A stretch of DNA of 64,000 nucleotides from an uncultured Erysipelotrichaceae bacterium (GTDB taxonomy: Bacteria > Bacillota_I > Bacilli_A > RF39 > UBA660): the NCBI GenBank assembly GCA_902789225.1, contig CADANC010000006.1, positions 1-64,000 of the forward strand, in the 5' to 3' direction. The position numbers and the translations under genes were made by a program. Each line of letters starts with the position of its first letter. Position 1 is the first letter of the stretch. Below the pieces are notes generated by a model, which was not told the DNA's origin, did no database searches, and saw only the letters and a program-made list of their open reading frames with translations. Shown one piece after another: positions 1 through 64,000 of the stretch.

Positions 1-3000
1 CAGTAAATGATGCGATCCATGGAGATGTTTCTCCATTATCATCTGCAGTTCCATCTAAAGTTACTGTTTTAACTGGATTAGTTTTATCTACTCCGAATAC
101 TTTAACTGTGATAGATTCAGGCCTTGTACTTTCAGAGTTATCATCATCTTCCCAACTCTTAGTTACTTGAAGTTCTGTCTTTTCTGGAGATGTTAATACA
201 TTTGTTACACTACATGAATATCCTGCACATACTGGTTTACTTGTAGTATATCCTGTTATAGTGCCTAACTCTTTAATTGAATAATTAACTTTAACTCCAT
301 TCTCATATTCATTTAATTCTCCTATAGAACATGTCCAACCATTAGAACTATCTGCTGTACATGTCTTATCTTCTACTGGAGTTTCTTCTTTTACTAATGT
401 AAATGTTATACTTGTAGGTCTTTTATTATCTTGGTTATTATTATCTGACCAAATCTTAGTTGCTTGTACGCTTTTCTTTCCTGGAGTATGTTTATTAGTT
501 ATTGTGAATCCGCCTTCTACAGTTCCAGTTGGTCCTACAGTTTCATAAGCATCTTCTGGATTTGTTGTAAATTCTTCTTCCACTGTATAGTTAATTTCTT
601 GACCATCTCTATATTTAGGTAATTCGATAGATTCAAATGACCATGTTCTTCCTGTAGATGATCCAGTTACTTGAGTGTTTGAATCAACAACAGTAGTTCC
701 ATCTAATACTTTAATGGCAATAGTTCCTGGTCTAAATCCATCTTGGTTACTATTATCATCCCATACTTTAGTTACTCTTACTTTAGTTTTTTCTGGTGTA
801 TGTTTATTTGTTATCTTAGTAGTACTTCCTACAACACTTTTTACTTTATCATAACCGTCAGGTAAAGTAGGCTCACTCCATGTATAAGTTATTTCTTCTC
901 CATTTATATATTTAGGAAGATTAGTTAATGTTTCTGTTAATTTTTCATTAGTTAGTGTTACTGTCTTACCTTCAACTGGAGTATTATTAGCTAAAAGTTG
1001 AACTGTTATTGATGCTGGTCTTATTCCGTCTTGATTATTATTATCATCCCATACTTTTGTTATTGTTGATTCTACTGTTTCTGGATTTGTATTTTTATTC
1101 TCATACTCTATTTGATATGAAGTATTATTTTCTCCTAAATTACCAGAGATTGATTTATCGTCTATATTAATAGTTTTGCTATCTTTTTCAGATTCAAAAC
1201 CACTTGTTGTTTTTATATCAATTAATTCATAGTTAGTAGTGTCTCCCTCAACAACGTTGAAGCCTGTATTTGATACTAGGTTAGTAAATCTTAAATTATA
1301 ATTATTCTTTAAATTTACTTTAACTTCAGTGTTATTTGAGACATAGTAATAACCTGTCCAATTACCATTTTTAATCTCTTTTTGAGCACCAGTAACTAAA
1401 CTATCATCCATTACTAAACTATTACTATTTTTACATGTTGAATCTATTGATATGTCACAAATTGAGAACCATATATCATCATTATTTGTTGATGTATCAT
1501 CTTCGATAATATGATTATTTTCATCTTTTTGTGCAACAGTTATTGTAAATTCAAATTTATCGTTTGGATTTGCATTTTCTCCATCAACTGTCTTCTTAAT
1601 ATTTAAGTTACTTCTACGATGATTAATTGCTGTTATTGTTGGGCTGTTTCCAGATACTTTATATAGTTTATTATTAATTGTATAACATGTTTCTCCTGTT
1701 GGACATGTTGTAGAATTTTCTATTAAAGTTAACTCTGTTAATGTTCCATCTATTAGCATTGGGTGAACTGTTATTGATTCTAATTCCCAATTATAAGCTT
1801 CTGAACCTAATTCTCCAAATGAATAATCGTGTCCTGCATCTAGAACTATAAGATTGCCTGATGCATCAGTTTTTGCTAAACCTGTTGCAATAAAGATTCC
1901 GCTTTTCTTCCATGGTTCTTCTTCTGTTCCATCTAAAGTTATATCTAAAGCTTTTTTTCCATCTCTTAATAATTCTAATTGAACTTTTCTATTACTTCTA
2001 TCATCAATTGCATTATTCCAGTCTTTATATACTGCAATTGTATCAACATTAGTTCCAACAGGGCTTGGGTTAGTATAAGGCTTAGTTTGTGTCCCTGCTT
2101 CATCTCTATTATCATCATAGGATAGAGTTGCCTCTGTATTTGTTTTTAATGAATAAGTACCATCTTCATTATCTACTATATATTTTTTTAATTCGCTATC
2201 TAATTCATCATAAGTTATTACATTATTTTTTAAATCTGCGATTAAATCATATGTTTCTTGTGTTGGATAAACATCAAAAGTTACTGTATATGTTACACTA
2301 TTTAATAGTGATTTAAGGCTTGATAAATCCCAATCTACACTACTACTTTCACCTGATGCATTAATACTAGCTGTTGGAGCAGCTGGATAAAAATCAGTTT
2401 TCTCATTCCATTTAACTTTTAATTTTAAATTAGTTATACTTGCATCTTGGTAAGTTGCTGTATGTGAATTTCCTTTTGAATCTGTCCAATTAAAGGTTGC
2501 TGTTGTTCCATCAACAATTACATTTATTTTATTTGCATTATTATCAGTAAAATAATAATTATTTCCATCTTTAGTTAGTGGGATATTTAACCAGTATTCT
2601 AATGAAGATGGGTCTACATTTAATAGATGAGCAATATCTCCTGTTGAAGTTTTAACATTTTGTGTTGTTCCATCCTCAATTTTAACATCTGAAACTCCCA
2701 TAGCAGTTACAATATCTTCAAATATTGTACTAATTGCAGAAGTTAATGATGCAGTATCACTAGCATTATAATAATTAGGTGTATCTTGTGTTTGAGAATT
2801 CACTGTTGCTCTTTCTCTTCCATTTAGTGCATAGTAAACAAGGTCATCTAAATAGTCACCTTCATTACCATATGCATATATACCATAGAAAGTAACGTTT
2901 CCTTTTGGATCATTACCTGTTTTATATGTTGCAGCAGTTCTTGCTTCATCTTTTGCTGCATCATATCCCTCATACATGCCAACTGTTTGTTGTCCATTTC

Positions 3001-3682
3001 CTTGAGGATTCATACGTCTATATGGTGCTCCATCTGTAACAAATATAACAAATGTTGGATCATTATCTGCTCTTGATAAAACATCATTAATTCCTGTACG
3101 TAATCCAGCTTCCCAATTTGTTCCACTATGATAATCTAATTGACGGCTATCTCTTGCACCTGTACTTGATAACTTACCTGTTATATCATCTAATGTACTA
3201 GTCCAATTTTGTTGAACACTTGTGGTTGCATAACTATCGAATGTAACAAGTGACATTTGAATATTGCTTGGATTATTAATTTTATCTTGATATGAAAATA
3301 AGTCTGTTGCGAAGTCATATACTACTTTTTCGGCAGCGTCACTTCTACGTGGAGGGTTATATCCAGTTCCAGCATTATTATTTTCCATACTACTTGAGGT
3401 ATCTAAGATAACAAGTACATTAACATTAGCAGCTTTTTTATTAACATCTGTATCTCCTGTTACATCTAATGATAGCTTGTGTGTACCATTATGATTATCT
3501 TCAATAGTTTTACTATGTGCAGGTTCATCTCCTGCAGCAAAATAATTTTTTACACTATTAAGAATATTTGTTCCATTATTAAATAGAACCATACTTAATA
3601 GTCCAATTATAAGTACTAAAATTGATGATGATAGTACTTTTTTAACTCTTGGTTTAAGCTTATATCTTTTACGTTTCTTCAT
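1..3682 (-). CDS. Giant VWA and Cna-B repeat surface protein, N-terminal 1227 residues (continues past the window start)
   Basis: This open frame starts at the ATG at 3680-3682 behind a GGGGG ribosome binding site and runs off the left edge. The N-terminus is basic (KKRKRYKLK), followed by a membrane/signal segment at about residues 18-34. A von Willebrand A domain starts near residue 88 with an intact MIDAS motif, DTSSS at 94-98, and a later DGAP segment. A Cna-B-like domain begins near residue 547. Four more Cna-B repeats begin near residues 873, 967, 1073 and 1172, each opening with a variant of TKVWDDNNNQDG..RP. Several keep the Glu of the Y-T-V-E-E type that forms isopeptide bonds. This architecture is typical of sortase-anchored pilus tips or adhesins; the anchor would lie outside the window. 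The adhesin role is inferred. Confidence 0.9.
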   Translation of the reverse strand, partial: MKKRKRYKLKPRVKKVLSSSILVLIIGLLSMVLFNNGTNILNSVKNYFAAGDEPAHSKTIEDNHNGTHKLSLDVTGDTDVNKKAANVNVLVILDTSSSMENNNAGTGYNPPRRSDAAEKVVYDFATDLFSYQDKINNPSNIQMSLVTFDSYATTSVQQNWTSTLDDITGKLSSTGARDSRQLDYHSGTNWEAGLRTGINDVLSRADNDPTFVIFVTDGAPYRRMNPQGNGQQTVGMYEGYDAAKDEARTAATYKTGNDPKGNVTFYGIYAYGNEGDYLDDLVYYALNGRERATVNSQTQDTPNYYNASDTASLTSAISTIFEDIVTAMGVSDVKIEDGTTQNVKTSTGDIAHLLNVDPSSLEYWLNIPLTKDGNNYYFTDNNANKINVIVDGTTATFNWTDSKGNSHTATYQDASITNLKLKVKWNEKTDFYPAAPTASINASGESSSVDWDLSSLKSLLNSVTYTVTFDVYPTQETYDLIADLKNNVITYDELDSELKKYIVDNEDGTYSLKTNTEATLSYDDNRDEAGTQTKPYTNPSPVGTNVDTIAVYKDWNNAIDDRSNRKVQLELLRDGKKALDITLDGTEEEPWKKSGIFIATGLAKTDASGNLIVLDAGHDYSFGELGSEAYNWELESITVHPMLIDGTLTELTLIENSTTCPTGETCYTINNKLYKVSGNSPTITAINHRRSNLNIKKTVDGENANPNDKFEFTITVAQKDENNHIIEDDTSTNNDDIWFSICDISIDSTCKNSNSLVMDDSLVTGAQKEIKNGNWTGYYYVSNNTEVKVNLKNNYNLRFTNLVSNTGFNVVEGDTTNYELIDIKTTSGFESEKDSKTINIDDKSISGNLGENNTSYQIEYENKNTNPETVESTITKVWDDNNNQDGIRPASITVQLLANNTPVEGKTVTLTNEKLTETLTNLPKYINGEEITYTWSEPTLPDGYDKVKSVVGSTTKITNKHTPEKTKVRVTKVWDDNSNQDGFRPGTIAIKVLDGTTVVDSNTQVTGSSTGRTWSFESIELPKYRDGQEINYTVEEEFTTNPEDAYETVGPTGTVEGGFTITNKHTPGKKSVQATKIWSDNNNQDNKRPTSITFTLVKEETPVEDKTCTADSSNGWTCSIGELNEYENGVKVNYSIKELGTITGYTTSKPVCAGYSCSVTNVLTSPEKTELQVTKSWEDDDNSESTRPESITVKVFGVDKTNPVKTVTLDGTADDNGETSPWIASFT

Positions 3683-3713
3683 ATTATCCCCCTAAAATTT
3701 GGTTTTGCTCTTT

Positions 3714-3742
3714 ATAATAATTAATTTATACTTAAAAGTCAA
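3714..3742 (-). promoter_or_regulatory. Promoter of the VWA/Cna-B gene
   Basis: Reading the minus strand, TTGACT and TATTAT are separated by 17 bases. The -10 box lies about 30 bases upstream of the start codon, so the surface-protein gene has its own sigma-A-type promoter. Confidence 0.6.
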
Positions 3743-3803
3743 TAGATTTTACCATTTTGAATATCATTTTTTTATAATAAGAACATTTTAATTTTTTTTG
3801 TTG

Positions 3804-3828
3804 AAAAAAAGAAGCAAATTGCTTCTTA
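3804..3828 (-). terminator. Terminator after murD
   Basis: A perfect inverted repeat, AAGAAGCAA/TTGCTTCTT, is followed on the minus strand by a T run. It ends the murL-murD transcript. Confidence 0.75.
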
Positions 3829-3858
3829 TAGTGTCTTATTTTTAAATTTTTAGATATA

Positions 3859-5214
3859 TTACTCTTTTACTAGTTCTTTAAATCTATTTCCACGCTCTTC
3901 AAAGTTTTTAAAGAATCCATATGATGCAGCTGCTGGACTTAGTAGACATATTGTTCCTTTTTTAGTAATTTTTTTGCTTAATTTTACTGCTTCTTCTAGA
4001 TCTTTTACTTCAACTACATTCAACTTATTATTTGTAAGAGACTTTGCAATTCTATATCCTGTATCAGGCATACATATTACATTTAATTCTCCATAGTTAT
4101 TTAAATAATCTATTAATTTAGAATAGTCTATATCTCGCTCCATTCCACCTATTAATAGTGTATTTACATTAAATAATGTTTCTAATGCTAGAATACAAGC
4201 TTCAGGTATAGTACAAATAGAATCATTATAATAAGTTATTTCATTATATGTTCCTACACATTCTAATCTATGTTCTAGTCCTTTAAATTTATTTATACTT
4301 TCAATTGTTTTATTATTATCTAGTTTTAATATATTTGATACTGCAAGAGCAAACATTATATTATTTAGATTATGTTTTCCTAGTATCTTTCTTTCATTAT
4401 TATCTTCATATAATAAAGTATCTTCTAAATATATTTTATTATCTTCTAGTACTAATCTATTTTCTTTTCTATTATTATTTAGAGTTATTTCATATTTATT
4501 TGCTTTTGTTGGATATAGACTTACTTTATTTACTAAATCATTATTATCTATATTGTATATAAAATAATCATTTTCATTTTGATGTTTAAATATATTACAT
4601 TTGCATTCCATATAATCATCATAATCTTTATAATGATCTAAATGTTCTGGAAACATGTTTAATATAATAGATATATTAGGAGATTTATCCATATATTGTA
4701 ATTGATGAACTCCCATTTCTAAAACAACAATTGATTCATTATTCATTTCATTTATTTGATCGAATACAGGTATTCCTATATTACCTAAGAAATAAACATT
4801 ATCTTTTTGATCACTAATTATTTTATATATAAGAGATGAAGTTGTACTTTTTCCTTTAGTTCCTGTAATACCTATTGTTAATCCTTCAAAGTATGTTAAA
4901 AACAATTCCATTTCAGATACAATATAATCATAAATATTAGTTAAATCATAATCTCTTAGAACTATTCCTGGACTTTTTAAAATACAATCATATCCGTTAT
5001 ATATTTCTTCTAAATAATTATCTGTTACTAATTTAATATTAGGATCATTTTTAATTATTTCATCATTTATTAAATCTTTATTCATATCACTTATAGTGAT
5101 TAATTTATCTTTATAATATTTTCTTATAAAATTATATGAGCTTTTTCCTTCTCTTCCAAATCCTAATATTAGTATTTTTTTATCTTTAAAGTATTCAATT
5201 AATTTATTAATCAT
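3859..5214 (-). CDS. murD: MurD-type UDP-N-acetylmuramoyl-L-alanine:glutamate ligase
   Basis: This 451-residue Mur ligase would add glutamate to UDP-MurNAc-L-Ala in the cytoplasm during peptidoglycan synthesis. It has an N-terminal nucleotide-binding region (LILGFGREGKSS), the ATP P-loop GITGTKGKSTTS near residues 114-125, a central domain with the usual HLDHY segment, and the C-terminal domain with SPAAASYGFF. The length matches MurD. The start codon overlaps the end of the murL gene upstream by 8 bases, so the two are almost certainly cotranslated. Next to murL it is probably functionally a MurD2, the variant that attaches L-glutamate instead of D-glutamate. That specificity is inferred from the neighbour, not visible in the sequence. 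Confidence 0.9.
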   Translation of the reverse strand: MINKLIEYFKDKKILILGFGREGKSSYNFIRKYYKDKLITISDMNKDLINDEIIKNDPNIKLVTDNYLEEIYNGYDCILKSPGIVLRDYDLTNIYDYIVSEMELFLTYFEGLTIGITGTKGKSTTSSLIYKIISDQKDNVYFLGNIGIPVFDQINEMNNESIVVLEMGVHQLQYMDKSPNISIILNMFPEHLDHYKDYDDYMECKCNIFKHQNENDYFIYNIDNNDLVNKVSLYPTKANKYEITLNNNRKENRLVLEDNKIYLEDTLLYEDNNERKILGKHNLNNIMFALAVSNILKLDNNKTIESINKFKGLEHRLECVGTYNEITYYNDSICTIPEACILALETLFNVNTLLIGGMERDIDYSKLIDYLNNYGELNVICMPDTGYRIAKSLTNNKLNVVEVKDLEEAVKLSKKITKKGTICLLSPAAASYGFFKNFEERGNRFKELVKE

Positions 5215-6589
5215 GTTGTATTTTCTCCTTCAATATTTTATTTAATTCTTCAGTGTTATTATTATCATCATTATATGTTGTTAATAGATTAGTGTCTAAG
5301 TCTACTAATTTGTAATTATCTTTATAATATTTTAATAGTATAGGAAGTTCTTTATTATTTTCTTCGTATATACTAATTGTTTTAGATATAGCATATTCTA
5401 CTTCTTCTTTTGTTCCTACACATTCAAATGGTTTTAATTTTCCATTTCCTGTTAAATCTATAAAAGTTTCTTTTAATGATTCTTTATTAAATAGATTTTC
5501 TCTAAATAAATCTATTAATTTTTCTTCTTCTATGAATGGACTTAGTATTGTATAAACAAACATACATTTAGGACAATTATTACACCATATCCATGGAGTT
5601 TCTTTAGATCCTAAATTACATGATTTAAATATATTATGATATTTATCATATTTTGAAAATAACTTTGTTATTTCTATTTCATTTAATCCTCTTAGAAAAC
5701 TAAAATATTCTATATCTAAATTTAAATATTTATTTGAGTATGCTCTAAAATCATTTTCATATTCATAACTTTTTGAATATTGATGATTTACATTAGTACC
5801 TGGAATATTAGCATCATTAGCACTTGATTCATTTGATAGTACTATATATTTTTTACCTGTTAAATATGCTACTAAATATGTAATAAATGAAACTAATGCA
5901 CTAAAAGGAGTATGTCCATTTATAAATCCTTCATTATTTAGTTCTATTATTCCTTTATCAATAGTTCTATATATTTCTACTAATCTATCTTTATTAAATC
6001 CTCTTGTTGTTGCACAAGAGATGTGTGGATCTTTTGGATTAATAGATATTACTAAATCTCTATCTAGCTCTATTGGTAGGTTTTCTAGTGTTACAACTGA
6101 GTCTTTTCCTCCACCTATTGGAATAAGATATCCTGAATACTCATTATTATCTTCATAAGAATAAGTTATATTTGAAGTAAAACTCATATTAAATAATTCA
6201 TCTTTTGATAAAGATATATTATTTCTATACATTAGTTCACTTAATCCATTGAATATTAGTTTTTTAAAGAATTCAATTTGTTCTTCTGATAAAGTACCAC
6301 ATTCAATAATTATATTTTTAGATAGTGTTGCTTTATAGTAACTTATCATTTCAACTAAACCTATATGAAAAGCTAGATTATTCAATATACTATTATCTAT
6401 GTTATTTTTAATATAATTTTTCTTTACAATTTTGATTGTAGGAAAAAATTCTTTTAAGTTTTCTATCTCAAAATGAAATTTAATACTTAATTCTTCATTA
6501 TTATCATCTATTTCAAAACTATGATATATAAAGTTAGGATATTTATCTCTAAACATTAATACTTTAGAGTTATTATTTCCGTCTAACAT
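5207..6589 (-). CDS. murL: MurL-like UDP-MurNAc-L-Ala-L-Glu epimerase
   Basis: The 460-residue protein has a PP-loop-like ATP site, IPIGGGKDSVVTLE, near residues 176-190. A cysteine cluster, WCNNCPKCMFVY, lies near residue 340, and an N-terminal segment resembles glycopeptidyl-glutamate epimerases. MurL was described in Xanthomonas as converting the terminal L-Glu of UDP-MurNAc-L-Ala-L-Glu to D-Glu, working with the L-Glu-adding ligase MurD2. Here it sits directly upstream of, and overlaps, a murD gene, which strongly supports the call. An AAGGAGG ribosome binding site precedes the start. A generic PP-loop enzyme is the alternative, but the GGGKDS motif, the length and the murD pairing together favour MurL. 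Confidence 0.82.
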   Translation of the reverse strand: MLDGNNNSKVLMFRDKYPNFIYHSFEIDDNNEELSIKFHFEIENLKEFFPTIKIVKKNYIKNNIDNSILNNLAFHIGLVEMISYYKATLSKNIIIECGTLSEEQIEFFKKLIFNGLSELMYRNNISLSKDELFNMSFTSNITYSYEDNNEYSGYLIPIGGGKDSVVTLENLPIELDRDLVISINPKDPHISCATTRGFNKDRLVEIYRTIDKGIIELNNEGFINGHTPFSALVSFITYLVAYLTGKKYIVLSNESSANDANIPGTNVNHQYSKSYEYENDFRAYSNKYLNLDIEYFSFLRGLNEIEITKLFSKYDKYHNIFKSCNLGSKETPWIWCNNCPKCMFVYTILSPFIEEEKLIDLFRENLFNKESLKETFIDLTGNGKLKPFECVGTKEEVEYAISKTISIYEENNKELPILLKYYKDNYKLVDLDTNLLTTYNDDNNNTEELNKILKEKIQHD

Positions 6590-6653
6590 TATGATACCTC
6601 CTTAAGCTATTTTTATTATACTATAGATTTATTTTGTTTACTATTTTAATCTT

Positions 6654-6688
6654 AAAAAAGATAGGTTATCTTCCTACCTTTTTTTAAA
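6654..6688 (-). terminator. Terminator after the VanZ-like gene
   Basis: The minus strand reads GGTAGG-loop-CCTATC followed by TTTTTT. It overlaps the last codons of the VanZ-like gene and separates it from murL. Confidence 0.55.
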
Positions 6689-7406
6689 ATAATTTTAGAT
6701 ATATTGATACATCAAATATAATTAGAATTATTAATGATATATAAAACAATATCTTTTTTGTTTTATTTTGTATTTTAAAATCTGTATAGAATAATTCTCT
6801 TATTTTATCTATAATATGAAATCTTGTTATAAGAAATGTAAAAATAAGAGTTCCTACATAATTTAGAATAATATCATCTACATCAAATGCTCCTGTATGA
6901 GTTGATGCTTGTAGTACTTCAATTATTAAAATTACAGGTAATATTACGATAGATTGTTTTAATACATTATTATATTTTTTATCTTTAATCATTAATAAAA
7001 ATGATAATGGTATAAGAGCTATAGCATTTCCTAATACATTTTTTAATATTGAATATGTTGATCCTCTTTGAAATTGAGAAATTATTGTATTAAAGGGAAT
7101 GTATTGTCCTGCAGACCACCTACTATAAAATCTAAAATCTGCCCTACCTATAATAAATGTAAATGAAAATAATAAATATAAAAATAATATGATATATAGA
7201 TAGATATTTGATTTATATGCTTTTTCATTATTTTTTAACATTCCATATGAGAAAACAAATAATACATTAAATATCATAAATAAGATACATTTTAAATAGT
7301 TCATATTATATATATATTGATTTATTCCTGTGAAAACTAAATAGTAAAAAAATACTATACTTAATACTATTATTAAATCTTTTATTATTAATTCTTTCTC
7401 TTTCAT
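6684..7406 (-). CDS. VanZ-family membrane protein
   Basis: The 240-residue protein has about six membrane segments. The VanZ-family signature occupies the middle: RWSAGQYIPFNTI, then NVLGNAIALIPLSFLL, then EVLQASTHTGAFDVDDIILN. VanZ proteins are membrane proteins linked to low-level teicoplanin resistance in enterococci, but most family members have no known role. The gene ends in a hairpin terminator and sits 15 bases after the preceding unknown gene, so the two may be cotranscribed. The family is clear; the function is not. Confidence 0.8.
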   Translation of the reverse strand: MKEKELIIKDLIIVLSIVFFYYLVFTGINQYIYNMNYLKCILFMIFNVLFVFSYGMLKNNEKAYKSNIYLYIILFLYLLFSFTFIIGRADFRFYSRWSAGQYIPFNTIISQFQRGSTYSILKNVLGNAIALIPLSFLLMIKDKKYNNVLKQSIVILPVILIIEVLQASTHTGAFDVDDIILNYVGTLIFTFLITRFHIIDKIRELFYTDFKIQNKTKKILFYISLIILIIFDVSIYLKLF

Positions 7407-7421
7407 AATAATGCTTCCTTT

Positions 7422-8159
7422 TTATTTATGCTTAGTACTCTTTTTGCTATCAGAAGTTATTAATAAATTCATATCACTTAATTCTTCTTCTGATTTAGAT
7501 ATTCTTGATGTGAAATGTTGAAACCATCTTATATAACTTGAACCAGTTGCGACATCATATTGCATTTGATTGGGAGTTACTCCTACTTTAGTTTGAAAAA
7601 AACTATCTCCATATGCTTTAGCAACGTCTTCTGTTAGTTCAATATAACCGTCTGTTAGTAAAGGCATTACAGTTTCTTCACTATTGCTTTCTAAAATAAA
7701 ATATCCTGGATCTGGAGTAATACATACTTTATCTTTTATGATAACAAATTTACTTTCATTACAGCCATCTTTAGTAAAGAATTGAATATATGTAGGATCT
7801 ACTAAATATATTTTTTCTCCTTCTGTAGTATTAATATTAGCAACTATTAGACTATGCCCTGTTACATCTTTTATCATTTCATTAGTATTAACTGGATTTA
7901 CTTTTATATTTAAATTATTTAAATAGTGATAAATCATACTTTGAGCTAAATCACATTTAAATGAATATGAATAGTCTTCTATAGTAGTGCCTTCATGGTC
8001 TGCTATTTTTTTTCTAACTAAGTAAGATAGATTTTTTAATAATAAATCTACATCTTCAATATTTAAAGGCATTTTGTTTATACATAATTCTTCTATTTCT
8101 TTTATTCTTTCTTGATTCATTTCTTCTTCATTTATATTAAATTCTATTATTTTATCCAT
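7422..8159 (-). CDS. Unknown protein with a possible papain/transglutaminase-like Cys-His-Asp triad
   Basis: I do not recognise this protein of about 245 residues. The likely start is the ATG at 8157-8159, preceded by AGAGGATGA; an in-frame ATG at 8178-8180 has no ribosome binding site. It is soluble and acidic. Three segments come in the order expected of transglutaminase-like cysteine enzymes: a Cys in SFKCDLAQSMIYHYL, a His in VTGHSLIVANI, and an Asp in IYLVDPTYIQFF. That reading is inference from motif order only. It has no signal peptide or membrane segment, and lies 15 bases upstream of the VanZ-like gene. Confidence 0.6.
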   Translation of the reverse strand: MDKIIEFNINEEEMNQERIKEIEELCINKMPLNIEDVDLLLKNLSYLVRKKIADHEGTTIEDYSYSFKCDLAQSMIYHYLNNLNIKVNPVNTNEMIKDVTGHSLIVANINTTEGEKIYLVDPTYIQFFTKDGCNESKFVIIKDKVCITPDPGYFILESNSEETVMPLLTDGYIELTEDVAKAYGDSFFQTKVGVTPNQMQYDVATGSSYIRWFQHFTSRISKSEEELSDMNLLITSDSKKSTKHK

Positions 8160-8208
8160 TAAATAATCATCCTCTTTCATATGGGATTTCTATCAATATT
8201 ATAACATA

Positions 8209-8237
8209 GAAAAAGATTAAGCTTTTACCTAATCTTT
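8209..8237 (-). terminator. Terminator after the gene at 8229-9440
   Basis: The hairpin AAAGATTA-loop-TAATCTTT is followed by T residues on the minus strand. It overlaps the last codons of the upstream gene. Confidence 0.6.
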
Positions 8238-9440
8238 TTTATCTGATTTATTTTTTATTAATCTATGCTTTCCTTTACTATTTGGTTTTTGATGTTCATT
8301 TGGTTTTTCAATCATTTTTTTAAAATCATTTATGCTTATACTTACTTCTATTTTTCCCTCTCCCCATAATTCATAAGTAAATCCATTATTATGAATTTTA
8401 TCTAAAAATTGATATAAATCTATAGGTAATTCTTTTTTCTTTATTTCCCATAATGATTCAATTAATATTTCTGGTTCTCCAGAATATTCTATATATCTAA
8501 TTACTGATCTATTATTATCTTCTCTATTTTTTAATTCATTCATTTTCTTTTTCCATTTTTCTTTATCTTTTACTTCTTCATCTGTTGGCCAAAAACGAAA
8601 GATCACACCATCTGCACAATCGTATGTACTACTTAAATAGTAATTACCTTTTGATTCATAGTGAAGATGGCTAGTCCAAAAATGATCTATTGTTTCATTC
8701 CTTCTAATCTTGTATATTTCATAATCATCCATATCATTTCTCTCACCAATATAAAATTTTGGTACGTTTTCATAGATATATTGCATATTTCTTATCATTA
8801 AATCATATATTTCTTGTGTGTTTTTTGATAATTGTTCTTTTTCACTTAATTCTTTATTATCTTCAACTTTTCTTTTTATATTTTTTCTTCTTTTTCTTTC
8901 TTTTTTTACATCTAATAATATCTTTTTTGATAATTCTTGTTTTGATAAATCTCTTATATCTTTTGTATTGTATTTTGATATTACATTGTATACTAATCTT
9001 AATTCTCTATATGATAATCTATCTATTCTAAGTAATTCGTTTAGTGGTTGATATTTAGCTACTGTGACTCCTTCTCTTATTTCTGGTATTAGGAAAAATA
9101 GTCCATCTATATTTACATATGTTGATTGTAAGAGTTTTTTATTAAACATATCTATAAATACATGATCAGCATCACTTTGACTTCTTTGTATAAATACTAA
9201 AGTTGGTTTTTTATAGTTGCTCGTCTTATTAATTGGACAATTAATTCCAAAGCTATGTTGATATCCTGCTGGTGTAAATATTGGAGTTATGTTTGTTGGT
9301 TTAGAATAACTTAAATATGCTAAATATACTTTTGATAAATCAATTCCTTCTTCATCACTATTATTAGTTATAAATTCACTAATTGCTTCATCCATTTTAT
9401 CTGGTATTAGTTTAAAATATTCAAAAATTTCATCTTCCAT
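8229..9440 (-). CDS. Unknown 403-residue cytoplasmic protein
   Basis: I do not recognise this protein. The start follows a GAGGT ribosome binding site. It has no signal peptide or membrane segment. The N-terminal part (about residues 1-130) is mixed alpha/beta and contains the distinctive stretch FTPAGYQHSFGINCPIN. A strongly basic, probably coiled segment (KKERKRRKNIKRK) lies near residues 183-195. The C-terminal half is rich in aromatic residues (FWTSHLHYES, FRFWPTDEE) and the tail is Lys-rich. It is a single-gene unit with its own downstream terminator. I infer no function. Confidence 0.6.
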   Translation of the reverse strand: MEDEIFEYFKLIPDKMDEAISEFITNNSDEEGIDLSKVYLAYLSYSKPTNITPIFTPAGYQHSFGINCPINKTSNYKKPTLVFIQRSQSDADHVFIDMFNKKLLQSTYVNIDGLFFLIPEIREGVTVAKYQPLNELLRIDRLSYRELRLVYNVISKYNTKDIRDLSKQELSKKILLDVKKERKRRKNIKRKVEDNKELSEKEQLSKNTQEIYDLMIRNMQYIYENVPKFYIGERNDMDDYEIYKIRRNETIDHFWTSHLHYESKGNYYLSSTYDCADGVIFRFWPTDEEVKDKEKWKKKMNELKNREDNNRSVIRYIEYSGEPEILIESLWEIKKKELPIDLYQFLDKIHNNGFTYELWGEGKIEVSISINDFKKMIEKPNEHQKPNSKGKHRLIKNKSDKKD

Positions 9441-9508
9441 GTTATTACCTCGATTGATGCATATTATATCAATATTATTTAAATAGTCAATAAAAAAAGA
9501 CTAGTATT

Positions 9509-9536
9509 TGATGTGAACCCTATTTAGGAGACATCA
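9509..9536 (-). other. Intergenic hairpin between the serpin gene and the next gene
   Basis: TGATGT and ACATCA arms enclose a second CCT/AGG pairing. Beyond it on the minus strand lies CTAGTCTTTTTTT, half of the terminator core seen elsewhere in the window. It may be a decayed or composite terminator for the serpin gene. Confidence 0.35.
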
Positions 9537-9577
9537 TAAAAAAGACAGTAAGTAATTAAAAAGAGAAAATTATTTTT

Positions 9578-10744
9578 CTATTCTATATTGTTAACGTTTC
9601 CAATAAATAATACCTGATCAATCTTTTCATCATAAATCATAAATATGAATGGGTGATTTAATACAACTCTAATTGAAGATGATATGTCACCCCATTGAGA
9701 GTTTATTGAATCTGTTATTGAAAAAGCTTCAGTACCTTTACGATTTACTTTAATATAATTTTTTTGTACTATTTTTGATACGTATAATTCTTTAGCTATT
9801 GAATCTAAGTTTCCTTGTTCGAATATACTTTTTATATTCATATTATTTAAAACGTTATTAAAATCTATAGTTTGTTCATATTCAAATTCTGGAATCATAA
9901 CATCTACTGTAACATCACTTCTTGTTTTCATTAAGCTTTCAATATCTATATCTTTTATAGTATTTCCTTCTAATGGTAGTATTCCTACGAAATATAGGCC
10001 TTCATCAATATATGGTTTCATAAATCCTATAGCTGTTGAATCTTCTAAATATATTTCTTCTTCACTTGATAAAAATGTTGCTTCTTGATTACCTTTAGTT
10101 CCATAGAAAGTACCTGGTTCTATGTCAGATTCTTCATATTCGCTATTCCATTTTTCATTAAAGTATAAAGTACTTATTAATACTGATTGAGCATTACTGA
10201 TATCGTCTTCTATTGCTTCTTTTATTTTTCCATGACTTCTTCTTTTAATCCATTTATTCATTTCATTTAATGCTTTATCATTAAACTTTGCATATTTGAT
10301 ATCATAATTTAACTTCTTTGCTGTATCCTTAGATTGTTTAGAACAATCATCTGTACTACTATTAATCCATAATGAATTAGCATATGATACCTTTTTACCT
10401 GCATATTTATATCTATCATTGATATTTCTTAAATTATTAATAATTGTCTCATTATCATCTACAAAGTAGTTTTTTAATTCATTTTGTACTTTTTCATTAC
10501 CATCAGCGTAAAAAAAAGCTAGATTAGTGTTTAGTGTTATATCACTAACTAATGTATTTTTATTCTCATCATATACTTCTTTTAATAACTTATTAGAGTA
10601 CTCAATAGACTTATTGTTTGATATTTCTACATCTTGAAATTTTGATCCAAAATTATCAATTAATAATACTGCTCCTATTATTATGACTGCTACTAATAGT
10701 ATTATTATTAATATGTTTTTTTTCTTATTATTTTTTTCTTTCAT
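9578..10744 (-). CDS. Membrane-anchored serpin
   Basis: The 388-residue serine-protease-inhibitor-family protein begins with a Lys/Asn-rich cytoplasmic tail and one membrane segment at about residues 9-28, with no lipobox Cys. The serpin domain would therefore sit outside the cell. Serpin landmarks are visible: the SLWIN segment, VLISTLYFNEKWN (strand 3A region), the hinge GTEAFS near residue 332, and the C-terminal LNHPFIFMIYDEK...LFIGNV. The hinge is unusual: P12-P9 would be A-F-S-I, where inhibitory serpins have small residues, so inhibition by loop insertion is uncertain. Serpins are rare in Firmicutes; in gut bacteria they are thought to block host or competitor proteases. Confidence 0.88.
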   Translation of the reverse strand: MKEKNNKKKNILIIILLVAVIIIGAVLLIDNFGSKFQDVEISNNKSIEYSNKLLKEVYDENKNTLVSDITLNTNLAFFYADGNEKVQNELKNYFVDDNETIINNLRNINDRYKYAGKKVSYANSLWINSSTDDCSKQSKDTAKKLNYDIKYAKFNDKALNEMNKWIKRRSHGKIKEAIEDDISNAQSVLISTLYFNEKWNSEYEESDIEPGTFYGTKGNQEATFLSSEEEIYLEDSTAIGFMKPYIDEGLYFVGILPLEGNTIKDIDIESLMKTRSDVTVDVMIPEFEYEQTIDFNNVLNNMNIKSIFEQGNLDSIAKELYVSKIVQKNYIKVNRKGTEAFSITDSINSQWGDISSSIRVVLNHPFIFMIYDEKIDQVLFIGNVNNIE

Positions 10745-10814
10745 ATTATCATTATCACCTATATTTATATTTTAACATATCTATCTAACTACTTTTATTT
10801 TTTTTTAATAAAAA

Positions 10815-10836
10815 AAGACTAATTTTAATTAGTCTT
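10815..10836 (-). terminator. Terminator after the DUF3592 gene
   Basis: The perfect repeat AAGACTAATT/AATTAGTCTT with a short A/T centre is followed by T7 on the minus strand. It overlaps the stop codon of the DUF3592 gene. Confidence 0.8.
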
Positions 10837-11763
10837 ACTTGCTGAGATATTTACTTTACTTAATAATTTTTTATTAAAGAATAAAATTATTAATACTAGG
10901 ATTGCTACTATCTTTACTATGTACCAGATAATTCCTAATTTATCTAGAACTGATGATTCTTGATAGTAATCTTGAGGATCTTTCTCATTATATTTAATTT
11001 TAACTTCTTGTTCTGGTTGTTCATCTTTTGAAATACTTATAACTATTTCTTGTTGTTTCCCATTCTTATCAGTAAATGTATAAATATAATCATCAAATAC
11101 ATCACTTTCACTTACTTCTTTTTTAGTAACAACTTCTGCAGTTGCTTCTGGATAGTCTTTTGATTTTATTGTTTGTTTAAGAAGTAAAGTATCAAATAGT
11201 GTTAGTGCTACTAAGACAAGAATAACTATTCCTATTATTACTCTTTTATATATTAATGATACTTTTCCTATTGCATCAACTACTTTTTGTCTATCTTCTT
11301 CAGTGTATTGATATTGATTTTCTATAGGCTTTTCATTGATTTGATTAGTATCATTTGAATTTTGACCTGGCTTTTTTATCATAAGAAATAGCATTACTCC
11401 TGAGGCAATAAAACATAGAATTCCACCAACTCCACTTGATGATTTATCATATTCAGTTAAACATTTTGTTGGTTTTTTTGAATCATAATATACTTTGTTT
11501 TTCTTTTTATTAGGATATATACTACTGCTTGATTTTGATTCACATTCATATTCTTTTCCTTTTACTTGATAATAATAAATTGGCTGGTACATTGTACCTT
11601 CATCACTATCATATTTTTCTTCTACTTCAATTTTAAATGCTTCTGTTCTTCTATCAAACTTTTTAGTATTTCCTGCAAAAAAGGTTAAATAAACGCCTAC
11701 TCCTGCAAATAGAATTATACAAAGATATATTATTATATTATTCTTTTTATTATTCTTTTCCAT
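10825..11763 (-). CDS. Membrane protein with two DUF3592-type domains
   Basis: The 312-residue protein has four predicted membrane segments at about residues 9-28, 112-130, 174-193 and 277-297. Two similar extracytoplasmic beta domains lie between them. The first (about 35-105) has the YQVKGKEYEC and NKVYYDSKKPTKCLTEY pattern of DUF3592. The second (about 200-270) repeats it, with YTFTDKNGKQQEI and VKIKYNEKDPQDYY. The duplication is visible directly in the sequence. DUF3592 proteins have no established function. The gene has a GAGGT ribosome binding site and its own terminator. Confidence 0.75.
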   Translation of the reverse strand: MEKNNKKNNIIIYLCIILFAGVGVYLTFFAGNTKKFDRRTEAFKIEVEEKYDSDEGTMYQPIYYYQVKGKEYECESKSSSSIYPNKKKNKVYYDSKKPTKCLTEYDKSSSGVGGILCFIASGVMLFLMIKKPGQNSNDTNQINEKPIENQYQYTEEDRQKVVDAIGKVSLIYKRVIIGIVILVLVALTLFDTLLLKQTIKSKDYPEATAEVVTKKEVSESDVFDDYIYTFTDKNGKQQEIVISISKDEQPEQEVKIKYNEKDPQDYYQESSVLDKLGIIWYIVKIVAILVLIILFFNKKLLSKVNISASKTN

Positions 11764-11857
11764 TTTCTTACCTCATATATTGTCTTATCTTAATACTATT
11801 ATACATACTATATTAATAATCTGTCTATCTATTATTTTGTATTTTTTATATTCTTTT

Positions 11858-13204
11858 TTAAAATCCTTTCTTTTTTAAATCACTAACTAATTGAACATAA
11901 AATTCTCTTACATCATATCCTTTTATATTCTCTCTGTTTAAATCAATTACATCTCCATGAGATATTCCTCTATTGAATGGTGCTTCTATTAATTTATAAT
12001 TTTCATCTAATTGAAATGATTCTTCTCCTACTAATCCATCATTTCTACCATCAAATAGACCTACAAAATTATTTGTTAAATTAAGTGGGAATCTTCCACC
12101 TCTTGCTTTTTTTAAGATTGAACCAAATTCTTGATAATATACTTTATTTGAACTTGGCATCTTTTTATTTAATTTTTCTACTTTATCAAATGCTAAATCT
12201 GTTACTCCTGCTATAAAGTCAGGATTTTTATCACCTAGTTTTTTTAGTGCATGATTATATGTGCTTGCGACTTTTTCTTTAAGTCCAACAGGCGCTTTAT
12301 TCAATAAATATTCTGCAAATTGGCATCCATGATTTGGAGTATTAATCATAGTCAGAGTTGCAACATATTTATCCATTCCTAAATTAGATATAGCATATCT
12401 AGAATCTAGTCCCCCTTTAGAATGGGCTATTATGTTTACTTTTTTGCAATTCGTTCTATCAACTATTTCTTTGATTCTATCTGCAATTTCTTTAGCAGAA
12501 TCTTTTACTGATAAAGATGAAGAGTGATTTCCATAAAAGATGGTTGCTCCATTTTTAATTAATTCATCAGGAATTCTTCCCCAGTAATTAAAGTTAGTAA
12601 AATCTCTAAAAAATATTCCATGAACAAATAGAATTGGATATTTAGTTTTGCATATTTCTTTGTCTTTTCTTTCTAGATTAATTATTATTTTGTCATTTTC
12701 AAACTCAACTTCTTCAAAACATATTTTGATTATCTTTATTAGCATAATTATATGTACTATTGGTATTAAACTTAATAATATTCCTATAACTCTATATCTT
12801 ATGCCTAATTGTTTTGAATAAATATATGATCTTATAATTCCATTCCAAAATACTATTCCCAATCCAATTATTAATACTATTAGATTAATTAATAATACTT
12901 TAAAATCTATTTGATATTTATAGTAACTAATTAAATAAAATAGAATATCCATAAATATATTTACTAAGAATATTATTAATAATCTATAACCATCTCTTAT
13001 TCTTTTTAGATTCTTATCATATAGCTTTTTTGTTAGTAATGAAGGATATATGTTTAATAATAAGAAACAAATAATACATAAAATGATAGGTATTTTTATT
13101 TCATATCCTATTCTTAGCAAATAATTATTAGATATAATAAACAACATAATTGAATTTATTATTATCATTATAAATCCTATAAAATCTTTTTTACTTTGTT
13201 TCAT
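11858..13204 (-). CDS. Membrane-anchored alpha/beta-hydrolase of the triacylglycerol lipase type
   Basis: The 448-residue protein starts with about five membrane segments (residues 8-160) and ends with a lipase domain. The nucleophile motif is AHSKGG (in NIIAHSKGGLDSRY, near residue 262). It is preceded by the oxyanion strand ILFVHGIFF and followed by a probable catalytic Asp in FDGRNDGLVG and His in GISHGDVID. This Ser-Asp-His order and the NTPNHGC stretch match bacterial lipase class I and staphylococcal-type lipases. The fusion to a multi-pass N-terminal membrane domain is unlike the secreted lipases. Substrate and the side of the membrane cannot be read; a membrane-lipid or cell-wall-linked ester is possible. 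Confidence 0.78.
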   Translation of the reverse strand: MKQSKKDFIGFIMIIINSIMLFIISNNYLLRIGYEIKIPIILCIICFLLLNIYPSLLTKKLYDKNLKRIRDGYRLLIIFLVNIFMDILFYLISYYKYQIDFKVLLINLIVLIIGLGIVFWNGIIRSYIYSKQLGIRYRVIGILLSLIPIVHIIMLIKIIKICFEEVEFENDKIIINLERKDKEICKTKYPILFVHGIFFRDFTNFNYWGRIPDELIKNGATIFYGNHSSSLSVKDSAKEIADRIKEIVDRTNCKKVNIIAHSKGGLDSRYAISNLGMDKYVATLTMINTPNHGCQFAEYLLNKAPVGLKEKVASTYNHALKKLGDKNPDFIAGVTDLAFDKVEKLNKKMPSSNKVYYQEFGSILKKARGGRFPLNLTNNFVGLFDGRNDGLVGEESFQLDENYKLIEAPFNRGISHGDVIDLNRENIKGYDVREFYVQLVSDLKKKGF

Positions 13205-13240
13205 AAGTCACCTCTAATGGTTAAATTATATCATAAAAAA

Positions 13241-13257
13241 AGTAGATTAAATCTACT
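13241..13257 (-). terminator. Terminator after the double-HD gene
   Basis: AGTAGATT-A-AATCTACT forms a perfect hairpin followed by T7 on the minus strand. Confidence 0.75.
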
Positions 13258-13264
13258 CTTTTTG

Positions 13265-14530
13265 TTACATAGCTTCTTTTTTTAAAACTTTTGTATATGG
13301 TTCAGAAACATCATTTTTTAATACATAGTTTGAAATACTACTGAATGGTTCGGGATACTTATATACTTCTTGTCCATATAAGATCCACATTGTAGAGAAA
13401 CTTTCTTTCATTTCTAGGTATCTTTTAACTATAGGATTCTCTAATAATGGATTACCTTCTTGATTATTTAAATCAATTCTATTTTCTGCATCATATATTT
13501 TGCTAATTATATCAGGTGCTAATTTATCACAATATTTTGCATAGATAGACTCTATTGTATTTCTCTCATTAAATTCTCTTAATCTATCTAAAAGAATATC
13601 TCCGTTAGTAAGTATATCTGTTACTGATTTTGCTGCTACAAATTCATCATTACAGTCTTCTTTAGTTTTTAATAATGAGCTAATGTCTCCATTTATAATC
13701 TCTCCTAGTCCGTGTACACTAGTCTCTGAAATAATTCTTTTTATATCAACATCTTGATTATAAGTTAAATAGACAAACAATTCTAACATTTGGACACTAT
13801 ATGTATGCTCTGCTATACTTCCATATTTTTCCTTTTTAACTTTCCAAATTCTTTCACCTTCACGTTTAATATCTTTTAATCGATTCGTTAGAGTATAAAA
13901 GCTAATTACATTTTGTATTGGATTATCAACGTGTTCTTTTACTTCCATATCATTATTCATTATTGTATTTAAAACGCTCATGAAGTTTTCATCAAAGTTT
14001 ATTCTACCTATATCAAAGCCTATCCAGCTATCAGTGAATTCTTTTCTATCATATAGATGATCAAAGCATCCTTCTTGTATATATAGTTTAGCTTGTAGAT
14101 CACATTCTGCTTTATCTATTTGATATGCAAACTCAGCTTCTTTTGTTTTCTTTTCTTCGAATTCTAAAAATAAATCTCTAATTAGTTCTCCATTAGGTAT
14201 CATTTCAGTTAATTTTATGACAGCATTTCTTTCGATTTCGCTCTTTTCTTTTGATGAAATGTCTTCTGGAGTTAGATCTCCTATAATAGTTTCTCCAATT
14301 TCATGAATTGCTAACATAAGTATTACTTTATCAATATCTACATCATAATCAAATTCTGAATACATTGCGTAGGCTAACATTTGACATCCAATAATATGGT
14401 CAGCAACACTTTCTACTCTATTTCTTTTAATACCTTTTTGATGCCATCCTGTTCTTTTAACTTCATCTTTTAATTTGTTTGTAAGATAGAACAGTGACAC
14501 TACTGTTTGTTCTTTTGTCATGGTTTCCAT
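13265..14530 (-). CDS. Protein with two HD_3-type (YfbR/HDDC2-like) domains
   Basis: The 421-residue cytoplasmic protein contains two tandem copies of an HD-type phosphohydrolase fold. Copy 1 (about residues 5-190) has VADHIIGCQML, then AIHEIGETIIGDLTPED. Copy 2 (about 205-410) has IAEHTYSVQML, then SVHGLGEIINGD. Members such as YfbR are 5'-deoxynucleotidases. The metal-binding His-Asp pair is His-Glu in copy 1 and His-Gly in copy 2, so copy 2 is probably inactive and copy 1 may be altered. AAGGAG lies seven bases before the first ATG. A nucleotide phosphatase role is plausible but not assured. Confidence 0.75.
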   Translation of the reverse strand: METMTKEQTVVSLFYLTNKLKDEVKRTGWHQKGIKRNRVESVADHIIGCQMLAYAMYSEFDYDVDIDKVILMLAIHEIGETIIGDLTPEDISSKEKSEIERNAVIKLTEMIPNGELIRDLFLEFEEKKTKEAEFAYQIDKAECDLQAKLYIQEGCFDHLYDRKEFTDSWIGFDIGRINFDENFMSVLNTIMNNDMEVKEHVDNPIQNVISFYTLTNRLKDIKREGERIWKVKKEKYGSIAEHTYSVQMLELFVYLTYNQDVDIKRIISETSVHGLGEIINGDISSLLKTKEDCNDEFVAAKSVTDILTNGDILLDRLREFNERNTIESIYAKYCDKLAPDIISKIYDAENRIDLNNQEGNPLLENPIVKRYLEMKESFSTMWILYGQEVYKYPEPFSSISNYVLKNDVSEPYTKVLKKEAM

Positions 14531-14598
14531 AATTATCTCCTTAAGATCTAAAGTAGCATATATTATACCACAATTACTATTGTTTTTATAGTGTTTTA

Positions 14599-15423
14599 TT
14601 ATTTCCTTTTTTTACCTGTTGTCATTACATGATCAGATGGTGCTCCATACATGCCATTTAATGTATATCTAGAAGGTATTTCAATACTTTCATATTCAGA
14701 ATAATATGATAAATCCATGTCATGATATGCATATCCTGCTATTATTAATCCATCATCATTTAGATGTTCTTTATATTTATCAATCAATTCTTTAAATTCT
14801 TCTGTATCTTGATACTCAAAAATATTAGATAGAATAATATAGTCAAATGAGTCTTTTACTTTATCTATATCTTTAACATCTCTTAAGTGAATACTTACTT
14901 TAGTATCATCAATTTTAGATTGTAATTCATAGTAGTTTTCTTCTTCTAAATATGAACTCAGAGCAGATAACTTTAATGATGCTACTGATGGTACCATATA
15001 AAAAGCAGGTTTAGACACTAACATTTCTTTAATATAATCTAGAGGTTCTTTACTTTCTGAATTAAATACTTTATCCCAATATGGTAGTGTTATTTCATTT
15101 AATTTTGATCTTAATTTATTATATCCTTCTTTTGTAAAGCATTTATTTTCTACATAGAAGAAATTCATATATTCTTCAAAATCCATTGTTTTTATTGCTG
15201 CTTCTTTTAGATAATATAGTAATATTGCATTTTCACTTATATCGAAACCTTCTACTTCTTTGGCACCTCTTAATATTGCTTCAAATATATGATCTCCTGA
15301 TCCAATTACAGTTAATACTTTTTTATCTCTAAAATTTAGTCTATTATAATAACCATTTATATTTTCTGTTGTTCTTAGATAGGCTTTTGAATTATTATTA
15401 AAACTTAAGTCATTATATCTCAT
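14599..15423 (-). CDS. SAM-dependent transferase-like protein, DUF3419-like
   Basis: The start is set at the ATG at 15421-15423, which follows AAGGAG directly; a longer frame to 15498 would overlap the upstream gene and lacks a ribosome binding site. The product is about 274 residues. It has a Rossmann-type SAM motif, VLTVIGSGDHIFEAILRGAK, then VEGFDISENAILLYYLKEAA, and a later strand, DYIILSNIFEY. This resembles the DUF3419/BtaA family, whose members move the aminocarboxypropyl group of SAM or methylate lipids. The family assignment rests on the SAM motif only. The gene starts 19 bases after the phosphoesterase stop, so the two are probably one operon. Confidence 0.6.
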   Translation of the reverse strand: MRYNDLSFNNNSKAYLRTTENINGYYNRLNFRDKKVLTVIGSGDHIFEAILRGAKEVEGFDISENAILLYYLKEAAIKTMDFEEYMNFFYVENKCFTKEGYNKLRSKLNEITLPYWDKVFNSESKEPLDYIKEMLVSKPAFYMVPSVASLKLSALSSYLEEENYYELQSKIDDTKVSIHLRDVKDIDKVKDSFDYIILSNIFEYQDTEEFKELIDKYKEHLNDDGLIIAGYAYHDMDLSYYSEYESIEIPSRYTLNGMYGAPSDHVMTTGKKRK

Positions 15424-15442
15424 ATAGTTTCTCCTTATAAAA

Positions 15443-16387
15443 TTATCTTTTAAGTAATAACAGTTTGTTTTTAACAGTAGTTTCTTTAAAATCTTCATCT
15501 GAAGTTAGTGTTGTTAGATCCATTTGTCGATAAAACATACAATTAGTTTTATGTAAAATTTTAGGGGCTGATTCAGCTATTTTAGTCCATCCACCATTAT
15601 AAATCATTATTGTTCCATTATTTAGTTTAATAATATCTCTTGCATTTCTTGGAAATAGTTTCTTTTCTGGAGTTATTATGCCTGCATTTTTTGGATAAAT
15701 ATCATCTAATATAGCAGGAACACATCCATTATGATAATGTCCTGTAAGTATGAGGTCATATCCACTTAGTATGTCTTTAATATCTAATCCTATTATAGTC
15801 TCCGGTGAATGAGTAATTAATATTTTAGGTAAATCTTGTGGTAAATTCTTATATAAACTTTCTCTTGCTTTAAAGTCTTCGTAGAATGCTTGAGGATCTT
15901 CTATATGCTTTTTATATAGATTAATATAAGCTTCTAGCTTTTGTTTATAACCACCTATAACTATTCTATTATCTTTATATAGTTCATCTGTTAAAAGATG
16001 AATATTTTCTCTTCTAGTTATTTGATTCCAAATATCTGTTTTTTCTGTAATATCTACTATTTTACTTGACTCTTTTATTGCAATATCATGATTTCCTAAA
16101 ACTAATATTGTTGGAGCAATAGATGCACTATTACTTAATAGAATTTCTAATTCTTTTAATTTCTTATCATCTAATAGATATTTTGGAGAATCTATTAAAT
16201 CTCCTAGCATACATATATAGTCTGGATTTAATTCATATAATGAATCACTTATATTATCAATATCTTTTTTACCAACTAATCTAGATATATGAACATCAGC
16301 TAGACTAGCAATTCTAATATCATCTTTTACATATTGATTATATATAGTGCTTTCTCTAGTTTTTAATATCTTAGAATAATCTATCAT
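15443..16387 (-). CDS. Calcineurin-like metallophosphoesterase
   Basis: The start is taken at the ATG at 16385-16387 behind AGAGGGAG; an upstream in-frame start at 16459 is unsupported. The 314-residue protein carries the five phosphoesterase blocks: SLADVHIS (DxH), MLGDLIDS (GDxxD), VLGNHDIA (GNHD), ILITHSPETI (H) and LTGHYHNGC (GHxH). It binds two metals and hydrolyses phosphoesters. It has no signal peptide, so it acts in the cytoplasm or at the inner membrane face. It is cotranscribed with the DUF3419-like gene downstream. The substrate is unknown; UDP-diacylglucosamine hydrolases and nucleic-acid enzymes share these blocks. Confidence 0.85.
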   Translation of the reverse strand: MIDYSKILKTRESTIYNQYVKDDIRIASLADVHISRLVGKKDIDNISDSLYELNPDYICMLGDLIDSPKYLLDDKKLKELEILLSNSASIAPTILVLGNHDIAIKESSKIVDITEKTDIWNQITRRENIHLLTDELYKDNRIVIGGYKQKLEAYINLYKKHIEDPQAFYEDFKARESLYKNLPQDLPKILITHSPETIIGLDIKDILSGYDLILTGHYHNGCVPAILDDIYPKNAGIITPEKKLFPRNARDIIKLNNGTIMIYNGGWTKIAESAPKILHKTNCMFYRQMDLTTLTSDEDFKETTVKNKLLLLKR

Positions 16388-16448
16388 GTTTTGTGCTCCC
16401 TCTTGAAATCTTAGTCTATTATATTTAAGTTTGTTTATTTTATCAAAT

Positions 16449-16472
16449 AAAAAGACCATAAATTAGTCTTTT
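16449..16472 (-). terminator. Terminator after the gene at 16471-16800
   Basis: AAAGAC-loop-GTCTTT hairpin followed by T residues on the minus strand. It overlaps the stop codon of the upstream gene. Confidence 0.6.
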
Positions 16473-16800
16473 ATATATTTAGTTCTTTTATAATTATATT
16501 TCTTATATACCAATCAAATTTATTATCAAATTTATCAAAACCGTCTTTACTATGTGCATATTTAAATGCTTCAGTTAAATCAATTACTTTTCCTTTACTA
16601 TCTTTTATCATTGAACTTCTTTTCAAGAAAGATAATAGTATTTTAATGTATATATCTTCATCTTTTAGATTATCTTTATCCTTTCTTATTAGTATACAAT
16701 TGTTACTATCTAGAATAACTTCAAATCCTTCATCAATATAACTTTTAAGAAATATATTTCTACTTAATTCATCAATATTATATAAAAGTAAATATTTCAT
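16471..16800 (-). CDS. Unknown 109-residue protein
   Basis: I do not recognise this small cytoplasmic protein. It starts behind AAAGGAG and ends in a hairpin terminator. The sequence opens with a predicted beta strand and helix (MKYLLLYNIDELSRN), and contains VILDSNNCILIRKDKD, then a helical C-terminal half with paired aromatic residues (FDKFDNKFDWYIRN). It has no membrane segments. The good ribosome binding site, terminator and codon pattern like its neighbours support a real gene. Confidence 0.6.
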   Translation of the reverse strand: MKYLLLYNIDELSRNIFLKSYIDEGFEVILDSNNCILIRKDKDNLKDEDIYIKILLSFLKRSSMIKDSKGKVIDLTEAFKYAHSKDGFDKFDNKFDWYIRNIIIKELNI

Positions 16801-16840
16801 ATTAATCTCCTTTACTCATTATTATATCATAAAAGAGAAA

Positions 16841-17509
16841 CTAATTAATATTAGTTCCTCCCCATTCTACTACTGTATAACCTTGTCTTTCAACAGGAGT
16901 TAGTTTTTGTTCTTTTACTTTTATTTCTTGTTCTAAAGGCTTATATTCCATTCTAACTCTTATTAAAGTATCTGGTTTAGGATCAATTGATAATTCCATA
17001 TTTTCATTAATTTCTTCCATAGTTTGGAAACGAATATAATTGTATTCACTCTTTTCTAATATTGGAAGCCAATACATTATAAATTCATTAGATTCTTTAT
17101 AATTTAATCCTAATATTTCTAGTTTTTCTTCTAAAAAATCTATTATATTTTCTTTTTGTACTACAAATCCATCTTCTTTCATTGGATTACTCTTATTATT
17201 TTTGCTTTCCCAGTACAATGCATAATACTTTTTATTATTTTTATCAATTAACGTTCCGTCTTTTCTTGCAATAACATTCCACTCATTTTCATACTTTGGA
17301 TATGTTGTTGTTAGGTTTTCTGGATGTGATAATTTAATTTTAACATTAATGTCTTCTTTAGGATATATATAAATAATAGGTTTATGTTCATAAATAAGGC
17401 ACCCTCTATCAGACCATGAATAAACAAATAATAAAAAAATGAAAAGAACCACATTTAAAATTATTAATAATACATTTAAAGTAGTATTATTCTTTTTATT
17501 GTTGTTCAT
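16841..17509 (-). CDS. Conserved-type membrane-anchored protein with a KPIIYIYP motif, function unknown
   Basis: The true start is the ATG at 17507-17509 behind GAAGGTGAT; the longer frame to 17653 runs through the upstream gene. The product is about 222 residues with one membrane segment at about 12-30 and an extracytoplasmic domain beginning HKPIIYIYPKEDINVKIKLS. It then has NLTTTYPKYENEWNVIA and YYALYWES. I recall similar 'KPVIYLYP' proteins as common uncharacterised proteins in gut Firmicutes; I know no function. The start overlaps the preceding gene by 14 bases, so the two are translationally coupled. Confidence 0.65.
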   Translation of the reverse strand: MNNNKKNNTTLNVLLIILNVVLFIFLLFVYSWSDRGCLIYEHKPIIYIYPKEDINVKIKLSHPENLTTTYPKYENEWNVIARKDGTLIDKNNKKYYALYWESKNNKSNPMKEDGFVVQKENIIDFLEEKLEILGLNYKESNEFIMYWLPILEKSEYNYIRFQTMEEINENMELSIDPKPDTLIRVRMEYKPLEQEIKVKEQKLTPVERQGYTVVEWGGTNIN

Positions 17510-17852
17510 TATAATCACCTTCTTCAGACTCGTCTTCATAATCATCTTCGTAGTAATCATCATATGAATTATCATTTGTATAAGCATTATCTCCGTGATA
17601 TGTACTAATATCAGTATACCCTGGTTCGCATGTACTTGGATGAAGATATACATAAATGATTGCTATAACTTGGATTACGGCAATAATAACTAAAATATTT
17701 GTGATAGAAATTTGTTTTTTTTCACTTTTGCTTTGATTAGGTTCTTTTTGTACCTCTTCATCAATTGTTAACTCTTCTATCTTTTTATTTTTTTCTTCTT
17801 TATTTTCTACTTCTAAAACTTCTATTTCATTTGTTTTTTCATTATTATCCAT
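17496..17852 (-). CDS. Small single-pass membrane protein, charged, unknown
   Basis: The 118-residue protein starts behind AAGGAGG. Residues 1-47 are strongly charged with repeated Glu/Lys (KEEKNKKIEELTIDEEVQKE). A membrane helix follows at about 49-68 (ITNILVIIAVIQVIAIIYVY). The outside tail is short, with two Cys/Tyr-bearing segments and an acidic Asp/Glu/Tyr-rich end. It overlaps and probably couples to the KPIIYIYP gene downstream, suggesting the two membrane proteins work together. No family is recognised. Confidence 0.6.
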   Translation of the reverse strand: MDNNEKTNEIEVLEVENKEEKNKKIEELTIDEEVQKEPNQSKSEKKQISITNILVIIAVIQVIAIIYVYLHPSTCEPGYTDISTYHGDNAYTNDNSYDDYYEDDYEDESEEGDYNEQQ

Positions 17853-17974
17853 GAAGAGCCTCCTTATAATTAGCTATTCTACTATATTCATTTTAACAAT
17901 AATTGTATTCTTGATAAATCTATTTATATCCTTTTTTTGTTTTCTTGACACTAATTAAATATATTACAAATAAA

Positions 17975-17994
17975 AAGACTATTATTTTAGTCTT
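17975..17994 (-). terminator. Terminator after the gene at 18016-18228
   Basis: AAGACTA-loop-TAGTCTT is followed by T5 on the minus strand. Confidence 0.75.
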
Positions 17995-18015
17995 ATTATT
18001 TTATTTCTTTTATCT

Positions 18016-18228
18016 TTAGTATTTATTTAAATAATATTTGCCTTCTTCTGTTCTTACTAATATCTTTTGTTCTATTAGTCTTTCATTTATTTTATTAAAT
18101 CCTTTAGGATTAATAATTCCTGCTTCTTCAAATGTTATTGCAGATTCTTTAGAAAATGCATTACACTTTGTTAGTTTTTTAATTATTAAATTTTTCCTTA
18201 TTAATGGGATTGGTGGAAAAAAAGCCAT
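18016..18228 (-). CDS. Small winged-helix-like protein, unknown
   Basis: The 70-residue protein starts behind AGAGAGGT. It begins MAFFPPIPLIRKNLII and continues with a helix-turn-helix-like arrangement, including ITFEEAGIINPKGFNKINERLIEQKILVR and a final GKYYLNKY beta hairpin. That is the usual layout of a winged-helix DNA-binding or protein-interaction domain. It lies 30 bases after the YjbR-like gene and before a terminator. The fold reading is inferred from the pattern; no target is suggested. Confidence 0.5.
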   Translation of the reverse strand: MAFFPPIPLIRKNLIIKKLTKCNAFSKESAITFEEAGIINPKGFNKINERLIEQKILVRTEEGKYYLNKY

Positions 18229-18258
18229 ATTATTACCTCTCTTTTTAATAATTATACA

Positions 18259-18927
18259 TTATTTTTTATTAATTATATTATAAGATTCATCTATTAATTC
18301 AAATATTTCTTCGTCTTTTAAAGTATTATTAAGAATTATAGATATCCAACTTTTTTTATTCATATGATAAGCTTTATAATAGCCTTTATTTTGAAGTAGT
18401 AGTTTTATTTTATTACTATCTAACTTTATATTTAATAGTTCTACTATTCCATTTCCTTCATCAATTTTTGATTTATCAACATTTGTAATTAAAGCGAACC
18501 ATTTATTATTATTTTTATTTCTAAATATACCAAAGAAGGGATACTTTTCCCATAAGAATTCAGGATCAACTAAATATTTATCTTTTATATATTTTGCTAT
18601 TTTATTTGCTTGCTCATTAATAAATAAAATATCTTCATAACAATTATTCTTTATATCAATTAGAATATTTTTATATTCATCTTTTACTTTACTTACAAAT
18701 TCTCCTGTCATTTTAGTTCGTATATTTGTATATTCTTCATTTGATTGTAAATCATATACTTTACCAGTTACTGTGCCGTTATTATCAATTGTAATTATTG
18801 CTTTAAACTCATTATTTAAAAAATATCTTTCATATGTATACATGCTGTTTTCTTTAATAAATCCATATTTTATTAATTTATTAAGATTAACTTTTGTTCT
18901 TTGAAATATTTCTTTTTCTATATTCAT
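18259..18927 (-). CDS. MmcQ/YjbR family protein
   Basis: The 222-residue cytoplasmic protein starts behind GCAGGTG. The C-terminal 120 residues match the MmcQ/YjbR (CyaY-like fold) pattern: the segment WEKYPFFGIFRNKNNNKWFALI, then a leucine-rich stretch, then GYYKAYHMNKKSWISIIL and a final helix DEEIFELIDESY. The N-terminal 100 residues carry the extra domain found in longer YjbR proteins (TGKVYDLQSNEEY). YjbR is DNA-binding-like in structure but has no settled function. Confidence 0.8.
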   Translation of the reverse strand: MNIEKEIFQRTKVNLNKLIKYGFIKENSMYTYERYFLNNEFKAIITIDNNGTVTGKVYDLQSNEEYTNIRTKMTGEFVSKVKDEYKNILIDIKNNCYEDILFINEQANKIAKYIKDKYLVDPEFLWEKYPFFGIFRNKNNNKWFALITNVDKSKIDEGNGIVELLNIKLDSNKIKLLLQNKGYYKAYHMNKKSWISIILNNTLKDEEIFELIDESYNIINKK

Positions 18928-18948
18928 ATTTTCACCTGCATTTAATTA

Positions 18949-19335
18949 TCAATTATTAAATCTTAATAAATAACCATCTGGATCTTGAATTAAGAATTCT
19001 TTGTCATAAGAAATTTTATTATTAACTCTATATTCATGTGTTTCTAAATCTAGAAATAATTCTAAATTTTGTTCTTTTACTCTTTTATACATACTATCTA
19101 TATCTTTAATTGACATACTTATATTTATTCCTCTACCATAAGGATATTCCATAATTCCTGTATTCCAATTGTTATTGTTTTCTTCTATCATAATTTGATT
19201 ATCTTCTAATTGTAAAAATACAAATTTATCTTCTATTCTTTCATACATTACTTTAAGACCTAATTTTAAATAGAATTCTTTACTTTTATTTATATCAGAT
19301 ACACTTAATTCTGGTATTAAACTATTAAATCTCAT
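18949..19335 (-). CDS. VOC-superfamily (glyoxalase/bleomycin-resistance) protein
   Basis: The start is the ATG at 19333-19335 behind AAGGAAG, so the product is about 128 residues. It has the paired beta-alpha-beta layout of VOC proteins: LIPELSVSDINKSKEFYLKLGLKV, then a second half ending FLIQDPDGYLLRFNN. VOC members range from glyoxalase I to drug-binding resistance proteins, and the substrate cannot be read from the sequence. It follows the lipoprotein gene by 13 bases, in a small operon with DUF1848 upstream. Confidence 0.8.
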   Translation of the reverse strand: MRFNSLIPELSVSDINKSKEFYLKLGLKVMYERIEDKFVFLQLEDNQIMIEENNNNWNTGIMEYPYGRGINISMSIKDIDSMYKRVKEQNLELFLDLETHEYRVNNKISYDKEFLIQDPDGYLLRFNN

Positions 19336-19348
19336 ATATACTTCCTTT

Positions 19349-19789
19349 TCATTTTTCAAATTTAGCAATTATACTTCCATTTCCTAAATCATCTAAGTTA
19401 TCAATATGACCTATCTTTGTATAACTATATTCTGTATCAAATGATTCATAAAATATAACTAGACAATTATTACCAAATAACATCACATCTCCTTTTTCAA
19501 TGTGTTTAGGATTATATGAATTTGTTGATAAAGTATTATCCATATTAACATATTTTTCATTACCGTTTAAATCATTCATATTATACTCTTGAGGTAATAA
19601 ATTAATAAATTCTTCTACAGTATTATTATTTTCTAAATTTAGATTATATGTTTTATCATCAATAGTTACTTTTATATTAGACATCTTTATATCACTTTCC
19701 TTTGTTTTATCATTATTATCTTTTGAATTATTTGTACATCCTGCTAGTAGTAAAATACATATAATTAATATTGATATTATCTTTTTCAT
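19349..19789 (-). CDS. Lipoprotein with a cyclophilin-like (PF18050-type) domain
   Basis: The 146-residue protein has a lipoprotein signal peptide ending in the lipobox LLAGC (Cys at 18). A short Asn/Lys/Asp linker follows. The domain has the cyclophilin_like pattern: a KVTIDDKTYNLNLENN start, then EEFINLLPQEYNMNDLNGNEKY, then KGDVMLFGNNCLVIFYESF, then YTKIGHIDN. These domains share the cyclophilin fold but lack known isomerase residues. It should be lipid-anchored on the outer face of the membrane. It is cotranscribed with DUF1848 (4 bases upstream) and the VOC gene. Confidence 0.82.
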   Translation of the reverse strand: MKKIISILIICILLLAGCTNNSKDNNDKTKESDIKMSNIKVTIDDKTYNLNLENNNTVEEFINLLPQEYNMNDLNGNEKYVNMDNTLSTNSYNPKHIEKGDVMLFGNNCLVIFYESFDTEYSYTKIGHIDNLDDLGNGSIIAKFEK

Positions 19790-19793
19790 TTCT

Positions 19794-20687
19794 CTATTGT
19801 TTTACCTTTCTTATTTTTATTATATCATCTTCTTTTAGTTCTCCTACTAATAAAGATGATTTTGGATTATGATTATTAAAATTATTAATTACTTGTTTTT
19901 CATCGTAATTTGCATAACAATACTTACAAAAATGTTTACATGAATTATATACTCCTATATCAACCATCTCTACACATTCACATGGAACATTCTTTCTAGC
20001 TTTCCATTTTTTATACTTTTTACCAGTTAATTTTAATGCTAATTCTTTAGACATGCATTCATCTTTAATAAATCCATATTCTGTTAAGTTATTAACTTCA
20101 GCACATGTGTGAACTACTATATTATGTTTTTTAGCACTTTCACTGAAACTTTTTCCAATTACTTTAAAATCATTATCAGTAAAATTTCTATAATTTAGTA
20201 TTTTATAATTATTCCTTACATTCTTATAATCATCAATAAAAGAAATAAGTATCTTTTCTACATATCCATCTAATAGAGAACATAATTTATCAAATGCTTT
20301 TACATGATAATCTAGAGTGTATTTATCATTTATAAATACTGGATCATATCTTATTACTATGTTTTCTTTTCCTACAAATTTTGATATCTTTTTTATTGCT
20401 TCAATAATCTCTTTTTTAGGAGGTAGATTAGGTTCTATATCTTTATTATAAGATGTTAAAGTAACATGGAAATACATTTTCTTATTTATATTCTCTAACT
20501 TATCTATTATTGGTATTGGATTTTTTGTACAGAAGAATAATAAATCTACATCATCTAACATTATTCTACTAACAAGTTTTTGATTAAAAGGATTTCTTAC
20601 ATCAATAAAACCTTCTTCTAATCTATTCATTAACCATTCTGAATAAAAACCTACTATATCTGTTCTACCACTTATATTTAAAATCAC
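19794..20687 (-). CDS. DUF1848 family protein with C-terminal cysteine cluster
   Basis: The 297-residue protein starts with GTG behind GAGGTG. It has the DUF1848 opening ISGRTDIVGFYSEWLMNRLEEGF, a DLLFFCTKNP segment and a TIM-barrel-like IVIRYDPVFIN. The C-terminal Cys group is CECVEMVDIG, followed by CKHFCKYCYANY (C-x3-C-x2-C). That cluster suggests an Fe-S or zinc site, and radical-SAM-related chemistry has been suspected for such proteins, but no function is established. It is the first gene of a three-gene operon with the lipoprotein and VOC genes. Confidence 0.8.
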   Translation of the reverse strand: MILNISGRTDIVGFYSEWLMNRLEEGFIDVRNPFNQKLVSRIMLDDVDLLFFCTKNPIPIIDKLENINKKMYFHVTLTSYNKDIEPNLPPKKEIIEAIKKISKFVGKENIVIRYDPVFINDKYTLDYHVKAFDKLCSLLDGYVEKILISFIDDYKNVRNNYKILNYRNFTDNDFKVIGKSFSESAKKHNIVVHTCAEVNNLTEYGFIKDECMSKELALKLTGKKYKKWKARKNVPCECVEMVDIGVYNSCKHFCKYCYANYDEKQVINNFNNHNPKSSLLVGELKEDDIIKIRKVKQ

Positions 20688-20721
20688 TTTAACACCTCAT
20701 ATAAATTATATCATGTAAAAA

Positions 20722-20740
20722 GGCTAGATATTTCTAGTCC
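20722..20740 (-). terminator. Terminator of the 17-gene lipid operon
   Basis: GGACTAGA-loop-TCTAGCC is followed by T5 on the minus strand. It lies 40 bases past the MFS gene stop and before the DUF1848 gene. It is the only clear terminator found between 20780 and 37663. Confidence 0.7.
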
Positions 20741-20779
20741 ATTTTATTATTTATTATAGTTTTATATTCTTTGCCCACT

Positions 20780-22009
20780 TTAATTATTTTCTAATTCTTT
20801 TATTGGCTTAATAAAGTTTATACTAATTCCAGTTATTAAAAGCAACATTCCTGCTATACTAATAATTGCTCCAGAACTTCTTCCAATACTACTTTCCATA
20901 ATTAAAGATGTTTTATCAGCAAGTATTCCAGATATTGCATATGCAACAACATAACCTATTTGTGAAACTACTGAAATAATACTCCAAACTCTACCTTGAT
21001 ATTCCTCTAAAACATTTATTCTAACTAAATAATCTAAACAATTATTTACAAATGGCAACATAAAGAAAAAGAAAAATCCAGAAACACAAATTAAATAAAT
21101 ATTTTCTTTTAAACCAACAATTATCATTCCAAACCCTGCCAGTAATAATGAACGTGAAAGTATTTTAACATATCCCCTTTTTATACCTTTAACTCCAAGA
21201 TATATTCCTGAAACAATCATTCCAGATGCACATATTGTTTCACATATTCCAAGTATTTTGCTTGTTGTAAAATCTAAAACGAGTGGCTCTGCTAAAATTT
21301 GAAATGTTCCAATAAAAAATGTAACCAAAGATGAAATAACTAAAATATATACCAAACCCTTATTAGAGGCAATAACTTTCCAACCTGTACGAAACTCTTT
21401 TAAAAAGCCTGCTTTTTTTATAATCTTTTTTGTTTTTATACTATTCTTAACAACTCTTGTTGTCAAAATTGTTAATATAAATGTACAAATATCTATTATT
21501 AGTAATAATTTAATATCACTCACAGATAAAAGTAGTCCTGCAATTAAAGGAGATATTAAATATCTTGCTCCTCCTGCAATACCCATCATACCACTTGCCC
21601 TAGAATATTCATCTTTTGATAATAGATCTGTCATAGTTGCTTTATATGATGGCTCAAGTAAAGAAGAAAAGATTGCACTTATTAAAATACCAATACAAAT
21701 CTGTAAAAGTGTTGCTCCACCATTAAACATACAAATTAGTATATAGATTACACCTATTGCTGATAATCCATCTCCTATCATCATAAGATTTCTTCTATCA
21801 TATCTATCCGCAAGTACACCTGCCGGCATACCTAAAATTAATAACGGCAATGATGACAATAGCATTACTAATGCCATATTTGCTGCACTTCCTGTTGTAT
21901 TAAATATATAAACACTTAACCCAAAACTTGTTAATCCACCACCAATAGATGAAATTAACTCACCAAACCATAATAATAGGAACTTATTAAAATTAGAACT
22001 TTTTTTCAT
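20780..22009 (-). CDS. MFS exporter, last gene of the lipid operon
   Basis: The likely start is the ATG at 22007-22009, spaced behind AAGGTGG; a GTG five codons upstream is possible. The protein of about 409 residues has 12 predicted membrane helices. The MFS A-motif between helices 2 and 3 is GVLADRYDRRNLMMIGD. It resembles the MFS_3/EntS-like group of small-molecule exporters. It overlaps the acyl-CoA ligase gene upstream in frame-shifted register or nearly abuts it. As the terminal gene of a biosynthetic operon it is the natural candidate to move the lipid product or intermediate across the membrane (inference). Confidence 0.85.
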   Translation of the reverse strand: MKKSSNFNKFLLLWFGELISSIGGGLTSFGLSVYIFNTTGSAANMALVMLLSSLPLLILGMPAGVLADRYDRRNLMMIGDGLSAIGVIYILICMFNGGATLLQICIGILISAIFSSLLEPSYKATMTDLLSKDEYSRASGMMGIAGGARYLISPLIAGLLLSVSDIKLLLIIDICTFILTILTTRVVKNSIKTKKIIKKAGFLKEFRTGWKVIASNKGLVYILVISSLVTFFIGTFQILAEPLVLDFTTSKILGICETICASGMIVSGIYLGVKGIKRGYVKILSRSLLLAGFGMIIVGLKENIYLICVSGFFFFFMLPFVNNCLDYLVRINVLEEYQGRVWSIISVVSQIGYVVAYAISGILADKTSLIMESSIGRSSGAIISIAGMLLLITGISINFIKPIKELENN

Positions 22010-22017
22010 AAATTTAA

Positions 22018-23616
22018 TTACCACCTTTTTATTTTCAAAGTTGATGTTTTAGGAAATTCCTGTTCTTCTATTACAAAATCACTAATATGTTTAAATACAG
22101 GAAGATTACTATTTAATTCATCAATCATTTCTTTAATTGTATTATCTATATTTTTTTTCTTTTTATAGTTATCCTCTAATACAATATGAGCAACTAAATG
22201 AGATTCTTTCTTTACCTCTTTTGCTTTAACTAAAACTTCCTTGACAAATTCATATTCTGATATTTTTTCTTCTAGTTCTTCTGGATAAATATTTTCTCCA
22301 TTATTAGCAATTATTACATTTTTAATTCTACCAACTATATAAAGATAACCATCTTTATCAAAATATCCTAAATCTCCTGTATAAAACCAACCTTTTTTAA
22401 AAACTTCATCATTTTGTGATTTATTGTAATATCCAAGCATTACTTGTGGGCCTTTTGCTATTATTTCTCCTATTCCATCTTTATCTTTATTCACAATTTT
22501 AATTTGTGTTTCCTTTAAAGGTGTACCTACACTATTATTTTTTTTAGAATGTATGCCCATAACAGTTAATATTGGAGATGTTTCTGTCAATCCATATCCT
22601 TGATAAATATTGAATCCTAGTCCCATTAAATAATTAAATATATCATCATCAAGTCTTGCAGCTCCACAAGGAATTATTCTTAAATTACCACCTAATTCAT
22701 TATGAATTGATTTAAAAACTTTCTTTTTTATATTTATATGAAATTTCAATAAAAAATCAGTTATTTTTATCATTCTATTTACTAATTTTTCTTTCTTTTG
22801 ATTTTTTACTTCCATTTTAATTCCTAATGCAATAAACTCTAATACTCTTGGAACACAATTTATTACTGTTGGCTTATATTTTTTTAAATCTTTCTTAATA
22901 TTTTTAAATGATGAGCAAAAACATACAGATGATCCACTCATTAAAGGTGTCACTACTGAACAAGTAAATTCATAAGTATGATGTAAAGGCAATATAGAGA
23001 AAAACTTGTCATTAGTGTCTAAATCAAACCTAAAATTCAAGTTATAAGCATTACGAATTATATTGTATTGTGACAATTTAACTATTTTTGCTTTTGCAGA
23101 AGTTCCAGATGTAAAAAGTAAAATTGATAATTCGCTATCACTTCTTTTTATCTTATCAACAAATTTATCTTTATAATATATTTTTTTGCCATCTTTTTGC
23201 ATTTTTTTGAACTCATACTTGTCCATATTAACATATTTAACTTTATATATTTCTTTGCTGATAATATCTATTTTTTCTTTCATATCTGATGAATAAAAAA
23301 TTATATCAACATTAGATTGTTTTATAACTCTTTCTATTTCTGTTGGGGTTAATTCTTTATCAAGAGGAACAATTATTCCAACATAAGACACAACTGATAG
23401 ATATGTTAAGACCCAATTATAAGAGTTCTTACCTATAACTGCTATTCTTTTATTTTCATATCCTTTATTTAATAAATATGTTGCAAAATATTTTGTCTTT
23501 TTATATAAATCTTCAAATGTATCATAGTCATCAATATCACGATATATTGCAACATCTTTTGGATACAGTTCATAACATTTTTCTAAAAAGTCTTTAAATG
23601 TCTTCGCGTTGTTCAT
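22018..23616 (-). CDS. AMP-dependent long-chain acyl-CoA/acyl-ACP synthetase-like ligase
   Basis: The 532-residue ANL-superfamily enzyme shows the adenylation motifs in order: LLFTSGTSAKAKIVKLS (A3, near residue 168), GYGLTETSP (A5), YTGDLGYFDKDGYLYIVGR (A7), IYPEELEE, and the C-terminal catalytic Lys in TSTLKIKRW. It should activate a carboxylic acid as acyl-AMP and pass it to CoA or ACP. In this operon it could supply the starter for FabH or reactivate an acyl chain. It lies 2 bases from the biotin ligase gene. The P-loop departs from the usual TSGTTGxPK, with Ala-Lys-Ala-Lys. Confidence 0.88.
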   Translation of the reverse strand: MNNAKTFKDFLEKCYELYPKDVAIYRDIDDYDTFEDLYKKTKYFATYLLNKGYENKRIAVIGKNSYNWVLTYLSVVSYVGIIVPLDKELTPTEIERVIKQSNVDIIFYSSDMKEKIDIISKEIYKVKYVNMDKYEFKKMQKDGKKIYYKDKFVDKIKRSDSELSILLFTSGTSAKAKIVKLSQYNIIRNAYNLNFRFDLDTNDKFFSILPLHHTYEFTCSVVTPLMSGSSVCFCSSFKNIKKDLKKYKPTVINCVPRVLEFIALGIKMEVKNQKKEKLVNRMIKITDFLLKFHINIKKKVFKSIHNELGGNLRIIPCGAARLDDDIFNYLMGLGFNIYQGYGLTETSPILTVMGIHSKKNNSVGTPLKETQIKIVNKDKDGIGEIIAKGPQVMLGYYNKSQNDEVFKKGWFYTGDLGYFDKDGYLYIVGRIKNVIIANNGENIYPEELEEKISEYEFVKEVLVKAKEVKKESHLVAHIVLEDNYKKKKNIDNTIKEMIDELNSNLPVFKHISDFVIEEQEFPKTSTLKIKRW

Positions 23617-23618
23617 TG

Positions 23619-24131
23619 TTATTTCTCACTTTCAATTTCTTTTATTAACCCACTTATTATATCTTCTTTATTATACTTTCTCTCTGTTTCAATATAAATT
23701 GATGTTGCTATCTCTTGTATATCTTCTGGCAAAGATTTTTGATTAACATTTATTCCTATACCAATTATCAAATAATCAAGTTTATTTAAAGAATATTGTG
23801 TTTCTATCAAAATACCACCTAACTTTTTACCATTCAAATAAACATCATTAGGCTTCTTAACATAAGTATTAACATCACATAATTTATTTATAACATTCGA
23901 AACAATAATTCCAATTCTATATGAATAATCTAATGGAATAGGTTTATTCCTGTTCTTGATTAAAAAACTACAAATAATACTATCTTTATCAGAGTACCAA
24001 GATGTACCTTTTGTTCCATAACCGGCAGTTTGTTCTTCACTTATAATTATAGTATCAGCATTAGTATTTTTTGCAATTTCTTTTGCATATAAATTGGTGC
24101 TATTTATACTTTTTAATTCTATTCTGTTCAT
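23619..24131 (-). CDS. birA: Biotin-protein ligase without a DNA-binding domain
   Basis: The start is the ATG at 24129-24131 behind GAGGTG; the longer frame to 24155 is unsupported. At 170 residues the protein is the short, catalytic-only type with no N-terminal helix-turn-helix. Motifs: STNLYAKEI, EEQTAGYGTKGTSWYS (biotinyl-AMP loop), VKKPNDVYLNGKKLGGILIE and GIGINVN. It should attach biotin to the AccB protein encoded in the same operon. It overlaps the GT4 gene upstream by 32 bases. Its presence in the operon suggests that AccB biotinylation is matched to pathway expression. Confidence 0.9.
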   Translation of the reverse strand: MNRIELKSINSTNLYAKEIAKNTNADTIIISEEQTAGYGTKGTSWYSDKDSIICSFLIKNRNKPIPLDYSYRIGIIVSNVINKLCDVNTYVKKPNDVYLNGKKLGGILIETQYSLNKLDYLIIGIGINVNQKSLPEDIQEIATSIYIETERKYNKEDIISGLIKEIESEK

Positions 24132-25146
24132 TGTCAAACACCTCAGTTTTTTCATCTAAAACATATTTGTAAACTTCTTTCAATCTTTTACCAATATTAG
24201 ACAAATCTACTTCTTTTACTACCTCATAACCTTTATTAGTCACATTTTTAAGTTTGCCATTTAATATATTTTCTATCTTGTCCTTACATTCTAAAACATT
24301 TTTTGATTTATATATATTTTTACCATCTTCTAAGTATTCGTAAATTGGTATATCATTTATTATAGTCGGTGTTTTTAAAGCCAATGCTTCCAATAGAACT
24401 ATACCCTCTGTTTCTTCTCTTGTTAGAAATACAAATATATCAGATCCAACGTATGCGTCCCTCAACTCATCACTCTTAACAAATCCCGGAAATAATACAT
24501 TATCAGGTTTATTTATTATTGCAGAACTTATTTTTTTAGGAATATATTTAAAATCTAAATGTCCAAACCATATAAATTTATAATTTGGAAATATTCTTGC
24601 AAGTTCTAAAAAATCTAGTAGTCCTTTTCTTTCAAAAAACAAACCAACAGACATTATTACTTTATCATCTTTAGCATAATTATATTTTTTTCTAAATGCC
24701 ATTCCATTGGCTTTTTTTCTATCATAAATACTTAATTCTATGCCATTTGAAATAGGAAATATTTTTTTCTTTATTCCATAGTTTTCGATTAAACTTTTTG
24801 AATATTCAGTAGGAGTTATTATTACATCTCCTGTTTTATAACAATGTATTAACCATTTTTTATATACTTTTGATAATATATTTGAAAATTTAAAAGTATC
24901 TCTAAAATCTTCTTCCGTAGAATGGGCATAGTATATTACTTTTTTTCCTCTTTTTTTACATTTTTTAGCAAAAGACAATGACTTTGGATAAACACCATTT
25001 ATATGCACAATATCATAATCATCACTTTCATCAGTTGTATATGGAATACCAATTTCTTTTAATATCTTTTCTTGATGAAGTATTGCTGTACCGATTCCAC
25101 TTTTTGCTAAATCTTTATAATCTCCTTTATATAATAGCACTTTCAT
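24100..25146 (-). CDS. GT4 glycosyltransferase, possibly a glycolipid glycosyltransferase
   Basis: The 348-residue GT-B enzyme opens MKVLLYKGDYKDLAKSGIGT, with DYDIVHINGVYPKSL in the N-terminal domain. The C-terminal donor site includes IMSVGLFFERKGLLDFLELA and EETEGIVLLEALALKTP (E-x7-E). The KSGIG...HQEKIL opening resembles the diglucosyl-diacylglycerol synthase (LafB) type of Firmicutes, so a lipid acceptor is plausible; this comparison is from memory. Its place among lipid genes and UDP-galactopyranose mutase supports a glycolipid product. The donor is not determined. Confidence 0.8.
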   Translation of the reverse strand: MKVLLYKGDYKDLAKSGIGTAILHQEKILKEIGIPYTTDESDDYDIVHINGVYPKSLSFAKKCKKRGKKVIYYAHSTEEDFRDTFKFSNILSKVYKKWLIHCYKTGDVIITPTEYSKSLIENYGIKKKIFPISNGIELSIYDRKKANGMAFRKKYNYAKDDKVIMSVGLFFERKGLLDFLELARIFPNYKFIWFGHLDFKYIPKKISSAIINKPDNVLFPGFVKSDELRDAYVGSDIFVFLTREETEGIVLLEALALKTPTIINDIPIYEYLEDGKNIYKSKNVLECKDKIENILNGKLKNVTNKGYEVVKEVDLSNIGKRLKEVYKYVLDEKTEVFDNEQNRIKKYK

Positions 25147-25176
25147 ATTAACCCATTCCTTTCAGTATTAACTATT

Positions 25177-26277
25177 TTAAATATTTTCACATAAATCCAT
25201 TGCTGCCTTTATTACATCATCCATATCATAATATTTGTATTCGGCTAATCTGCCACCAAATATTACCTTATTTTCTTTTTCAGATAGTTTTTTATATGCT
25301 TCTGCTAACTGATTATTTTTGTCATCATTAACTGTATAGTATTTTTCCATACTATCTTCATAATTAGATGGGTATTCAAAAGTTATTACAGTTTTAGGAG
25401 AAGTTGAATCGAATTCAAAGTGCTTGTGTTCAATTACTCTTGTATAGTCAACCTCGTTTCCTGTATAATTGACAACTGCATTTCCTTGATAATTAACTTT
25501 ATCAAGGATTTTTGTATCAAATCTTAATGACCTATATTCTAGTTTTCCAAGTTTGTAATTATAATACTCGTCTAATGCGCCCGTATAAATTATCTTATCA
25601 GCCATATTTAAATATTCATCTTTATTATTAAAAAAGTCTGTATTTAATCTTATTTCAATACCATCAAGCATAGCTTCAACTAACTTTGTATATCCACCAA
25701 TAGGGATACCTTGATATTTATCATTAAAATAATTATTATCATAAGTAAATCTAACAGGTAGTCTTTTTATTATAAAAGCAGGTAGTTCATTACAATTTTT
25801 TCCCCATTGTTTTTCGGTATATTCTTTTATTAGTTTTTCATAAATAGTTCTTCCAACAAGTGATATTGCTTGTTCTTCAAGATTTTTAGGATTTGTTTTA
25901 ATTTCTTGCTTTTCTTCTTCAATATGTCGTAATGCGTCTTCTGGTGTATAAACATCTTTCCAAATTTTACTAAAAGTATTCATATTAAATGGCAAATTAT
26001 ATACTTCATTTTTATATATTGCTATTGGAGAATTTGTAAATCTATTAAATGTAGCAAAATTATTAACATATTCCCATACATCATCATAACTTGTATGAAA
26101 AATATGTGCTCCATACTTATGAACATTGATACCCTCTATACATTCTGTATAAACATTTCCACCAATGTTATCTCTTTTATCAATTATAAGTATTTTCTTT
26201 CCTTTTTTAGATAATAGATTTGCACAAGTTGCACCAAACAAACCTGCACCAACTATAAGATAATCATACTTTCCCAT
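25177..26277 (-). CDS. glf: UDP-galactopyranose mutase
   Basis: The 366-residue flavoenzyme interconverts UDP-galactopyranose and UDP-galactofuranose. It has the FAD-binding start YLIVGAGLFGATCANLLSKK with a DKRDNIGGN second motif. Other family stretches are visible: HKYGAHIFHTSYDDVWEYVN, EKQWGKNCNELPAFIIKRLPVR, NDKYQGIPIGGYTKLVE and FGGRLAEYKYYDMDDVI. The length is typical. It sits between two glycosyltransferase genes in the lipid operon, not in the capsule operon, suggesting a galactofuranose unit in the operon's own product. The capsule enzymes could share the UDP-Galf pool. Confidence 0.96.
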   Translation of the reverse strand: MGKYDYLIVGAGLFGATCANLLSKKGKKILIIDKRDNIGGNVYTECIEGINVHKYGAHIFHTSYDDVWEYVNNFATFNRFTNSPIAIYKNEVYNLPFNMNTFSKIWKDVYTPEDALRHIEEEKQEIKTNPKNLEEQAISLVGRTIYEKLIKEYTEKQWGKNCNELPAFIIKRLPVRFTYDNNYFNDKYQGIPIGGYTKLVEAMLDGIEIRLNTDFFNNKDEYLNMADKIIYTGALDEYYNYKLGKLEYRSLRFDTKILDKVNYQGNAVVNYTGNEVDYTRVIEHKHFEFDSTSPKTVITFEYPSNYEDSMEKYYTVNDDKNNQLAEAYKKLSEKENKVIFGGRLAEYKYYDMDDVIKAAMDLCENI

Positions 26278-26286
26278 TTATTCCAC

Positions 26287-27453
26287 CTATTTTAATATTT
26301 CTTCAATTTTTTCAAAGGCTAATTGACTTCCATCATAAGACCTAATTATCTCTTGATATTTTTTAAGTTTATCTATATTCTTTTTTCTAAACTTTTCTAA
26401 TTTTTTAATATTTAATTTATTGATATTTTCAACACGCATACCAATCTTTCTTCTTTCCACCATTTGTGCAGTCAATCTATGTTCTTCTTGTTGAGGAATA
26501 CATATTTGAAAAATACCAAAATAAATACTTTCATATACACTACATAAACCTCCGTGATTAACAAATAAATCTATTTGAGGTAGAAGTGCTAATTGATCAG
26601 TTGATTTTACGAACTCAATATTAGGCAAGTTTTTCATTTGTAAATTACCAACATTAATTATTGTATGTTTTCCTTTTAATAATTCATTATTTATAATATT
26701 ATTTAAAAGTTCACCATTTTCAGTAAATATAGACCCCAATGATACATAAATATCGTATTTGCCATATTTTTCTTTACTTCTTTTAAGTCTATCCTTAATT
26801 GTAGTTCCCACAAAAACAAAGGATTTGTCAAAAGTTTTATAAAATGGCTGACATTCTTTTGGTGAAAAAACTAATGTTAAATCTCCTTTATTAACAAACA
26901 AATCCATTGGACTAAACTTTCCAAGTCCATTAGATACCCTAAACTTTTTTTCTTCTTTATATAATTTTATTATTGAAGAAAAGTTTGTACAAATTAACTT
27001 CATTGTAGAGATAAACATATGAGAAAACATAAATGTCCAAAAATTATAACCCATTAGTCCACTCAAACATATAGATTTTATTCTTAATTTTTTTGATATA
27101 TTTTTAGCAAACGAACACATTGAATCATATAAGATTAAATCAGGTTTTTCTTTTTTTATTTCATCAACATATTCTAAATATGCACTTCTATTTAGCTGTA
27201 ATAGATTTTCAAATAAATTATAAAAGTTTGCTGTCACATCACTTAAATTATAAGTATCAAAATCAATTCTATATTCTTTATAATTTGCTCCTGTTTCTTC
27301 TACAAAACTTTTGTATTTTTTACTACAATACCAATCAACAGAATAACCATTTTCTATTAACTTTGATATAACAGGATATTCTGCATTTAAGTGTCCAAAT
27401 GCCGGTGTTGAAAAATATACTATTTTCTTTGTCTTTTTATTACTTTTACTCAT
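26287..27453 (-). CDS. GT1-family (UGT/MGT-like) glycosyltransferase
   Basis: The 388-residue GT-B enzyme starts VYFSTPAFGHLNAEYPVISKLIENGY, typical of macrolide- and lipid-glycosylating GT1 enzymes. The C-terminal sugar-nucleotide signature is FVNHGGLCSVYESIYFGI, then IPQQEEHRLTAQMVERRKIG. GT1 bacterial enzymes usually glycosylate small hydrophobic acceptors such as polyketides, sterols or diacylglycerol. That fits an operon making an acyl or polyketide chain. The acceptor is inferred only from the context. It is spaced 12 bases after fabF and 9 before glf. Confidence 0.85.
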   Translation of the reverse strand: MSKSNKKTKKIVYFSTPAFGHLNAEYPVISKLIENGYSVDWYCSKKYKSFVEETGANYKEYRIDFDTYNLSDVTANFYNLFENLLQLNRSAYLEYVDEIKKEKPDLILYDSMCSFAKNISKKLRIKSICLSGLMGYNFWTFMFSHMFISTMKLICTNFSSIIKLYKEEKKFRVSNGLGKFSPMDLFVNKGDLTLVFSPKECQPFYKTFDKSFVFVGTTIKDRLKRSKEKYGKYDIYVSLGSIFTENGELLNNIINNELLKGKHTIINVGNLQMKNLPNIEFVKSTDQLALLPQIDLFVNHGGLCSVYESIYFGIFQICIPQQEEHRLTAQMVERRKIGMRVENINKLNIKKLEKFRKKNIDKLKKYQEIIRSYDGSQLAFEKIEEILK

Positions 27454-27465
27454 ATAAATTCCTCA

Positions 27466-28695
27466 CTATTTTTTCTCCCATTTTTTAAATATTAAACATA
27501 CATTATGCCCACCAAATCCAAATGAATTAGACATTGCATATTTCATAGTTGTATTCTCCTTTGCTTTATTAGCAACAAAGTTTAAATCACATTCTGGGTC
27601 AAATTCTTTATAATTTATCATTGGTGGCATTATACCTGTTTCTAGTGTCTTAACTGTAATAAGTGCTTCTATTGCTCCACTCGCACTTAATAAATGTCCT
27701 GTCATTGATTTAGTTGATGAAACATAAGGTTTTGACTTAAATATCTCACTTATCGCTTTTGTTTCGGTTTTATCATTTAATGGAGTAGATGTTCCGTGAG
27801 CATTTATATATGCAATATCACTTTCTTTAATATTTGCTTCCTCTAATGCTCTATTCATTGCTTTGGTACAAGTTAATCCCTCGTAGTCTGGCGAAACCAT
27901 ATTATAAGCGTCACAATTACAACCATAACCTACTATTTCTGCATATATTTTGGCATTTCTTGCTTTTGCGTGTTCTAATTCTTCTAATATTAGTATTGCA
28001 GAGCCCTCTCCTATTACAAAACCACTTCTTCTTTTATCAAATGGAATTGAGGCTTCATCTTTATTATCTCCTCTATACAATGCTTTCATTGCTGAAAAAC
28101 AAGCAACTGAAAATGGTGTTATTGAAGCATCACTTGCACCTGCAACCATTACTTTTTCATATCCGTGTTTTATTTTTAGATATGCTTCGCCTATTGCATT
28201 AGCGCCACCACTACAAGCAGCAACAGTTGCCATATTTGAGCCTTTTGCTCCTAAATCTATTGCAACTTTTCCAGAAGCCATATTAGGAAGCATTGCCGGA
28301 ACTAACATTGGCGACATTCTTGAAGGACCTTTATCTTTTAATGTTTCAAATCCCTCATTTACTTTTTCAACTCCACCCATACTGTTTGAAATATAAACTC
28401 CAAAATAGTCCTTATCAAAATCTATATTATCTAATTTACTATCTTTATATGCTTGTGTAGAAGCAACCCTAGCAAGATTTATAAATTTAGAATCAAATAG
28501 TAAATCTCTCTTTGATATTCCATTATAGTCAATATTTTTAACCTCTGCTGCATATTTAGAATCAAATTGTTCTGTATCAAAACTTGTTATTAAGTCTATA
28601 CCATTTTTCCCATTTATGATATTATTCCAAAATGTTTCTACATCATTTCCTAGTGCAGAAATTACACCCATTCCTGTAATAACAACTCTATTCAT
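27466..28695 (-). CDS. fabF: Beta-ketoacyl-ACP synthase II
   Basis: The 409-residue condensing enzyme extends acyl-ACP with malonyl-ACP. The Cys-His-His triad is visible: TVAACSGGANAIGEAY (Cys near 161), NAHGTSTPLNDKTE, and KSMTGHLLSASGA. The N-terminus VVITGMGVISALG and the C-terminus MSNSFGFGGHNVCLIF are canonical. The Cys motif reads AACSGGA where many FabF enzymes have TACAT. It overlaps fabD by 8 bases. No second subunit or chain-length factor is adjacent, so it is a single-KS system and not a type II aromatic polyketide KS-CLF pair. Confidence 0.93.
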   Translation of the reverse strand: MNRVVITGMGVISALGNDVETFWNNIINGKNGIDLITSFDTEQFDSKYAAEVKNIDYNGISKRDLLFDSKFINLARVASTQAYKDSKLDNIDFDKDYFGVYISNSMGGVEKVNEGFETLKDKGPSRMSPMLVPAMLPNMASGKVAIDLGAKGSNMATVAACSGGANAIGEAYLKIKHGYEKVMVAGASDASITPFSVACFSAMKALYRGDNKDEASIPFDKRRSGFVIGEGSAILILEELEHAKARNAKIYAEIVGYGCNCDAYNMVSPDYEGLTCTKAMNRALEEANIKESDIAYINAHGTSTPLNDKTETKAISEIFKSKPYVSSTKSMTGHLLSASGAIEALITVKTLETGIMPPMINYKEFDPECDLNFVANKAKENTTMKYAMSNSFGFGGHNVCLIFKKWEKK

Positions 28696-29596
28696 TATTT
28701 ATCGCCTCCAAATCTTGTAGTTTTTCTATATGAATTACTTTCAATTTCAACTTGTTGTATATAGCAATAGAACGAATAAAACTATCAATAGATTTTCCTA
28801 TTCCTATAACATAAAATTCATCTACCCCATCATTTATCATACTTAAAATACTTTGTTCAAATCTTACAGAATTATATAATTGCTTAACAAGTAATTCTTT
28901 TATATTTTCATTTGATTTGTTTCCTAAATAATTATAATAAATTGGCAAAGATGGTGTATTAAAATTATATTTATTTAATACTTCTTTTAATTTATTACTT
29001 GCTTCTTTAAGTAGTCCAGAATGGAATGCACCAATTACATCAAGTTTAACAACTTTTTTTGCACCGCTTTCTAAACACTTTTTAGAACATTTTTCTAATT
29101 CATCATTATTACCTGCAATTACAACTTGATCTGGCGAATTATAATTTGCTATCCATACATTATCAAACTCACTAACTATTTTTTCTAGTTTCTTTGAATT
29201 TAAAAACATAATTGCATACATTCCTGTATTCTTACCATTTAATGCTTCATACATTATATTTGACCTATTTTCTAAAATTGAAATTGTATCGTCTATACTA
29301 ATTGCATTTGAATAACAAAGTGCAGTATATTCTCCAAGTGATAATCCTGCACAAACATCTGCATATATTCCTTTATCATTTAATAATTTAGTTAAAATTG
29401 TGCTAATAACAAAATTACCAATTTGTGAATATCTTGTATCGTGAATTAAATCACTTTCGTTCACAAATACATCTTTAAAATTGAAATTTATATCTAATTT
29501 ATCTATAAAGTTTTTGGCATACTCATTACTCTCATATAACTCTTTTGCCATACCACTATATTCATTACCTTGACCTGTAAATACAAAAGCCCTCAT
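28688..29596 (-). CDS. fabD: Malonyl-CoA:ACP transacylase
   Basis: The start is the ATG at 29594-29596 behind AAGGAG, overlapping the accDA stop as ATGA. The protein of about 302 residues loads malonyl from malonyl-CoA onto ACP. It has FVFTGQGNEYSGMAKELY, the nucleophile motif GLSLGEYTAL (Leu where E. coli has His), and the catalytic His in IGAFHSGLLKEA. It sits with fabF, fabH, acpP and the whole acetyl-CoA carboxylase set, giving a self-contained supply of malonyl-ACP. Confidence 0.92.
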   Translation of the reverse strand: MRAFVFTGQGNEYSGMAKELYESNEYAKNFIDKLDINFNFKDVFVNESDLIHDTRYSQIGNFVISTILTKLLNDKGIYADVCAGLSLGEYTALCYSNAISIDDTISILENRSNIMYEALNGKNTGMYAIMFLNSKKLEKIVSEFDNVWIANYNSPDQVVIAGNNDELEKCSKKCLESGAKKVVKLDVIGAFHSGLLKEASNKLKEVLNKYNFNTPSLPIYYNYLGNKSNENIKELLVKQLYNSVRFEQSILSMINDGVDEFYVIGIGKSIDSFIRSIAIYNKLKLKVIHIEKLQDLEAINNE

Positions 29597-31233
29597 TTTA
29601 TCATTCTCCTTACTGCAATATCCCAATTTCTAATTCTTTCATATCTATTACGGATAAGTTCTTGTAAGTCTTTCTTTCTTAAATCATCATATTTGTCTAA
29701 TATGAAGTCTTTAATGTTTTTAACATTAAAATCTAAATCTTCATTTTCATCAATAACTTCGTCTATAATTTTATCTTCATATAAATCTTGTGCTGTAAAT
29801 CGCATACTTTTTAACAATTCATTACTTACTTTTTCTTCTTTTCGCATTATTTTTAGGTATGCTTCAGGAGAAATAACTGTATATATTGAGTGTTTTAACA
29901 TACCTACCCAATCACAAACTGACAATGCAAGTGCTCCACCACTAGATCCTTCTCCAACAACAATAGATATTATTATTGTTTTTAAATCTGAAAAAGTATA
30001 TAAACAATCTGCTATTGCTTTGGCTTGTCCATTTTCTTCTGAATAAATGCTTGGGTCTGCTCCTGCACTATCTATAATGTTGATTATTGGAATATTAAAC
30101 TTTTCGGCAAGTTTTGATATTCGGAGTGCTTTTCTATATCCCTCTGGTCTTGTAAGTCCATAATTGGTATCTTCATTTTCTTTTAGTGTTCTTCCTTTAT
30201 TTTGAATATTAAAAATAAAACTCTTATTATCTATATAACCAATACCAGATAATATTGAAGAATCATTACTACTAATTCTATCTCCTTTTAATTCAATATA
30301 TTTATCAAATATATTAATTAAATAATCTTTTCCTTTAAATCTATCTATATCTCTAACATTTTTTAATATTTCTAATAAGTTATTATTTGTATCAGATATT
30401 TTTTCTTCTTCTCTACTTACTTTTACAAGTTTTTCATTATTGTTAATCATTTTCAATAAATCTACTAATATATTTCTTATTTCTTTTCTATCAGCAATAA
30501 TATCTATCATTCCATTTTTTTCATTGTATTCTTCTGTTTGAAAATTGCTATCTAGTTTTTCATTATATAGATTTTCAATTATTGATTTGCCTGCAAAACC
30601 AATTTGTGAATTTTTTTCTGCAATATTTATATCTCCGAATAGACCAAATGAAGCAGTCACTCCACCCATTGTTGGATTAGTTAAACAAGAAATATATAGT
30701 AATCCTTTATCGCTATGCTTTTTAATTGCAGCATTTATTTTTGCCATCTGTACTAATGAATATAACCCCTCTTGTATTCTTGCACCACCACTTGCACAAA
30801 ACAATATTACAGGCAGTTTTTCATCAGTAGCATATTCAAATGCTTTTGTTATGGTTTCTCCAACAGATACACTTAAAGTTCCCATCATAAATTTAGAGTC
30901 CATAACACCAAGAACGACTTTTCTTCCATCAATATTACAAGTTCCAATAATAATTGCTTCATCAAGATTTGTACTTTCCTGTGCTTTAATTATTTTATCT
31001 TCGTAATTACACTTTTTAGAAATATCTACTTTATCAAGTTTTAATTCTTTAAAGGTATTTTTATCAGAGATATGTAATATTCTTTGTTTAGCAGTTATAT
31101 AAGAATTATTACCACAAGATTTGCAGGTAAAAAACTCATCTAGTTCTCCACTACATTTCTTACAAATATTTTTATTTTCTATCTTATTATTTCTTATAAT
31201 ATTACTTCGTTTTTTTACTGCTAATACACTCAT
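29593..31233 (-). CDS. accDA: Acetyl-CoA carboxylase carboxyltransferase, AccD-AccA fusion
   Basis: The 546-residue protein joins both carboxyltransferase subunits in one chain. The beta part (about residues 1-270) has the zinc finger CKKC...CKSC, then GARIQEGLYSLVQMAK and NPTMGGVTASFG. The alpha part (about 275-540) has RFKGKDYLINIFDKYIELKGDR, NYGLTRPEGYRKALRISKLA, IDSAGADPSIYSEENGQA and VVGEGSSGGALA. Most Firmicutes encode accD and accA as two adjacent genes. A single long frame with no internal stop supports a true fusion. It would act with the AccB and AccC proteins encoded just upstream. Confidence 0.93.
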   Translation of the reverse strand: MSVLAVKKRSNIIRNNKIENKNICKKCSGELDEFFTCKSCGNNSYITAKQRILHISDKNTFKELKLDKVDISKKCNYEDKIIKAQESTNLDEAIIIGTCNIDGRKVVLGVMDSKFMMGTLSVSVGETITKAFEYATDEKLPVILFCASGGARIQEGLYSLVQMAKINAAIKKHSDKGLLYISCLTNPTMGGVTASFGLFGDINIAEKNSQIGFAGKSIIENLYNEKLDSNFQTEEYNEKNGMIDIIADRKEIRNILVDLLKMINNNEKLVKVSREEEKISDTNNNLLEILKNVRDIDRFKGKDYLINIFDKYIELKGDRISSNDSSILSGIGYIDNKSFIFNIQNKGRTLKENEDTNYGLTRPEGYRKALRISKLAEKFNIPIINIIDSAGADPSIYSEENGQAKAIADCLYTFSDLKTIIISIVVGEGSSGGALALSVCDWVGMLKHSIYTVISPEAYLKIMRKEEKVSNELLKSMRFTAQDLYEDKIIDEVIDENEDLDFNVKNIKDFILDKYDDLRKKDLQELIRNRYERIRNWDIAVRRMIK

Positions 31234-31244
31234 ATTTACTACCT

Positions 31245-32552
31245 CTAATACTTCTTAAATTTATAATTACCTTTTTTAAAATCTTTTCCATTTATGATTT
31301 CATAATTAAAATCTATATTTGTCTTAATTCCGGATATAATTATTTCATCTAAACAAGATTGCATTTTATTTATTGCCCTATTTCTTATTTTATCATAAGT
31401 TATTACTTTCATTAACAATGAATCATAGAAAGGTTTTAATGAATATCCTTGATAAATATATGAATCAACTCTTATATTCCTACCACTTGGCAAATTCAAT
31501 ATATCAATTTTTCCACTGCTTGAAATAAAATTATTATTTGGATCTTCGGCATTTATTCTACACTCTAACGCATAATAGTTAGGAGTTATAAATGTTTCCT
31601 TTTCATTCTTATTTCCATCAGATATATTTATTTGTTCCTCAACTATATCAATATCGCTAACAACTTCCGTTATGGTATGTTCAACCTGTATTCTTGCATT
31701 TATTTCTAAAAAGTAATAATTAAAATTACTATCAACAAGGAATTCAGCAGTTCCCACATTATCATATTTTAAAAATTGAAATATTTTTAATGCCTCTTGT
31801 TTTATTTCATCAAGTAATTTCTTATTGTTTATTGATGATGGTGTTTCTTCAATGAACTTTTGAAAGTTTCTTTGAATAGAACAATCTCTTTCTGGCAAGA
31901 TACTAATATTGCCATATTTATCTGCTATAACTTGAACTTCAATGTGTCTATAAACATCAATATATTTTTCTACGTAATAATTGTTTATATCAAATTTTTC
32001 TTTTAAAGTTTTGTTTAATTCTTTTATTGTTTGTTCTAACTCTGATGGGGAAGAAACTATCTTTATTCCTCTACCACCACCACCATTTACTTGTTTAATT
32101 AAAATAGGATATATATTTTTATCTTTTGATTTAATAAACTCTTTTAATTTATAACTTTCAATTAAAGGAACATTGATTTGTTTTAATACATCCTTTAACT
32201 TTTGTTTGTCATAAATCTTTTCCATCACATCAAGTGATGGACCAATAAATATTAAATTATTTTCAATAACTTTCTTTGCAAATTTATAATCTTCACTTAA
32301 AAAACCATAACCTGGATGAATTGCATTACAACCTGTATTAGTTGCAATTTGTATAATACTATCTGCATTCAAATATGAATTACTTGGATTACTCTCTCCA
32401 ACACAATATGCTTCATCAGCTAAAAAGACGTGATAAGAGTCTTTGTCGCATTTTGAATATATTGCAACTGTTTTTATATTTAATTCTTTACAAGTTTTTA
32501 TAATTCTTACTGCAATTTCTCCTCTATTTGCAACTAATATTTTCTTTATCAT
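31245..32552 (-). CDS. accC: Biotin carboxylase subunit of acetyl-CoA carboxylase
   Basis: The 435-residue ATP-grasp enzyme carboxylates biotin on AccB. It has KILVANRGEIAVRIIKTCKEL, the glycine-rich loop GGGGRGIKIV, ERDCSIQRNFQKFIEE and the metal/catalytic stretch LEINARIQVEHTITEVVSDID. The usual N-T-R before IQVEH is N-A-R here. The C-terminal domain includes LECRINAEDPNNNF and is slightly short compared with the roughly 450-residue norm. It is spaced 4 bases after accB and 11 before accDA. Confidence 0.94.
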   Translation of the reverse strand: MIKKILVANRGEIAVRIIKTCKELNIKTVAIYSKCDKDSYHVFLADEAYCVGESNPSNSYLNADSIIQIATNTGCNAIHPGYGFLSEDYKFAKKVIENNLIFIGPSLDVMEKIYDKQKLKDVLKQINVPLIESYKLKEFIKSKDKNIYPILIKQVNGGGGRGIKIVSSPSELEQTIKELNKTLKEKFDINNYYVEKYIDVYRHIEVQVIADKYGNISILPERDCSIQRNFQKFIEETPSSINNKKLLDEIKQEALKIFQFLKYDNVGTAEFLVDSNFNYYFLEINARIQVEHTITEVVSDIDIVEEQINISDGNKNEKETFITPNYYALECRINAEDPNNNFISSSGKIDILNLPSGRNIRVDSYIYQGYSLKPFYDSLLMKVITYDKIRNRAINKMQSCLDEIIISGIKTNIDFNYEIINGKDFKKGNYKFKKY

Positions 32553-32556
32553 AATA

Positions 32557-32910
32557 TCAACCTAACTTCATTACTTTTTGATTATATTCAAGCATATCAT
32601 TTTCTTTAACTAATATTTCTTCTATTATTCCATCTCTTGGAGCAACAATATTATTTAAAACTTTCATTGAATTGATTATGAATAATACTTCATTCTTTTT
32701 TACTTTTTGTCCTACTTTTAAAGGCTTATCTCTATCTAAATAAGTACCAACAGTTGGAGATATTATCCATCCATCCTCATTATCTTCTTCAAGTTCTGAA
32801 ATATTACTTTTTTCTAATGATATTTTTAAATCTTTATCTTCATAATCTATTTTAGTTAAATTTTTTTCATCCATAATTTCAATTAAACTTTTAATTTTTT
32901 TTAATTGCAT
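32557..32910 (-). CDS. accB: Biotin carboxyl carrier protein
   Basis: The 117-residue protein has a short N-terminal segment, an acidic linker, and a C-terminal biotinyl domain. The biotinyl-lysine is in FIINSMKVLNNIVAP; the usual EAMKMMN is changed to NSMKVLN, although Met-Lys is kept. Its start codon shares one base with the acpP stop. It should be biotinylated by the short BirA encoded in the same operon, carboxylated by AccC, and used by AccDA. Confidence 0.92.
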   Translation of the reverse strand: MQLKKIKSLIEIMDEKNLTKIDYEDKDLKISLEKSNISELEEDNEDGWIISPTVGTYLDRDKPLKVGQKVKKNEVLFIINSMKVLNNIVAPRDGIIEEILVKENDMLEYNQKVMKLG

Positions 32911-33140
32911 TACGCTTTTACCCCTTTTGCTTCAAGTAAATCTATTACATCTTTGATAGTCACTAATTTTCCAAGTTCTTCTTCTGTAATATCTATATCA
33001 TATTTATTTTCTAATAAAACAGATAATTGAACTGCAAGTAAACTATCAATATTTAAGTCCTCTCTTAATTTTGATTCTAATTTAATATCTGCTTCAACTC
33101 CTAATTGTTCAGATAATACTTCTTTAATTACTTCAAACAT
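32910..33140 (-). CDS. acpP: Acyl carrier protein
   Basis: The 76-residue acidic helical protein carries the phosphopantetheine serine in LNIDSLLAVQLSVLLE (Ser near 37). Type II acyl carrier proteins usually read DSLD at this site; here it is DSLL, a small departure that may mark a dedicated carrier. The phosphopantetheinyl transferase encoded as the first gene of the operon could activate it. Confidence 0.92.
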   Translation of the reverse strand: MFEVIKEVLSEQLGVEADIKLESKLREDLNIDSLLAVQLSVLLENKYDIDITEEELGKLVTIKDVIDLLEAKGVKA

Positions 33141-33153
33141 AATAACACTCCTC

Positions 33154-34086
33154 CTAAATATTTAATAATAAAATATTGCAAGTAAGTCCTGCAGCAGTAC
33201 CACATAACAATACTTTATCTCCTTTTTTAATTTTTCCTTTTTCTAATAAATCACATAGCATATATGGAATAGATACTGACACCATATTTCCAAACTCACT
33301 AACTCTATTAACATATTTGCTTTCATCAATTTTCAATATTTGCATAATAAATGGCAATGCTCTACTTGCTTGATGTGGTATAACTACATCAACATCTTTA
33401 ATAGAAACATTAAACTTTTCTTCAAACTCTTTAAATAATTCTGGCAACTTTTTAACACATAAACTTAATATTGGCTTACCTTTCATATCAAATGTATAAT
33501 CTGCTTTATCTTCTGGTTTATACTTCATTGCAGTTCTTAAAGTTCCTCCACCTCTTATCTCGGTAGCGTGTGCTCCCTCTGAATATGTACGGATCAAACT
33601 TCCAACTATTCCTTGATTGCTATCTTCTGATTTTGTAATAACAACTGCACTAGCACCATCTGAAAATAATGTATAACTCTCTTTTTGTTCTTCATTTAGT
33701 CCCTCCGATGAAACATCACTAGCGACAATTAAAACATTTTTATATCTTCCTGCTTCAATTAAGTATGACATTGTGTCTAATGCAGTCACAAAACTTGTAC
33801 AAGTTGTATTTATATCCATTGCAGGAATATTTGTTCCTTTTGCTATTTGTTCGTGAATAAGTGCAGCATTACAAGGTATAGGTTGCATTATTACGGCACT
33901 TGATGAAACAATACAATCAATATCTTTAATATCTAGTTTGGCATTTTTTAATGCTTTCTTTGCTGCTTTAACTGCCATATCTAATTGTGTTTCACTACCA
34001 TTACATCTATATCTTTTTTCTCCATCAAACATGACTATATTTTTTGGTAAATAATTACCATATCCTATTATTTTAATATTTCTCAT
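33154..34086 (-). CDS. fabH: Beta-ketoacyl-ACP synthase III-like condensing enzyme
   Basis: The 310-residue enzyme keeps the FabH Cys-His-Asn triad: Cys in INTTCTSFVTALD, His in VIPHQASRAL, and Asn in EFGNMVSVSIPYML. It should condense an acyl-CoA starter with malonyl-ACP, or a second acyl unit as OleA does. The N-terminus (IIGYGNYLPKNIVMFDGEKRYR) departs from housekeeping FabH. It sits between acpP and a PaaK-like ligase gene, so it probably starts the pathway's chain. The primer cannot be read from the sequence. Confidence 0.88.
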   Translation of the reverse strand: MRNIKIIGYGNYLPKNIVMFDGEKRYRCNGSETQLDMAVKAAKKALKNAKLDIKDIDCIVSSSAVIMQPIPCNAALIHEQIAKGTNIPAMDINTTCTSFVTALDTMSYLIEAGRYKNVLIVASDVSSEGLNEEQKESYTLFSDGASAVVITKSEDSNQGIVGSLIRTYSEGAHATEIRGGGTLRTAMKYKPEDKADYTFDMKGKPILSLCVKKLPELFKEFEEKFNVSIKDVDVVIPHQASRALPFIMQILKIDESKYVNRVSEFGNMVSVSIPYMLCDLLEKGKIKKGDKVLLCGTAAGLTCNILLLNI

Positions 34087-34091
34087 GAATC

Positions 34092-35378
34092 TTACTTCTT
34101 CCTTTCCACACGTTTCATTTTTCTAGATAAATTAAATTCATATTTTTCAAAACTTATTTTTGGACATACAAATTTCATTCTTTCAGAAAGTGTTTTAAAC
34201 TCATTACTTATTTGTTTTTTAATTTTTTCGTTCATATTATCAAGATAAATTGTAATATTATCTTTGTCTTCCTCTACTACTTTATAATTTTTAATTCCTT
34301 GTGCATATATTACACATCTACTTATAAAATCTGGGAAAACTGTTATTTCCTTTTCTTTTATTCCTTTGAAAATAAATATATCATCTTCTCTACCTTCTAT
34401 TTTCTTTATAACCATAGTTGGAGAGCCACAAGGACATTTCTTTTTATCTTCAACTAAAATATCATTTAATCTATACCTAATAATAGGTTGAGATTTTCTT
34501 AAAAAATCTGTAATTATTGGAACAAATCTTTCTTTATCAATGTATTCTTTTTCAACATATATAACATCTTCGTTTATATGGAAATTGCCACACTCACATA
34601 CATAACCTAAAAATCCCTCTGTGCATTGATATGCTTGGTGTATTGTTTTTAACTTAAATACTTTCTTAAAATATTTTTCATCTTCATTTGTTAATACCTC
34701 TGCTACAGAAATAATCTTCACAGGATTGACATTGATTTTTTTCTTTTCTTGTGCTTCTGCAAGTAATAATAATACTGACGGAGGAGCAACTATAATTGTT
34801 GGCTGATACTCATTTAAAGTTTTCATATTTTCATTCATATCTTTCATAATGTCAAAATATTTAAACTTAATTGCCTTTGAGTCTATTGTTTCATATAAGT
34901 TATTATCTGCTCGTAAGAAAAATGCTATTTTATGTCCTAATATATTTCCTTTTGGCAAAAACTTTGCTAAAACTCCACCTGCCCATAATGCTCTTTCTTC
35001 ATCACTTATAATAAATAGTCCTCTTGCACCACTTGTTCCTGATGATAAACCAACAGAAATGTTATTTAACTTTTCATCAAAATTTCTACTTTTCTCTCCA
35101 TTGATTGCAATTTCTAATGCTTTATCTCTATCAATTCCAACACAATTTAGTTTATTGAAGTTTTCCATCATTACTTTTTTATCCATAAGTGGAAGACTTC
35201 TTAAATCTTCTATACTATCTGCTTTTATGTCTTTAAAATACTCTGAATTATTTTTAATATATTTCATTTGTTTTAAAAGCATTTTTTCTTGATATTTTTC
35301 TAATTTTTCTCGTGTTTTAAACTTCTTAAAATATCTCATTGATATAAAGTTTTTTATTACTTTTAATTTTTCACTCAT
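34092..35378 (-). CDS. PaaK/coenzyme-F390-synthetase-like adenylate-forming enzyme
   Basis: The 428-residue ANL-family protein has an N-terminal helical part typical of PaaK relatives (YFKKFKTREKLEKYQEKMLLKQM), the P-loop-like SVGLSSGTSGARGLFIIS, and CTEGFLGYVCECGNFHINEDVIYVE. It continues with IIRYRLNDILV and a Cys pair in KKCPCGSPT. It therefore resembles the F390-synthetase-related putative adenylate-forming group. It should activate a carboxylate (or condense the beta-hydroxy-acyl product) using ATP. Its start overlaps the MBL gene by 4 bases. It is the second ANL enzyme in the operon. Confidence 0.82.
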   Translation of the reverse strand: MSEKLKVIKNFISMRYFKKFKTREKLEKYQEKMLLKQMKYIKNNSEYFKDIKADSIEDLRSLPLMDKKVMMENFNKLNCVGIDRDKALEIAINGEKSRNFDEKLNNISVGLSSGTSGARGLFIISDEERALWAGGVLAKFLPKGNILGHKIAFFLRADNNLYETIDSKAIKFKYFDIMKDMNENMKTLNEYQPTIIVAPPSVLLLLAEAQEKKKINVNPVKIISVAEVLTNEDEKYFKKVFKLKTIHQAYQCTEGFLGYVCECGNFHINEDVIYVEKEYIDKERFVPIITDFLRKSQPIIRYRLNDILVEDKKKCPCGSPTMVIKKIEGREDDIFIFKGIKEKEITVFPDFISRCVIYAQGIKNYKVVEEDKDNITIYLDNMNEKIKKQISNEFKTLSERMKFVCPKISFEKYEFNLSRKMKRVERKK

Positions 35379-36172
35379 AACTTAATCACCTCATCTTCAT
35401 AGGTATCGTGACTAAAACATAATTTTATTCCATCTTTTTTCATTCTTTTAAGTAGTTTATCATTTGCTATGTAGTCGCTCATATCTGATTGAATAAGTCT
35501 TGGGAAAAATTTAAAATCATTTGCTTTCCCAACAAAACTATTACCCCAACTTGAATCAGCACCTAAAAATACTTTATCTTGTATTAAAGAGCAGATTTGT
35601 CCTTTTGCGTGTCCATTTACTTTTGTTAATAGCAGACTTTTATCGCCAAATAAATCATAATATGAAAAATACTTATTTTTATTTTCTTCTAACTGCTTAT
35701 CTTCTATAATTGTTATTTTTTCTTCAAACCACTCTGGTAGTAATTTATCAAAAATCAAATATCTAATTTTATTTTTCTTATATGTATTAAATGCTTCCTC
35801 TGAAACCAATATCTTCGCATTTTTGAAATATTTAACACAACCAATATGATCTGGGTGTAAATGTGTTAAAACTAAATATTTTATTTCACTACATTTAATC
35901 CCATCTTTTTCAAGTTGAATATTGATTTGGTCTTCTTTTTTTACGTAAGTTGGATTGAATAAATTATATAATTTTCCTTTCAAACCTAAGTTATATATTT
36001 CAGTACTATATCCTGTATCAAATAAAACATATCCTTCTTTTGGGTGTTTTACTAAAAATACTCCTGCCGGAAATACTTTTATTTCTCTTTTATGTTTTTT
36101 AAAAACTAGTTTTAAATTATTTGTACAGTAGCCACAATTATAATACTTTATTTCTTTTATAATCTTCTGCAT
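35375..36172 (-). CDS. MBL-fold metallohydrolase, lactonase-like
   Basis: The 265-residue protein has the metallo-beta-lactamase fold motifs: GYVLFDTGYSTE, the metal site LTHLHPDHIGCVKYF, VNGHAKGQICSLI, FLGADSSW and a late His in FSHDTYED. The layout matches N-acyl-homoserine-lactone lactonases and related ester hydrolases. Inside a lipid operon, cleavage or transfer of an acyl-thioester or lactone is more likely than quorum quenching. The start overlaps the reductase gene by 35 bases, an unusually long overlap that implies tight coupling. Confidence 0.82.
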   Translation of the reverse strand: MQKIIKEIKYYNCGYCTNNLKLVFKKHKREIKVFPAGVFLVKHPKEGYVLFDTGYSTEIYNLGLKGKLYNLFNPTYVKKEDQINIQLEKDGIKCSEIKYLVLTHLHPDHIGCVKYFKNAKILVSEEAFNTYKKNKIRYLIFDKLLPEWFEEKITIIEDKQLEENKNKYFSYYDLFGDKSLLLTKVNGHAKGQICSLIQDKVFLGADSSWGNSFVGKANDFKFFPRLIQSDMSDYIANDKLLKRMKKDGIKLCFSHDTYEDEVIKL

Positions 36173-37127
36173 ACTTCTTTATCCCTTCACTTAAAGTCAT
36201 TTTAGGAATATATTTTAAATCCTTTTTTGCTTTTTCTATATTCAATGTTTGACTATATCCCAATGTACAAATATTGTATTTTGTTATCATTGGCTCTTTA
36301 TATATGTGAAATATTTTATATATAAATTCAATAGTAGATGAAACACCATACATTAAGTTTAAACTAATTTTCAAGTATTTAGGTGGCTCATTTATTTGCT
36401 TAAATAATTCTTCTAATATATTTTTAAACTCTCTTGGCTCTCCGTTAGTGATGTTATATGTATTTCCGACTGCTTTCTTACTTTCAAGTGCAAGTCTTAA
36501 TGCTAGTGCCACATTTTCTACACAAGTTATATCAACAATGTTTTTACCATTATTAAATAAAGGAACACCTATTTTTCTATTTGCTTTTATTAGTCTTGGT
36601 ATAATACTTGTATCGCCTATTCCAAATAAACCTCTTGGTCTTATGATTACAAATGGTACATTTTTTGTTTTATGTATTTCTTTTTCTGCCATTATTTTAC
36701 TTTCAATATAGTAATTTAGTTTATTTTCTTCATCAAAATCATTTTCATCTATATCAAATCTATCAACCTTACCAGAATAAATGCTAGGAGAAGAAACATA
36801 TACAAGTCTTTTTATATTATTCTTTTTACAAGCATATAAAACATTTTTAGTTCCCTCTACATTTGTATTGATAAAGTTTTCTCTTTTTCCCCATACGGTT
36901 GATAATGCTCCTGCGTGAATAATAAAATCAACATTTTTTGAAGCATTTACTATATCTTTTTTTATACAGAAGTCTCCTACATAGGTTTCAACATTTTCTT
37001 GTTTCAATTTATCTAATTCTTCTTTTTTTCTTCCAAATGCAACTACACTATAACCATTATCTAGCAATTCTTTTATTAAGTATTTTCCTAGAAAACCATA
37101 AGCACCCGTAACTAATACTTTCTTCAT
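36138..37127 (-). CDS. NAD(P)-dependent epimerase/3-beta-HSD-type reductase
   Basis: The 329-residue extended SDR opens KVLVTGAYGFLGKYLIKELL (TGxxGxxG). The catalytic Tyr-Lys pair is in LNYYIESKIMAEKEI and the Ser lies in VYVSSPSIYSG. A RPRGLFGIGDTSIIPRLI stretch follows, as in the 3-beta-hydroxysteroid dehydrogenase-like and OleD-like reductases. It is the only evident candidate in this operon for reducing a beta-ketoacyl group. A sugar-epimerase role is the alternative. It overlaps the phosphopantetheinyl transferase gene by 4 bases. Confidence 0.82.
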   Translation of the reverse strand: MKKVLVTGAYGFLGKYLIKELLDNGYSVVAFGRKKEELDKLKQENVETYVGDFCIKKDIVNASKNVDFIIHAGALSTVWGKRENFINTNVEGTKNVLYACKKNNIKRLVYVSSPSIYSGKVDRFDIDENDFDEENKLNYYIESKIMAEKEIHKTKNVPFVIIRPRGLFGIGDTSIIPRLIKANRKIGVPLFNNGKNIVDITCVENVALALRLALESKKAVGNTYNITNGEPREFKNILEELFKQINEPPKYLKISLNLMYGVSSTIEFIYKIFHIYKEPMITKYNICTLGYSQTLNIEKAKKDLKYIPKMTLSEGIKKYAEDYKRNKVL

Positions 37128-37663
37128 AACAACTCACTCCTATTAAAACCTAATTCTTTAAACTCTACATCATCATTATCACAATATATTGAACACATAT
37201 AGTCTTTTTCACTTATAAAAAGATTTTTTTCTGTTATTTCATTCAACTTCATATTTTTAAACTTTATTTGAAAACCTAATCCTTTTAATTTACTATACGC
37301 TTCTTTTTTTACCCAAGTTTCTATTCTTTTTAAACTGTCTTTTTCTTTATTCAAATATTTTTCTGCAACCTCATCACTTATATTTCTATTTATTTCTTCA
37401 ATGTCAATTCCTACTTCATAAGTAGAAATAACACAGGCTATATAGTTTTTAGAATGCGAATAATTGAAAAATATATTTGAATCTTTAAAATATGGTTTCC
37501 CATTTGGTGTTGTATAAATTTCTGGTAGTTTTAAATTAAAATAATCTAACATTTTTCTTAATACAGTTCGTGCTTGTATCGTTTCTAATCTATTACTCGT
37601 ATAATCAACTGTTATGTCCTTTTTATTTACAATTGAATAATAGACTATTCTTCCTTCTTTCAC
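37124..37663 (-). CDS. Sfp-type 4'-phosphopantetheinyl transferase
   Basis: This is the first gene of the 17-gene operon, with a GTG start at 37661-37663 behind TTAGGAG. The 179-residue protein has the Sfp-family motifs: NGKPYF, FFNYSHSKNYIACVIS, VGIDIEEI (metal-binding Asp/Glu) and WVKKEAYSKLKGLG. It transfers phosphopantetheine from CoA to a carrier protein, here most likely the ACP encoded five genes downstream. Sfp types usually serve secondary metabolism while AcpS serves fatty-acid synthesis, which hints at a specialised pathway. The start lies just 22 bases after a terminator-like hairpin. Confidence 0.9.
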   Translation of the reverse strand: MKEGRIVYYSIVNKKDITVDYTSNRLETIQARTVLRKMLDYFNLKLPEIYTTPNGKPYFKDSNIFFNYSHSKNYIACVISTYEVGIDIEEINRNISDEVAEKYLNKEKDSLKRIETWVKKEAYSKLKGLGFQIKFKNMKLNEITEKNLFISEKDYMCSIYCDNDDVEFKELGFNRSELL

Positions 37664-37684
37664 TTAAATAACTCCTAACAAAAA

Positions 37685-37706
37685 AGTAACTACCAAAGCA
37701 GTTACT
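37685..37706 (-). terminator. Terminator-like hairpin in the leader of the lipid operon (possible attenuator)
   Basis: On the minus strand AGTAACTGC and GTAGTTACT form a 9-base-pair stem with a TTTG loop, followed directly by TTTTTT. It ends about 15 bases before the TTAGGAG ribosome binding site of the first gene. Either it terminates upstream transcripts, or transcripts starting upstream must read through it, making it a control point. Confidence 0.65.
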
Positions 37707-37771
37707 TTTAATAATAAATAATTAAATTATATAACTACTCATTGCCTAACTTTGACAGAAAACTATATTCC

Positions 37772-37790
37772 TAAATGATTATATCATTTA
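37772..37790. promoter_or_regulatory. Palindrome upstream of the lipid operon, candidate operator
   Basis: TAAATGAT-TAT-ATCATTTA is a perfect 8-base inverted repeat with a 3-base centre, about 110 bases upstream of the first gene. It overlaps a TATAAT-like sequence read on the minus strand, as expected for a repressor site. It does not match the FabT or FapR consensus well. Confidence 0.35.
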
Positions 37791-37931
37791 TTAGATTTTT
37801 TTACCATAAATGCTGGAAAGATCATAATAAGATTTATGATAATCTGGAATATAAGCATAATCAAATAATTCATCTTCATAATTAGTATACAAAAAAGAAT
37901 AGATTTCTCTACTCTTTAATACACTTAAATA
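37791..37931 (-). pseudogene. Open-frame remnant without a start codon
   Basis: A 46-codon frame between two stops, rich in Tyr and Asp (SFLYTNYEDELFDYAYI, then DYHKSYYDLSSIYG), has no ATG and no ribosome binding site. The codon pattern looks like that of neighbouring genes. It may be the 3' scrap of a lost gene between the LRR gene and the lipid operon. Confidence 0.35.
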
Positions 37932-37941
37932 TTATATACCT

Positions 37942-38961
37942 TTATTTTTTGATTCCTTTTGATTCTGATTTTATTTTTTCTAAATATTTAATATTACAAC
38001 CATTAGTAATTATACTATCAAAGTTTTCTAAAAAATCTTTTGCAGTACGCTCTTCATCATCACAAGATCTTTTAACTTTACCATCTATTTTTTCTAAAAC
38101 TCCAAATACTATATTTTCTTTATGAGTTTCTAATATTTCTTTCATTACTTTTATTTGGTCACTTGATAAATCATTGGGAAATCCTAATATATCAAATACA
38201 TCTGAGTATGAATCTACCATAAACATAATTGCTAAATCATTTGATAATACCCAATTAATAGCATCTGCTTCTATAAATGTATCCATATATTTAGCAGCAA
38301 GATATTCCATACCAAATTCATGACTACTTATGAAAAATGGTTTATCTCTTACAGGTACAAATACCATTTTACCTGTCTGATCTATTACTATTATATTTTC
38401 TTTATTTTCAATCATTGATACATCATCACTTATTGATAAATTATTACCTTTATTATCACCACTTACTTGTACAACTTCTGTATTTGTACCATCAAAAGCA
38501 TTATCATATACCTTTGTTTTACTAGGTATTATTATAAAGCTTAATGATTTACAATTAGAAAAAGCTTCTTCATCTATCTCTTCTAATGAAGGAGACAGTC
38601 TAAAATTATGTATTTCTGTCTTTGAAAAAGCTCTTTTTCCTATTCTTCTAACAGAATTAGTTAATCTTACAAAAGGTATATTAGAACAATTAGAAAATGC
38701 TTCATCGTCTATTTCTTCTAGTTTTTCACAACTATCTAAATTTATGTTTGTTAAATCATAACAATTTTTACAAGCAGATTTTCCTATTCTTCTTAAATTA
38801 CTATTTTCTGATATGAAAATACTATGTAGGTTATAGAAATTTTCAAATGCTCCATCAGATATTTCTTCTACATCATCTCCTATATAAATAGTTGTGATTC
38901 CTAAAGGATTTTCTATATCAATACTTTTAATAATCTTGTCATTTAGTCTTATTTCATCCAT
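37942..38961 (-). CDS. BspA-like leucine-rich-repeat protein without a signal peptide
   Basis: The 339-residue protein has about five LRR_5/BspA-type repeats at residues 15-160. The repeated unit is visible as VEEISDGAFENFYNL, LRRIGKSACKNCYDL, LEEIDDEAFSNCSNI, VRRIGKRAFSKTEI and LEEIDEEAFSNCKSL. Residues about 190-339 form a separate region of no recognised family. BspA-like proteins are usually secreted adhesins, but no signal peptide or anchor is seen here, so an intracellular role is possible. It has no detected partner; the region downstream is the remnant and the lipid operon leader. Confidence 0.78.
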   Translation of the reverse strand: MDEIRLNDKIIKSIDIENPLGITTIYIGDDVEEISDGAFENFYNLHSIFISENSNLRRIGKSACKNCYDLTNINLDSCEKLEEIDDEAFSNCSNIPFVRLTNSVRRIGKRAFSKTEIHNFRLSPSLEEIDEEAFSNCKSLSFIIIPSKTKVYDNAFDGTNTEVVQVSGDNKGNNLSISDDVSMIENKENIIVIDQTGKMVFVPVRDKPFFISSHEFGMEYLAAKYMDTFIEADAINWVLSNDLAIMFMVDSYSDVFDILGFPNDLSSDQIKVMKEILETHKENIVFGVLEKIDGKVKRSCDDEERTAKDFLENFDSIITNGCNIKYLEKIKSESKGIKK

Positions 38962-38997
38962 ATTAATACCTTCTTCATATTAATTGTAACATAAAAA

Positions 38998-39019
38998 AAA
39001 GACTATAATACTAGTCTTT
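38998..39019 (-). terminator. Terminator after the LCP gene
   Basis: AAAGACTA-loop-TAGTCTTT is followed by T8 on the minus strand and begins just after the LCP stop codon. Confidence 0.8.
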
Positions 39020-39020
39020 T

Positions 39021-40424
39021 CTATTTCATTGTTTCATTAATTTTTTCTTTAGCAGTATTTACTGTATTCATATTAGGATACATTACCCAGTCAATGCCTG
39101 TATTTAGATGTACTTTATCATGTCCATCTGTACCATCTACTGATTGAGTTTCTATTACCCATTTATTTCCATTATTAATAATATCTTTTATATTTTTAGT
39201 AATTATTTCTTTTGGAATATTTGTTTCATATGTATTAGATACAGTATTTAATATATCATTATAATTAACTATAGTATCGGTAGAAGCCATCTTTTTGAAT
39301 ATAGCTATCATAATCTTTTGACAATTTTGTTGTCTTACTCTATCTCTTCCTGGAAATGCATTACGTTCTCTCGCAACAGTTAGAGTTTGAACTCCATTTA
39401 GATGTTGACATCCTTTATTAATATGTAATTTTTTTCCTTTTGAATCATTATAAGTATCTACAACTTGCGCATGAGTAGTAGTAAATTCCATATCAGAACA
39501 ATAATCTATTCCACCTATTTCATCAACTAAAGTAACTAAACTATTAGTATTTATTTTTAAATAATAATCTATATCAGTATCAAATAATAATTCTAAAGAT
39601 TGCATTGATACATCTACACCTTCTGTAATAAAACTTAATTTATCTTTAGTATTATAGCCTGCTACATCAATGTAGTAGTCTCTAGGAATAGATGTTAATA
39701 ACACTTTGTGATTATCTTGATTAATAGTTACTAACATATTAAGATCCATCATACCTGAAAAATCAGATCCTACAATATAAATATTAAAACTATTACTTTC
39801 TTTAGAATCAATCTTTAATTCTTTTTCTATATTAAATTCATGAATAATTGAATAATCATCTTTATTATATTTATCATCTAAATTAAGAATAATATTATAA
39901 CTACTCTTTTCTATTAAAATTATTTTTTCTTCCCCATTAGTTAATTTATTAAATAAATTATTTAAATCATCATATCCACTAGGATTAACATCAAATTTAT
40001 TATCTAAATATTCTAAAGCATTCTCAATACTAGGACTATTGTTATAATATCCTATATCTGATTTATTAATATCTTCTTTTTTTAAATTATTTTTACTTAA
40101 ACCAACTACATAATAAGTATATAATTGTTTATTCTTATTATTAAAACTTTTATTTAAGAAACTATTAGTAGAATTAATAAAATATATACCAATTAAACTA
40201 CCGATAGATAGTATTGTTAATATAATAATAGAAATAATTTTTAATACTTTATTCTTTCTATTAATTAGGAATACACCAATTAGATTAATTAATACATAAG
40301 CAATAATTATAGGTATCAAATACTTATTAGGTAATATATTTAAAGCAATAATACTAATAATAGTAATTAAACTTATAATTACTGAAATTACACTAATTAT
40401 ATTATTTTTAATAATACTTTTCAT
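39021..40424 (-). CDS. LytR-CpsA-Psr family glycopolymer ligase
   Basis: The 467-residue membrane protein has three N-terminal hydrophobic segments (about residues 10-30, 35-53 and 62-85). An outside accessory region (about 100-205) and the LCP domain (about 210-395) follow. Core LCP residues are visible in the NIYIVGSDFSG start, TSIPRDYYIDV, NSLVTLVDEIGGIDY and LNGVQTLTVARERNAFPGRDRVRQQN. LCP enzymes attach lipid-linked wall polymers or capsule to peptidoglycan. It stands next to the capsule operon but has its own promoter and terminator. It is a good candidate for anchoring that capsule to the wall. Confidence 0.9.
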   Translation of the reverse strand: MKSIIKNNIISVISVIISLITIISIIALNILPNKYLIPIIIAYVLINLIGVFLINRKNKVLKIISIIILTILSIGSLIGIYFINSTNSFLNKSFNNKNKQLYTYYVVGLSKNNLKKEDINKSDIGYYNNSPSIENALEYLDNKFDVNPSGYDDLNNLFNKLTNGEEKIILIEKSSYNIILNLDDKYNKDDYSIIHEFNIEKELKIDSKESNSFNIYIVGSDFSGMMDLNMLVTINQDNHKVLLTSIPRDYYIDVAGYNTKDKLSFITEGVDVSMQSLELLFDTDIDYYLKINTNSLVTLVDEIGGIDYCSDMEFTTTHAQVVDTYNDSKGKKLHINKGCQHLNGVQTLTVARERNAFPGRDRVRQQNCQKIMIAIFKKMASTDTIVNYNDILNTVSNTYETNIPKEIITKNIKDIINNGNKWVIETQSVDGTDGHDKVHLNTGIDWVMYPNMNTVNTAKEKINETMK

Positions 40425-40439
40425 AAGGAAACCTCCTCT

Positions 40440-40767
40440 TTAAATGTCCGTCATATTATAACATAAAAGTACTCTTATGTAAATGTTATCTATTATTACT
40501 CCTAACAATTCTAGAATAATATAAACTATTAAATAAACTGATTCCTCACTAAGTTCTAAATGCTCTATATGATTATCAAATTCATTCATTTCTTTTAATT
40601 CATGTAATTCAGAACAATTAAAAACGTCATAAATAGTATGAGTAACCTCAATTTTATTTATGACGTTATAGGTATTTTTAAGTAAGATATAATATTTATT
40701 TGTATTATCTTCATATAAAAAAAGTATAAGGATTATCTTTGAAATTTCTTCTCTTTGGCCCTTTCAT
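40440..40767 (-). pseudogene. Truncated and frameshifted mobile-element gene (sigma-70-like protein)
   Basis: From the ATG at 40765-40767 the frame reads MKGPKRRNFKDNPYTF, then stops. If one base is removed from the T7 run it continues with LYEDNTNKYYILLKN, then VFNCSELHELKEMNEFD and NHIEHLELSEE. I recall this opening and the NEFDNHIEH stretch from small sigma-70-like proteins carried by conjugative elements of gut Firmicutes, though I cannot confirm it by search. The expected C-terminal sigma region 4 is missing; the tail becomes hydrophobic and the LCP promoter lies in it. Frameshift plus truncation indicate a dead gene. Confidence 0.55.
40455..40483 (-). promoter_or_regulatory. Promoter of the LCP gene
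   Basis: TTTACA and TATAAT are separated by exactly 17 bases on the minus strand, with the -10 about 30 bases before the LCP start and an AGAGGAGG ribosome binding site between. It lies inside the 3' end of the decayed gene at 40440-40767. Confidence 0.7.
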
Positions 40768-40814
40768 ATTTTTCTCTTTTTAAATTTTTTCAATTTGAAA
40801 GGCTAGAGGGCCTC

Positions 40815-40985
40815 TTACAAAATGACAACCTTACTGACAAAATAAAAAAAGTTGATGGGAGAACTCTGTTTAAGTGTCTCTTCACCAACTGTTTTATTTA
40901 TATTTAATTTTTGAGTGTCAAAAAGACTAAATTTTAATTTATTCAAAAAGAACTTATATGATTTAAAGTAATAGAATACTCTCAT
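40815..40985 (-). other. 56-codon open frame in an intergenic mobile-element remnant, probably not a real gene
   Basis: The stretch between the capsule operon terminator and the decayed sigma-like gene holds a short frame starting MRVFYYFKSYKFFLNKLK behind AGGAG at long spacing. Its second half overlaps a long terminator-like hairpin, which argues for structured noncoding DNA or RNA. Apart from these items and the remnant gene, I see nothing in 40443-41044. Confidence 0.3.
40843..40890 (-). terminator. Long terminator-like hairpin in the mobile-element remnant
   Basis: On the minus strand AGTTGGTG...GAGA pairs with TCTC...CATCAACT (8 plus 4 base pairs with a small internal loop) and is followed by T7. 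Confidence 0.5.
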
Positions 40986-41046
40986 AAAGGCACTTTCTCC
41001 TATTTGAGCATGCCTTATAAATATTCTATCCCCTTTTTCATAATAT

Positions 41047-41090
41047 AAAAAAACTAAGTATCATCTATGCCTATGGCGTGCTACTTAGTT
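41047..41090 (-). terminator. Terminator of the capsule operon
   Basis: AACTAAGTA and TACTTAGTT form a 9-base-pair stem around an inner loop of about 21 bases, followed by T7 on the minus strand. It lies just past the wecB stop codon. Confidence 0.7.
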
Positions 41091-41112
41091 AGTTATTATA
41101 ATTATTATTGAT

Positions 41113-42231
41113 TTACTCATTTTTATTATTTTCAAAGTATTTAATTATAGCATCGACAATTCTTTCTGAAGCATGTCCATCTCCATATGGATTAGAAGCT
41201 TTACTCATTTTATTATATTCTTTTTTATCTGTTAATAATTTTTTAGCTTCTTGATATATTGTTTCTTCATCTGTTCCTACTAGTTTTAGAGTTCCTGCAT
41301 CTATTCCTTCAGGACGTTCTGTTGTATCTCTTAATACTAATACTGGTTTTCCTAATGATGGGGCTTCTTCTTGAATACCACCACTATCTGTCATTATAAT
41401 ATAACTTTTATTTTGGAAGTTGTGGAAATCAAATACTTCTAGTGGTTCAATTAATCTTACTTTATCGCAACCGTCAAATATTTCATTGGCAACTTCTCTT
41501 ACTTTTGGATTTTTATGGATTGGGTAAATTACTTTAATATCTTCAAATTCATCACATAATCTTCTAATAGCTTTAAAAATATGTCTCATTGGATCTCCTA
41601 AATTTTCTCTTCGATGTGCTGTCAAAAGAATTAATCTTTCATCATCTTTTATCCAATCTAATTCTTCATTTTTATAATTCTTTAATACTGTTGTTTTCAT
41701 AGCATCAATAGCAGTATTTCCAGTTACATAAATCTTTTCTTCTGGAATATTTTGTTTAAGTAAGTTTTCTTTACTTAATTTTGTAGGTGCAAAACACATA
41801 TCAGTCATGCAATCTACCATTTGTCTATTCATTTCTTCTGGAAAAGGAGAATACTTATCATAGGTTCTTAAACCAGCTTCTACATGACCAATAGCTACTT
41901 GATTATAGAATGCAGCTAATCCACCAGCAAATGTAGTAGTAGTGTCTCCGTGAACTAATACTATATCTGGTTGAACTTTTCTTATTACATCTTCCAGTCC
42001 TACTAAAGCACGAGTTGTAACTTCAGCTAGAGTTTGTCCTTGTTTCATGATATTTAAATCATAATCAGGTGTTATTTCAAAAGTTTCAAGTACTTGATCT
42101 AACATTTCTCTATGTTGAGCAGTTACACATACAATACTTTCTACTTCTTTTCTTTTTTCTAATTCTTTTACAAGTGGTGCCATTTTTATTGCTTCTGGTC
42201 TTGTACCAAAAACACTCATTACTTTAATCAT
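41113..42231 (-). CDS. wecB: UDP-N-acetylglucosamine 2-epimerase (non-hydrolysing)
   Basis: The 372-residue enzyme makes UDP-ManNAc from UDP-GlcNAc for surface polysaccharide. Family motifs: VMSVFGTRPEAIKMAPLVKEL, VHGDTTTTFAGGLAAFY, GHVEAGLRTYDKYSPFPEEMNR, LTAHRRENLGDP and the donor-site stretch MTDSGGIQEEAPSLGKPVLVLR. The length is typical. It is the last gene of the capsule operon and overlaps the flippase gene by 8 bases. UDP-ManNAc is therefore a likely precursor of the capsule repeat or its linkage unit. Confidence 0.96.
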   Translation of the reverse strand: MIKVMSVFGTRPEAIKMAPLVKELEKRKEVESIVCVTAQHREMLDQVLETFEITPDYDLNIMKQGQTLAEVTTRALVGLEDVIRKVQPDIVLVHGDTTTTFAGGLAAFYNQVAIGHVEAGLRTYDKYSPFPEEMNRQMVDCMTDMCFAPTKLSKENLLKQNIPEEKIYVTGNTAIDAMKTTVLKNYKNEELDWIKDDERLILLTAHRRENLGDPMRHIFKAIRRLCDEFEDIKVIYPIHKNPKVREVANEIFDGCDKVRLIEPLEVFDFHNFQNKSYIIMTDSGGIQEEAPSLGKPVLVLRDTTERPEGIDAGTLKLVGTDEETIYQEAKKLLTDKKEYNKMSKASNPYGDGHASERIVDAIIKYFENNKNE

Positions 42232-43489
42232 TCTTTTTCATTCCTTTCATTTTAAGCAATAATGCCAATGTTAAAATAAACTCTCCAAGTGCTGATGCAA
42301 TTGAAACACCATAAATTCCCAAAAATTTTCCTAAAACTACATTTAGAATTACTAAAGCAAAACATCCTATAGTGAAGGCTTGACTATAATTCTTCGTCTT
42401 TCCATTTGCAACAAGTATTTGAATTCCAAAAAAATTATTAATCATAGCAAATATAAATTGAATAACCAATGGAACAACTATAATTGAGTAGCTGGTATAT
42501 TCAGATCCAAATAATAAATTTACAATAATATTTCTAAAAATTATTATTATTATTGATGGAATAGCAAATAATATAATTATAGGTACACACACTTTTTTTA
42601 CGGATTGTATACCATCATTATAACTCTTTTTAAATCTTGCACTATTATATGGATATAATGCTTGTGATATTGGAGTAAAAAACATTGTTAATATATAAGG
42701 TATTTTATATATTGCCGAAAAAACACCAGTAATGGAATTTGTACTAAAAATTCCTAGTACGGTAGTTCCAAAACCACTAAAAACTTTTGTCATTGCACTT
42801 GAAGTAAATAAGTACTTTGCATCTGAAATCTCACTTTTAATCTCATTTAATTTTGAAAACTTAAATGTTAAATTATACTTTCTCTTTGCTATTAGTAGAC
42901 TAATACAACTAGATAATAATAGTGTAATCGAATATAACAAGCAATATAAATATATATCTTGTTTTTGATTTACCATTATAAATATTAGTGCAACTGATAT
43001 TGTTCTAGAAATAACATTAATAATTGTGATAAATTTCATATCCTGTTTTCCTTGAAAAAGCCACGTAAGTTGAAATGTTGTTCCTATTATCATAACGAAA
43101 AGAATCAGCATGCATAAATATATTTTCATTGAAAACGATGAAATTAGAGCGATAATATTTAAAATAACAAATGATATTACTAATAATACTATTCTAGATG
43201 ATATTATATTATTAAATAATTGTTCAAGATTTTTGTTATCTTTACTTTCACTCATAATAGCAACTTTTCGTGAGCCACTTAGTCCAAAGCCAAATTCAAC
43301 TAAAACTTGTAAATATAAAGTCCAATTTAAGGCTATTGAAAAAGCTCCATACTCATTTGTCCCTAGCACTCTAGTAATATATGGAATAGTTAGTACTGGT
43401 ATTACAGTATTGACAACCTGCAATATTGTTAGCCACATACTGTTTTTAAAAACTTTCGATTTTTTCAATTTATTAATCATTTTCTTCAT
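42224..43489 (-). CDS. Wzx-type oligosaccharide flippase
   Basis: The polytopic membrane protein of about 421 residues has the polysaccharide-transport opening NSMWLTILQVVNTVIPVLTIPYITRVLGTNEYGAFSIALN and about 12 to 14 membrane helices. It would flip the lipid-linked repeat unit to the outer face, before polymerisation by the EpsG-like protein. The start is uncertain: ATG at 43487-43489 or three codons later; both overlap the glycosyltransferase gene upstream. A longer frame to 43513 lacks a ribosome binding site. Confidence 0.88.
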   Translation of the reverse strand: MKKMINKLKKSKVFKNSMWLTILQVVNTVIPVLTIPYITRVLGTNEYGAFSIALNWTLYLQVLVEFGFGLSGSRKVAIMSESKDNKNLEQLFNNIISSRIVLLVISFVILNIIALISSFSMKIYLCMLILFVMIIGTTFQLTWLFQGKQDMKFITIINVISRTISVALIFIMVNQKQDIYLYCLLYSITLLLSSCISLLIAKRKYNLTFKFSKLNEIKSEISDAKYLFTSSAMTKVFSGFGTTVLGIFSTNSITGVFSAIYKIPYILTMFFTPISQALYPYNSARFKKSYNDGIQSVKKVCVPIIILFAIPSIIIIIFRNIIVNLLFGSEYTSYSIIVVPLVIQFIFAMINNFFGIQILVANGKTKNYSQAFTIGCFALVILNVVLGKFLGIYGVSIASALGEFILTLALLLKMKGMKKND

Positions 43490-44603
43490 TTTTACCAACC
43501 ATTTCCAGTTCAATATTAGTCATAAACTCTTTCATAGTTTTAAGATTGTCACAACTTTCAAAGAATCTCTTTGCATTTTTGGAAAAAGATTCATAATTAT
43601 TTTCAATTTCAAGTATTGCATTTTTTATATTTTCTTTACTCAATTTTACACAAATACCGGCCCCAGCTTTTCCTATTGTATTATTTAATCCAGGAATATA
43701 ATTACCTATTATAGGAATACCAAAGCCACTATATTCATATATTTTGTTTGGAGCACAATATGCATTATTTAATTTATTTGATCTATAAAAAAGGACTCCA
43801 ATTCTTGCATAACTTGTAATTTCAAGGTGTAAAGGAGCTGGAACATATTCAAAGAAAACCGTATTATCATATATTTTTTTAATATATTGAAACACATTTT
43901 CTTTATCCATTCCCATTAATACTAATTTATAACCTTTATTTAATTCTTTTAACGCTTTTGCTGTTTCAATTAATTCATCAGTTTTAAATATAATACCTTG
44001 ATAAATAATCACTTTGTCATTTTTTATTGTATCTATTATTTTTTTTGTTAACTCATTTGAGGGTTTATGTCTTCTATCTTCGATTTGTTCATATGCTTTA
44101 TTAGGAAATACAGTAGGCAAATAATCTAAATTATACCAGTGTCTTACTAAATACCCTCTTGTTTCTTCACATACAGTTACCATCAAAGCATTTTCAACTA
44201 ATCCATGTAGCAACTTTCCTCTAAACTTATCTTTGTCATCATATAGTTCCAATAAAGATATAATATATTTTTTATTTTTAAGTTTTCCTTTCATAACTAT
44301 CGCTGATTCAGCATTGCCAAACCAAATTAGTGTATTATCATCAAACGTTTTTAAATATTTTGTAAGATTGTTTCGAAAAGAATAAATTCTCTTCATCTTT
44401 TCTAATTTACTGATGTTTTCTTCTTTAACATATTTTATATTAGTTAGCTTTATATTATCTGCTTTAAGTGTTTCCAAAGTGCTTGGAGCGCAATTTCCAT
44501 AAATCACTTCAATATCATAATTTAACTTTTTTAACATTCTTATTTGCGAAAAACATGGTGGATACTTATCCAACCCATTATATATTATATATTTTATTTT
44601 CAT
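43473..44603 (-). CDS. Glycosyltransferase, GT4-like, in the capsule operon
   Basis: The 376-residue GT-B protein opens MKIKYIIYNGLDKYPPCFSQI. The N-terminal domain holds NTLIWFGNAESAIVMKGKL. The C-terminal donor half begins at DKVIIYQGIIFKTDELIETAKAL, followed by LVLMGMDKENVF and NNAYCAPNKIYEYSGFGIPIIGN (E-x7-type site). It adds one sugar of the capsule repeat in the cytoplasm. Donor and linkage cannot be read from the sequence. It lies 33 bases after the EpsG-like gene. Confidence 0.8.
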   Translation of the reverse strand: MKIKYIIYNGLDKYPPCFSQIRMLKKLNYDIEVIYGNCAPSTLETLKADNIKLTNIKYVKEENISKLEKMKRIYSFRNNLTKYLKTFDDNTLIWFGNAESAIVMKGKLKNKKYIISLLELYDDKDKFRGKLLHGLVENALMVTVCEETRGYLVRHWYNLDYLPTVFPNKAYEQIEDRRHKPSNELTKKIIDTIKNDKVIIYQGIIFKTDELIETAKALKELNKGYKLVLMGMDKENVFQYIKKIYDNTVFFEYVPAPLHLEITSYARIGVLFYRSNKLNNAYCAPNKIYEYSGFGIPIIGNYIPGLNNTIGKAGAGICVKLSKENIKNAILEIENNYESFSKNAKRFFESCDNLKTMKEFMTNIELEMVGKNEEND

Positions 44604-44636
44604 ATCATCTTTCTCCTATCATTTGATTTGTTAACA

Positions 44637-45698
44637 TTAATTCCAAAAGAATTCATATGGAATAACTCCGTGCCATTCTGGTCTAAATATAGATATAATT
44701 AAAAAGCTAGCAAAAAGCAAAATACAACATATGTTTTTAGATATAAAATAGTTATCTTTATTGTACTCTTTCATGTGTTCCAAGAGTAGTGGTATAAATA
44801 TGATTGTGTATATACCAAACAATCCTGCTACTCTATTAAATATATTCATTCTTACTACTAAAAATTCAAACCAAATATACAAAATTGATGTGATTGTGAG
44901 TAATTTCATACTACTGCTATCAATTTTTTTCCCTTTTTTATACGAAGCCAAGACTAAAAAAATAATAATTAATAGTATTTCTATTGCTGCGATGAGCGCA
45001 CCAAAATAGTTACTAACTCCATATTGACTTGTTGCATAACTTTCGTATCCAAAACCAAAAGTTAACAGTTTAAAGAACTGTTCATAAAAAATAAAGGTGA
45101 TTGCTGCTAAAAATATTTCAATAATATAAACTATTTTTTTATTTGGTAAAATTGAAAAAAATAGTGGTAATAATCCAGCAAAAGATACCGTATGAAATAA
45201 TCCAGCTATAAAGACAGTAATTATATACTTAAAATATTCTTTTTCTTTTAAGAAATCAAATCCATATAATAAAATTGATAGTGCTAAAGCTTGTCTCATT
45301 ATATTCATAGTTGAAAAAAAGAATAGCATTATTATATAAAGAATTGTAGACAATTGAAAATCTGGTGAATTTTTTTTAATAAACCTATAAACACTAAAAT
45401 TTATGAAAATAGACGATACTATTATTAGAATTTGGGCGTTTGAGGAAATCTCACTTAACATTTTACATAAATAGTAGAATCCTGGTTCATATCTAAAATT
45501 ATGATAATTCCATGATAAATCGTTATGAATATAGTCAAACATATCATAGAATTGTTTAGTATCTACACCAACTGTATATTTTCTTAATGATGCTATGATA
45601 GCAATTAATAAAAATGAAAATACTAATGCTCTATTTTTATTTTTACTAATTTTAAAAATAATAAATATAATCATTAATAATAATAAATATATAAACAT
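44637..45698 (-). CDS. EpsG-family polysaccharide polymerase-like protein
   Basis: The 353-residue membrane protein has about ten helices. The EpsG family pattern is clear: ASLRKYTVGVDTKQFYDMFDYI near residue 40, FRYEPGFYYLCKMLSEIS, then MNIMRQALALSILLYGFDFLKE and AGLFHTVSFAGLLPLF. EpsG-like proteins play the Wzy role, joining repeat units outside the membrane. It lies between two GT4 genes in the capsule operon, and no other Wzy candidate is present. Confidence 0.85.
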   Translation of the reverse strand: MFIYLLLLMIIFIIFKISKNKNRALVFSFLLIAIIASLRKYTVGVDTKQFYDMFDYIHNDLSWNYHNFRYEPGFYYLCKMLSEISSNAQILIIVSSIFINFSVYRFIKKNSPDFQLSTILYIIMLFFFSTMNIMRQALALSILLYGFDFLKEKEYFKYIITVFIAGLFHTVSFAGLLPLFFSILPNKKIVYIIEIFLAAITFIFYEQFFKLLTFGFGYESYATSQYGVSNYFGALIAAIEILLIIIFLVLASYKKGKKIDSSSMKLLTITSILYIWFEFLVVRMNIFNRVAGLFGIYTIIFIPLLLEHMKEYNKDNYFISKNICCILLFASFLIISIFRPEWHGVIPYEFFWN

Positions 45699-45715
45699 AA
45701 CGCTCTCCTATTTTT

Positions 45716-46783
45716 TTAGATATTTTTAATAATATTTTCAAATCTTTTACTTTGAATTTCGATATTAAAATCATCATTTAGTGTCAAATGTTGATTTCTA
45801 TTTGTGTTTTTAATACATTCTTTCCATGCTCCGATATTTTCTTTGTCTAAATAAAAAGTATTACTAGATATTTTACATTCATTAGAAATTGTATTTGAAA
45901 ATAAAACAGGTAATCCATTAGCTTGAGCCTCTACTCCTACTACTGGCAACCCTTCATATAATGATGGTAATAAAAAGTAGTCAAATGCCGAATAGTATTC
46001 ATTTACATTTGGAATTTCCTCTATGAATATGAATCTGTCATCCAATTTTTCTTCTCTTACTTTTTTTTCAAAATCATTTTTTAAATAACCATTACCGATC
46101 ATTAGCATTTTATAATTTTTGTCCATTTGTTGAATTAATTCAATAAAGAAAAAAATGTTTTTTTGGGGAACAAATCTACCGATAAATCCCAAAACAATAT
46201 CATTATCTGTTAGTTTGTATTTCTTCCTTATTTCGTTTCTATATATATTATTAAATTTATACTTTTTGTAATCAATAGCATTGTTTATAACAGTAAAATC
46301 GTCATTATTAAACATTGCCTTACCTGCTAATTTTGAACAAGCATATTTATGGTCGGTCATCTTATTTACTTTTTTTTGTATTAATTTACCCAAAAGATTT
46401 TTTAATTTGTTATCAGATGATTGAGTAGCATGTGCATGTATAGCAATATTATTAATGCCATTTTTTCTTGCCGATTTAAAAAAGAATATACTTCTATATG
46501 AGATATTACTATAAAGTAAGTCATAATCATGATGTAATTCAAAAAAATTGTCTACCATTTTTTTATATTTAATTATCCCTACTTCTTTAATATAAGGTAA
46601 TTGGTAAGTTTTTATATTTAATTTATTTAATATTTCTTTGTATTTTTTTGAAGGTTTTAGATTGTCATATATCACTTCAATTTCAAAATTTGACAAATCC
46701 ATATTTGATAAATAGTTTATTATAAAGGCTGCTACTCCATTTGTTTGAGTTAGTGTTGGGATTATAAACAGTATTTTTTTCAT
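45716..46783 (-). CDS. GT4-family glycosyltransferase in the capsule operon
   Basis: The 355-residue GT-B enzyme begins KKILFIIPTLTQTNGVAAFI (acceptor domain glycine loop). The donor domain has LGFIGRFVPQKNIFFFIELI, then LPSLYEGLPVVGVEAQANGLP, the E-x7-E motif typical of GT4. It would add a hexose or HexNAc to the lipid-linked repeat unit. It is spaced 17 bases before the EpsG-like gene and 8 after the MenD-like gene. Confidence 0.87.
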   Translation of the reverse strand: MKKILFIIPTLTQTNGVAAFIINYLSNMDLSNFEIEVIYDNLKPSKKYKEILNKLNIKTYQLPYIKEVGIIKYKKMVDNFFELHHDYDLLYSNISYRSIFFFKSARKNGINNIAIHAHATQSSDNKLKNLLGKLIQKKVNKMTDHKYACSKLAGKAMFNNDDFTVINNAIDYKKYKFNNIYRNEIRKKYKLTDNDIVLGFIGRFVPQKNIFFFIELIQQMDKNYKMLMIGNGYLKNDFEKKVREEKLDDRFIFIEEIPNVNEYYSAFDYFLLPSLYEGLPVVGVEAQANGLPVLFSNTISNECKISSNTFYLDKENIGAWKECIKNTNRNQHLTLNDDFNIEIQSKRFENIIKNI

Positions 46784-46791
46784 TTAACCAC

Positions 46792-48561
46792 CTACTTACT
46801 TTTTAAGATATCTATAATTTTTTTTGCTTTTTCTTGTCCAATACTCTTTTTTACTAATTCCTTTGTCTTTCTTATCATATCGGTTTTAATATCATGTTGT
46901 TTAGTGTAATTATAAAATTCATGTATTGTTTCAGCATCACTCTTCATCTCAGTAAAAACTTCAAATAATACTGATTCATCTGAATTTAAAAAACTAACTA
47001 AATTCCTATCGAATTCTTCTTTTGATGTAGAACTTAAATATTTTATATTATTATCTTTTACCCATCCAGCTGCTTGAGTAGAATGTCTAGCTGTTGTATG
47101 TAAATCTCCCAATGGTTCAATACATGTTTTATTGTAATAAAATTCTGATCCTCCATGATTATTAATTAACAAAATATGAACGTTTTTTCCAAGTGAATTC
47201 AACCTCAATGAATTCATATCATAGAAAAAAGCTAAATCTCCAATAATTAAAAATGCTTTTTTATTTGGTGATGCTGCAGCTTGACCTAAAAATGTTGACA
47301 TACAGCCATCTATTCCATATGTTCCAATATTTGCATAAACTTTTATGTCTCTTTTTATATCAAAAAAATTACTTATTCTTATGCTGTCATTTATACTTAA
47401 ATGTAATATGGAATTACTTTCAATTGATTCAACAACATTTTTTATTGCATACATACTTGAGTAACCAAGCTCTTGTATTTTTATACTATCTTTGTATTTT
47501 ACAAATTCATTATAATAATTATTATCATTGTGTGAATTTTCATCTGAAGCATTATTAAAGAATTCAAAAAATGATTCTGGAGTACATTCGAAAATATTTT
47601 TTAATCCTTTAAACAAATCACAAATCTCACCATTTTCTGAAATTAACCAATGTTCAAATTTCGGATAGTTTTTTTTCAATTGACCTTTTAAACCAGAAAA
47701 AACTTGTCCTCCAAATGAAATTACAATATCGGGCATTAGTTTATTTAAAGTAGGAATACTAACATAATTATCATCCATTAATACGATTGTATTAATTGCT
47801 TTATCAAAATCTATATTAGACATATGATCATTGATAATAACACAGTTATACTTTTCAAAAAATGTTTTTATTTCTTTATTAAGTTTTTCTGAAACAAAAC
47901 TTTCTTGTCCACAAATAACCATTATTTTTTTACTCAAAGATAACTGATTTGCTAGATTTTTCCATTTATCTTGGTTTGAAACATAAAATCTATCTATTTT
48001 TTTAACATCTGGAAGTTCTTTTACATTAAACGTTCTATTATAAGAATTCATCGGAACATTAATGTGTACAGGGCCTTTTTGTCCATTATGATCTAATTCT
48101 AGAAGAGCTTCATTTAATAATCTTTCACAGTAATGTTCATTGTCTTTGTTATAAATTATCGGTAAGTTAACAGATTTTCTAACGTGTCTATCAAACATTC
48201 CTACTTGATTTATCATTTGATCTTCTCTCTGGCCAAGCATTTCAGGATCTCTGTCGCTTGTCAAAATAACTATTGGTACATTTTGATAGAATGCTTCTGA
48301 TACTGGTGGATAGTAATTACATGACGCAGTTGATGCAGTACATGATATTAGAACTGGTTCATTTAATTCCTGAGCTAGCCCTAGTGCAAAGTATCCAGCA
48401 CTTCTTTCATCAACAACTGAATAACATTTAAAAAACGAATCTGCTTCTACAGAATGAACAAATGGTACATTTCTAGAACCAGCAGACAATACTAAATGTT
48501 TTATTCCATATTTTTTTAGCATTGCTATTACTATTTGATAACTTTTTAATTCTGTATACAT
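46792..48561 (-). CDS. MenD-like thiamine-diphosphate enzyme in the capsule operon
   Basis: The start is the ATG at 48559-48561 behind AAAGGAGG; a longer frame to 48591 reads through that site. The protein of about 589 residues aligns along MenD: VLSAGSRNVPFVHS, the catalytic Glu in VVDERSAGYFALGLAQ, TSDRDPEMLGQREDQMINQ, and the ThDP/Mg site IIGDLAFFYDMNSL. The segment where MenD has NRGASGIDG reads NIGTYGIDG, losing an Arg implicated in substrate binding. No other menaquinone gene is near. With the SDR gene 13 bases upstream it probably makes or modifies a sugar or carbocycle for the capsule (inference). Confidence 0.8.
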   Translation of the reverse strand: MYTELKSYQIVIAMLKKYGIKHLVLSAGSRNVPFVHSVEADSFFKCYSVVDERSAGYFALGLAQELNEPVLISCTASTASCNYYPPVSEAFYQNVPIVILTSDRDPEMLGQREDQMINQVGMFDRHVRKSVNLPIIYNKDNEHYCERLLNEALLELDHNGQKGPVHINVPMNSYNRTFNVKELPDVKKIDRFYVSNQDKWKNLANQLSLSKKIMVICGQESFVSEKLNKEIKTFFEKYNCVIINDHMSNIDFDKAINTIVLMDDNYVSIPTLNKLMPDIVISFGGQVFSGLKGQLKKNYPKFEHWLISENGEICDLFKGLKNIFECTPESFFEFFNNASDENSHNDNNYYNEFVKYKDSIKIQELGYSSMYAIKNVVESIESNSILHLSINDSIRISNFFDIKRDIKVYANIGTYGIDGCMSTFLGQAAASPNKKAFLIIGDLAFFYDMNSLRLNSLGKNVHILLINNHGGSEFYYNKTCIEPLGDLHTTARHSTQAAGWVKDNNIKYLSSTSKEEFDRNLVSFLNSDESVLFEVFTEMKSDAETIHEFYNYTKQHDIKTDMIRKTKELVKKSIGQEKAKKIIDILKSK

Positions 48562-48574
48562 TTTAATTCCTCCT

Positions 48575-49432
48575 TTAATCCCAATCATCATATGTTAGAT
48601 TTCCACAACCACCGGTAGCCATCAAGGTATCTCCATCTATCATCTTTGCTAAATTGCTAACTAATATTACTGACAAAGATGCTATTTCTTCTGGAGTTGC
48701 ATATCTACCGATAGGAGAGGATGGTCTATTTATATTATCGTCTCCATCTAATAACATATCTGTTGCAGTTGGACCTGGTGCTATACTATTTACTACTATG
48801 CCTTTTGAACATAATTCTTTCGCAAGTCCTTTTGTAAATGCTCTAATTCCCCATTTTGCTAATTGATATGATGTTATAGCAGGCCTAACTGAAGATGATG
48901 ATGATACATTTAATATATTTCCTTCTATTTTGTTATCAACCATATATTTTGCGACAATTTTCGTTAGGAAATATGTACCTTTTAAATTTGTATTTATTAC
49001 ACTATCAAAATCTTCTTCTGATGCGTTCCAGAATGATGTCTTGTTAATAATACCTGCGTTATTCACTAAAATATCTATCTTTTTTTTATCTATTTCATTT
49101 ACAATTCTATTAAAACTTTCAGACATTTTACTTACTTTATTATTATCCAATTCAAATCCGTAGATTTCTGCATTTGCATTTTCTTTTTTTAGATTTTTAA
49201 TAGCCTCATCTATTTTACTTTGACTTCGTCCTGTTATAATGACACAAGCACCGTTTTTTATGAAAGAATAAGCAATTGCATATCCAATTCCACTTGTTCC
49301 GCCCGTTATAAGTGCAACTCTATCTTTTAATAATTCTCCTTCTAAAACTGGTACTGGAACATATTTTTTTATTGGATTATATCGAAGTATTTCTCTAAAT
49401 CCTTTTCTTAGTGCTCTTAATATTTTACTCAT
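48575..49432 (-). CDS. Short-chain dehydrogenase/reductase in the capsule operon
   Basis: The start is the ATG at 49430-49432, within the 3' end of the pyruvyltransferase gene and behind GGTGGTG. The 285-residue protein has an extra basic N-terminus (SKILRALRKGFREILRYNP) before the classical SDR fold: VALITGGTSGIGYAIAYSF, LVNNAGIINKTS, NVSSSSSVRPAITSYQLAKWG (Ser, Tyr-x3-Lys) and SIAPGPTATDML. It reduces or oxidises a small substrate with NAD(P). Its fixed neighbour is the MenD-like gene, so they are probably consecutive steps. It resembles FabG-type reductases, but the capsule setting argues against a fatty-acid role. Confidence 0.88.
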   Translation of the reverse strand: MSKILRALRKGFREILRYNPIKKYVPVPVLEGELLKDRVALITGGTSGIGYAIAYSFIKNGACVIITGRSQSKIDEAIKNLKKENANAEIYGFELDNNKVSKMSESFNRIVNEIDKKKIDILVNNAGIINKTSFWNASEEDFDSVINTNLKGTYFLTKIVAKYMVDNKIEGNILNVSSSSSVRPAITSYQLAKWGIRAFTKGLAKELCSKGIVVNSIAPGPTATDMLLDGDDNINRPSSPIGRYATPEEIASLSVILVSNLAKMIDGDTLMATGGCGNLTYDDWD

Positions 49433-50561
49433 TTTCAACACCACCATTTAAAGCTTGTTTCAACCAATCCATAGATTCTTTTCTCATTAATTCCATTTTT
49501 TTATTAACAATTTCATAATCTATTTTATTGTTAATAATACTTAAATCTTTTTCGTCATTAGCCACTCTGTTTTCTAAATTTAACAATTCTAAAATACTTT
49601 GTAATCTTGTACTATATTTTCCAGGGTAAACTATTATAAACTGTTTATTTAAATTTAAAGAGAATGCTGTTGCATGAAATGAGTCTGATATAACATATGA
49701 TGCATTATCTATTAGTGAGATGAAATCCTCTACTTTAGGATTACATGCCATTTTTCCTTTTTTATAAAACTCATGTAACTGATAACTTAAATAAATAATT
49801 TTTAGTCCAGTTTTTTTAGATAGTTCCTCTGCATAATTGTCTATTTTTTTATTTCTATTTAAGTTATAGACTAAAATATAGTTTTTTCCATTATATTTTT
49901 GAGATGATATTTTTCTCCATTCATCACCAGACAGTAGTAAAGTTGGATCTACTACATTTTTTACATTTTTTATTCCGAGTGAGTTTACGATATCAACACC
50001 CGTTTTTTCTCTTACAGATATTTCATCATATCTTGATAACATTTTTTTAGTTTCTTCAATTTCGTTTGGATATAATTCTTTTTTTCCAAAAGATGCTGCG
50101 TATGCAATTTTCCTTTTATCGTCTGGAGCAAACGTTAGAAAATACGGGTGATCAATTTTTTCATTCCATCCACTATTCCAAACTTGATCGCTACCTGTAC
50201 AATAAATATCATAGTTAAATGCTTCGTTATTAATACTTTCTTCGTCTTTGTAAATTTTATTGGTCATTTTTATGTATTTTTTCAAAAATCCAAAGAACAT
50301 ATTGAATCTTTTTAAATATGAAGGAATAATAACTATTCTTGCTAAATTTCTAATTATAATGCTTTTTTTGTATTTTTCTCCTTTATTTTTTATTCTTTTT
50401 AACATTCCTAATTTTGTTAGTCTTTCTGGATAATAATCTATTACTTCAGGAATATAGCCTAATTCTTTTACCTTTTCTTGTAATGCGTATGTTTGTAAAA
50501 CAGATCCATAGTTAACAACTCTATGAAGGGTAATGATTCCAACTGTTTTATTTGTTTTCAT
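49425..50561 (-). CDS. Polysaccharide pyruvyltransferase family protein
   Basis: The 378-residue protein matches the pyruvyltransferase family (CsaB/WcaK type): VGIITLHRVVNYGSVLQTYALQ, YDIYCTGSDQVWNSGWNE, KIAYAASFGKKEL, YDEISVREKTGVDIV, NVVDPTLLLSGDEW and a late YVISDSFHATAFSLNL. Members place a pyruvyl ketal from PEP on a sugar, giving the polysaccharide negative charge. It overlaps the GT2 gene upstream and the SDR downstream. The acceptor sugar is unknown. Confidence 0.9.
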   Translation of the reverse strand: MKTNKTVGIITLHRVVNYGSVLQTYALQEKVKELGYIPEVIDYYPERLTKLGMLKRIKNKGEKYKKSIIIRNLARIVIIPSYLKRFNMFFGFLKKYIKMTNKIYKDEESINNEAFNYDIYCTGSDQVWNSGWNEKIDHPYFLTFAPDDKRKIAYAASFGKKELYPNEIEETKKMLSRYDEISVREKTGVDIVNSLGIKNVKNVVDPTLLLSGDEWRKISSQKYNGKNYILVYNLNRNKKIDNYAEELSKKTGLKIIYLSYQLHEFYKKGKMACNPKVEDFISLIDNASYVISDSFHATAFSLNLNKQFIIVYPGKYSTRLQSILELLNLENRVANDEKDLSIINNKIDYEIVNKKMELMRKESMDWLKQALNGGVENE

Positions 50562-51405
50562 TTTTATCCTTCTTTCTTAATAAGTTTCTATATATCCAGT
50601 CTCTTAATCCATTAGGTAGCAAACATACTACAATATGAGGAATAGTACTTCTTAAATAATCAAATAAAGAGAAATATCCCGTTTTAAGTTGTTCGTTTTT
50701 AAAACGTAGAATAGTTTTCATATATTCCCATCCGCCACGTCTTTTATAAAAGTCGCTTCCGATTCTCATATAAACTAATGGTGTTTGAATATTGTAACAT
50801 TTGCAACCAGTAGAAAGCATCCTAACATATAAGTCATAATCTTCACACAAATGAAATTCTCTATAGTTTCCTGCTTTTAACACAGCACTTTTTTTGTATA
50901 ACAAAGAAGGATGTCTAAATGGGCACCTTTTTTTAGAAAATTTATAAATATCGTCATGAAATTCTGGCAAAATAACATGACAATTAACATTTTCTATTGA
51001 ACCTTCAAATTCTTCTACATTTGTTCCTACTAATCCTAATTCCGGATATTTTTTGTATATTTTAAATTGTTCTTCAATTCTGTTTGGCATAGAATAATCA
51101 TCAGAATCCATTCTAGCAATATATTCATTGGTGCATTTTGTGATTCCTAATTCAAGTGCAGGACCCAATCCTCCATTTTTTTTAATTTTTATAACATTGA
51201 ATAATTCTGGATAATCTTTAACAAATCTATTAATAACTATATCTAATTCTTCAGTTAGTGGGCCATCTTCTACCAAAACAAATTCGTCAGGCATAACGGT
51301 TTGTTTTAGCATGCTTTCTATACTAAATTTAAGCCATTCAGGTTTTTCCTTATAGTATACAGACATTAGAGCACTATACTTTGGATACACTTCTTTTTTT
51401 CTCAT
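50548..51405 (-). CDS. GT2-family glycosyltransferase in the capsule operon
   Basis: The start is the ATG at 51403-51405 behind AAGAGGA. The 285-residue GT-A enzyme has YSALMSVYYKEKPEWLKFSIESML, FVLVEDGPL, KNGGLGPALELGIT, YIARMDSDDYSMPNRIEEQ (the DxD metal site) and FHLCEDYDLYVRML (ED acid region). It is the first glycosyltransferase after the initiating sugar transferase, so it may add the second sugar. It overlaps the pyruvyltransferase gene by 14 bases. Confidence 0.9.
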   Translation of the reverse strand: MRKKEVYPKYSALMSVYYKEKPEWLKFSIESMLKQTVMPDEFVLVEDGPLTEELDIVINRFVKDYPELFNVIKIKKNGGLGPALELGITKCTNEYIARMDSDDYSMPNRIEEQFKIYKKYPELGLVGTNVEEFEGSIENVNCHVILPEFHDDIYKFSKKRCPFRHPSLLYKKSAVLKAGNYREFHLCEDYDLYVRMLSTGCKCYNIQTPLVYMRIGSDFYKRRGGWEYMKTILRFKNEQLKTGYFSLFDYLRSTIPHIVVCLLPNGLRDWIYRNLLRKKDKNENK

Positions 51406-51504
51406 ATTAATTCCTCTTTTCTTAAAAAATATACACATTGTACATGTGTATACTTTGCTTTATCTGTTTCTTTGTACAACCCCCTGCAGATAAACTATAA
51501 TTTA

Positions 51505-52179
51505 TTATTCAGCACCTTTACCAAAAAGTACTACTGTGAATGTTTTAAAGAATATTTTAATATCTAATAATGCACTTGCTTTTTCTGAATATTCTTTTTC
51601 TAATTTAAGTCTTTCTTCAAATGTTGTTTCACTTCTACCATTTACTTGCCAATATCCTGTAAGTCCTGGTTTTGTCTTGATTATATCTTCATAATAATTT
51701 CCCATATCTTTCTTTTCTCTTGGAAGATATGGTCTATTTCCTATTAGAGACATATCACCTAGAAATACATTTATAAATTGAGGAAGTTCATCTATAGATA
51801 ACTTTCTAATTACTCTTCCCATCTTTGTTACTCTTGGATCATTCTTTAGTTTTTTATTCTTATTGTATTCTTCTGCCATTATTTTATCTAATTCCAATGT
51901 TCTAAATAAAACTTCATCTGCATCTTTTACCATTGATCTGTACTTATATAATTTAAACTCTTTGCCATTTTTACCAATTCGTCCTTGAACAAAGAATATA
52001 GAAGTAAAATCTCCTGTACAAATGTAAGCTAATTTTACAAATATAGTTATTGGTATTAATAATAATAATCCTATAATTGATATTAAAATATCAAATAATC
52101 TTTTAATGAATAGATATGTTAATTTTTTAATAGATATTTTGTTAATAGTATTTTCTTTTTCTAATGTAGATTCAAACAT
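51505..52179 (-). CDS. Initiating undecaprenyl-phosphate sugar phosphotransferase
   Basis: The 224-residue protein has one N-terminal membrane segment (DILISIIGLLLLIPITIFVKL) and the bacterial sugar transferase domain: FVQGRIGKNGKEFKLYKYRSMV, then GRVIRKLSIDELPQFINVFLGDMSLIGNRPYL and TKPGLTGYWQVNGR. It attaches the first sugar-1-phosphate (often galactose, glucose or GlcNAc) to undecaprenyl phosphate and so starts each repeat unit. It lacks the multi-pass N-terminus of WbaP and is the short PglC/CpsE-core type. It follows the regulatory cpsBCD genes as in streptococcal capsule loci. Confidence 0.93.
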   Translation of the reverse strand: MFESTLEKENTINKISIKKLTYLFIKRLFDILISIIGLLLLIPITIFVKLAYICTGDFTSIFFVQGRIGKNGKEFKLYKYRSMVKDADEVLFRTLELDKIMAEEYNKNKKLKNDPRVTKMGRVIRKLSIDELPQFINVFLGDMSLIGNRPYLPREKKDMGNYYEDIIKTKPGLTGYWQVNGRSETTFEERLKLEKEYSEKASALLDIKIFFKTFTVVLFGKGAE

Positions 52180-52210
52180 ATAAATAAACTCCCCTGAAGT
52201 AATTGCCTCA

Positions 52211-52930
52211 TTATAATTCTTTATTAGCTATTACTTTATCAAAATTATTACTAAATATATCTACAACCCTGTTTTCATCTTTTACTATTCTTTTAACCTT
52301 TTTATAAGCTTTATCTAATTGATAGTCTTCTATATGATGAATATCACTGCCTAAAAAAGTTATTAGATCTTTTTTTAATAATATTTTTAAAGTCTTTTTA
52401 GCTTTACTTCCGTATTTACCTAAAAGACTTTTATAATTTCCTTGTAGTAGAACACCCATTCTAGTATATTCTTCTACTAGCTCTGGATTCTTTTGAAAAT
52501 CTCTATATCTTTCAGGATGTGCTAGTATTGGTACATATCCTTTAGTTACTAATTCATATAAACATTCTTTTGAATTATTATATATTTGATTTAGTGGAAA
52601 TTCTAATAATAAGTATCTACTATTATTTATAGTCATTATTTCATTGGTTTCTAATAATTCTATAAAGTTCATAGACATATAATTTTCATTTCCTAGATAT
52701 AGTTTTATATTAATGTCTTGTTTAGACATTTCTTTTTTTAACTTTTTGAATAGTTCTAATTTATTCTTGTTATTACAGTTATATCTAGTATTTTCGATAT
52801 AATGAGGAGTTAATACTATTTCAGTAACTCCTTCTTTTTCTGCTCTTCTTAGTATTTCTATGGATTCTTCTATTGATTTTGATCCATCATCTATACCTGG
52901 TAGAAGATGACAATGTAAATCTTTAAACAT
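52211..52930 (-). CDS. cpsB: CpsB/YwqE-type manganese tyrosine phosphatase
   Basis: The 239-residue PHP-family protein has the metal-binding start MFKDLHCHLLPGIDDGSKS, TPHYIENTRYNC, PILAHPERYRDFQ and FLGSDIHHIED. It should dephosphorylate the tyrosine cluster at the C-terminus of the CpsD kinase and so tune capsule synthesis. It overlaps the cpsD gene by 8 bases. Confidence 0.93.
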   Translation of the reverse strand: MFKDLHCHLLPGIDDGSKSIEESIEILRRAEKEGVTEIVLTPHYIENTRYNCNNKNKLELFKKLKKEMSKQDINIKLYLGNENYMSMNFIELLETNEIMTINNSRYLLLEFPLNQIYNNSKECLYELVTKGYVPILAHPERYRDFQKNPELVEEYTRMGVLLQGNYKSLLGKYGSKAKKTLKILLKKDLITFLGSDIHHIEDYQLDKAYKKVKRIVKDENRVVDIFSNNFDKVIANKEL

Positions 52931-53636
52931 TATTATTTTCTTTTTTTAGATAATAATCATCATTTGTATAATAACTATAATAACTGTTTTGTTTGGTTTG
53001 AGCTTTATTTATAACTACTCCATTGATCTTTTTATTTGCTTGATCAAATAGTTTCTTAGTTCTTTCTAAATTTTCAAATTTAGTTTTCTTATTAGAAACA
53101 ACTATGATATTAACATCACTAAATTTAGTCATAACTAAAGCATCACTTAATCCTATAACTGGAGTACAATCTAATATTATAATGTCAAAATATTGTTTTG
53201 CTTTTTCTATGAATTTAGCATTATTTTCACTATCTAATAATTCTATTGGATTTGGTGGTTTTGGTCCTGTAGGAATAATAAATACATTTTTATGAGATGT
53301 AGGTAATATATATCTATGTATATTCATATCATCTACATATCTTAATATTAAATTAGAATATCCTGCATTAATTGGATTTGGTACACCATATATATCATGT
53401 TGACGACCTTTTCTTAAATCAGCATCTATTAATAATACTTTCTTACCTTCTTGAGCATAAGCAACTGCTAAATTAGCTGAAATATAACTCTTACCATCTC
53501 CTGCTTCAGGAGAAGTCATAAGAATTACTTTTAACTCTTTATCAATAGATGAGAAAGCTAAATTAGTTCTAATTGTTTTAATTGCTTCACTAAAACGAGA
53601 TTTTGGATTAGAACTTAGTCTTATTTCACTATTCAT
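52923..53636 (-). CDS. cpsD: CpsD-type bacterial tyrosine kinase
   Basis: The 237-residue BY-kinase has Walker A (MTSPEAGDGKSYISANLA, near residues 41-58), Walker A' (VLLIDADLRKGRQHDIYG) and Walker B (FDIIILDCTPVIGLSDA). The C-terminal tyrosine cluster SYYSYYTNDDYY is the autophosphorylation site. The membrane activator part is the separate CpsC protein encoded just upstream with a 1-base overlap. It regulates polymerisation and export of the capsule. Confidence 0.95.
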   Translation of the reverse strand: MNSEIRLSSNPKSRFSEAIKTIRTNLAFSSIDKELKVILMTSPEAGDGKSYISANLAVAYAQEGKKVLLIDADLRKGRQHDIYGVPNPINAGYSNLILRYVDDMNIHRYILPTSHKNVFIIPTGPKPPNPIELLDSENNAKFIEKAKQYFDIIILDCTPVIGLSDALVMTKFSDVNIIVVSNKKTKFENLERTKKLFDQANKKINGVVINKAQTKQNSYYSYYTNDDYYLKKENNNV

Positions 53637-54301
53637 TATTTCTTCCTTCTTTCTTCAGGAACTACTCCTAATACAGTTAATCCTAATTTTTCTTCTACTG
53701 CCTCAGCAGATTTAATTGTTGTATCAAAATAGAACATTATAAATATAATTCCACATGATAATACTAATCCAATACCAAAATATATTACATTATCTTTTAA
53801 ATAAGTTAAATTATATGGTTTACTTGCTTCTACAGCATTATCTATAATTGCGACATTATCTAGTTTATATAAATCTTTAATTTCTTTAGCAAATACTATA
53901 GATACTTCATTCGCAATATCTTTTGCTCTTTTAGAATCTTTATTACTTACTGATACAGTAATTATTTGTGTACCTGTTTTAGTTCCGACTGTAATACTAT
54001 CTGATAATTCTTCAACAGAATAATCTAGATTTAAGTTTTTAACAACTTGATTTAATACATTTCTACTCTTAATAATTTCTGAGTATGTAGGTACTAAGTT
54101 ATTATTTAGACTTACATCGTTTTGATTTACTTTTTCATTAGAACCTACTAATAATATAGTAGTATTACTTTTATACATAGGAACTCGTGTTACTATTGTA
54201 AAAATATTTCCTAAAAGAATAACTACTATTATACTTGCGATAATCCAAATAAGTCTATTTTTGTAGTATTCAAATACTTCTATTAGATTTATCTCTTCCA
54301 T
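53636..54301 (-). CDS. cpsC: CpsC/Wzz-type chain-length regulator
   Basis: This is the first gene of the capsule operon. The 221-residue protein has membrane segments at about 14-36 and 171-192 flanking an outside domain, with the family start EEINLIEVFEYYKNRLIWII, YKSNTTILLV and the segment YSEIIKSRNVLNQVVKNLNL. The short cytoplasmic C-terminus (EEKLGLTVLGVVPEERRKK) would activate the CpsD kinase. The ribosome binding site is AGGGGG. Confidence 0.93.
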   Translation of the reverse strand: MEEINLIEVFEYYKNRLIWIIASIIVVILLGNIFTIVTRVPMYKSNTTILLVGSNEKVNQNDVSLNNNLVPTYSEIIKSRNVLNQVVKNLNLDYSVEELSDSITVGTKTGTQIITVSVSNKDSKRAKDIANEVSIVFAKEIKDLYKLDNVAIIDNAVEASKPYNLTYLKDNVIYFGIGLVLSCGIIFIMFYFDTTIKSAEAVEEKLGLTVLGVVPEERRKK

Positions 54302-54337
54302 TTTTTTATTTTCCCCCTCGTAAATTAATCGGTCGTT

Positions 54338-54366
54338 ATTATACTACAAAATGTTTTATTTGTCCA
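54338..54366 (-). promoter_or_regulatory. Promoter of the capsule operon
   Basis: TGGACA and TATAAT are separated by 17 bases on the minus strand, with the -10 about 36 bases before the cpsC start. No other promoter is needed for the 13-gene operon. Confidence 0.75.
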
Positions 54367-54441
54367 TAAAATTTTTTTATTTAATATTTTTGGTTGTTTA
54401 TTTAATTTAAATAATTGTTTTGATCTTTTTATTTCATAAAA

Positions 54442-54461
54442 AAAGAACTTTCCAGTTCTTT
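54442..54461 (-). terminator. Terminator upstream of the capsule promoter
   Basis: AAAGAACT-loop-AGTTCTTT followed by T7 on the minus strand ends the transcript of the unknown gene at 54521-55126. Confidence 0.75.
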
Positions 54462-54520
54462 AAATACTTAGCTATTTATTGATGTCTACTCTAAGGGGTG
54501 CACTTCATGATATCTGCTTT

Positions 54521-55126
54521 TTATCCTATTTTTCTAACAACGTGTACATCGATAGTTGGAGTAATTTTTAATGTATCTCTTAAATCAGGAATTGATCTTT
54601 CAACTGTCCATAAAACTAATGGATAAGTCTTTTTTCTTACTCCTTCACTTGCTTCTTCATATGATGAAGCCATAGTATTTACTTCACTTTCATTATCATG
54701 TTCAAAATCTGGTAGAGCTAAACTATTTTGTTTTTCAATAGGCATTTTAATATCACCATCAAAGCCTCTTTTTCTAGTATTATTTATAAAGAATGGAACA
54801 CTTTGACATTTACAAATTAACTCCATTTCTTCTCTACTCTCACCTGTTAATCCAGCTCTTACAGCATCAAATAAAGGTTTACTTTCAGGTACATCTGTTT
54901 GAAATTCTCTAATAGATTCACTTCTTAAAGAAATCATTCTTTCTACTTCATCATCTAATTCAGGTTTTTCACCTTCTATAATTCTAATATTATTTCTTGC
55001 TACCATGCATGACATAATTTCATACATATTAGCATTACCAACATTCTCTTTATTTTTTTCTATCCAGTCATTTATTTCTCTCATTCTTTTTAGTAAATCT
55101 TTACTATTTATAATATCATAAATCAT
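54521..55126 (-). CDS. Unknown cytoplasmic protein of about 201 residues
   Basis: The start is the ATG at 55124-55126 directly behind CAGGAGG; an upstream frame to 55174 is unsupported. I do not recognise a family. The N-terminal half is helical (LLKRMREINDWIEKNKENV), with ARNNIRIIEGEKPELDDEVERMISL in the middle. The C-terminal half includes LICKCQSVPFFINNTRKRGF and ends with TPTIDVHVVRKIG. It has no signal peptide or membrane segment. A terminator follows it and its own upstream gap is short, so it is probably monocistronic. Confidence 0.6.
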   Translation of the reverse strand: MIYDIINSKDLLKRMREINDWIEKNKENVGNANMYEIMSCMVARNNIRIIEGEKPELDDEVERMISLRSESIREFQTDVPESKPLFDAVRAGLTGESREEMELICKCQSVPFFINNTRKRGFDGDIKMPIEKQNSLALPDFEHDNESEVNTMASSYEEASEGVRKKTYPLVLWTVERSIPDLRDTLKITPTIDVHVVRKIG

Positions 55127-55193
55127 GTTATTTCCTCCTGCGTAAATAATATCATAAGATATAATTATATTCAATATTGGTAATTATATAAAA

Positions 55194-55213
55194 AAGTAGA
55201 ATTATTTCTACTT
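55194..55213 (-). terminator. Terminator after the PrsW-like gene
   Basis: AAGTAGAA-loop-TTCTACTT followed by T6 on the minus strand; it abuts the stop codon of the upstream gene. Confidence 0.8.
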
Positions 55214-56329
55214 TTATTTTTCTAGTTTAAATACACATTTATCTGATTTAGGAGTAAGTTCGCTATATTCTAATCTGTAATCATTTAATTTTCCATCAAC
55301 TTCAAAATAAATATATTTTGTTTTTTCTGATTGAGTTTTAATTATATTATTAGAATCAACATCCTTATCAGAAACATTCGATGTTGTTACAAATGTTTCA
55401 TCATTCTTATTGCTTTTCAATCTAAAATTAAAATCATCAAATTCAATATCATCTTTATTATTATTCTTAATTGTTACTTTTACTTTTATAAAATTTCTTT
55501 TTTCTTCACCAAAAAGTGTAGTTGAAGATATTATTTCTGCTGAATCAACTTTTATATCTATATCTTTAGAATTATAGTGACAATACTTACCGTTAGATAA
55601 ATAACTACTATCTTGGTTAAAAGCAAAATAAGAAAATAAACAACATATTATAATAACTATTAACTTTAATACAAATAATTTATCTTTACTTTCTTCACTA
55701 TTATCTATCATTTTACTTGCTTTATATAATGAATATATTATTACTGCATATCCGATTATTCCAAATATAATAGCAAATACTACATTTTTATCAATAGTAT
55801 CAAATATAGCATGAACTAATATTCCAAGTAATAAACCAATACAAGTGAATAATCCTTTTTTATTATTCTTAGTTCCTAATATAATAAACCAAATTGGTAT
55901 TAATAAATATAGGGCATGTCCTGGAGTAGCTAATCTAATAAATAAAGATTCTTGTGATAAAACTTTACCCATATACATATAATGTTCTATTATAGAAAAT
56001 AATGTTGCGATAAAGATTCCATTAATAATTAATTGTTTATGATTTTTAGGCTTTGTTGCTAATAAAGATATAAATTTAGCAATCTCTTCAATTAATGCAG
56101 CAAATATTAAATAGTAGAGAAAACTTCCACCTAACTGGCCAGTTTCATATATAAATGGTAATACTAATTTTAATAATGTAGATAATACTATAACTATTAA
56201 TATTACTATGAAACTCCAAAATAGTTTGTCTACAATAAACTTAAATTTTCCTTTTATGTTAATTTTAAATATTAACATCGTTATAATTATTACAGCTAAA
56301 GGAATTAAACTTAATAGTAATTGTGTCAT
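55214..56329 (-). CDS. PrsW-like intramembrane protease with an extracytoplasmic C-terminal domain
   Basis: The 371-residue protein has about eight membrane helices (residues 1-200). The PrsW family residues are visible: AALIEEIAKFISLLA (EExxK), LFSIIEHYMYM (E-H), TPGHALYLL and LVHAIFDTI (H..D). PrsW of Bacillus cuts the anti-sigma factor RsiW. After a further helix at about 222-240 there is an outside beta domain (about 245-371, with IKVKVTIKNNNKDDIEFDDFNFRL) like DUF4352-type telokin folds. That fused tail could sense a signal. No anti-sigma factor gene is adjacent. Confidence 0.75.
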   Translation of the reverse strand: MTQLLLSLIPLAVIIITMLIFKINIKGKFKFIVDKLFWSFIVILIVIVLSTLLKLVLPFIYETGQLGGSFLYYLIFAALIEEIAKFISLLATKPKNHKQLIINGIFIATLFSIIEHYMYMGKVLSQESLFIRLATPGHALYLLIPIWFIILGTKNNKKGLFTCIGLLLGILVHAIFDTIDKNVVFAIIFGIIGYAVIIYSLYKASKMIDNSEESKDKLFVLKLIVIIICCLFSYFAFNQDSSYLSNGKYCHYNSKDIDIKVDSAEIISSTTLFGEEKRNFIKVKVTIKNNNKDDIEFDDFNFRLKSNKNDETFVTTSNVSDKDVDSNNIIKTQSEKTKYIYFEVDGKLNDYRLEYSELTPKSDKCVFKLEK

Positions 56330-56431
56330 ATATTCACTCTCCTATTATAATAATAACACTTTTTCGAATTGTCATATTATTTTTTTTATCATTTGACAAT
56401 ATTAAGTTCATTGTATATTCCTATTCCTTTT

Positions 56432-57163
56432 TTAATCAAATTCATATCTTCCTTTTCCTTTATATGGATATTGGGGAATATTAAGTTGTTTCTTAAGTTC
56501 TTTAACATACCTTGGTTTAATATTTTTTTCTAGGATATTATTAATTGCATCGGTTTGACTTTCAGAAACTGGTTCTTCTAATGGCATTCCTAATATACAT
56601 TTATCTTCACTAGGAACCGGTAAAATACCATTTAATAATAACTCATTTTCTTTATGTAAATCGTCTTTCATATCATATACAGGAAGTAATAGCTCAATTC
56701 CAAATTCATTTAATAGTTTTTTATATCCTTCTATGAGTTTTGGTTGTTCAATTGAAAATAATTGGCTTTGTCTAGCTCCTTCGGCTATAACATGAACATT
56801 ATTCATTAAACAATATCTAATGGCTTCATGATACATTGCACTTCTACAATTTAAACATCTAATTTGTGAGATAGTTGTATTTCCATATCTATCTTGAAGT
56901 TCACTGAAGGACATGTTCGCAAATTGTCTTTCATTATCTCTAAAATATGGTACTATTGTAAGTTTCCCAATATATTCAACAGTGTCTTTTCCATATCCAT
57001 TTTCAAAGTTTAATGCTCTTTCTACTTCAAATCCAGTAGATATAGAACAGCCATTATCAAAATGTACTAATAATACTTTGTATCCTTCAGAAATAAGTCT
57101 TACCATAGATAATATAGAATCCAATCCACCTGAGTACATTAATAATACTTTTTTCTTTTCCAT
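56432..57163 (-). CDS. PP-loop ATPase family protein
   Basis: The 243-residue enzyme has the PP-loop SGGLDSI (VLLMYSGGLDSILSMVRLI) at its start. A Cys pair in SQIRCLNCRSAMYHEAIRYC suggests a metal or thiol site, and VIAEGARQSQLFSIEQP follows. These features are shared by 7-cyano-7-deazaguanine synthase (QueC)-like and tRNA-thiolating enzymes. The rest does not match QueC or MnmA closely enough to name it. It activates a substrate by adenylation with release of pyrophosphate. The small unknown gene lies 18 bases upstream, so they may be cotranscribed. Confidence 0.78.
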   Translation of the reverse strand: MEKKKVLLMYSGGLDSILSMVRLISEGYKVLLVHFDNGCSISTGFEVERALNFENGYGKDTVEYIGKLTIVPYFRDNERQFANMSFSELQDRYGNTTISQIRCLNCRSAMYHEAIRYCLMNNVHVIAEGARQSQLFSIEQPKLIEGYKKLLNEFGIELLLPVYDMKDDLHKENELLLNGILPVPSEDKCILGMPLEEPVSESQTDAINNILEKNIKPRYVKELKKQLNIPQYPYKGKGRYEFD

Positions 57164-57181
57164 ATTACCACTCTCCTAGTA

Positions 57182-57556
57182 TTATTTATAATTTACACCT
57201 ATTTTTATTAGTTTTCTTTCTCTTTTTTTGTTTCTTTTAATATTATCATCGAGATTAATTAATAATTCATCTAAAAATGGATTTCTTTCTTCATATTCAG
57301 ATTTAAGTATTTGTGTTTCACAATATGGTCCTTCTGTTTCTTCTACACCTACGTAGGCACAATCAAAATCTATATATAATGTTTTTCCATTAATAAGTTG
57401 GGTTGCGATATTTGGATGTAAACTTATAAAGTCAGGACTTTCATATGTATATGGAATAACTCCTTTCTTTGTTTCTAAAAAAGCAGTTATTTGAATAGTT
57501 GAATTATTCCTATTATAATTTGCAAATATAGTTTTTGGTAAATTAGTAGTACTCAT
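57182..57556 (-). CDS. Unknown protein of about 124 residues
   Basis: The start is the ATG at 57554-57556 behind GAGGTG. The sequence is beta-rich in its first half (TIFANYNRNNSTIQITAFLETKKG) and contains LYIDFDCAYVGVEETEGPYC in the middle. The C-terminal 40 residues are helical and end very basic (NIKRNKKRERKLIKIG). It precedes the PP-loop gene by 18 bases. I recognise no family. Confidence 0.55.
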   Translation of the reverse strand: MSTTNLPKTIFANYNRNNSTIQITAFLETKKGVIPYTYESPDFISLHPNIATQLINGKTLYIDFDCAYVGVEETEGPYCETQILKSEYEERNPFLDELLINLDDNIKRNKKRERKLIKIGVNYK

Positions 57557-57586
57557 TTTATACACCTCATTGGTATTGTATCAAAA

Positions 57587-57608
57587 AAGACTAGTCCTCA
57601 CTAGTCTT
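57587..57608 (-). terminator. Terminator of thrS
   Basis: AAGACTAG-loop-CTAGTCTT followed by T6 on the minus strand, 31 bases past the thrS stop; thrS is therefore monocistronic. Confidence 0.85.
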
Positions 57609-57639
57609 AATTTGTTTTACTTGAATTCTTGTTAGTATT

Positions 57640-59175
57640 TTATCTTTTTTTGATTTCTTCTTTAATATATTTTATAAATTTATCAATTGGCATTGAAACA
57701 GTTTCTTCACTACCGTATTTTCTATAACTTACTAAATTATTATCTCTTTCATTATCTCCAATTATTAATGTATATGGATTCTTCATAATATTACTATTCA
57801 TAATTTTTTTGTTAAATCTATCTTCTGAATCATCATAACTTGCTCTAATATCCTCATCAATTAATAATTGTTTTAACTTTTCACAATACTCACCTTGATA
57901 TTTAGCACTTATTGGAACAATGTTTACTTGAACCGGAGATAACCATATAGGTAATACTCCTTTAGATTGTTCTAATAATAATACTAAAAATCTTTCATAT
58001 GATCCTAGAACAGCTCTATGTACCATTACTGGAGATTGTTTTTCTCCATTTTCATCAATATATGATAATCCAAATCTTTTTGGAGTTGCAAAATCTAATT
58101 GAACAGTTGGTATTTGAATTTCTCTATCTAGAGCATCCTTAAACATGAAATCTAATTTAGGTCCATATAGTGCTGCTTCACCTTCACATCTTTTAGCATC
58201 TAAACCTAATTCATTAGATATTTCTTGAAGTAAGTTTTCACATAAATCCCAGTCTGATTTTTCTCCAATATACTTTTCTGGATGATCATAATCTCTTACT
58301 GATAATGATACCCAATGATTATCCCATAATCCCATTCTAGAATAAAAGTCTTTAATTAAATTACATATATTTATTATTTCTTGTTTAACCTGGTCTCTAG
58401 TACAAAACACATGACCATCTTCTACAGTTATAGCATATACTCTTGATAAACTATTTCCTACTGCTCCTTGAAGTTCTGCTCTATATTGTTTATCTGATTC
58501 CATATATCTAATTGGTAGATCCTTATAACTTCTTAATTTAGATGCAAATATTTGAGTATGATGAGGACATTGAACTGGTTTTAATACAAATTTATGACCT
58601 TTTGGAGATTCAACTCTAAATAATTCATCATTAAACTTAGAAGCATGTCCTGAAGTTTCAAATAAAGATATATCAGCAAGTGATGGGCAACTTACTTTTT
58701 CAAATCCATATTTTCTACAAACTCTTTCCATTTCTCTTTTTAATTCATCAATTATAATAGTACCTCTTGGAGTAAACAATGGAAGGCCTGCTCCTACATA
58801 ATCAGAAAAACAGAATAAATCTAAATCCTGACCTATTTTTCTATGATCTCTTTCTTTAGCTTCTTCTATAAACTGATTATATTTATTTAATTCTTCTTTG
58901 TTTGCAAATGCTTTACCTACAATTCTAGTAATCATCTCATTATTAGCATTTCCTTCATAGTATACTCCACTTATTCTTAATAGTTTTATGTATACACTAT
59001 TATCTATTTTTTTTATTTCATTTTCTAATTTTTCAAAATCATTTTCACTAACTTGTTCATCTGATTTAAATTCATAATAAAATTCATTGTCATCATAGGA
59101 CATATTATCTAATCTTACATTATGATAATTATTATTAATTACATCTTTAAGTAATTCTACACCTTTATTATTCAT
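57640..59175 (-). CDS. thrS: Threonyl-tRNA synthetase lacking the TGS and editing domains
   Basis: The 511-residue class II synthetase charges tRNA-Thr. The catalytic core keeps zinc/active-site residues in KPVQCPHHTQIF (Cys 203), QYRAELQG (motif 2), VEDGHVFCT (His 255) and HRAVLGSYERF (motif 3), and the anticodon-binding domain follows from about residue 400. Bacterial ThrRS is usually about 640 residues. Here the TGS domain is absent. The N2 region shrinks to ENDFEKLENEIKKI joined to the KLLRISGVYYEGNANNEMITRI linker, so the His-x3-His and Cys-x3-His editing residues are gone. Mischarged Ser-tRNA-Thr could not be cleared in cis. It is preceded by a threonine attenuator. Confidence 0.95.
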   Translation of the reverse strand: MNNKGVELLKDVINNNYHNVRLDNMSYDDNEFYYEFKSDEQVSENDFEKLENEIKKIDNSVYIKLLRISGVYYEGNANNEMITRIVGKAFANKEELNKYNQFIEEAKERDHRKIGQDLDLFCFSDYVGAGLPLFTPRGTIIIDELKREMERVCRKYGFEKVSCPSLADISLFETSGHASKFNDELFRVESPKGHKFVLKPVQCPHHTQIFASKLRSYKDLPIRYMESDKQYRAELQGAVGNSLSRVYAITVEDGHVFCTRDQVKQEIINICNLIKDFYSRMGLWDNHWVSLSVRDYDHPEKYIGEKSDWDLCENLLQEISNELGLDAKRCEGEAALYGPKLDFMFKDALDREIQIPTVQLDFATPKRFGLSYIDENGEKQSPVMVHRAVLGSYERFLVLLLEQSKGVLPIWLSPVQVNIVPISAKYQGEYCEKLKQLLIDEDIRASYDDSEDRFNKKIMNSNIMKNPYTLIIGDNERDNNLVSYRKYGSEETVSMPIDKFIKYIKEEIKKR

Positions 59176-59179
59176 ATTT

Positions 59180-59242
59180 TTACCTTCTTTCTTGTTTTAC
59201 TTTTGACAGGGAGATAATCGTACCATTAATCGTTTCCGTCAT
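59180..59242 (-). CDS. 20-codon upstream open frame between the attenuator and thrS
   Basis: This frame, MTETINGTIISLSKVKQERR, starts behind AGGAGATG (8-base spacing) and stops four bases before the thrS ATG; the thrS ribosome binding site lies inside it. Three Thr fall in the first eight codons. The AGGAG can pair with ATCTCC inside the frame. Its position favours translational coupling to thrS, or a second threonine-sensing step. It could also be chance. Confidence 0.4.
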   Translation of the reverse strand: MTETINGTIISLSKVKQERR

Positions 59243-59297
59243 ATTATCATCTCCTATTTTTATATCTATATCTATTATACTATTTATTTAAAATAAA

Positions 59298-59326
59298 AAG
59301 TCCATTACATTAATTGTAATAGACTT
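59298..59326 (-). terminator. Attenuator terminator of the thrS leader
   Basis: On the minus strand AAGTCTATTACA and TGTAATGGACTT form a 12-base-pair stem (one T-G pair) followed by TTTTTATTTT. It lies between the Thr-rich leader frame and thrS, so thrS mRNA requires readthrough. Confidence 0.8.
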
Positions 59327-59359
59327 TAAAAATACTATATTTACTTATAATTTATATTT

Positions 59360-59443
59360 TTAAACAATGCTAAAACAACCAATGTAACTAATTGATTTTA
59401 ATGTTGTTGTTTTAGTTGTTGTAGTTAATTGATTATTTAACAT
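59360..59443 (-). CDS. Threonine-rich leader peptide of thrS (27 residues)
   Basis: The leader starts at the ATG at 59441-59443 behind AAAGGGAG. It begins MLNNQLTTTTKTTTLKS, with seven Thr in residues 7-14, and ends at a TAA at 59360-59362. The Thr-codon run (plus-strand 59406-59415) is complementary over 10 bases to plus-strand 59370-59379 later in the leader. The end of the frame, TTTAAAAATA, is complementary to TATTTTTAAA just before the terminator. This is the layout of a classical ribosome-mediated attenuator: stalling at Thr codons frees the later segments to pair, and finishing the peptide lets the terminator form. The regulatory role is inferred from layout. Confidence 0.8.
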   Translation of the reverse strand: MLNNQLTTTTKTTTLKSISYIGCFSIV

Positions 59444-59470
59444 ATTATTCTCCCTTTCAAAAGTAATATT

Positions 59471-59499
59471 AATATAGCATATTCTCTTTGTAATGTCAA
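59471..59499 (-). promoter_or_regulatory. Promoter of the thrS leader transcript
   Basis: TTGACA and TATATT are separated by 17 bases on the minus strand. The predicted transcript would start about 20 bases before the leader ATG. Confidence 0.8.
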
Positions 59500-59526
59500 A
59501 AAGCTATAGAAATGTATTTATATTAA

Positions 59527-61386
59527 TTATTTATATGAATTTCTATATTTCTTAATAATATAAATAGCTAATATAAATAGTATTGATGAAATTATATAAG
59601 AAATCATATTAGCTTTTTTATAAGTATTTGGAACGTCTACTACTGTAACTTCAGTTGAAGGTTCTGTTGTTGTATTATTACTATTATCTGTATTTTCTAT
59701 AGTTGTAGGAGTCTCATATTCTTTAGGTGTTGTTGATATAGTTGATGTAGATATATCATTTGTTGTATCAGTAGTCTCAGATGAAATTCTTGAACTAGAA
59801 TCATCATTACTATTTGTATATTCTCTTGGTGTTGTTGTTTCTTCTGATGTAGATATATCATTTGTTGTATCGATATTCTCAGATGAAACATTTGTATTTT
59901 CAGATACATTATCTTCTTTTTCAATAGTAATAGTATAACTTGATACCTTGGTATTATCTTTATATATATTTATATAAATAATACTTCCATTTTTTAAATT
60001 TTTATTTCCAACAATTTTATAATTATAGTTATTAGCTAGATCACAAGTTATATTTAATTCTTTTTCTTCTTTTATTTTTAATTTATAACTATGTTTATTT
60101 TCATTAAATCCTAATTTATAACCTGCTACACTAATATTTTTAACAATAGTTGTATCAACACGTTCACTTTGTTTATTAATTTTAATAGTAATCTTATTAT
60201 CATTAGTTGCACTATAAGCAATTCCTTGTGTAGCATATACATTTAAATCTACATTACTAGTATTATCATTTTTTACATTTACTATTATTTTTTTATTACT
60301 ACTATCTACTTTACAAGTAGCTAATTTAGTATTACTACTTATACATTTAACAGTACCATCACCATTATAATTATATGTTATATTTTTTGTTTCATTAGCA
60401 TTTGCATTAATAGAATTAGTATTAAGATTAATTTTTGCTTGAGGAATAGTCTTCAATTTGTTTTTAGCTATTTCTTGATCTACTTTAGTCTTTTCAATTG
60501 GCATATTTTTACCAAATGAAGTTCCTGGTAAATTATATTTTCCTGTATAACTACTAAACCAGACCATATTATTATTTGTTTTTAATCTTTTATAGATACT
60601 ATCTGCTTTAGTTGTACTATCTCCAGTACAATATCTATTATTATCACCATCACATTTTCCAGCAGTATTAACTAATACGCCTAATTTTTCATCACTATCA
60701 GTATTTTTAACATATTCAAGTAATTGAACATTAAAACTAATCCATCTAACGTAATTATTCATATCTTTTTGTTCAGCCATTTTAACTATAGATCTGATTT
60801 GTTCTTGAGTTCCTTCTTTTAATTCAATACTTACTTGCATATTATTAGTTTTTACATAGTCAAGCATCTCTTCAAAAGTAGTTATCCTATTATTATTATA
60901 GTTAGATAATTTCTTATCAGGTTCTTCATTCAATCTTTGAATATTAAATATATAATTATTCTTTAATTGACTATAAGTTAAATTCTTAACATATACTTTA
61001 TCGCCTGTAATTGGTTTTAAATCTTTAGTTAGTGCAAGATTATTAATATATGTATCATGACATAATACTGCAACATTATCTTTTGTAAATCTAACATCTG
61101 TCTCAAAGCCATAATAACCATGTTTTTTTACACTTTTAAATGAAGCTAGGGAGTTTTCTGGAGCATCTCCATATCCTCTATGTACACCATAAAATACATT
61201 ATATCTTTTGGTTTCTACTCCATTAACATATAATGCCCAAACTTTCTTTTGATTGTTCCAAGAGTCACTACTTTTAGCATCACTTGCTGGAATAATATGC
61301 CATCCATCACTAAGCATTTCATGCGCATATACATTAGGCATTATAAAGCAACATAATGCTACAAGAATAATAAATATTTTTTTCAT
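59527..61386 (-). CDS. Secreted, wall-associated glycerophosphodiester phosphodiesterase
   Basis: The 619-residue protein has a signal peptide (IFIILVALCCFIMPNVYA, cleavage near 21). A GDPD domain at about 60-300 follows: YGVHRGYGDAPENSLASF, YGFETDVRFTKDNVAVLCHD (catalytic His, Glu, Asp, His), VSIELKEGTQEQ. Two beta domains (about 310-490) come next, then a Ser/Thr/Asn-rich stalk with an imperfect internal repeat (TTNDISTSEETTTPREY and TTNDISTSTISTTPKEY). The C-terminus has VDVPNTYKK, a membrane helix and KKYRNSYK, resembling a sortase sorting signal. GDPD enzymes release glycerol phosphate from teichoic-acid or phospholipid head groups. Confidence 0.88.
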   Translation of the reverse strand: MKKIFIILVALCCFIMPNVYAHEMLSDGWHIIPASDAKSSDSWNNQKKVWALYVNGVETKRYNVFYGVHRGYGDAPENSLASFKSVKKHGYYGFETDVRFTKDNVAVLCHDTYINNLALTKDLKPITGDKVYVKNLTYSQLKNNYIFNIQRLNEEPDKKLSNYNNNRITTFEEMLDYVKTNNMQVSIELKEGTQEQIRSIVKMAEQKDMNNYVRWISFNVQLLEYVKNTDSDEKLGVLVNTAGKCDGDNNRYCTGDSTTKADSIYKRLKTNNNMVWFSSYTGKYNLPGTSFGKNMPIEKTKVDQEIAKNKLKTIPQAKINLNTNSINANANETKNITYNYNGDGTVKCISSNTKLATCKVDSSNKKIIVNVKNDNTSNVDLNVYATQGIAYSATNDNKITIKINKQSERVDTTIVKNISVAGYKLGFNENKHSYKLKIKEEKELNITCDLANNYNYKIVGNKNLKNGSIIYINIYKDNTKVSSYTITIEKEDNVSENTNVSSENIDTTNDISTSEETTTPREYTNSNDDSSSRISSETTDTTNDISTSTISTTPKEYETPTTIENTDNSNNTTTEPSTEVTVVDVPNTYKKANMISYIISSILFILAIYIIKKYRNSYK

Positions 61387-61500
61387 ATAAACTCCTTTGA
61401 TTAAAAAAACAATATTTATAGATTTCTTGCTTATTCTAGTATAAAAAATATAGAAAGTAAATAGTAATGTTTAACTATTTTATTAAATGTTTTTTTAAAA

Positions 61501-61520
61501 AGATGAGATATTTCTCATCT
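61501..61520 (-). terminator. Terminator after the VanY-like gene
   Basis: AGATGAGA-loop-TCTCATCT is followed by T5 on the minus strand. Confidence 0.8.
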
Positions 61521-61536
61521 ATTTTTAATTATATAA

Positions 61537-62577
61537 TTACCATCCTGTACCAAATTCTTTAATTGAATACTTGTTTGTTTTAGAATCATATTTTAATACA
61601 CCTAATCTTTGAATATTTGTAACCCAACCTAATTCTTTATTATATTCGCCATCTGGTACTGTTAATTCTTTTATATTTTTATCATTAGAAGGTTGTACTT
61701 GATATTCTACTTCAAATGCTAAATCTTTTTCTCCTAATTTTAAATCTTTTAATGTATCATCTTTATCTGCTTCTTCTTTAGTATAAATTTTTGTAATATT
61801 AAATCTAGAACTTTTTATCTTATCTCCATATGTTCCTTTGAAATATTCTTGAAGTGTTTTTTCAATTCTATAGATAGCTGCTGAATGATTATTATCTAAA
61901 TCTTCTACACTATCTAAATACTCTTCAAAAGTAATATTCTTTTCCATTATTTCTTTTGCAATATCTTTGTCTCCTATATATCTTAAATGCCATGGTTCAT
62001 AGGTATATCCTGTTGAGTCTTCTCTATCTTTAGGATATCTTAAAATAAATCCATAATCAGCAAGTTTTGCATGAATTTTAGAAAATATTTCTTTTTCTGC
62101 AATCATTTTATCATTGTCATATACTAATTCTCCATCCTTTTTTAGACAAATATCAATTGCTAAACCTGTATGATGTTCAGAATATCCTGGAACTGCTACA
62201 AATTTTTTTACATAGTCTGGTCCTTTTTCTGGATCTTTAGACCATTCATCCCATAATTCTTGTTGTTCTTTTACAGAACGATAAGTACTATCTAATTCAA
62301 TAGTTGTTTTAAATTTCTTTAAATCTTTTTCTACATCTTCTTTAAACTTCTTGTATTGTTCAAATGCTTCTTTTTCAACTTTAATATCTTCATCCCAAGC
62401 ATTCTTTGTTTCTACTAATTTTACATTCTTCTCCCAATCGTTTGGTAATTGTGTATATTTATTTACCAAAACTAAATAATCATATTCATTAGCACTTTCT
62501 TTTACTTTGCATGCAGTTGTTAGTAGAACAGCTACTAATAAAACTATAATTCCTAATAATATTTTACTTTTTTTCAT
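61537..62577 (-). CDS. VanY-type D,D-carboxypeptidase lipoprotein
   Basis: The start is the ATG at 62575-62577 behind AAAGGAG; an upstream ATG at 62595 is part of that ribosome binding region. The 346-residue protein has a lipoprotein signal ending in the lipobox TTAC. The peptidase M15/VanY domain (about 60-230) shows the zinc site: VPGYSEHHTGLAIDICL (SxHxxGxAxD) and YEPWHLRYIG (second His). SxYRSVKEQQELW is the usual preceding stretch. It trims the terminal D-Ala from peptidoglycan stems outside the cell. A further domain of about 110 residues at the C-terminus (NITKIYTKEEADKDD...) is not recognised. Confidence 0.88.
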   Translation of the reverse strand: MKKSKILLGIIVLLVAVLLTTACKVKESANEYDYLVLVNKYTQLPNDWEKNVKLVETKNAWDEDIKVEKEAFEQYKKFKEDVEKDLKKFKTTIELDSTYRSVKEQQELWDEWSKDPEKGPDYVKKFVAVPGYSEHHTGLAIDICLKKDGELVYDNDKMIAEKEIFSKIHAKLADYGFILRYPKDREDSTGYTYEPWHLRYIGDKDIAKEIMEKNITFEEYLDSVEDLDNNHSAAIYRIEKTLQEYFKGTYGDKIKSSRFNITKIYTKEEADKDDTLKDLKLGEKDLAFEVEYQVQPSNDKNIKELTVPDGEYNKELGWVTNIQRLGVLKYDSKTNKYSIKEFGTGW

Positions 62578-62637
62578 TTCGTATACTCCTTTCAAAGAAA
62601 AATTATTATTAATAATTTCATTTATTATATCATATTA

Positions 62638-62659
62638 AAGACTAGATTTCTCTAGTCTT
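62638..62659. terminator. Hairpin terminator after the diguanylate cyclase gene
   Basis: AAGACTAGA-loop-TCTAGTCTT flanked by T runs, stronger on the plus strand (TTTTTT) than the minus strand (TTT). It may serve both directions. Confidence 0.55.
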
Positions 62660-62666
62660 TTTTCTA

Positions 62667-63267
62667 TTATATGACTTTCATAATTTTTACTGGTTCTTGT
62701 GCTTTTTTTGGTTCACCATAATATGTTATTTGGTTTCTTCCATTTTCTTTTGAAGCATATAAAGCAGAATCTGCTTTTGTTATTAATGATTCTATTACTT
62801 CACCTGATTCATTGAATGCAATTCCAACGCTTAATGTAATATTAAAGCAAGGTAAATTGATCCCTTTATTGATTTCTTCGGCAATTTTTTTCAATCTCGC
62901 ATCTATAACATCAATTCTATCTGTAGTAAAGACAATTAAGAATTCATCTCCACCATAACGACACGCTACATCTCCAACACGAATATTATTTAGAATGGTA
63001 TGTCCTACTTCTTTAATAGCCTGATCTCCTACATCATGACCAAAAGTATCATTTATAGTTTTAAAATAATCTATATCACACATTATAACTGTACCTATTT
63101 CTCTTATCTTTGGTAGTATTCTTCTGTTATAGCATCCTGTTAGTGGATCTATTTTGATAGTTTTAGCAAGATATATTCTTTCTGTTATTAAACGCTCTAA
63201 TAATTCTTTTTCTTCTTTTTTTTATCTCTTTTAATTGCTCTATATAAGATTCGTCTTCAATATTCAT
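62667..63267 (-). pseudogene. Diguanylate cyclase gene interrupted by a one-base frameshift
   Basis: The ATG at 63265-63267 opens MNIEDESYIEQLKEIKK. After an A8 run (plus-strand T8, 63216-63223) the frame is lost, but removing one A restores KEEKELLERLITERIYLAK, DPLTGCYNRRIL, VIMCDIDYFKTIND, RVGDVACRYGGDEFLIVF and ADSALYASKENGRNQI. The whole is a soluble GGDEF protein of about 199 residues with intact GGDEF and an RxxD inhibitory site five residues before it. The 138-residue frame that starts at MCDIDYF lacks the DPLTG start of the fold. The cause may be mutation, slippage at the A8 run, or sequencing error. Confidence 0.85.
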
Positions 63268-63268
63268 T

Positions 63269-63305
63269 GTAGTATACCCCCAGACAAGCCAGGGTTATAC
63301 TACTT
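63269..63305 (-). promoter_or_regulatory. Inverted repeat enclosing the ribosome binding site of the GGDEF gene
   Basis: GTAGTATA and TATACTAC form a perfect 8-base repeat, extended by CCC/GGG inside. The repeat ends one base before the ATG and holds the GGGGG ribosome binding sequence in its second arm. As an RNA hairpin it would hide that site; as DNA it could be an operator. It matches no c-di-GMP riboswitch I recognise. Confidence 0.5.
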
Positions 63306-63573
63306 TTTTAATAAAAAATCAATGATAAAACAAACTATTATAGTTTTTCTTTGAAAAATATTTTGTTAGAGTTATTTTTTCTATGAATAAATATAATAGT
63401 TCCTGTAGTTAGTTTCAATAATAGTAATATTATTATATTTATATATATAACCTTTTTATAACAATGTAAGTTAAAACGTAAAAAAAGACTAAATTATTAT
63501 TGAAATCTTTATAAGCAGTCAACCTTTGATACATTCTTCAAATATTTCAATTAAATTAATATTGCATAATCTA

Positions 63574-64000
63574 TTAATTCTTTAATATATCATAAATCTT
63601 ATTGATTGCTAAAAATGTAATAACTATCAATATACCTGAAAAACAATATAAATATCTTGAACAAGTTTCAAATATTAATATAAATAAAAATATACCTATG
63701 AATGATGTAACTAAAAATAATTCATTTTTATTCACACCTTTAAGTAAGATGAAAGGTAAAAATAGTAATAAACAAAACCAGATCAAATTAGAAGTATTTA
63801 AATAATTATTATAATATTTACCTTTTTCATAATATATTTCTTGAAAAATATTTTTTGGATTTTTTATAGATTCAATTTCAGGGAAGAATGTACCATATAA
63901 CCCCCAGGCAAAACTACCATCTCCAAAAGATATAAGAATCTTATTAGTTATAAATTTAAGTTGTCCTTGTTCAAGATTAATTTTAAACCTTTTCTTAAAT
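63574..64000 (-). CDS. C-terminal 141 residues of a multi-pass membrane protein, GT-C-like (runs off the window)
   Basis: The frame stays open to the right edge. The visible part starts outside (FKKRFKINLEQGQLKFITNK), contains SFGDGSFAWGLYGTFFPEIESI, and ends with three membrane helices including LFILIFETCSRYLYCFSGIL. The E-T-C-S-R-Y-L pattern before the last helix resembles GT-C (PMT/ArnT-like) glycosyltransferases, where E..RY sits in this place. That call is tentative. The gap between it and the GGDEF gene (63306-63573) holds only AT-rich sequence with a weak GACT/AGTC hairpin near 63484. Confidence 0.6.
   Translation of the reverse strand, partial: FKKRFKINLEQGQLKFITNKILISFGDGSFAWGLYGTFFPEIESIKNPKNIFQEIYYEKGKYYNNYLNTSNLIWFCLLLFLPFILLKGVNKNELFLVTSFIGIFLFILIFETCSRYLYCFSGILIVITFLAINKIYDILKN

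Follow-up and report, generated by a model that had tools for sequence, protein, structure and literature searches.

Background

Control of aminoacyl-tRNA synthetase genes in Firmicutes is usually ascribed to T-boxes. Such an element was reported for the class I lysK gene of B. cereus (PMC2916919). Leader-peptide attenuation in this phylum was described for histidine, where leader peptides precede his operons as well as hisS/hisZ paralogues (PMC2965389, PMC9413887), and for the S. aureus ilv genes, which carry a leucine attenuator peptide (PMC5794164). According to a 2005 survey of Actinobacteria, no Firmicutes synthetase gene was then known to be under classical attenuation (PMC1262725). Searches of the open-access literature found no case in which a leader-peptide attenuator and a T-box stand in series, and no Thr or Lys leader peptides before Firmicutes synthetase genes.

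Here we describe a threonine-codon leader upstream of a second threonyl-tRNA synthetase gene, thrS2, which, judged from sequence comparison, is very probably a ribosome-mediated transcription attenuator that induces an editing-less ThrRS when charged tRNA-Thr is scarce.

Methods

The window is the whole stretch of 64,000 nucleotides that was analysed (contig CADANC010000006.1, positions 1 to 64,000). Public genomes supplied 80 loci, and upstream regions were compared across 45 distinct regions of orthologous thrS2 genes. The set of Rfam families searched comprised 4227 models. A covariance model of the leader (R1) was run on 386 genomes of the family and matched in 24 of them; searching with an exact pattern of the attenuator proved too strict, with hits in 2/386 genomes, and a looser leader pattern gave matches outside the known sites that were mostly due to chance. 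As a chance control for the Thr run, 20 Markov windows were generated.

Results

Two thrS genes are present in the genome, and ThrS2 is 42% identical to ThrS1. Residues 7-60 of ThrS2 align with residues 79-132 of S. aureus ThrRS and residues 62-509 with 194-640, so that ThrS2 has no counterpart of the N-terminal domain or of residues 133-193. Into this missing stretch falls what we take to be the ThrRS editing site (two His in HxxxH plus a Cys/His pair); by alignment, the editing site of ThrS2 is gone. Pfam identified only catalytic and anticodon-binding domains in ThrS2. Upstream of thrS1, the housekeeping gene, lies a T-box (68.5 bits, E=7e-15; locus L002, 640-1110) that falls below Rfam's cut-off; between it and thrS1 is a further small ORF. 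In the partial tRNA-Thr set of the genome, tRNA-Thr(CGT) was the only one seen.

The features of the locus are collected in Table 1. The earlier note had read this region as a promoter, a 27-codon leader with seven Thr, and a terminator with a T run, followed by thrS, and all of these are present in the sequence. The promoter lies on the minus strand and additionally has a TG extension; TTGACA-like and TGn-TATAAT-like boxes recur at the same distance from the leader start in 38/40 relatives. ORF1, the predicted leader peptide, is preceded by an SD-like sequence and carries its seven Thr at residues 7-14 (codons at 59425-59402). Among the 1815 small ORFs of the window it is the sole one with at least five Thr per eight residues, and the Markov windows contained two ORFs at exactly five and none at six or seven; a chance origin of the Thr run was thereby ruled out. 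As expected of an attenuator, an intrinsic terminator (59327-59295) lies between leader and gene, and an equivalent hairpin with T run is present in the relatives that keep the leader element. No T-box, threonine operon leader or other relevant family was matched in 57500-60000 by Rfam up to E=10, in agreement with the earlier note, which had seen no T-box here. Just upstream (59527-61386), the window encodes a protein resembling glycerophosphodiester phosphodiesterase, its C-terminal stretch rich in Ser and Thr.

Table 1. Features of the thrS2 locus in the window
Feature	Position	Strand	Description	Basis
Promoter P1	59471..59499	-	TTGACA (59499-59494), 17-nt spacer, TGC-TATATT (59476-59471)	sequence and relatives
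ORF1	59360..59443	-	putative Thr leader peptide MLNNQLTTTTKTTTLKSISYIGCFSIV and stop, 27 codons	sequence; Thr-rich counterpart in relatives
r1	59423..59443	-	first seven codons of ORF1 including AUG; partner of r3	paired cells and swap test
r3	59367..59385	-	ACAUUGGUUGUUUUAGCAU, near the leader's end; core UUGAUUGUUUUAG almost invariant in relatives	alignments
r4	59309..59322	-	CUAUUACAAUUAAU, terminator 5' arm and loop; predicted antiterminator partner of r3	swap test and Lys-type leaders
Terminator 1	59295..59327 (hairpin 59327-59297)	-	intrinsic; AAAGUCUAUUACA-AUUAA-UGUAAUGGACUUU, then T run	sequence and relatives
Candidate P2	59274..59279	-	TATAAT, without TG extension or good -35	by eye in window; relatives
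SD2 hairpin	59210..59254	-	GGAGAUGAU (59254-59246, ORF2 Shine-Dalgarno) with AUUAUCUCC (59218-59210, inside ORF2)	folding, window and relatives
ORF2	59180..59242	-	mini-ORF MTETINGTIISLSKVKQERR and stop; three Thr codons, all ACG	present in 44/45 loci
thrS2	57640..59175	-	second threonyl-tRNA synthetase, editing site missing by alignment; 511 aa, ATG at 59175	sequence comparison

ThrS2 is held by a minority of the family: 26/386 genomes gave a match at E<=1e-130, and among these, 16 genomes besides that of the window encode a protein 69-82% identical to ThrS2 across practically its whole length. In one genome (G415) there are two thrS2 genes, and the second is preceded by a leader of its own; viral contigs yielded no ThrS2 relative. 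At G028:C20:16143-16316 lies a 58-residue piece with a stop that shares 78% identity with the C-terminus of ThrS2, perhaps what is left of a lost copy. About 42 of the 45 loci have an intact leader, r3 and terminator, and the promoter recurs too. Leader, r3 and terminator are all absent from L081, and in L085 the leader start codon and the terminator are both gone while a T-box is kept; contig ends truncate the upstream regions of L077 and L106.

Two alternative pairings are predicted in this leader, r1:r3 and r3:r4. They share r3 and are thus mutually exclusive, and they overlap ORF1, as is characteristic of an attenuator. When each arm was tested against the arms of other loci, r3:r4 duplexes had a mean energy of -11.8 with their own partner and -10.9 with swapped ones (0/1000 swaps as good), and r1:r3 duplexes -11.9 and -11.3 (1/1000), in a test that leaves shared ancestry in place. 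The r1:r3 cells are 89.7% paired compared with 31-49% when slid, the changes being mostly G-U wobbles. In L079 and L097 one A-U pair of r3:r4 has become G-C, and L096 has an altered r4 with complementarity to r3 kept. A local r2:r3 hairpin was also considered as protector and was rejected for want of co-variation (825/1000 swaps as good).

The earlier note had placed the switch in two other pairings. The 10-base complement to the Thr run (59379-59370) is exact in the window (-11.9 kcal/mol), but it does not carry over to the relatives, where 154/1000 swaps were as good; aligning the relatives, as the earlier note had proposed, bore out the conserved Thr codons and not this pairing. The second pair, TTTAAAAATA with TATTTTTAAA, joining the stop-codon region to the terminator base, is present and its own partners beat the swaps (0/1000), but with a mean of -3.2 kcal/mol it amounts to a weak spacer hairpin, absent in L090. 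The conserved switch is instead predicted to be r1:r3 versus r3:r4.

In folds with a masked ribosome, likewise proposed earlier, a ribosome placed on the stop codon covered r3 and the terminator formed in the window; for the last Thr codon the outcome was mixed. At equilibrium, r1:r3 re-forms behind a ribosome at that codon, so that the switch would require early stalling, a steric block or co-transcriptional order. Because equilibrium folding gave these mixed results, folding of the nascent RNA was adopted. With r1 covered and only the 5' arm of the terminator made, r3:r4 was favoured over r2:r3 in 37/41 loci, the exceptions being L079, L099, L104 and L107; a ribosome placed on the last Thr codon raised this to 41/41.

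Behind the attenuator, between terminator 1 and ORF2, a T-box with the core GGATGGTACCGT was recognised by motif and layout in 31/45 loci, with ACU as specifier in most. In the three loci that were scored with the full-length Rfam model (RF00230), L066, L067 and L071, it reached 54.4, 58.3 and 63.0 bits, below the gathering score of 93. The T-box is missing in 14/45 loci including the window, and the attenuator is kept in 14/14; no fully readable locus has lost both. The nearest ThrS2 relatives of the window, L066 and L067 (93% identity), carry the T-box, and the ThrS2 tree nests the window among T-box-bearing lineages, so loss of the T-box in the lineage of the window is the most likely reading of the tree. 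The draft genome consists of 43 contigs and an assembly error may lie behind the missing T-box, but the shorter layout without it recurs in other lineages, which bears against such an error. At L098 the T-box has AAT in place of ACT as its specifier, and the reading frame of ThrS2 breaks off at 53 aa; the copy may be decaying, or the assembly may be wrong. The description 'attenuator, not T-box' in the earlier note thus holds locally and fails for most relatives; since 31/45 loci including the two nearest relatives carry the T-box, 'attenuator plus T-box, T-box lost here' is the better wording. The note had also passed over ORF2, the Lys-codon form of the scaffold described below, and the fact that this thrS is a second copy lacking the editing site.

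The same scaffold occurs with Lys codons. A leader reading MLNNQIKKSIKKNKKSI..IGCFSISSK, or a close variant, stands directly before class I lysS in G183, G346, G108, G304 and G367 (Lys-type loci L189, L191, L192, L193 and L194), so ORF1 counterparts are Thr-rich before thrS2 and Lys-rich before lysS. The terminators of the Lys type differ in sequence yet keep ACAATCAA, and complementarity of r3 and r4 is kept as an uninterrupted pairing of 12-14 bp; neither ORF2 nor a T-box accompanies these leaders. Within the family, class I lysS is uncommon (7/358); the five closest all have the leader, and no leader was found at the two more distant genes (57-58% identity). Class II lysS was also found above its cut-off in three of four class I lysS genomes checked, so that class I lysS looks like a spare synthetase. 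An Asn/Lys/Ile-rich version of the leader was seen before a DUF7674 protein in G284 (L195, 1500-2182).

Discussion

Comparison of the loci establishes the conserved parts of the element, its alternative pairings as predicted from sequence, and the use of a Lys-codon form of the scaffold before lysS. That relatives keep the promoter, the Thr codons and the terminator supports the earlier proposal that ribosome stalling at Thr codons is the sensor; stalling itself, the order and timing of folding, and induction are what we infer from it. Without a ribosome, r1:r3 would pair, leaving r4 free, and the terminator would form and stop transcription. With ample Thr-tRNA, the ribosome would reach the stop codon and cover r3, and the terminator would again form. 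When Thr-tRNA is scarce, the ribosome is expected to stall on the Thr codons, covering r1, and r2 as well if it stalls late. With r1 covered, r3 would capture r4 once this is transcribed, block the terminator and let thrS2 be transcribed. In most relatives the T-box follows the attenuator, and read-through from P1 there would need two agreeing Thr signals.

Control of thrS2 in the window by a T-box too divergent for Rfam, with an incidental leader ORF, would fit with T-boxes at thrS1 here and at thrS2 in most relatives, whose T-boxes do fall below the gathering cut-off. The same tool, however, scores those at 54-63 bits and gives no T-box match in the window up to E=10, and only about 50 nt separate terminator 1 from the start of ORF2, where the relatives' T-boxes of about 186 nt cannot fit. 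Gap length rules out a hidden T-box in the window, and in relatives the T-box is an addition to the attenuator, not an alternative to it; we regard this explanation as almost certainly wrong. A start of transcription at P2, downstream of the terminator, would leave the leader with little to regulate. An extended -10 (TGnTATAAT) does stand at a fixed distance before the T-box, after terminator 1, in 16/31 T-box-bearing relatives, where P2 is possibly a second promoter that bypasses the leader attenuator, and the window keeps TATAAT. Yet the window's copy has neither TG extension nor -35 box, several relatives are without P2, and P1, conserved as described above, is by far the better match to consensus, which makes a dominant P2 here very improbable.

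ORF2, placed between the terminator (or T-box) and thrS2 and consensus-like MTETxxDTIxS, is the third candidate for control, at the level of translation or mRNA stability: slow passage of ribosomes over rare Thr codons would melt the SD2 hairpin or protect the mRNA, with ORF1 in a minor part. It is nearly universal among the loci, and its Thr codons are ACG in 72/99 cases in the main clade and ACC in 32/44 in the Clostridia-labelled clade, far above the 2.8% ACG and 4.7% ACC of the window's genes; its Shine-Dalgarno sequence sits in a hairpin, of 9 bp in the window. A role of ORF2 in Thr sensing is likely. As the principal control it is improbable, if somewhat less so than a dominant P2, for ORF1 and the terminator are also kept, in every locus without a T-box, the Lys-type leaders do without ORF2, and nothing that sequesters the SD of thrS2 itself was seen in folding. 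The attenuator formed by ORF1, r1, r3, r4 and terminator 1 remains the preferred explanation of the locus.

A broader reading would treat the element as a reprogrammable cassette, MLNNQ-(codon run)-KSI..I(D/G)CFSI with r1, r3 and r4, in which the codon run alone sets specificity and which serves spare Thr and Lys synthetases. In the Thr case it would be combined with a T-box and with ORF2, the latter serving as a third sensor of Thr codons at the level of translation or mRNA stability. Taken whole, we hold this reading only tentatively and would not put it at even chances. A second enzyme that lacks editing and has a sensor to itself, next to an editing-type ThrRS controlled by a T-box, suggests a role in starvation or in bypassing an inhibitor.

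An attenuator and a T-box in series before one gene would make Thr sensing by uncharged tRNA and by ribosome progress comparable on one transcript. The separate losses, of the T-box in the window and of the attenuator in L081 and L085, would serve as natural experiments, and the Lys version indicates that the attenuator can change specificity through its codon run, as the T-box does through its specifier.

The element shares with the classical attenuators (thr, his and trp operons; E. coli pheM-pheST) an ORF with cognate codons, exclusive pairings and an intrinsic terminator, and with pheST and the candidate trpS and leuS attenuators of Streptomyces (PMC1262725) a synthetase gene as target. 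It differs from the classical attenuators in the sequence and layout of the leader, in that the predicted protector is the leader's own start region, and in its occurrence in Bacillota. The his and ilv leaders share leader-peptide attenuation in Firmicutes, once before extra hisS copies, but they were described as replacing T-boxes or where T-boxes are missing, whereas most relatives have the thrS2 attenuator in front of a T-box; Thr and Lys are the amino acids here. With the T-box (RF00230), finally, the element has in common the kinds of genes (thrS and spare lysS) and the stimulus, uncharged tRNA; the T-box senses the tRNA directly, whereas the attenuator would sense the progress of the ribosome.
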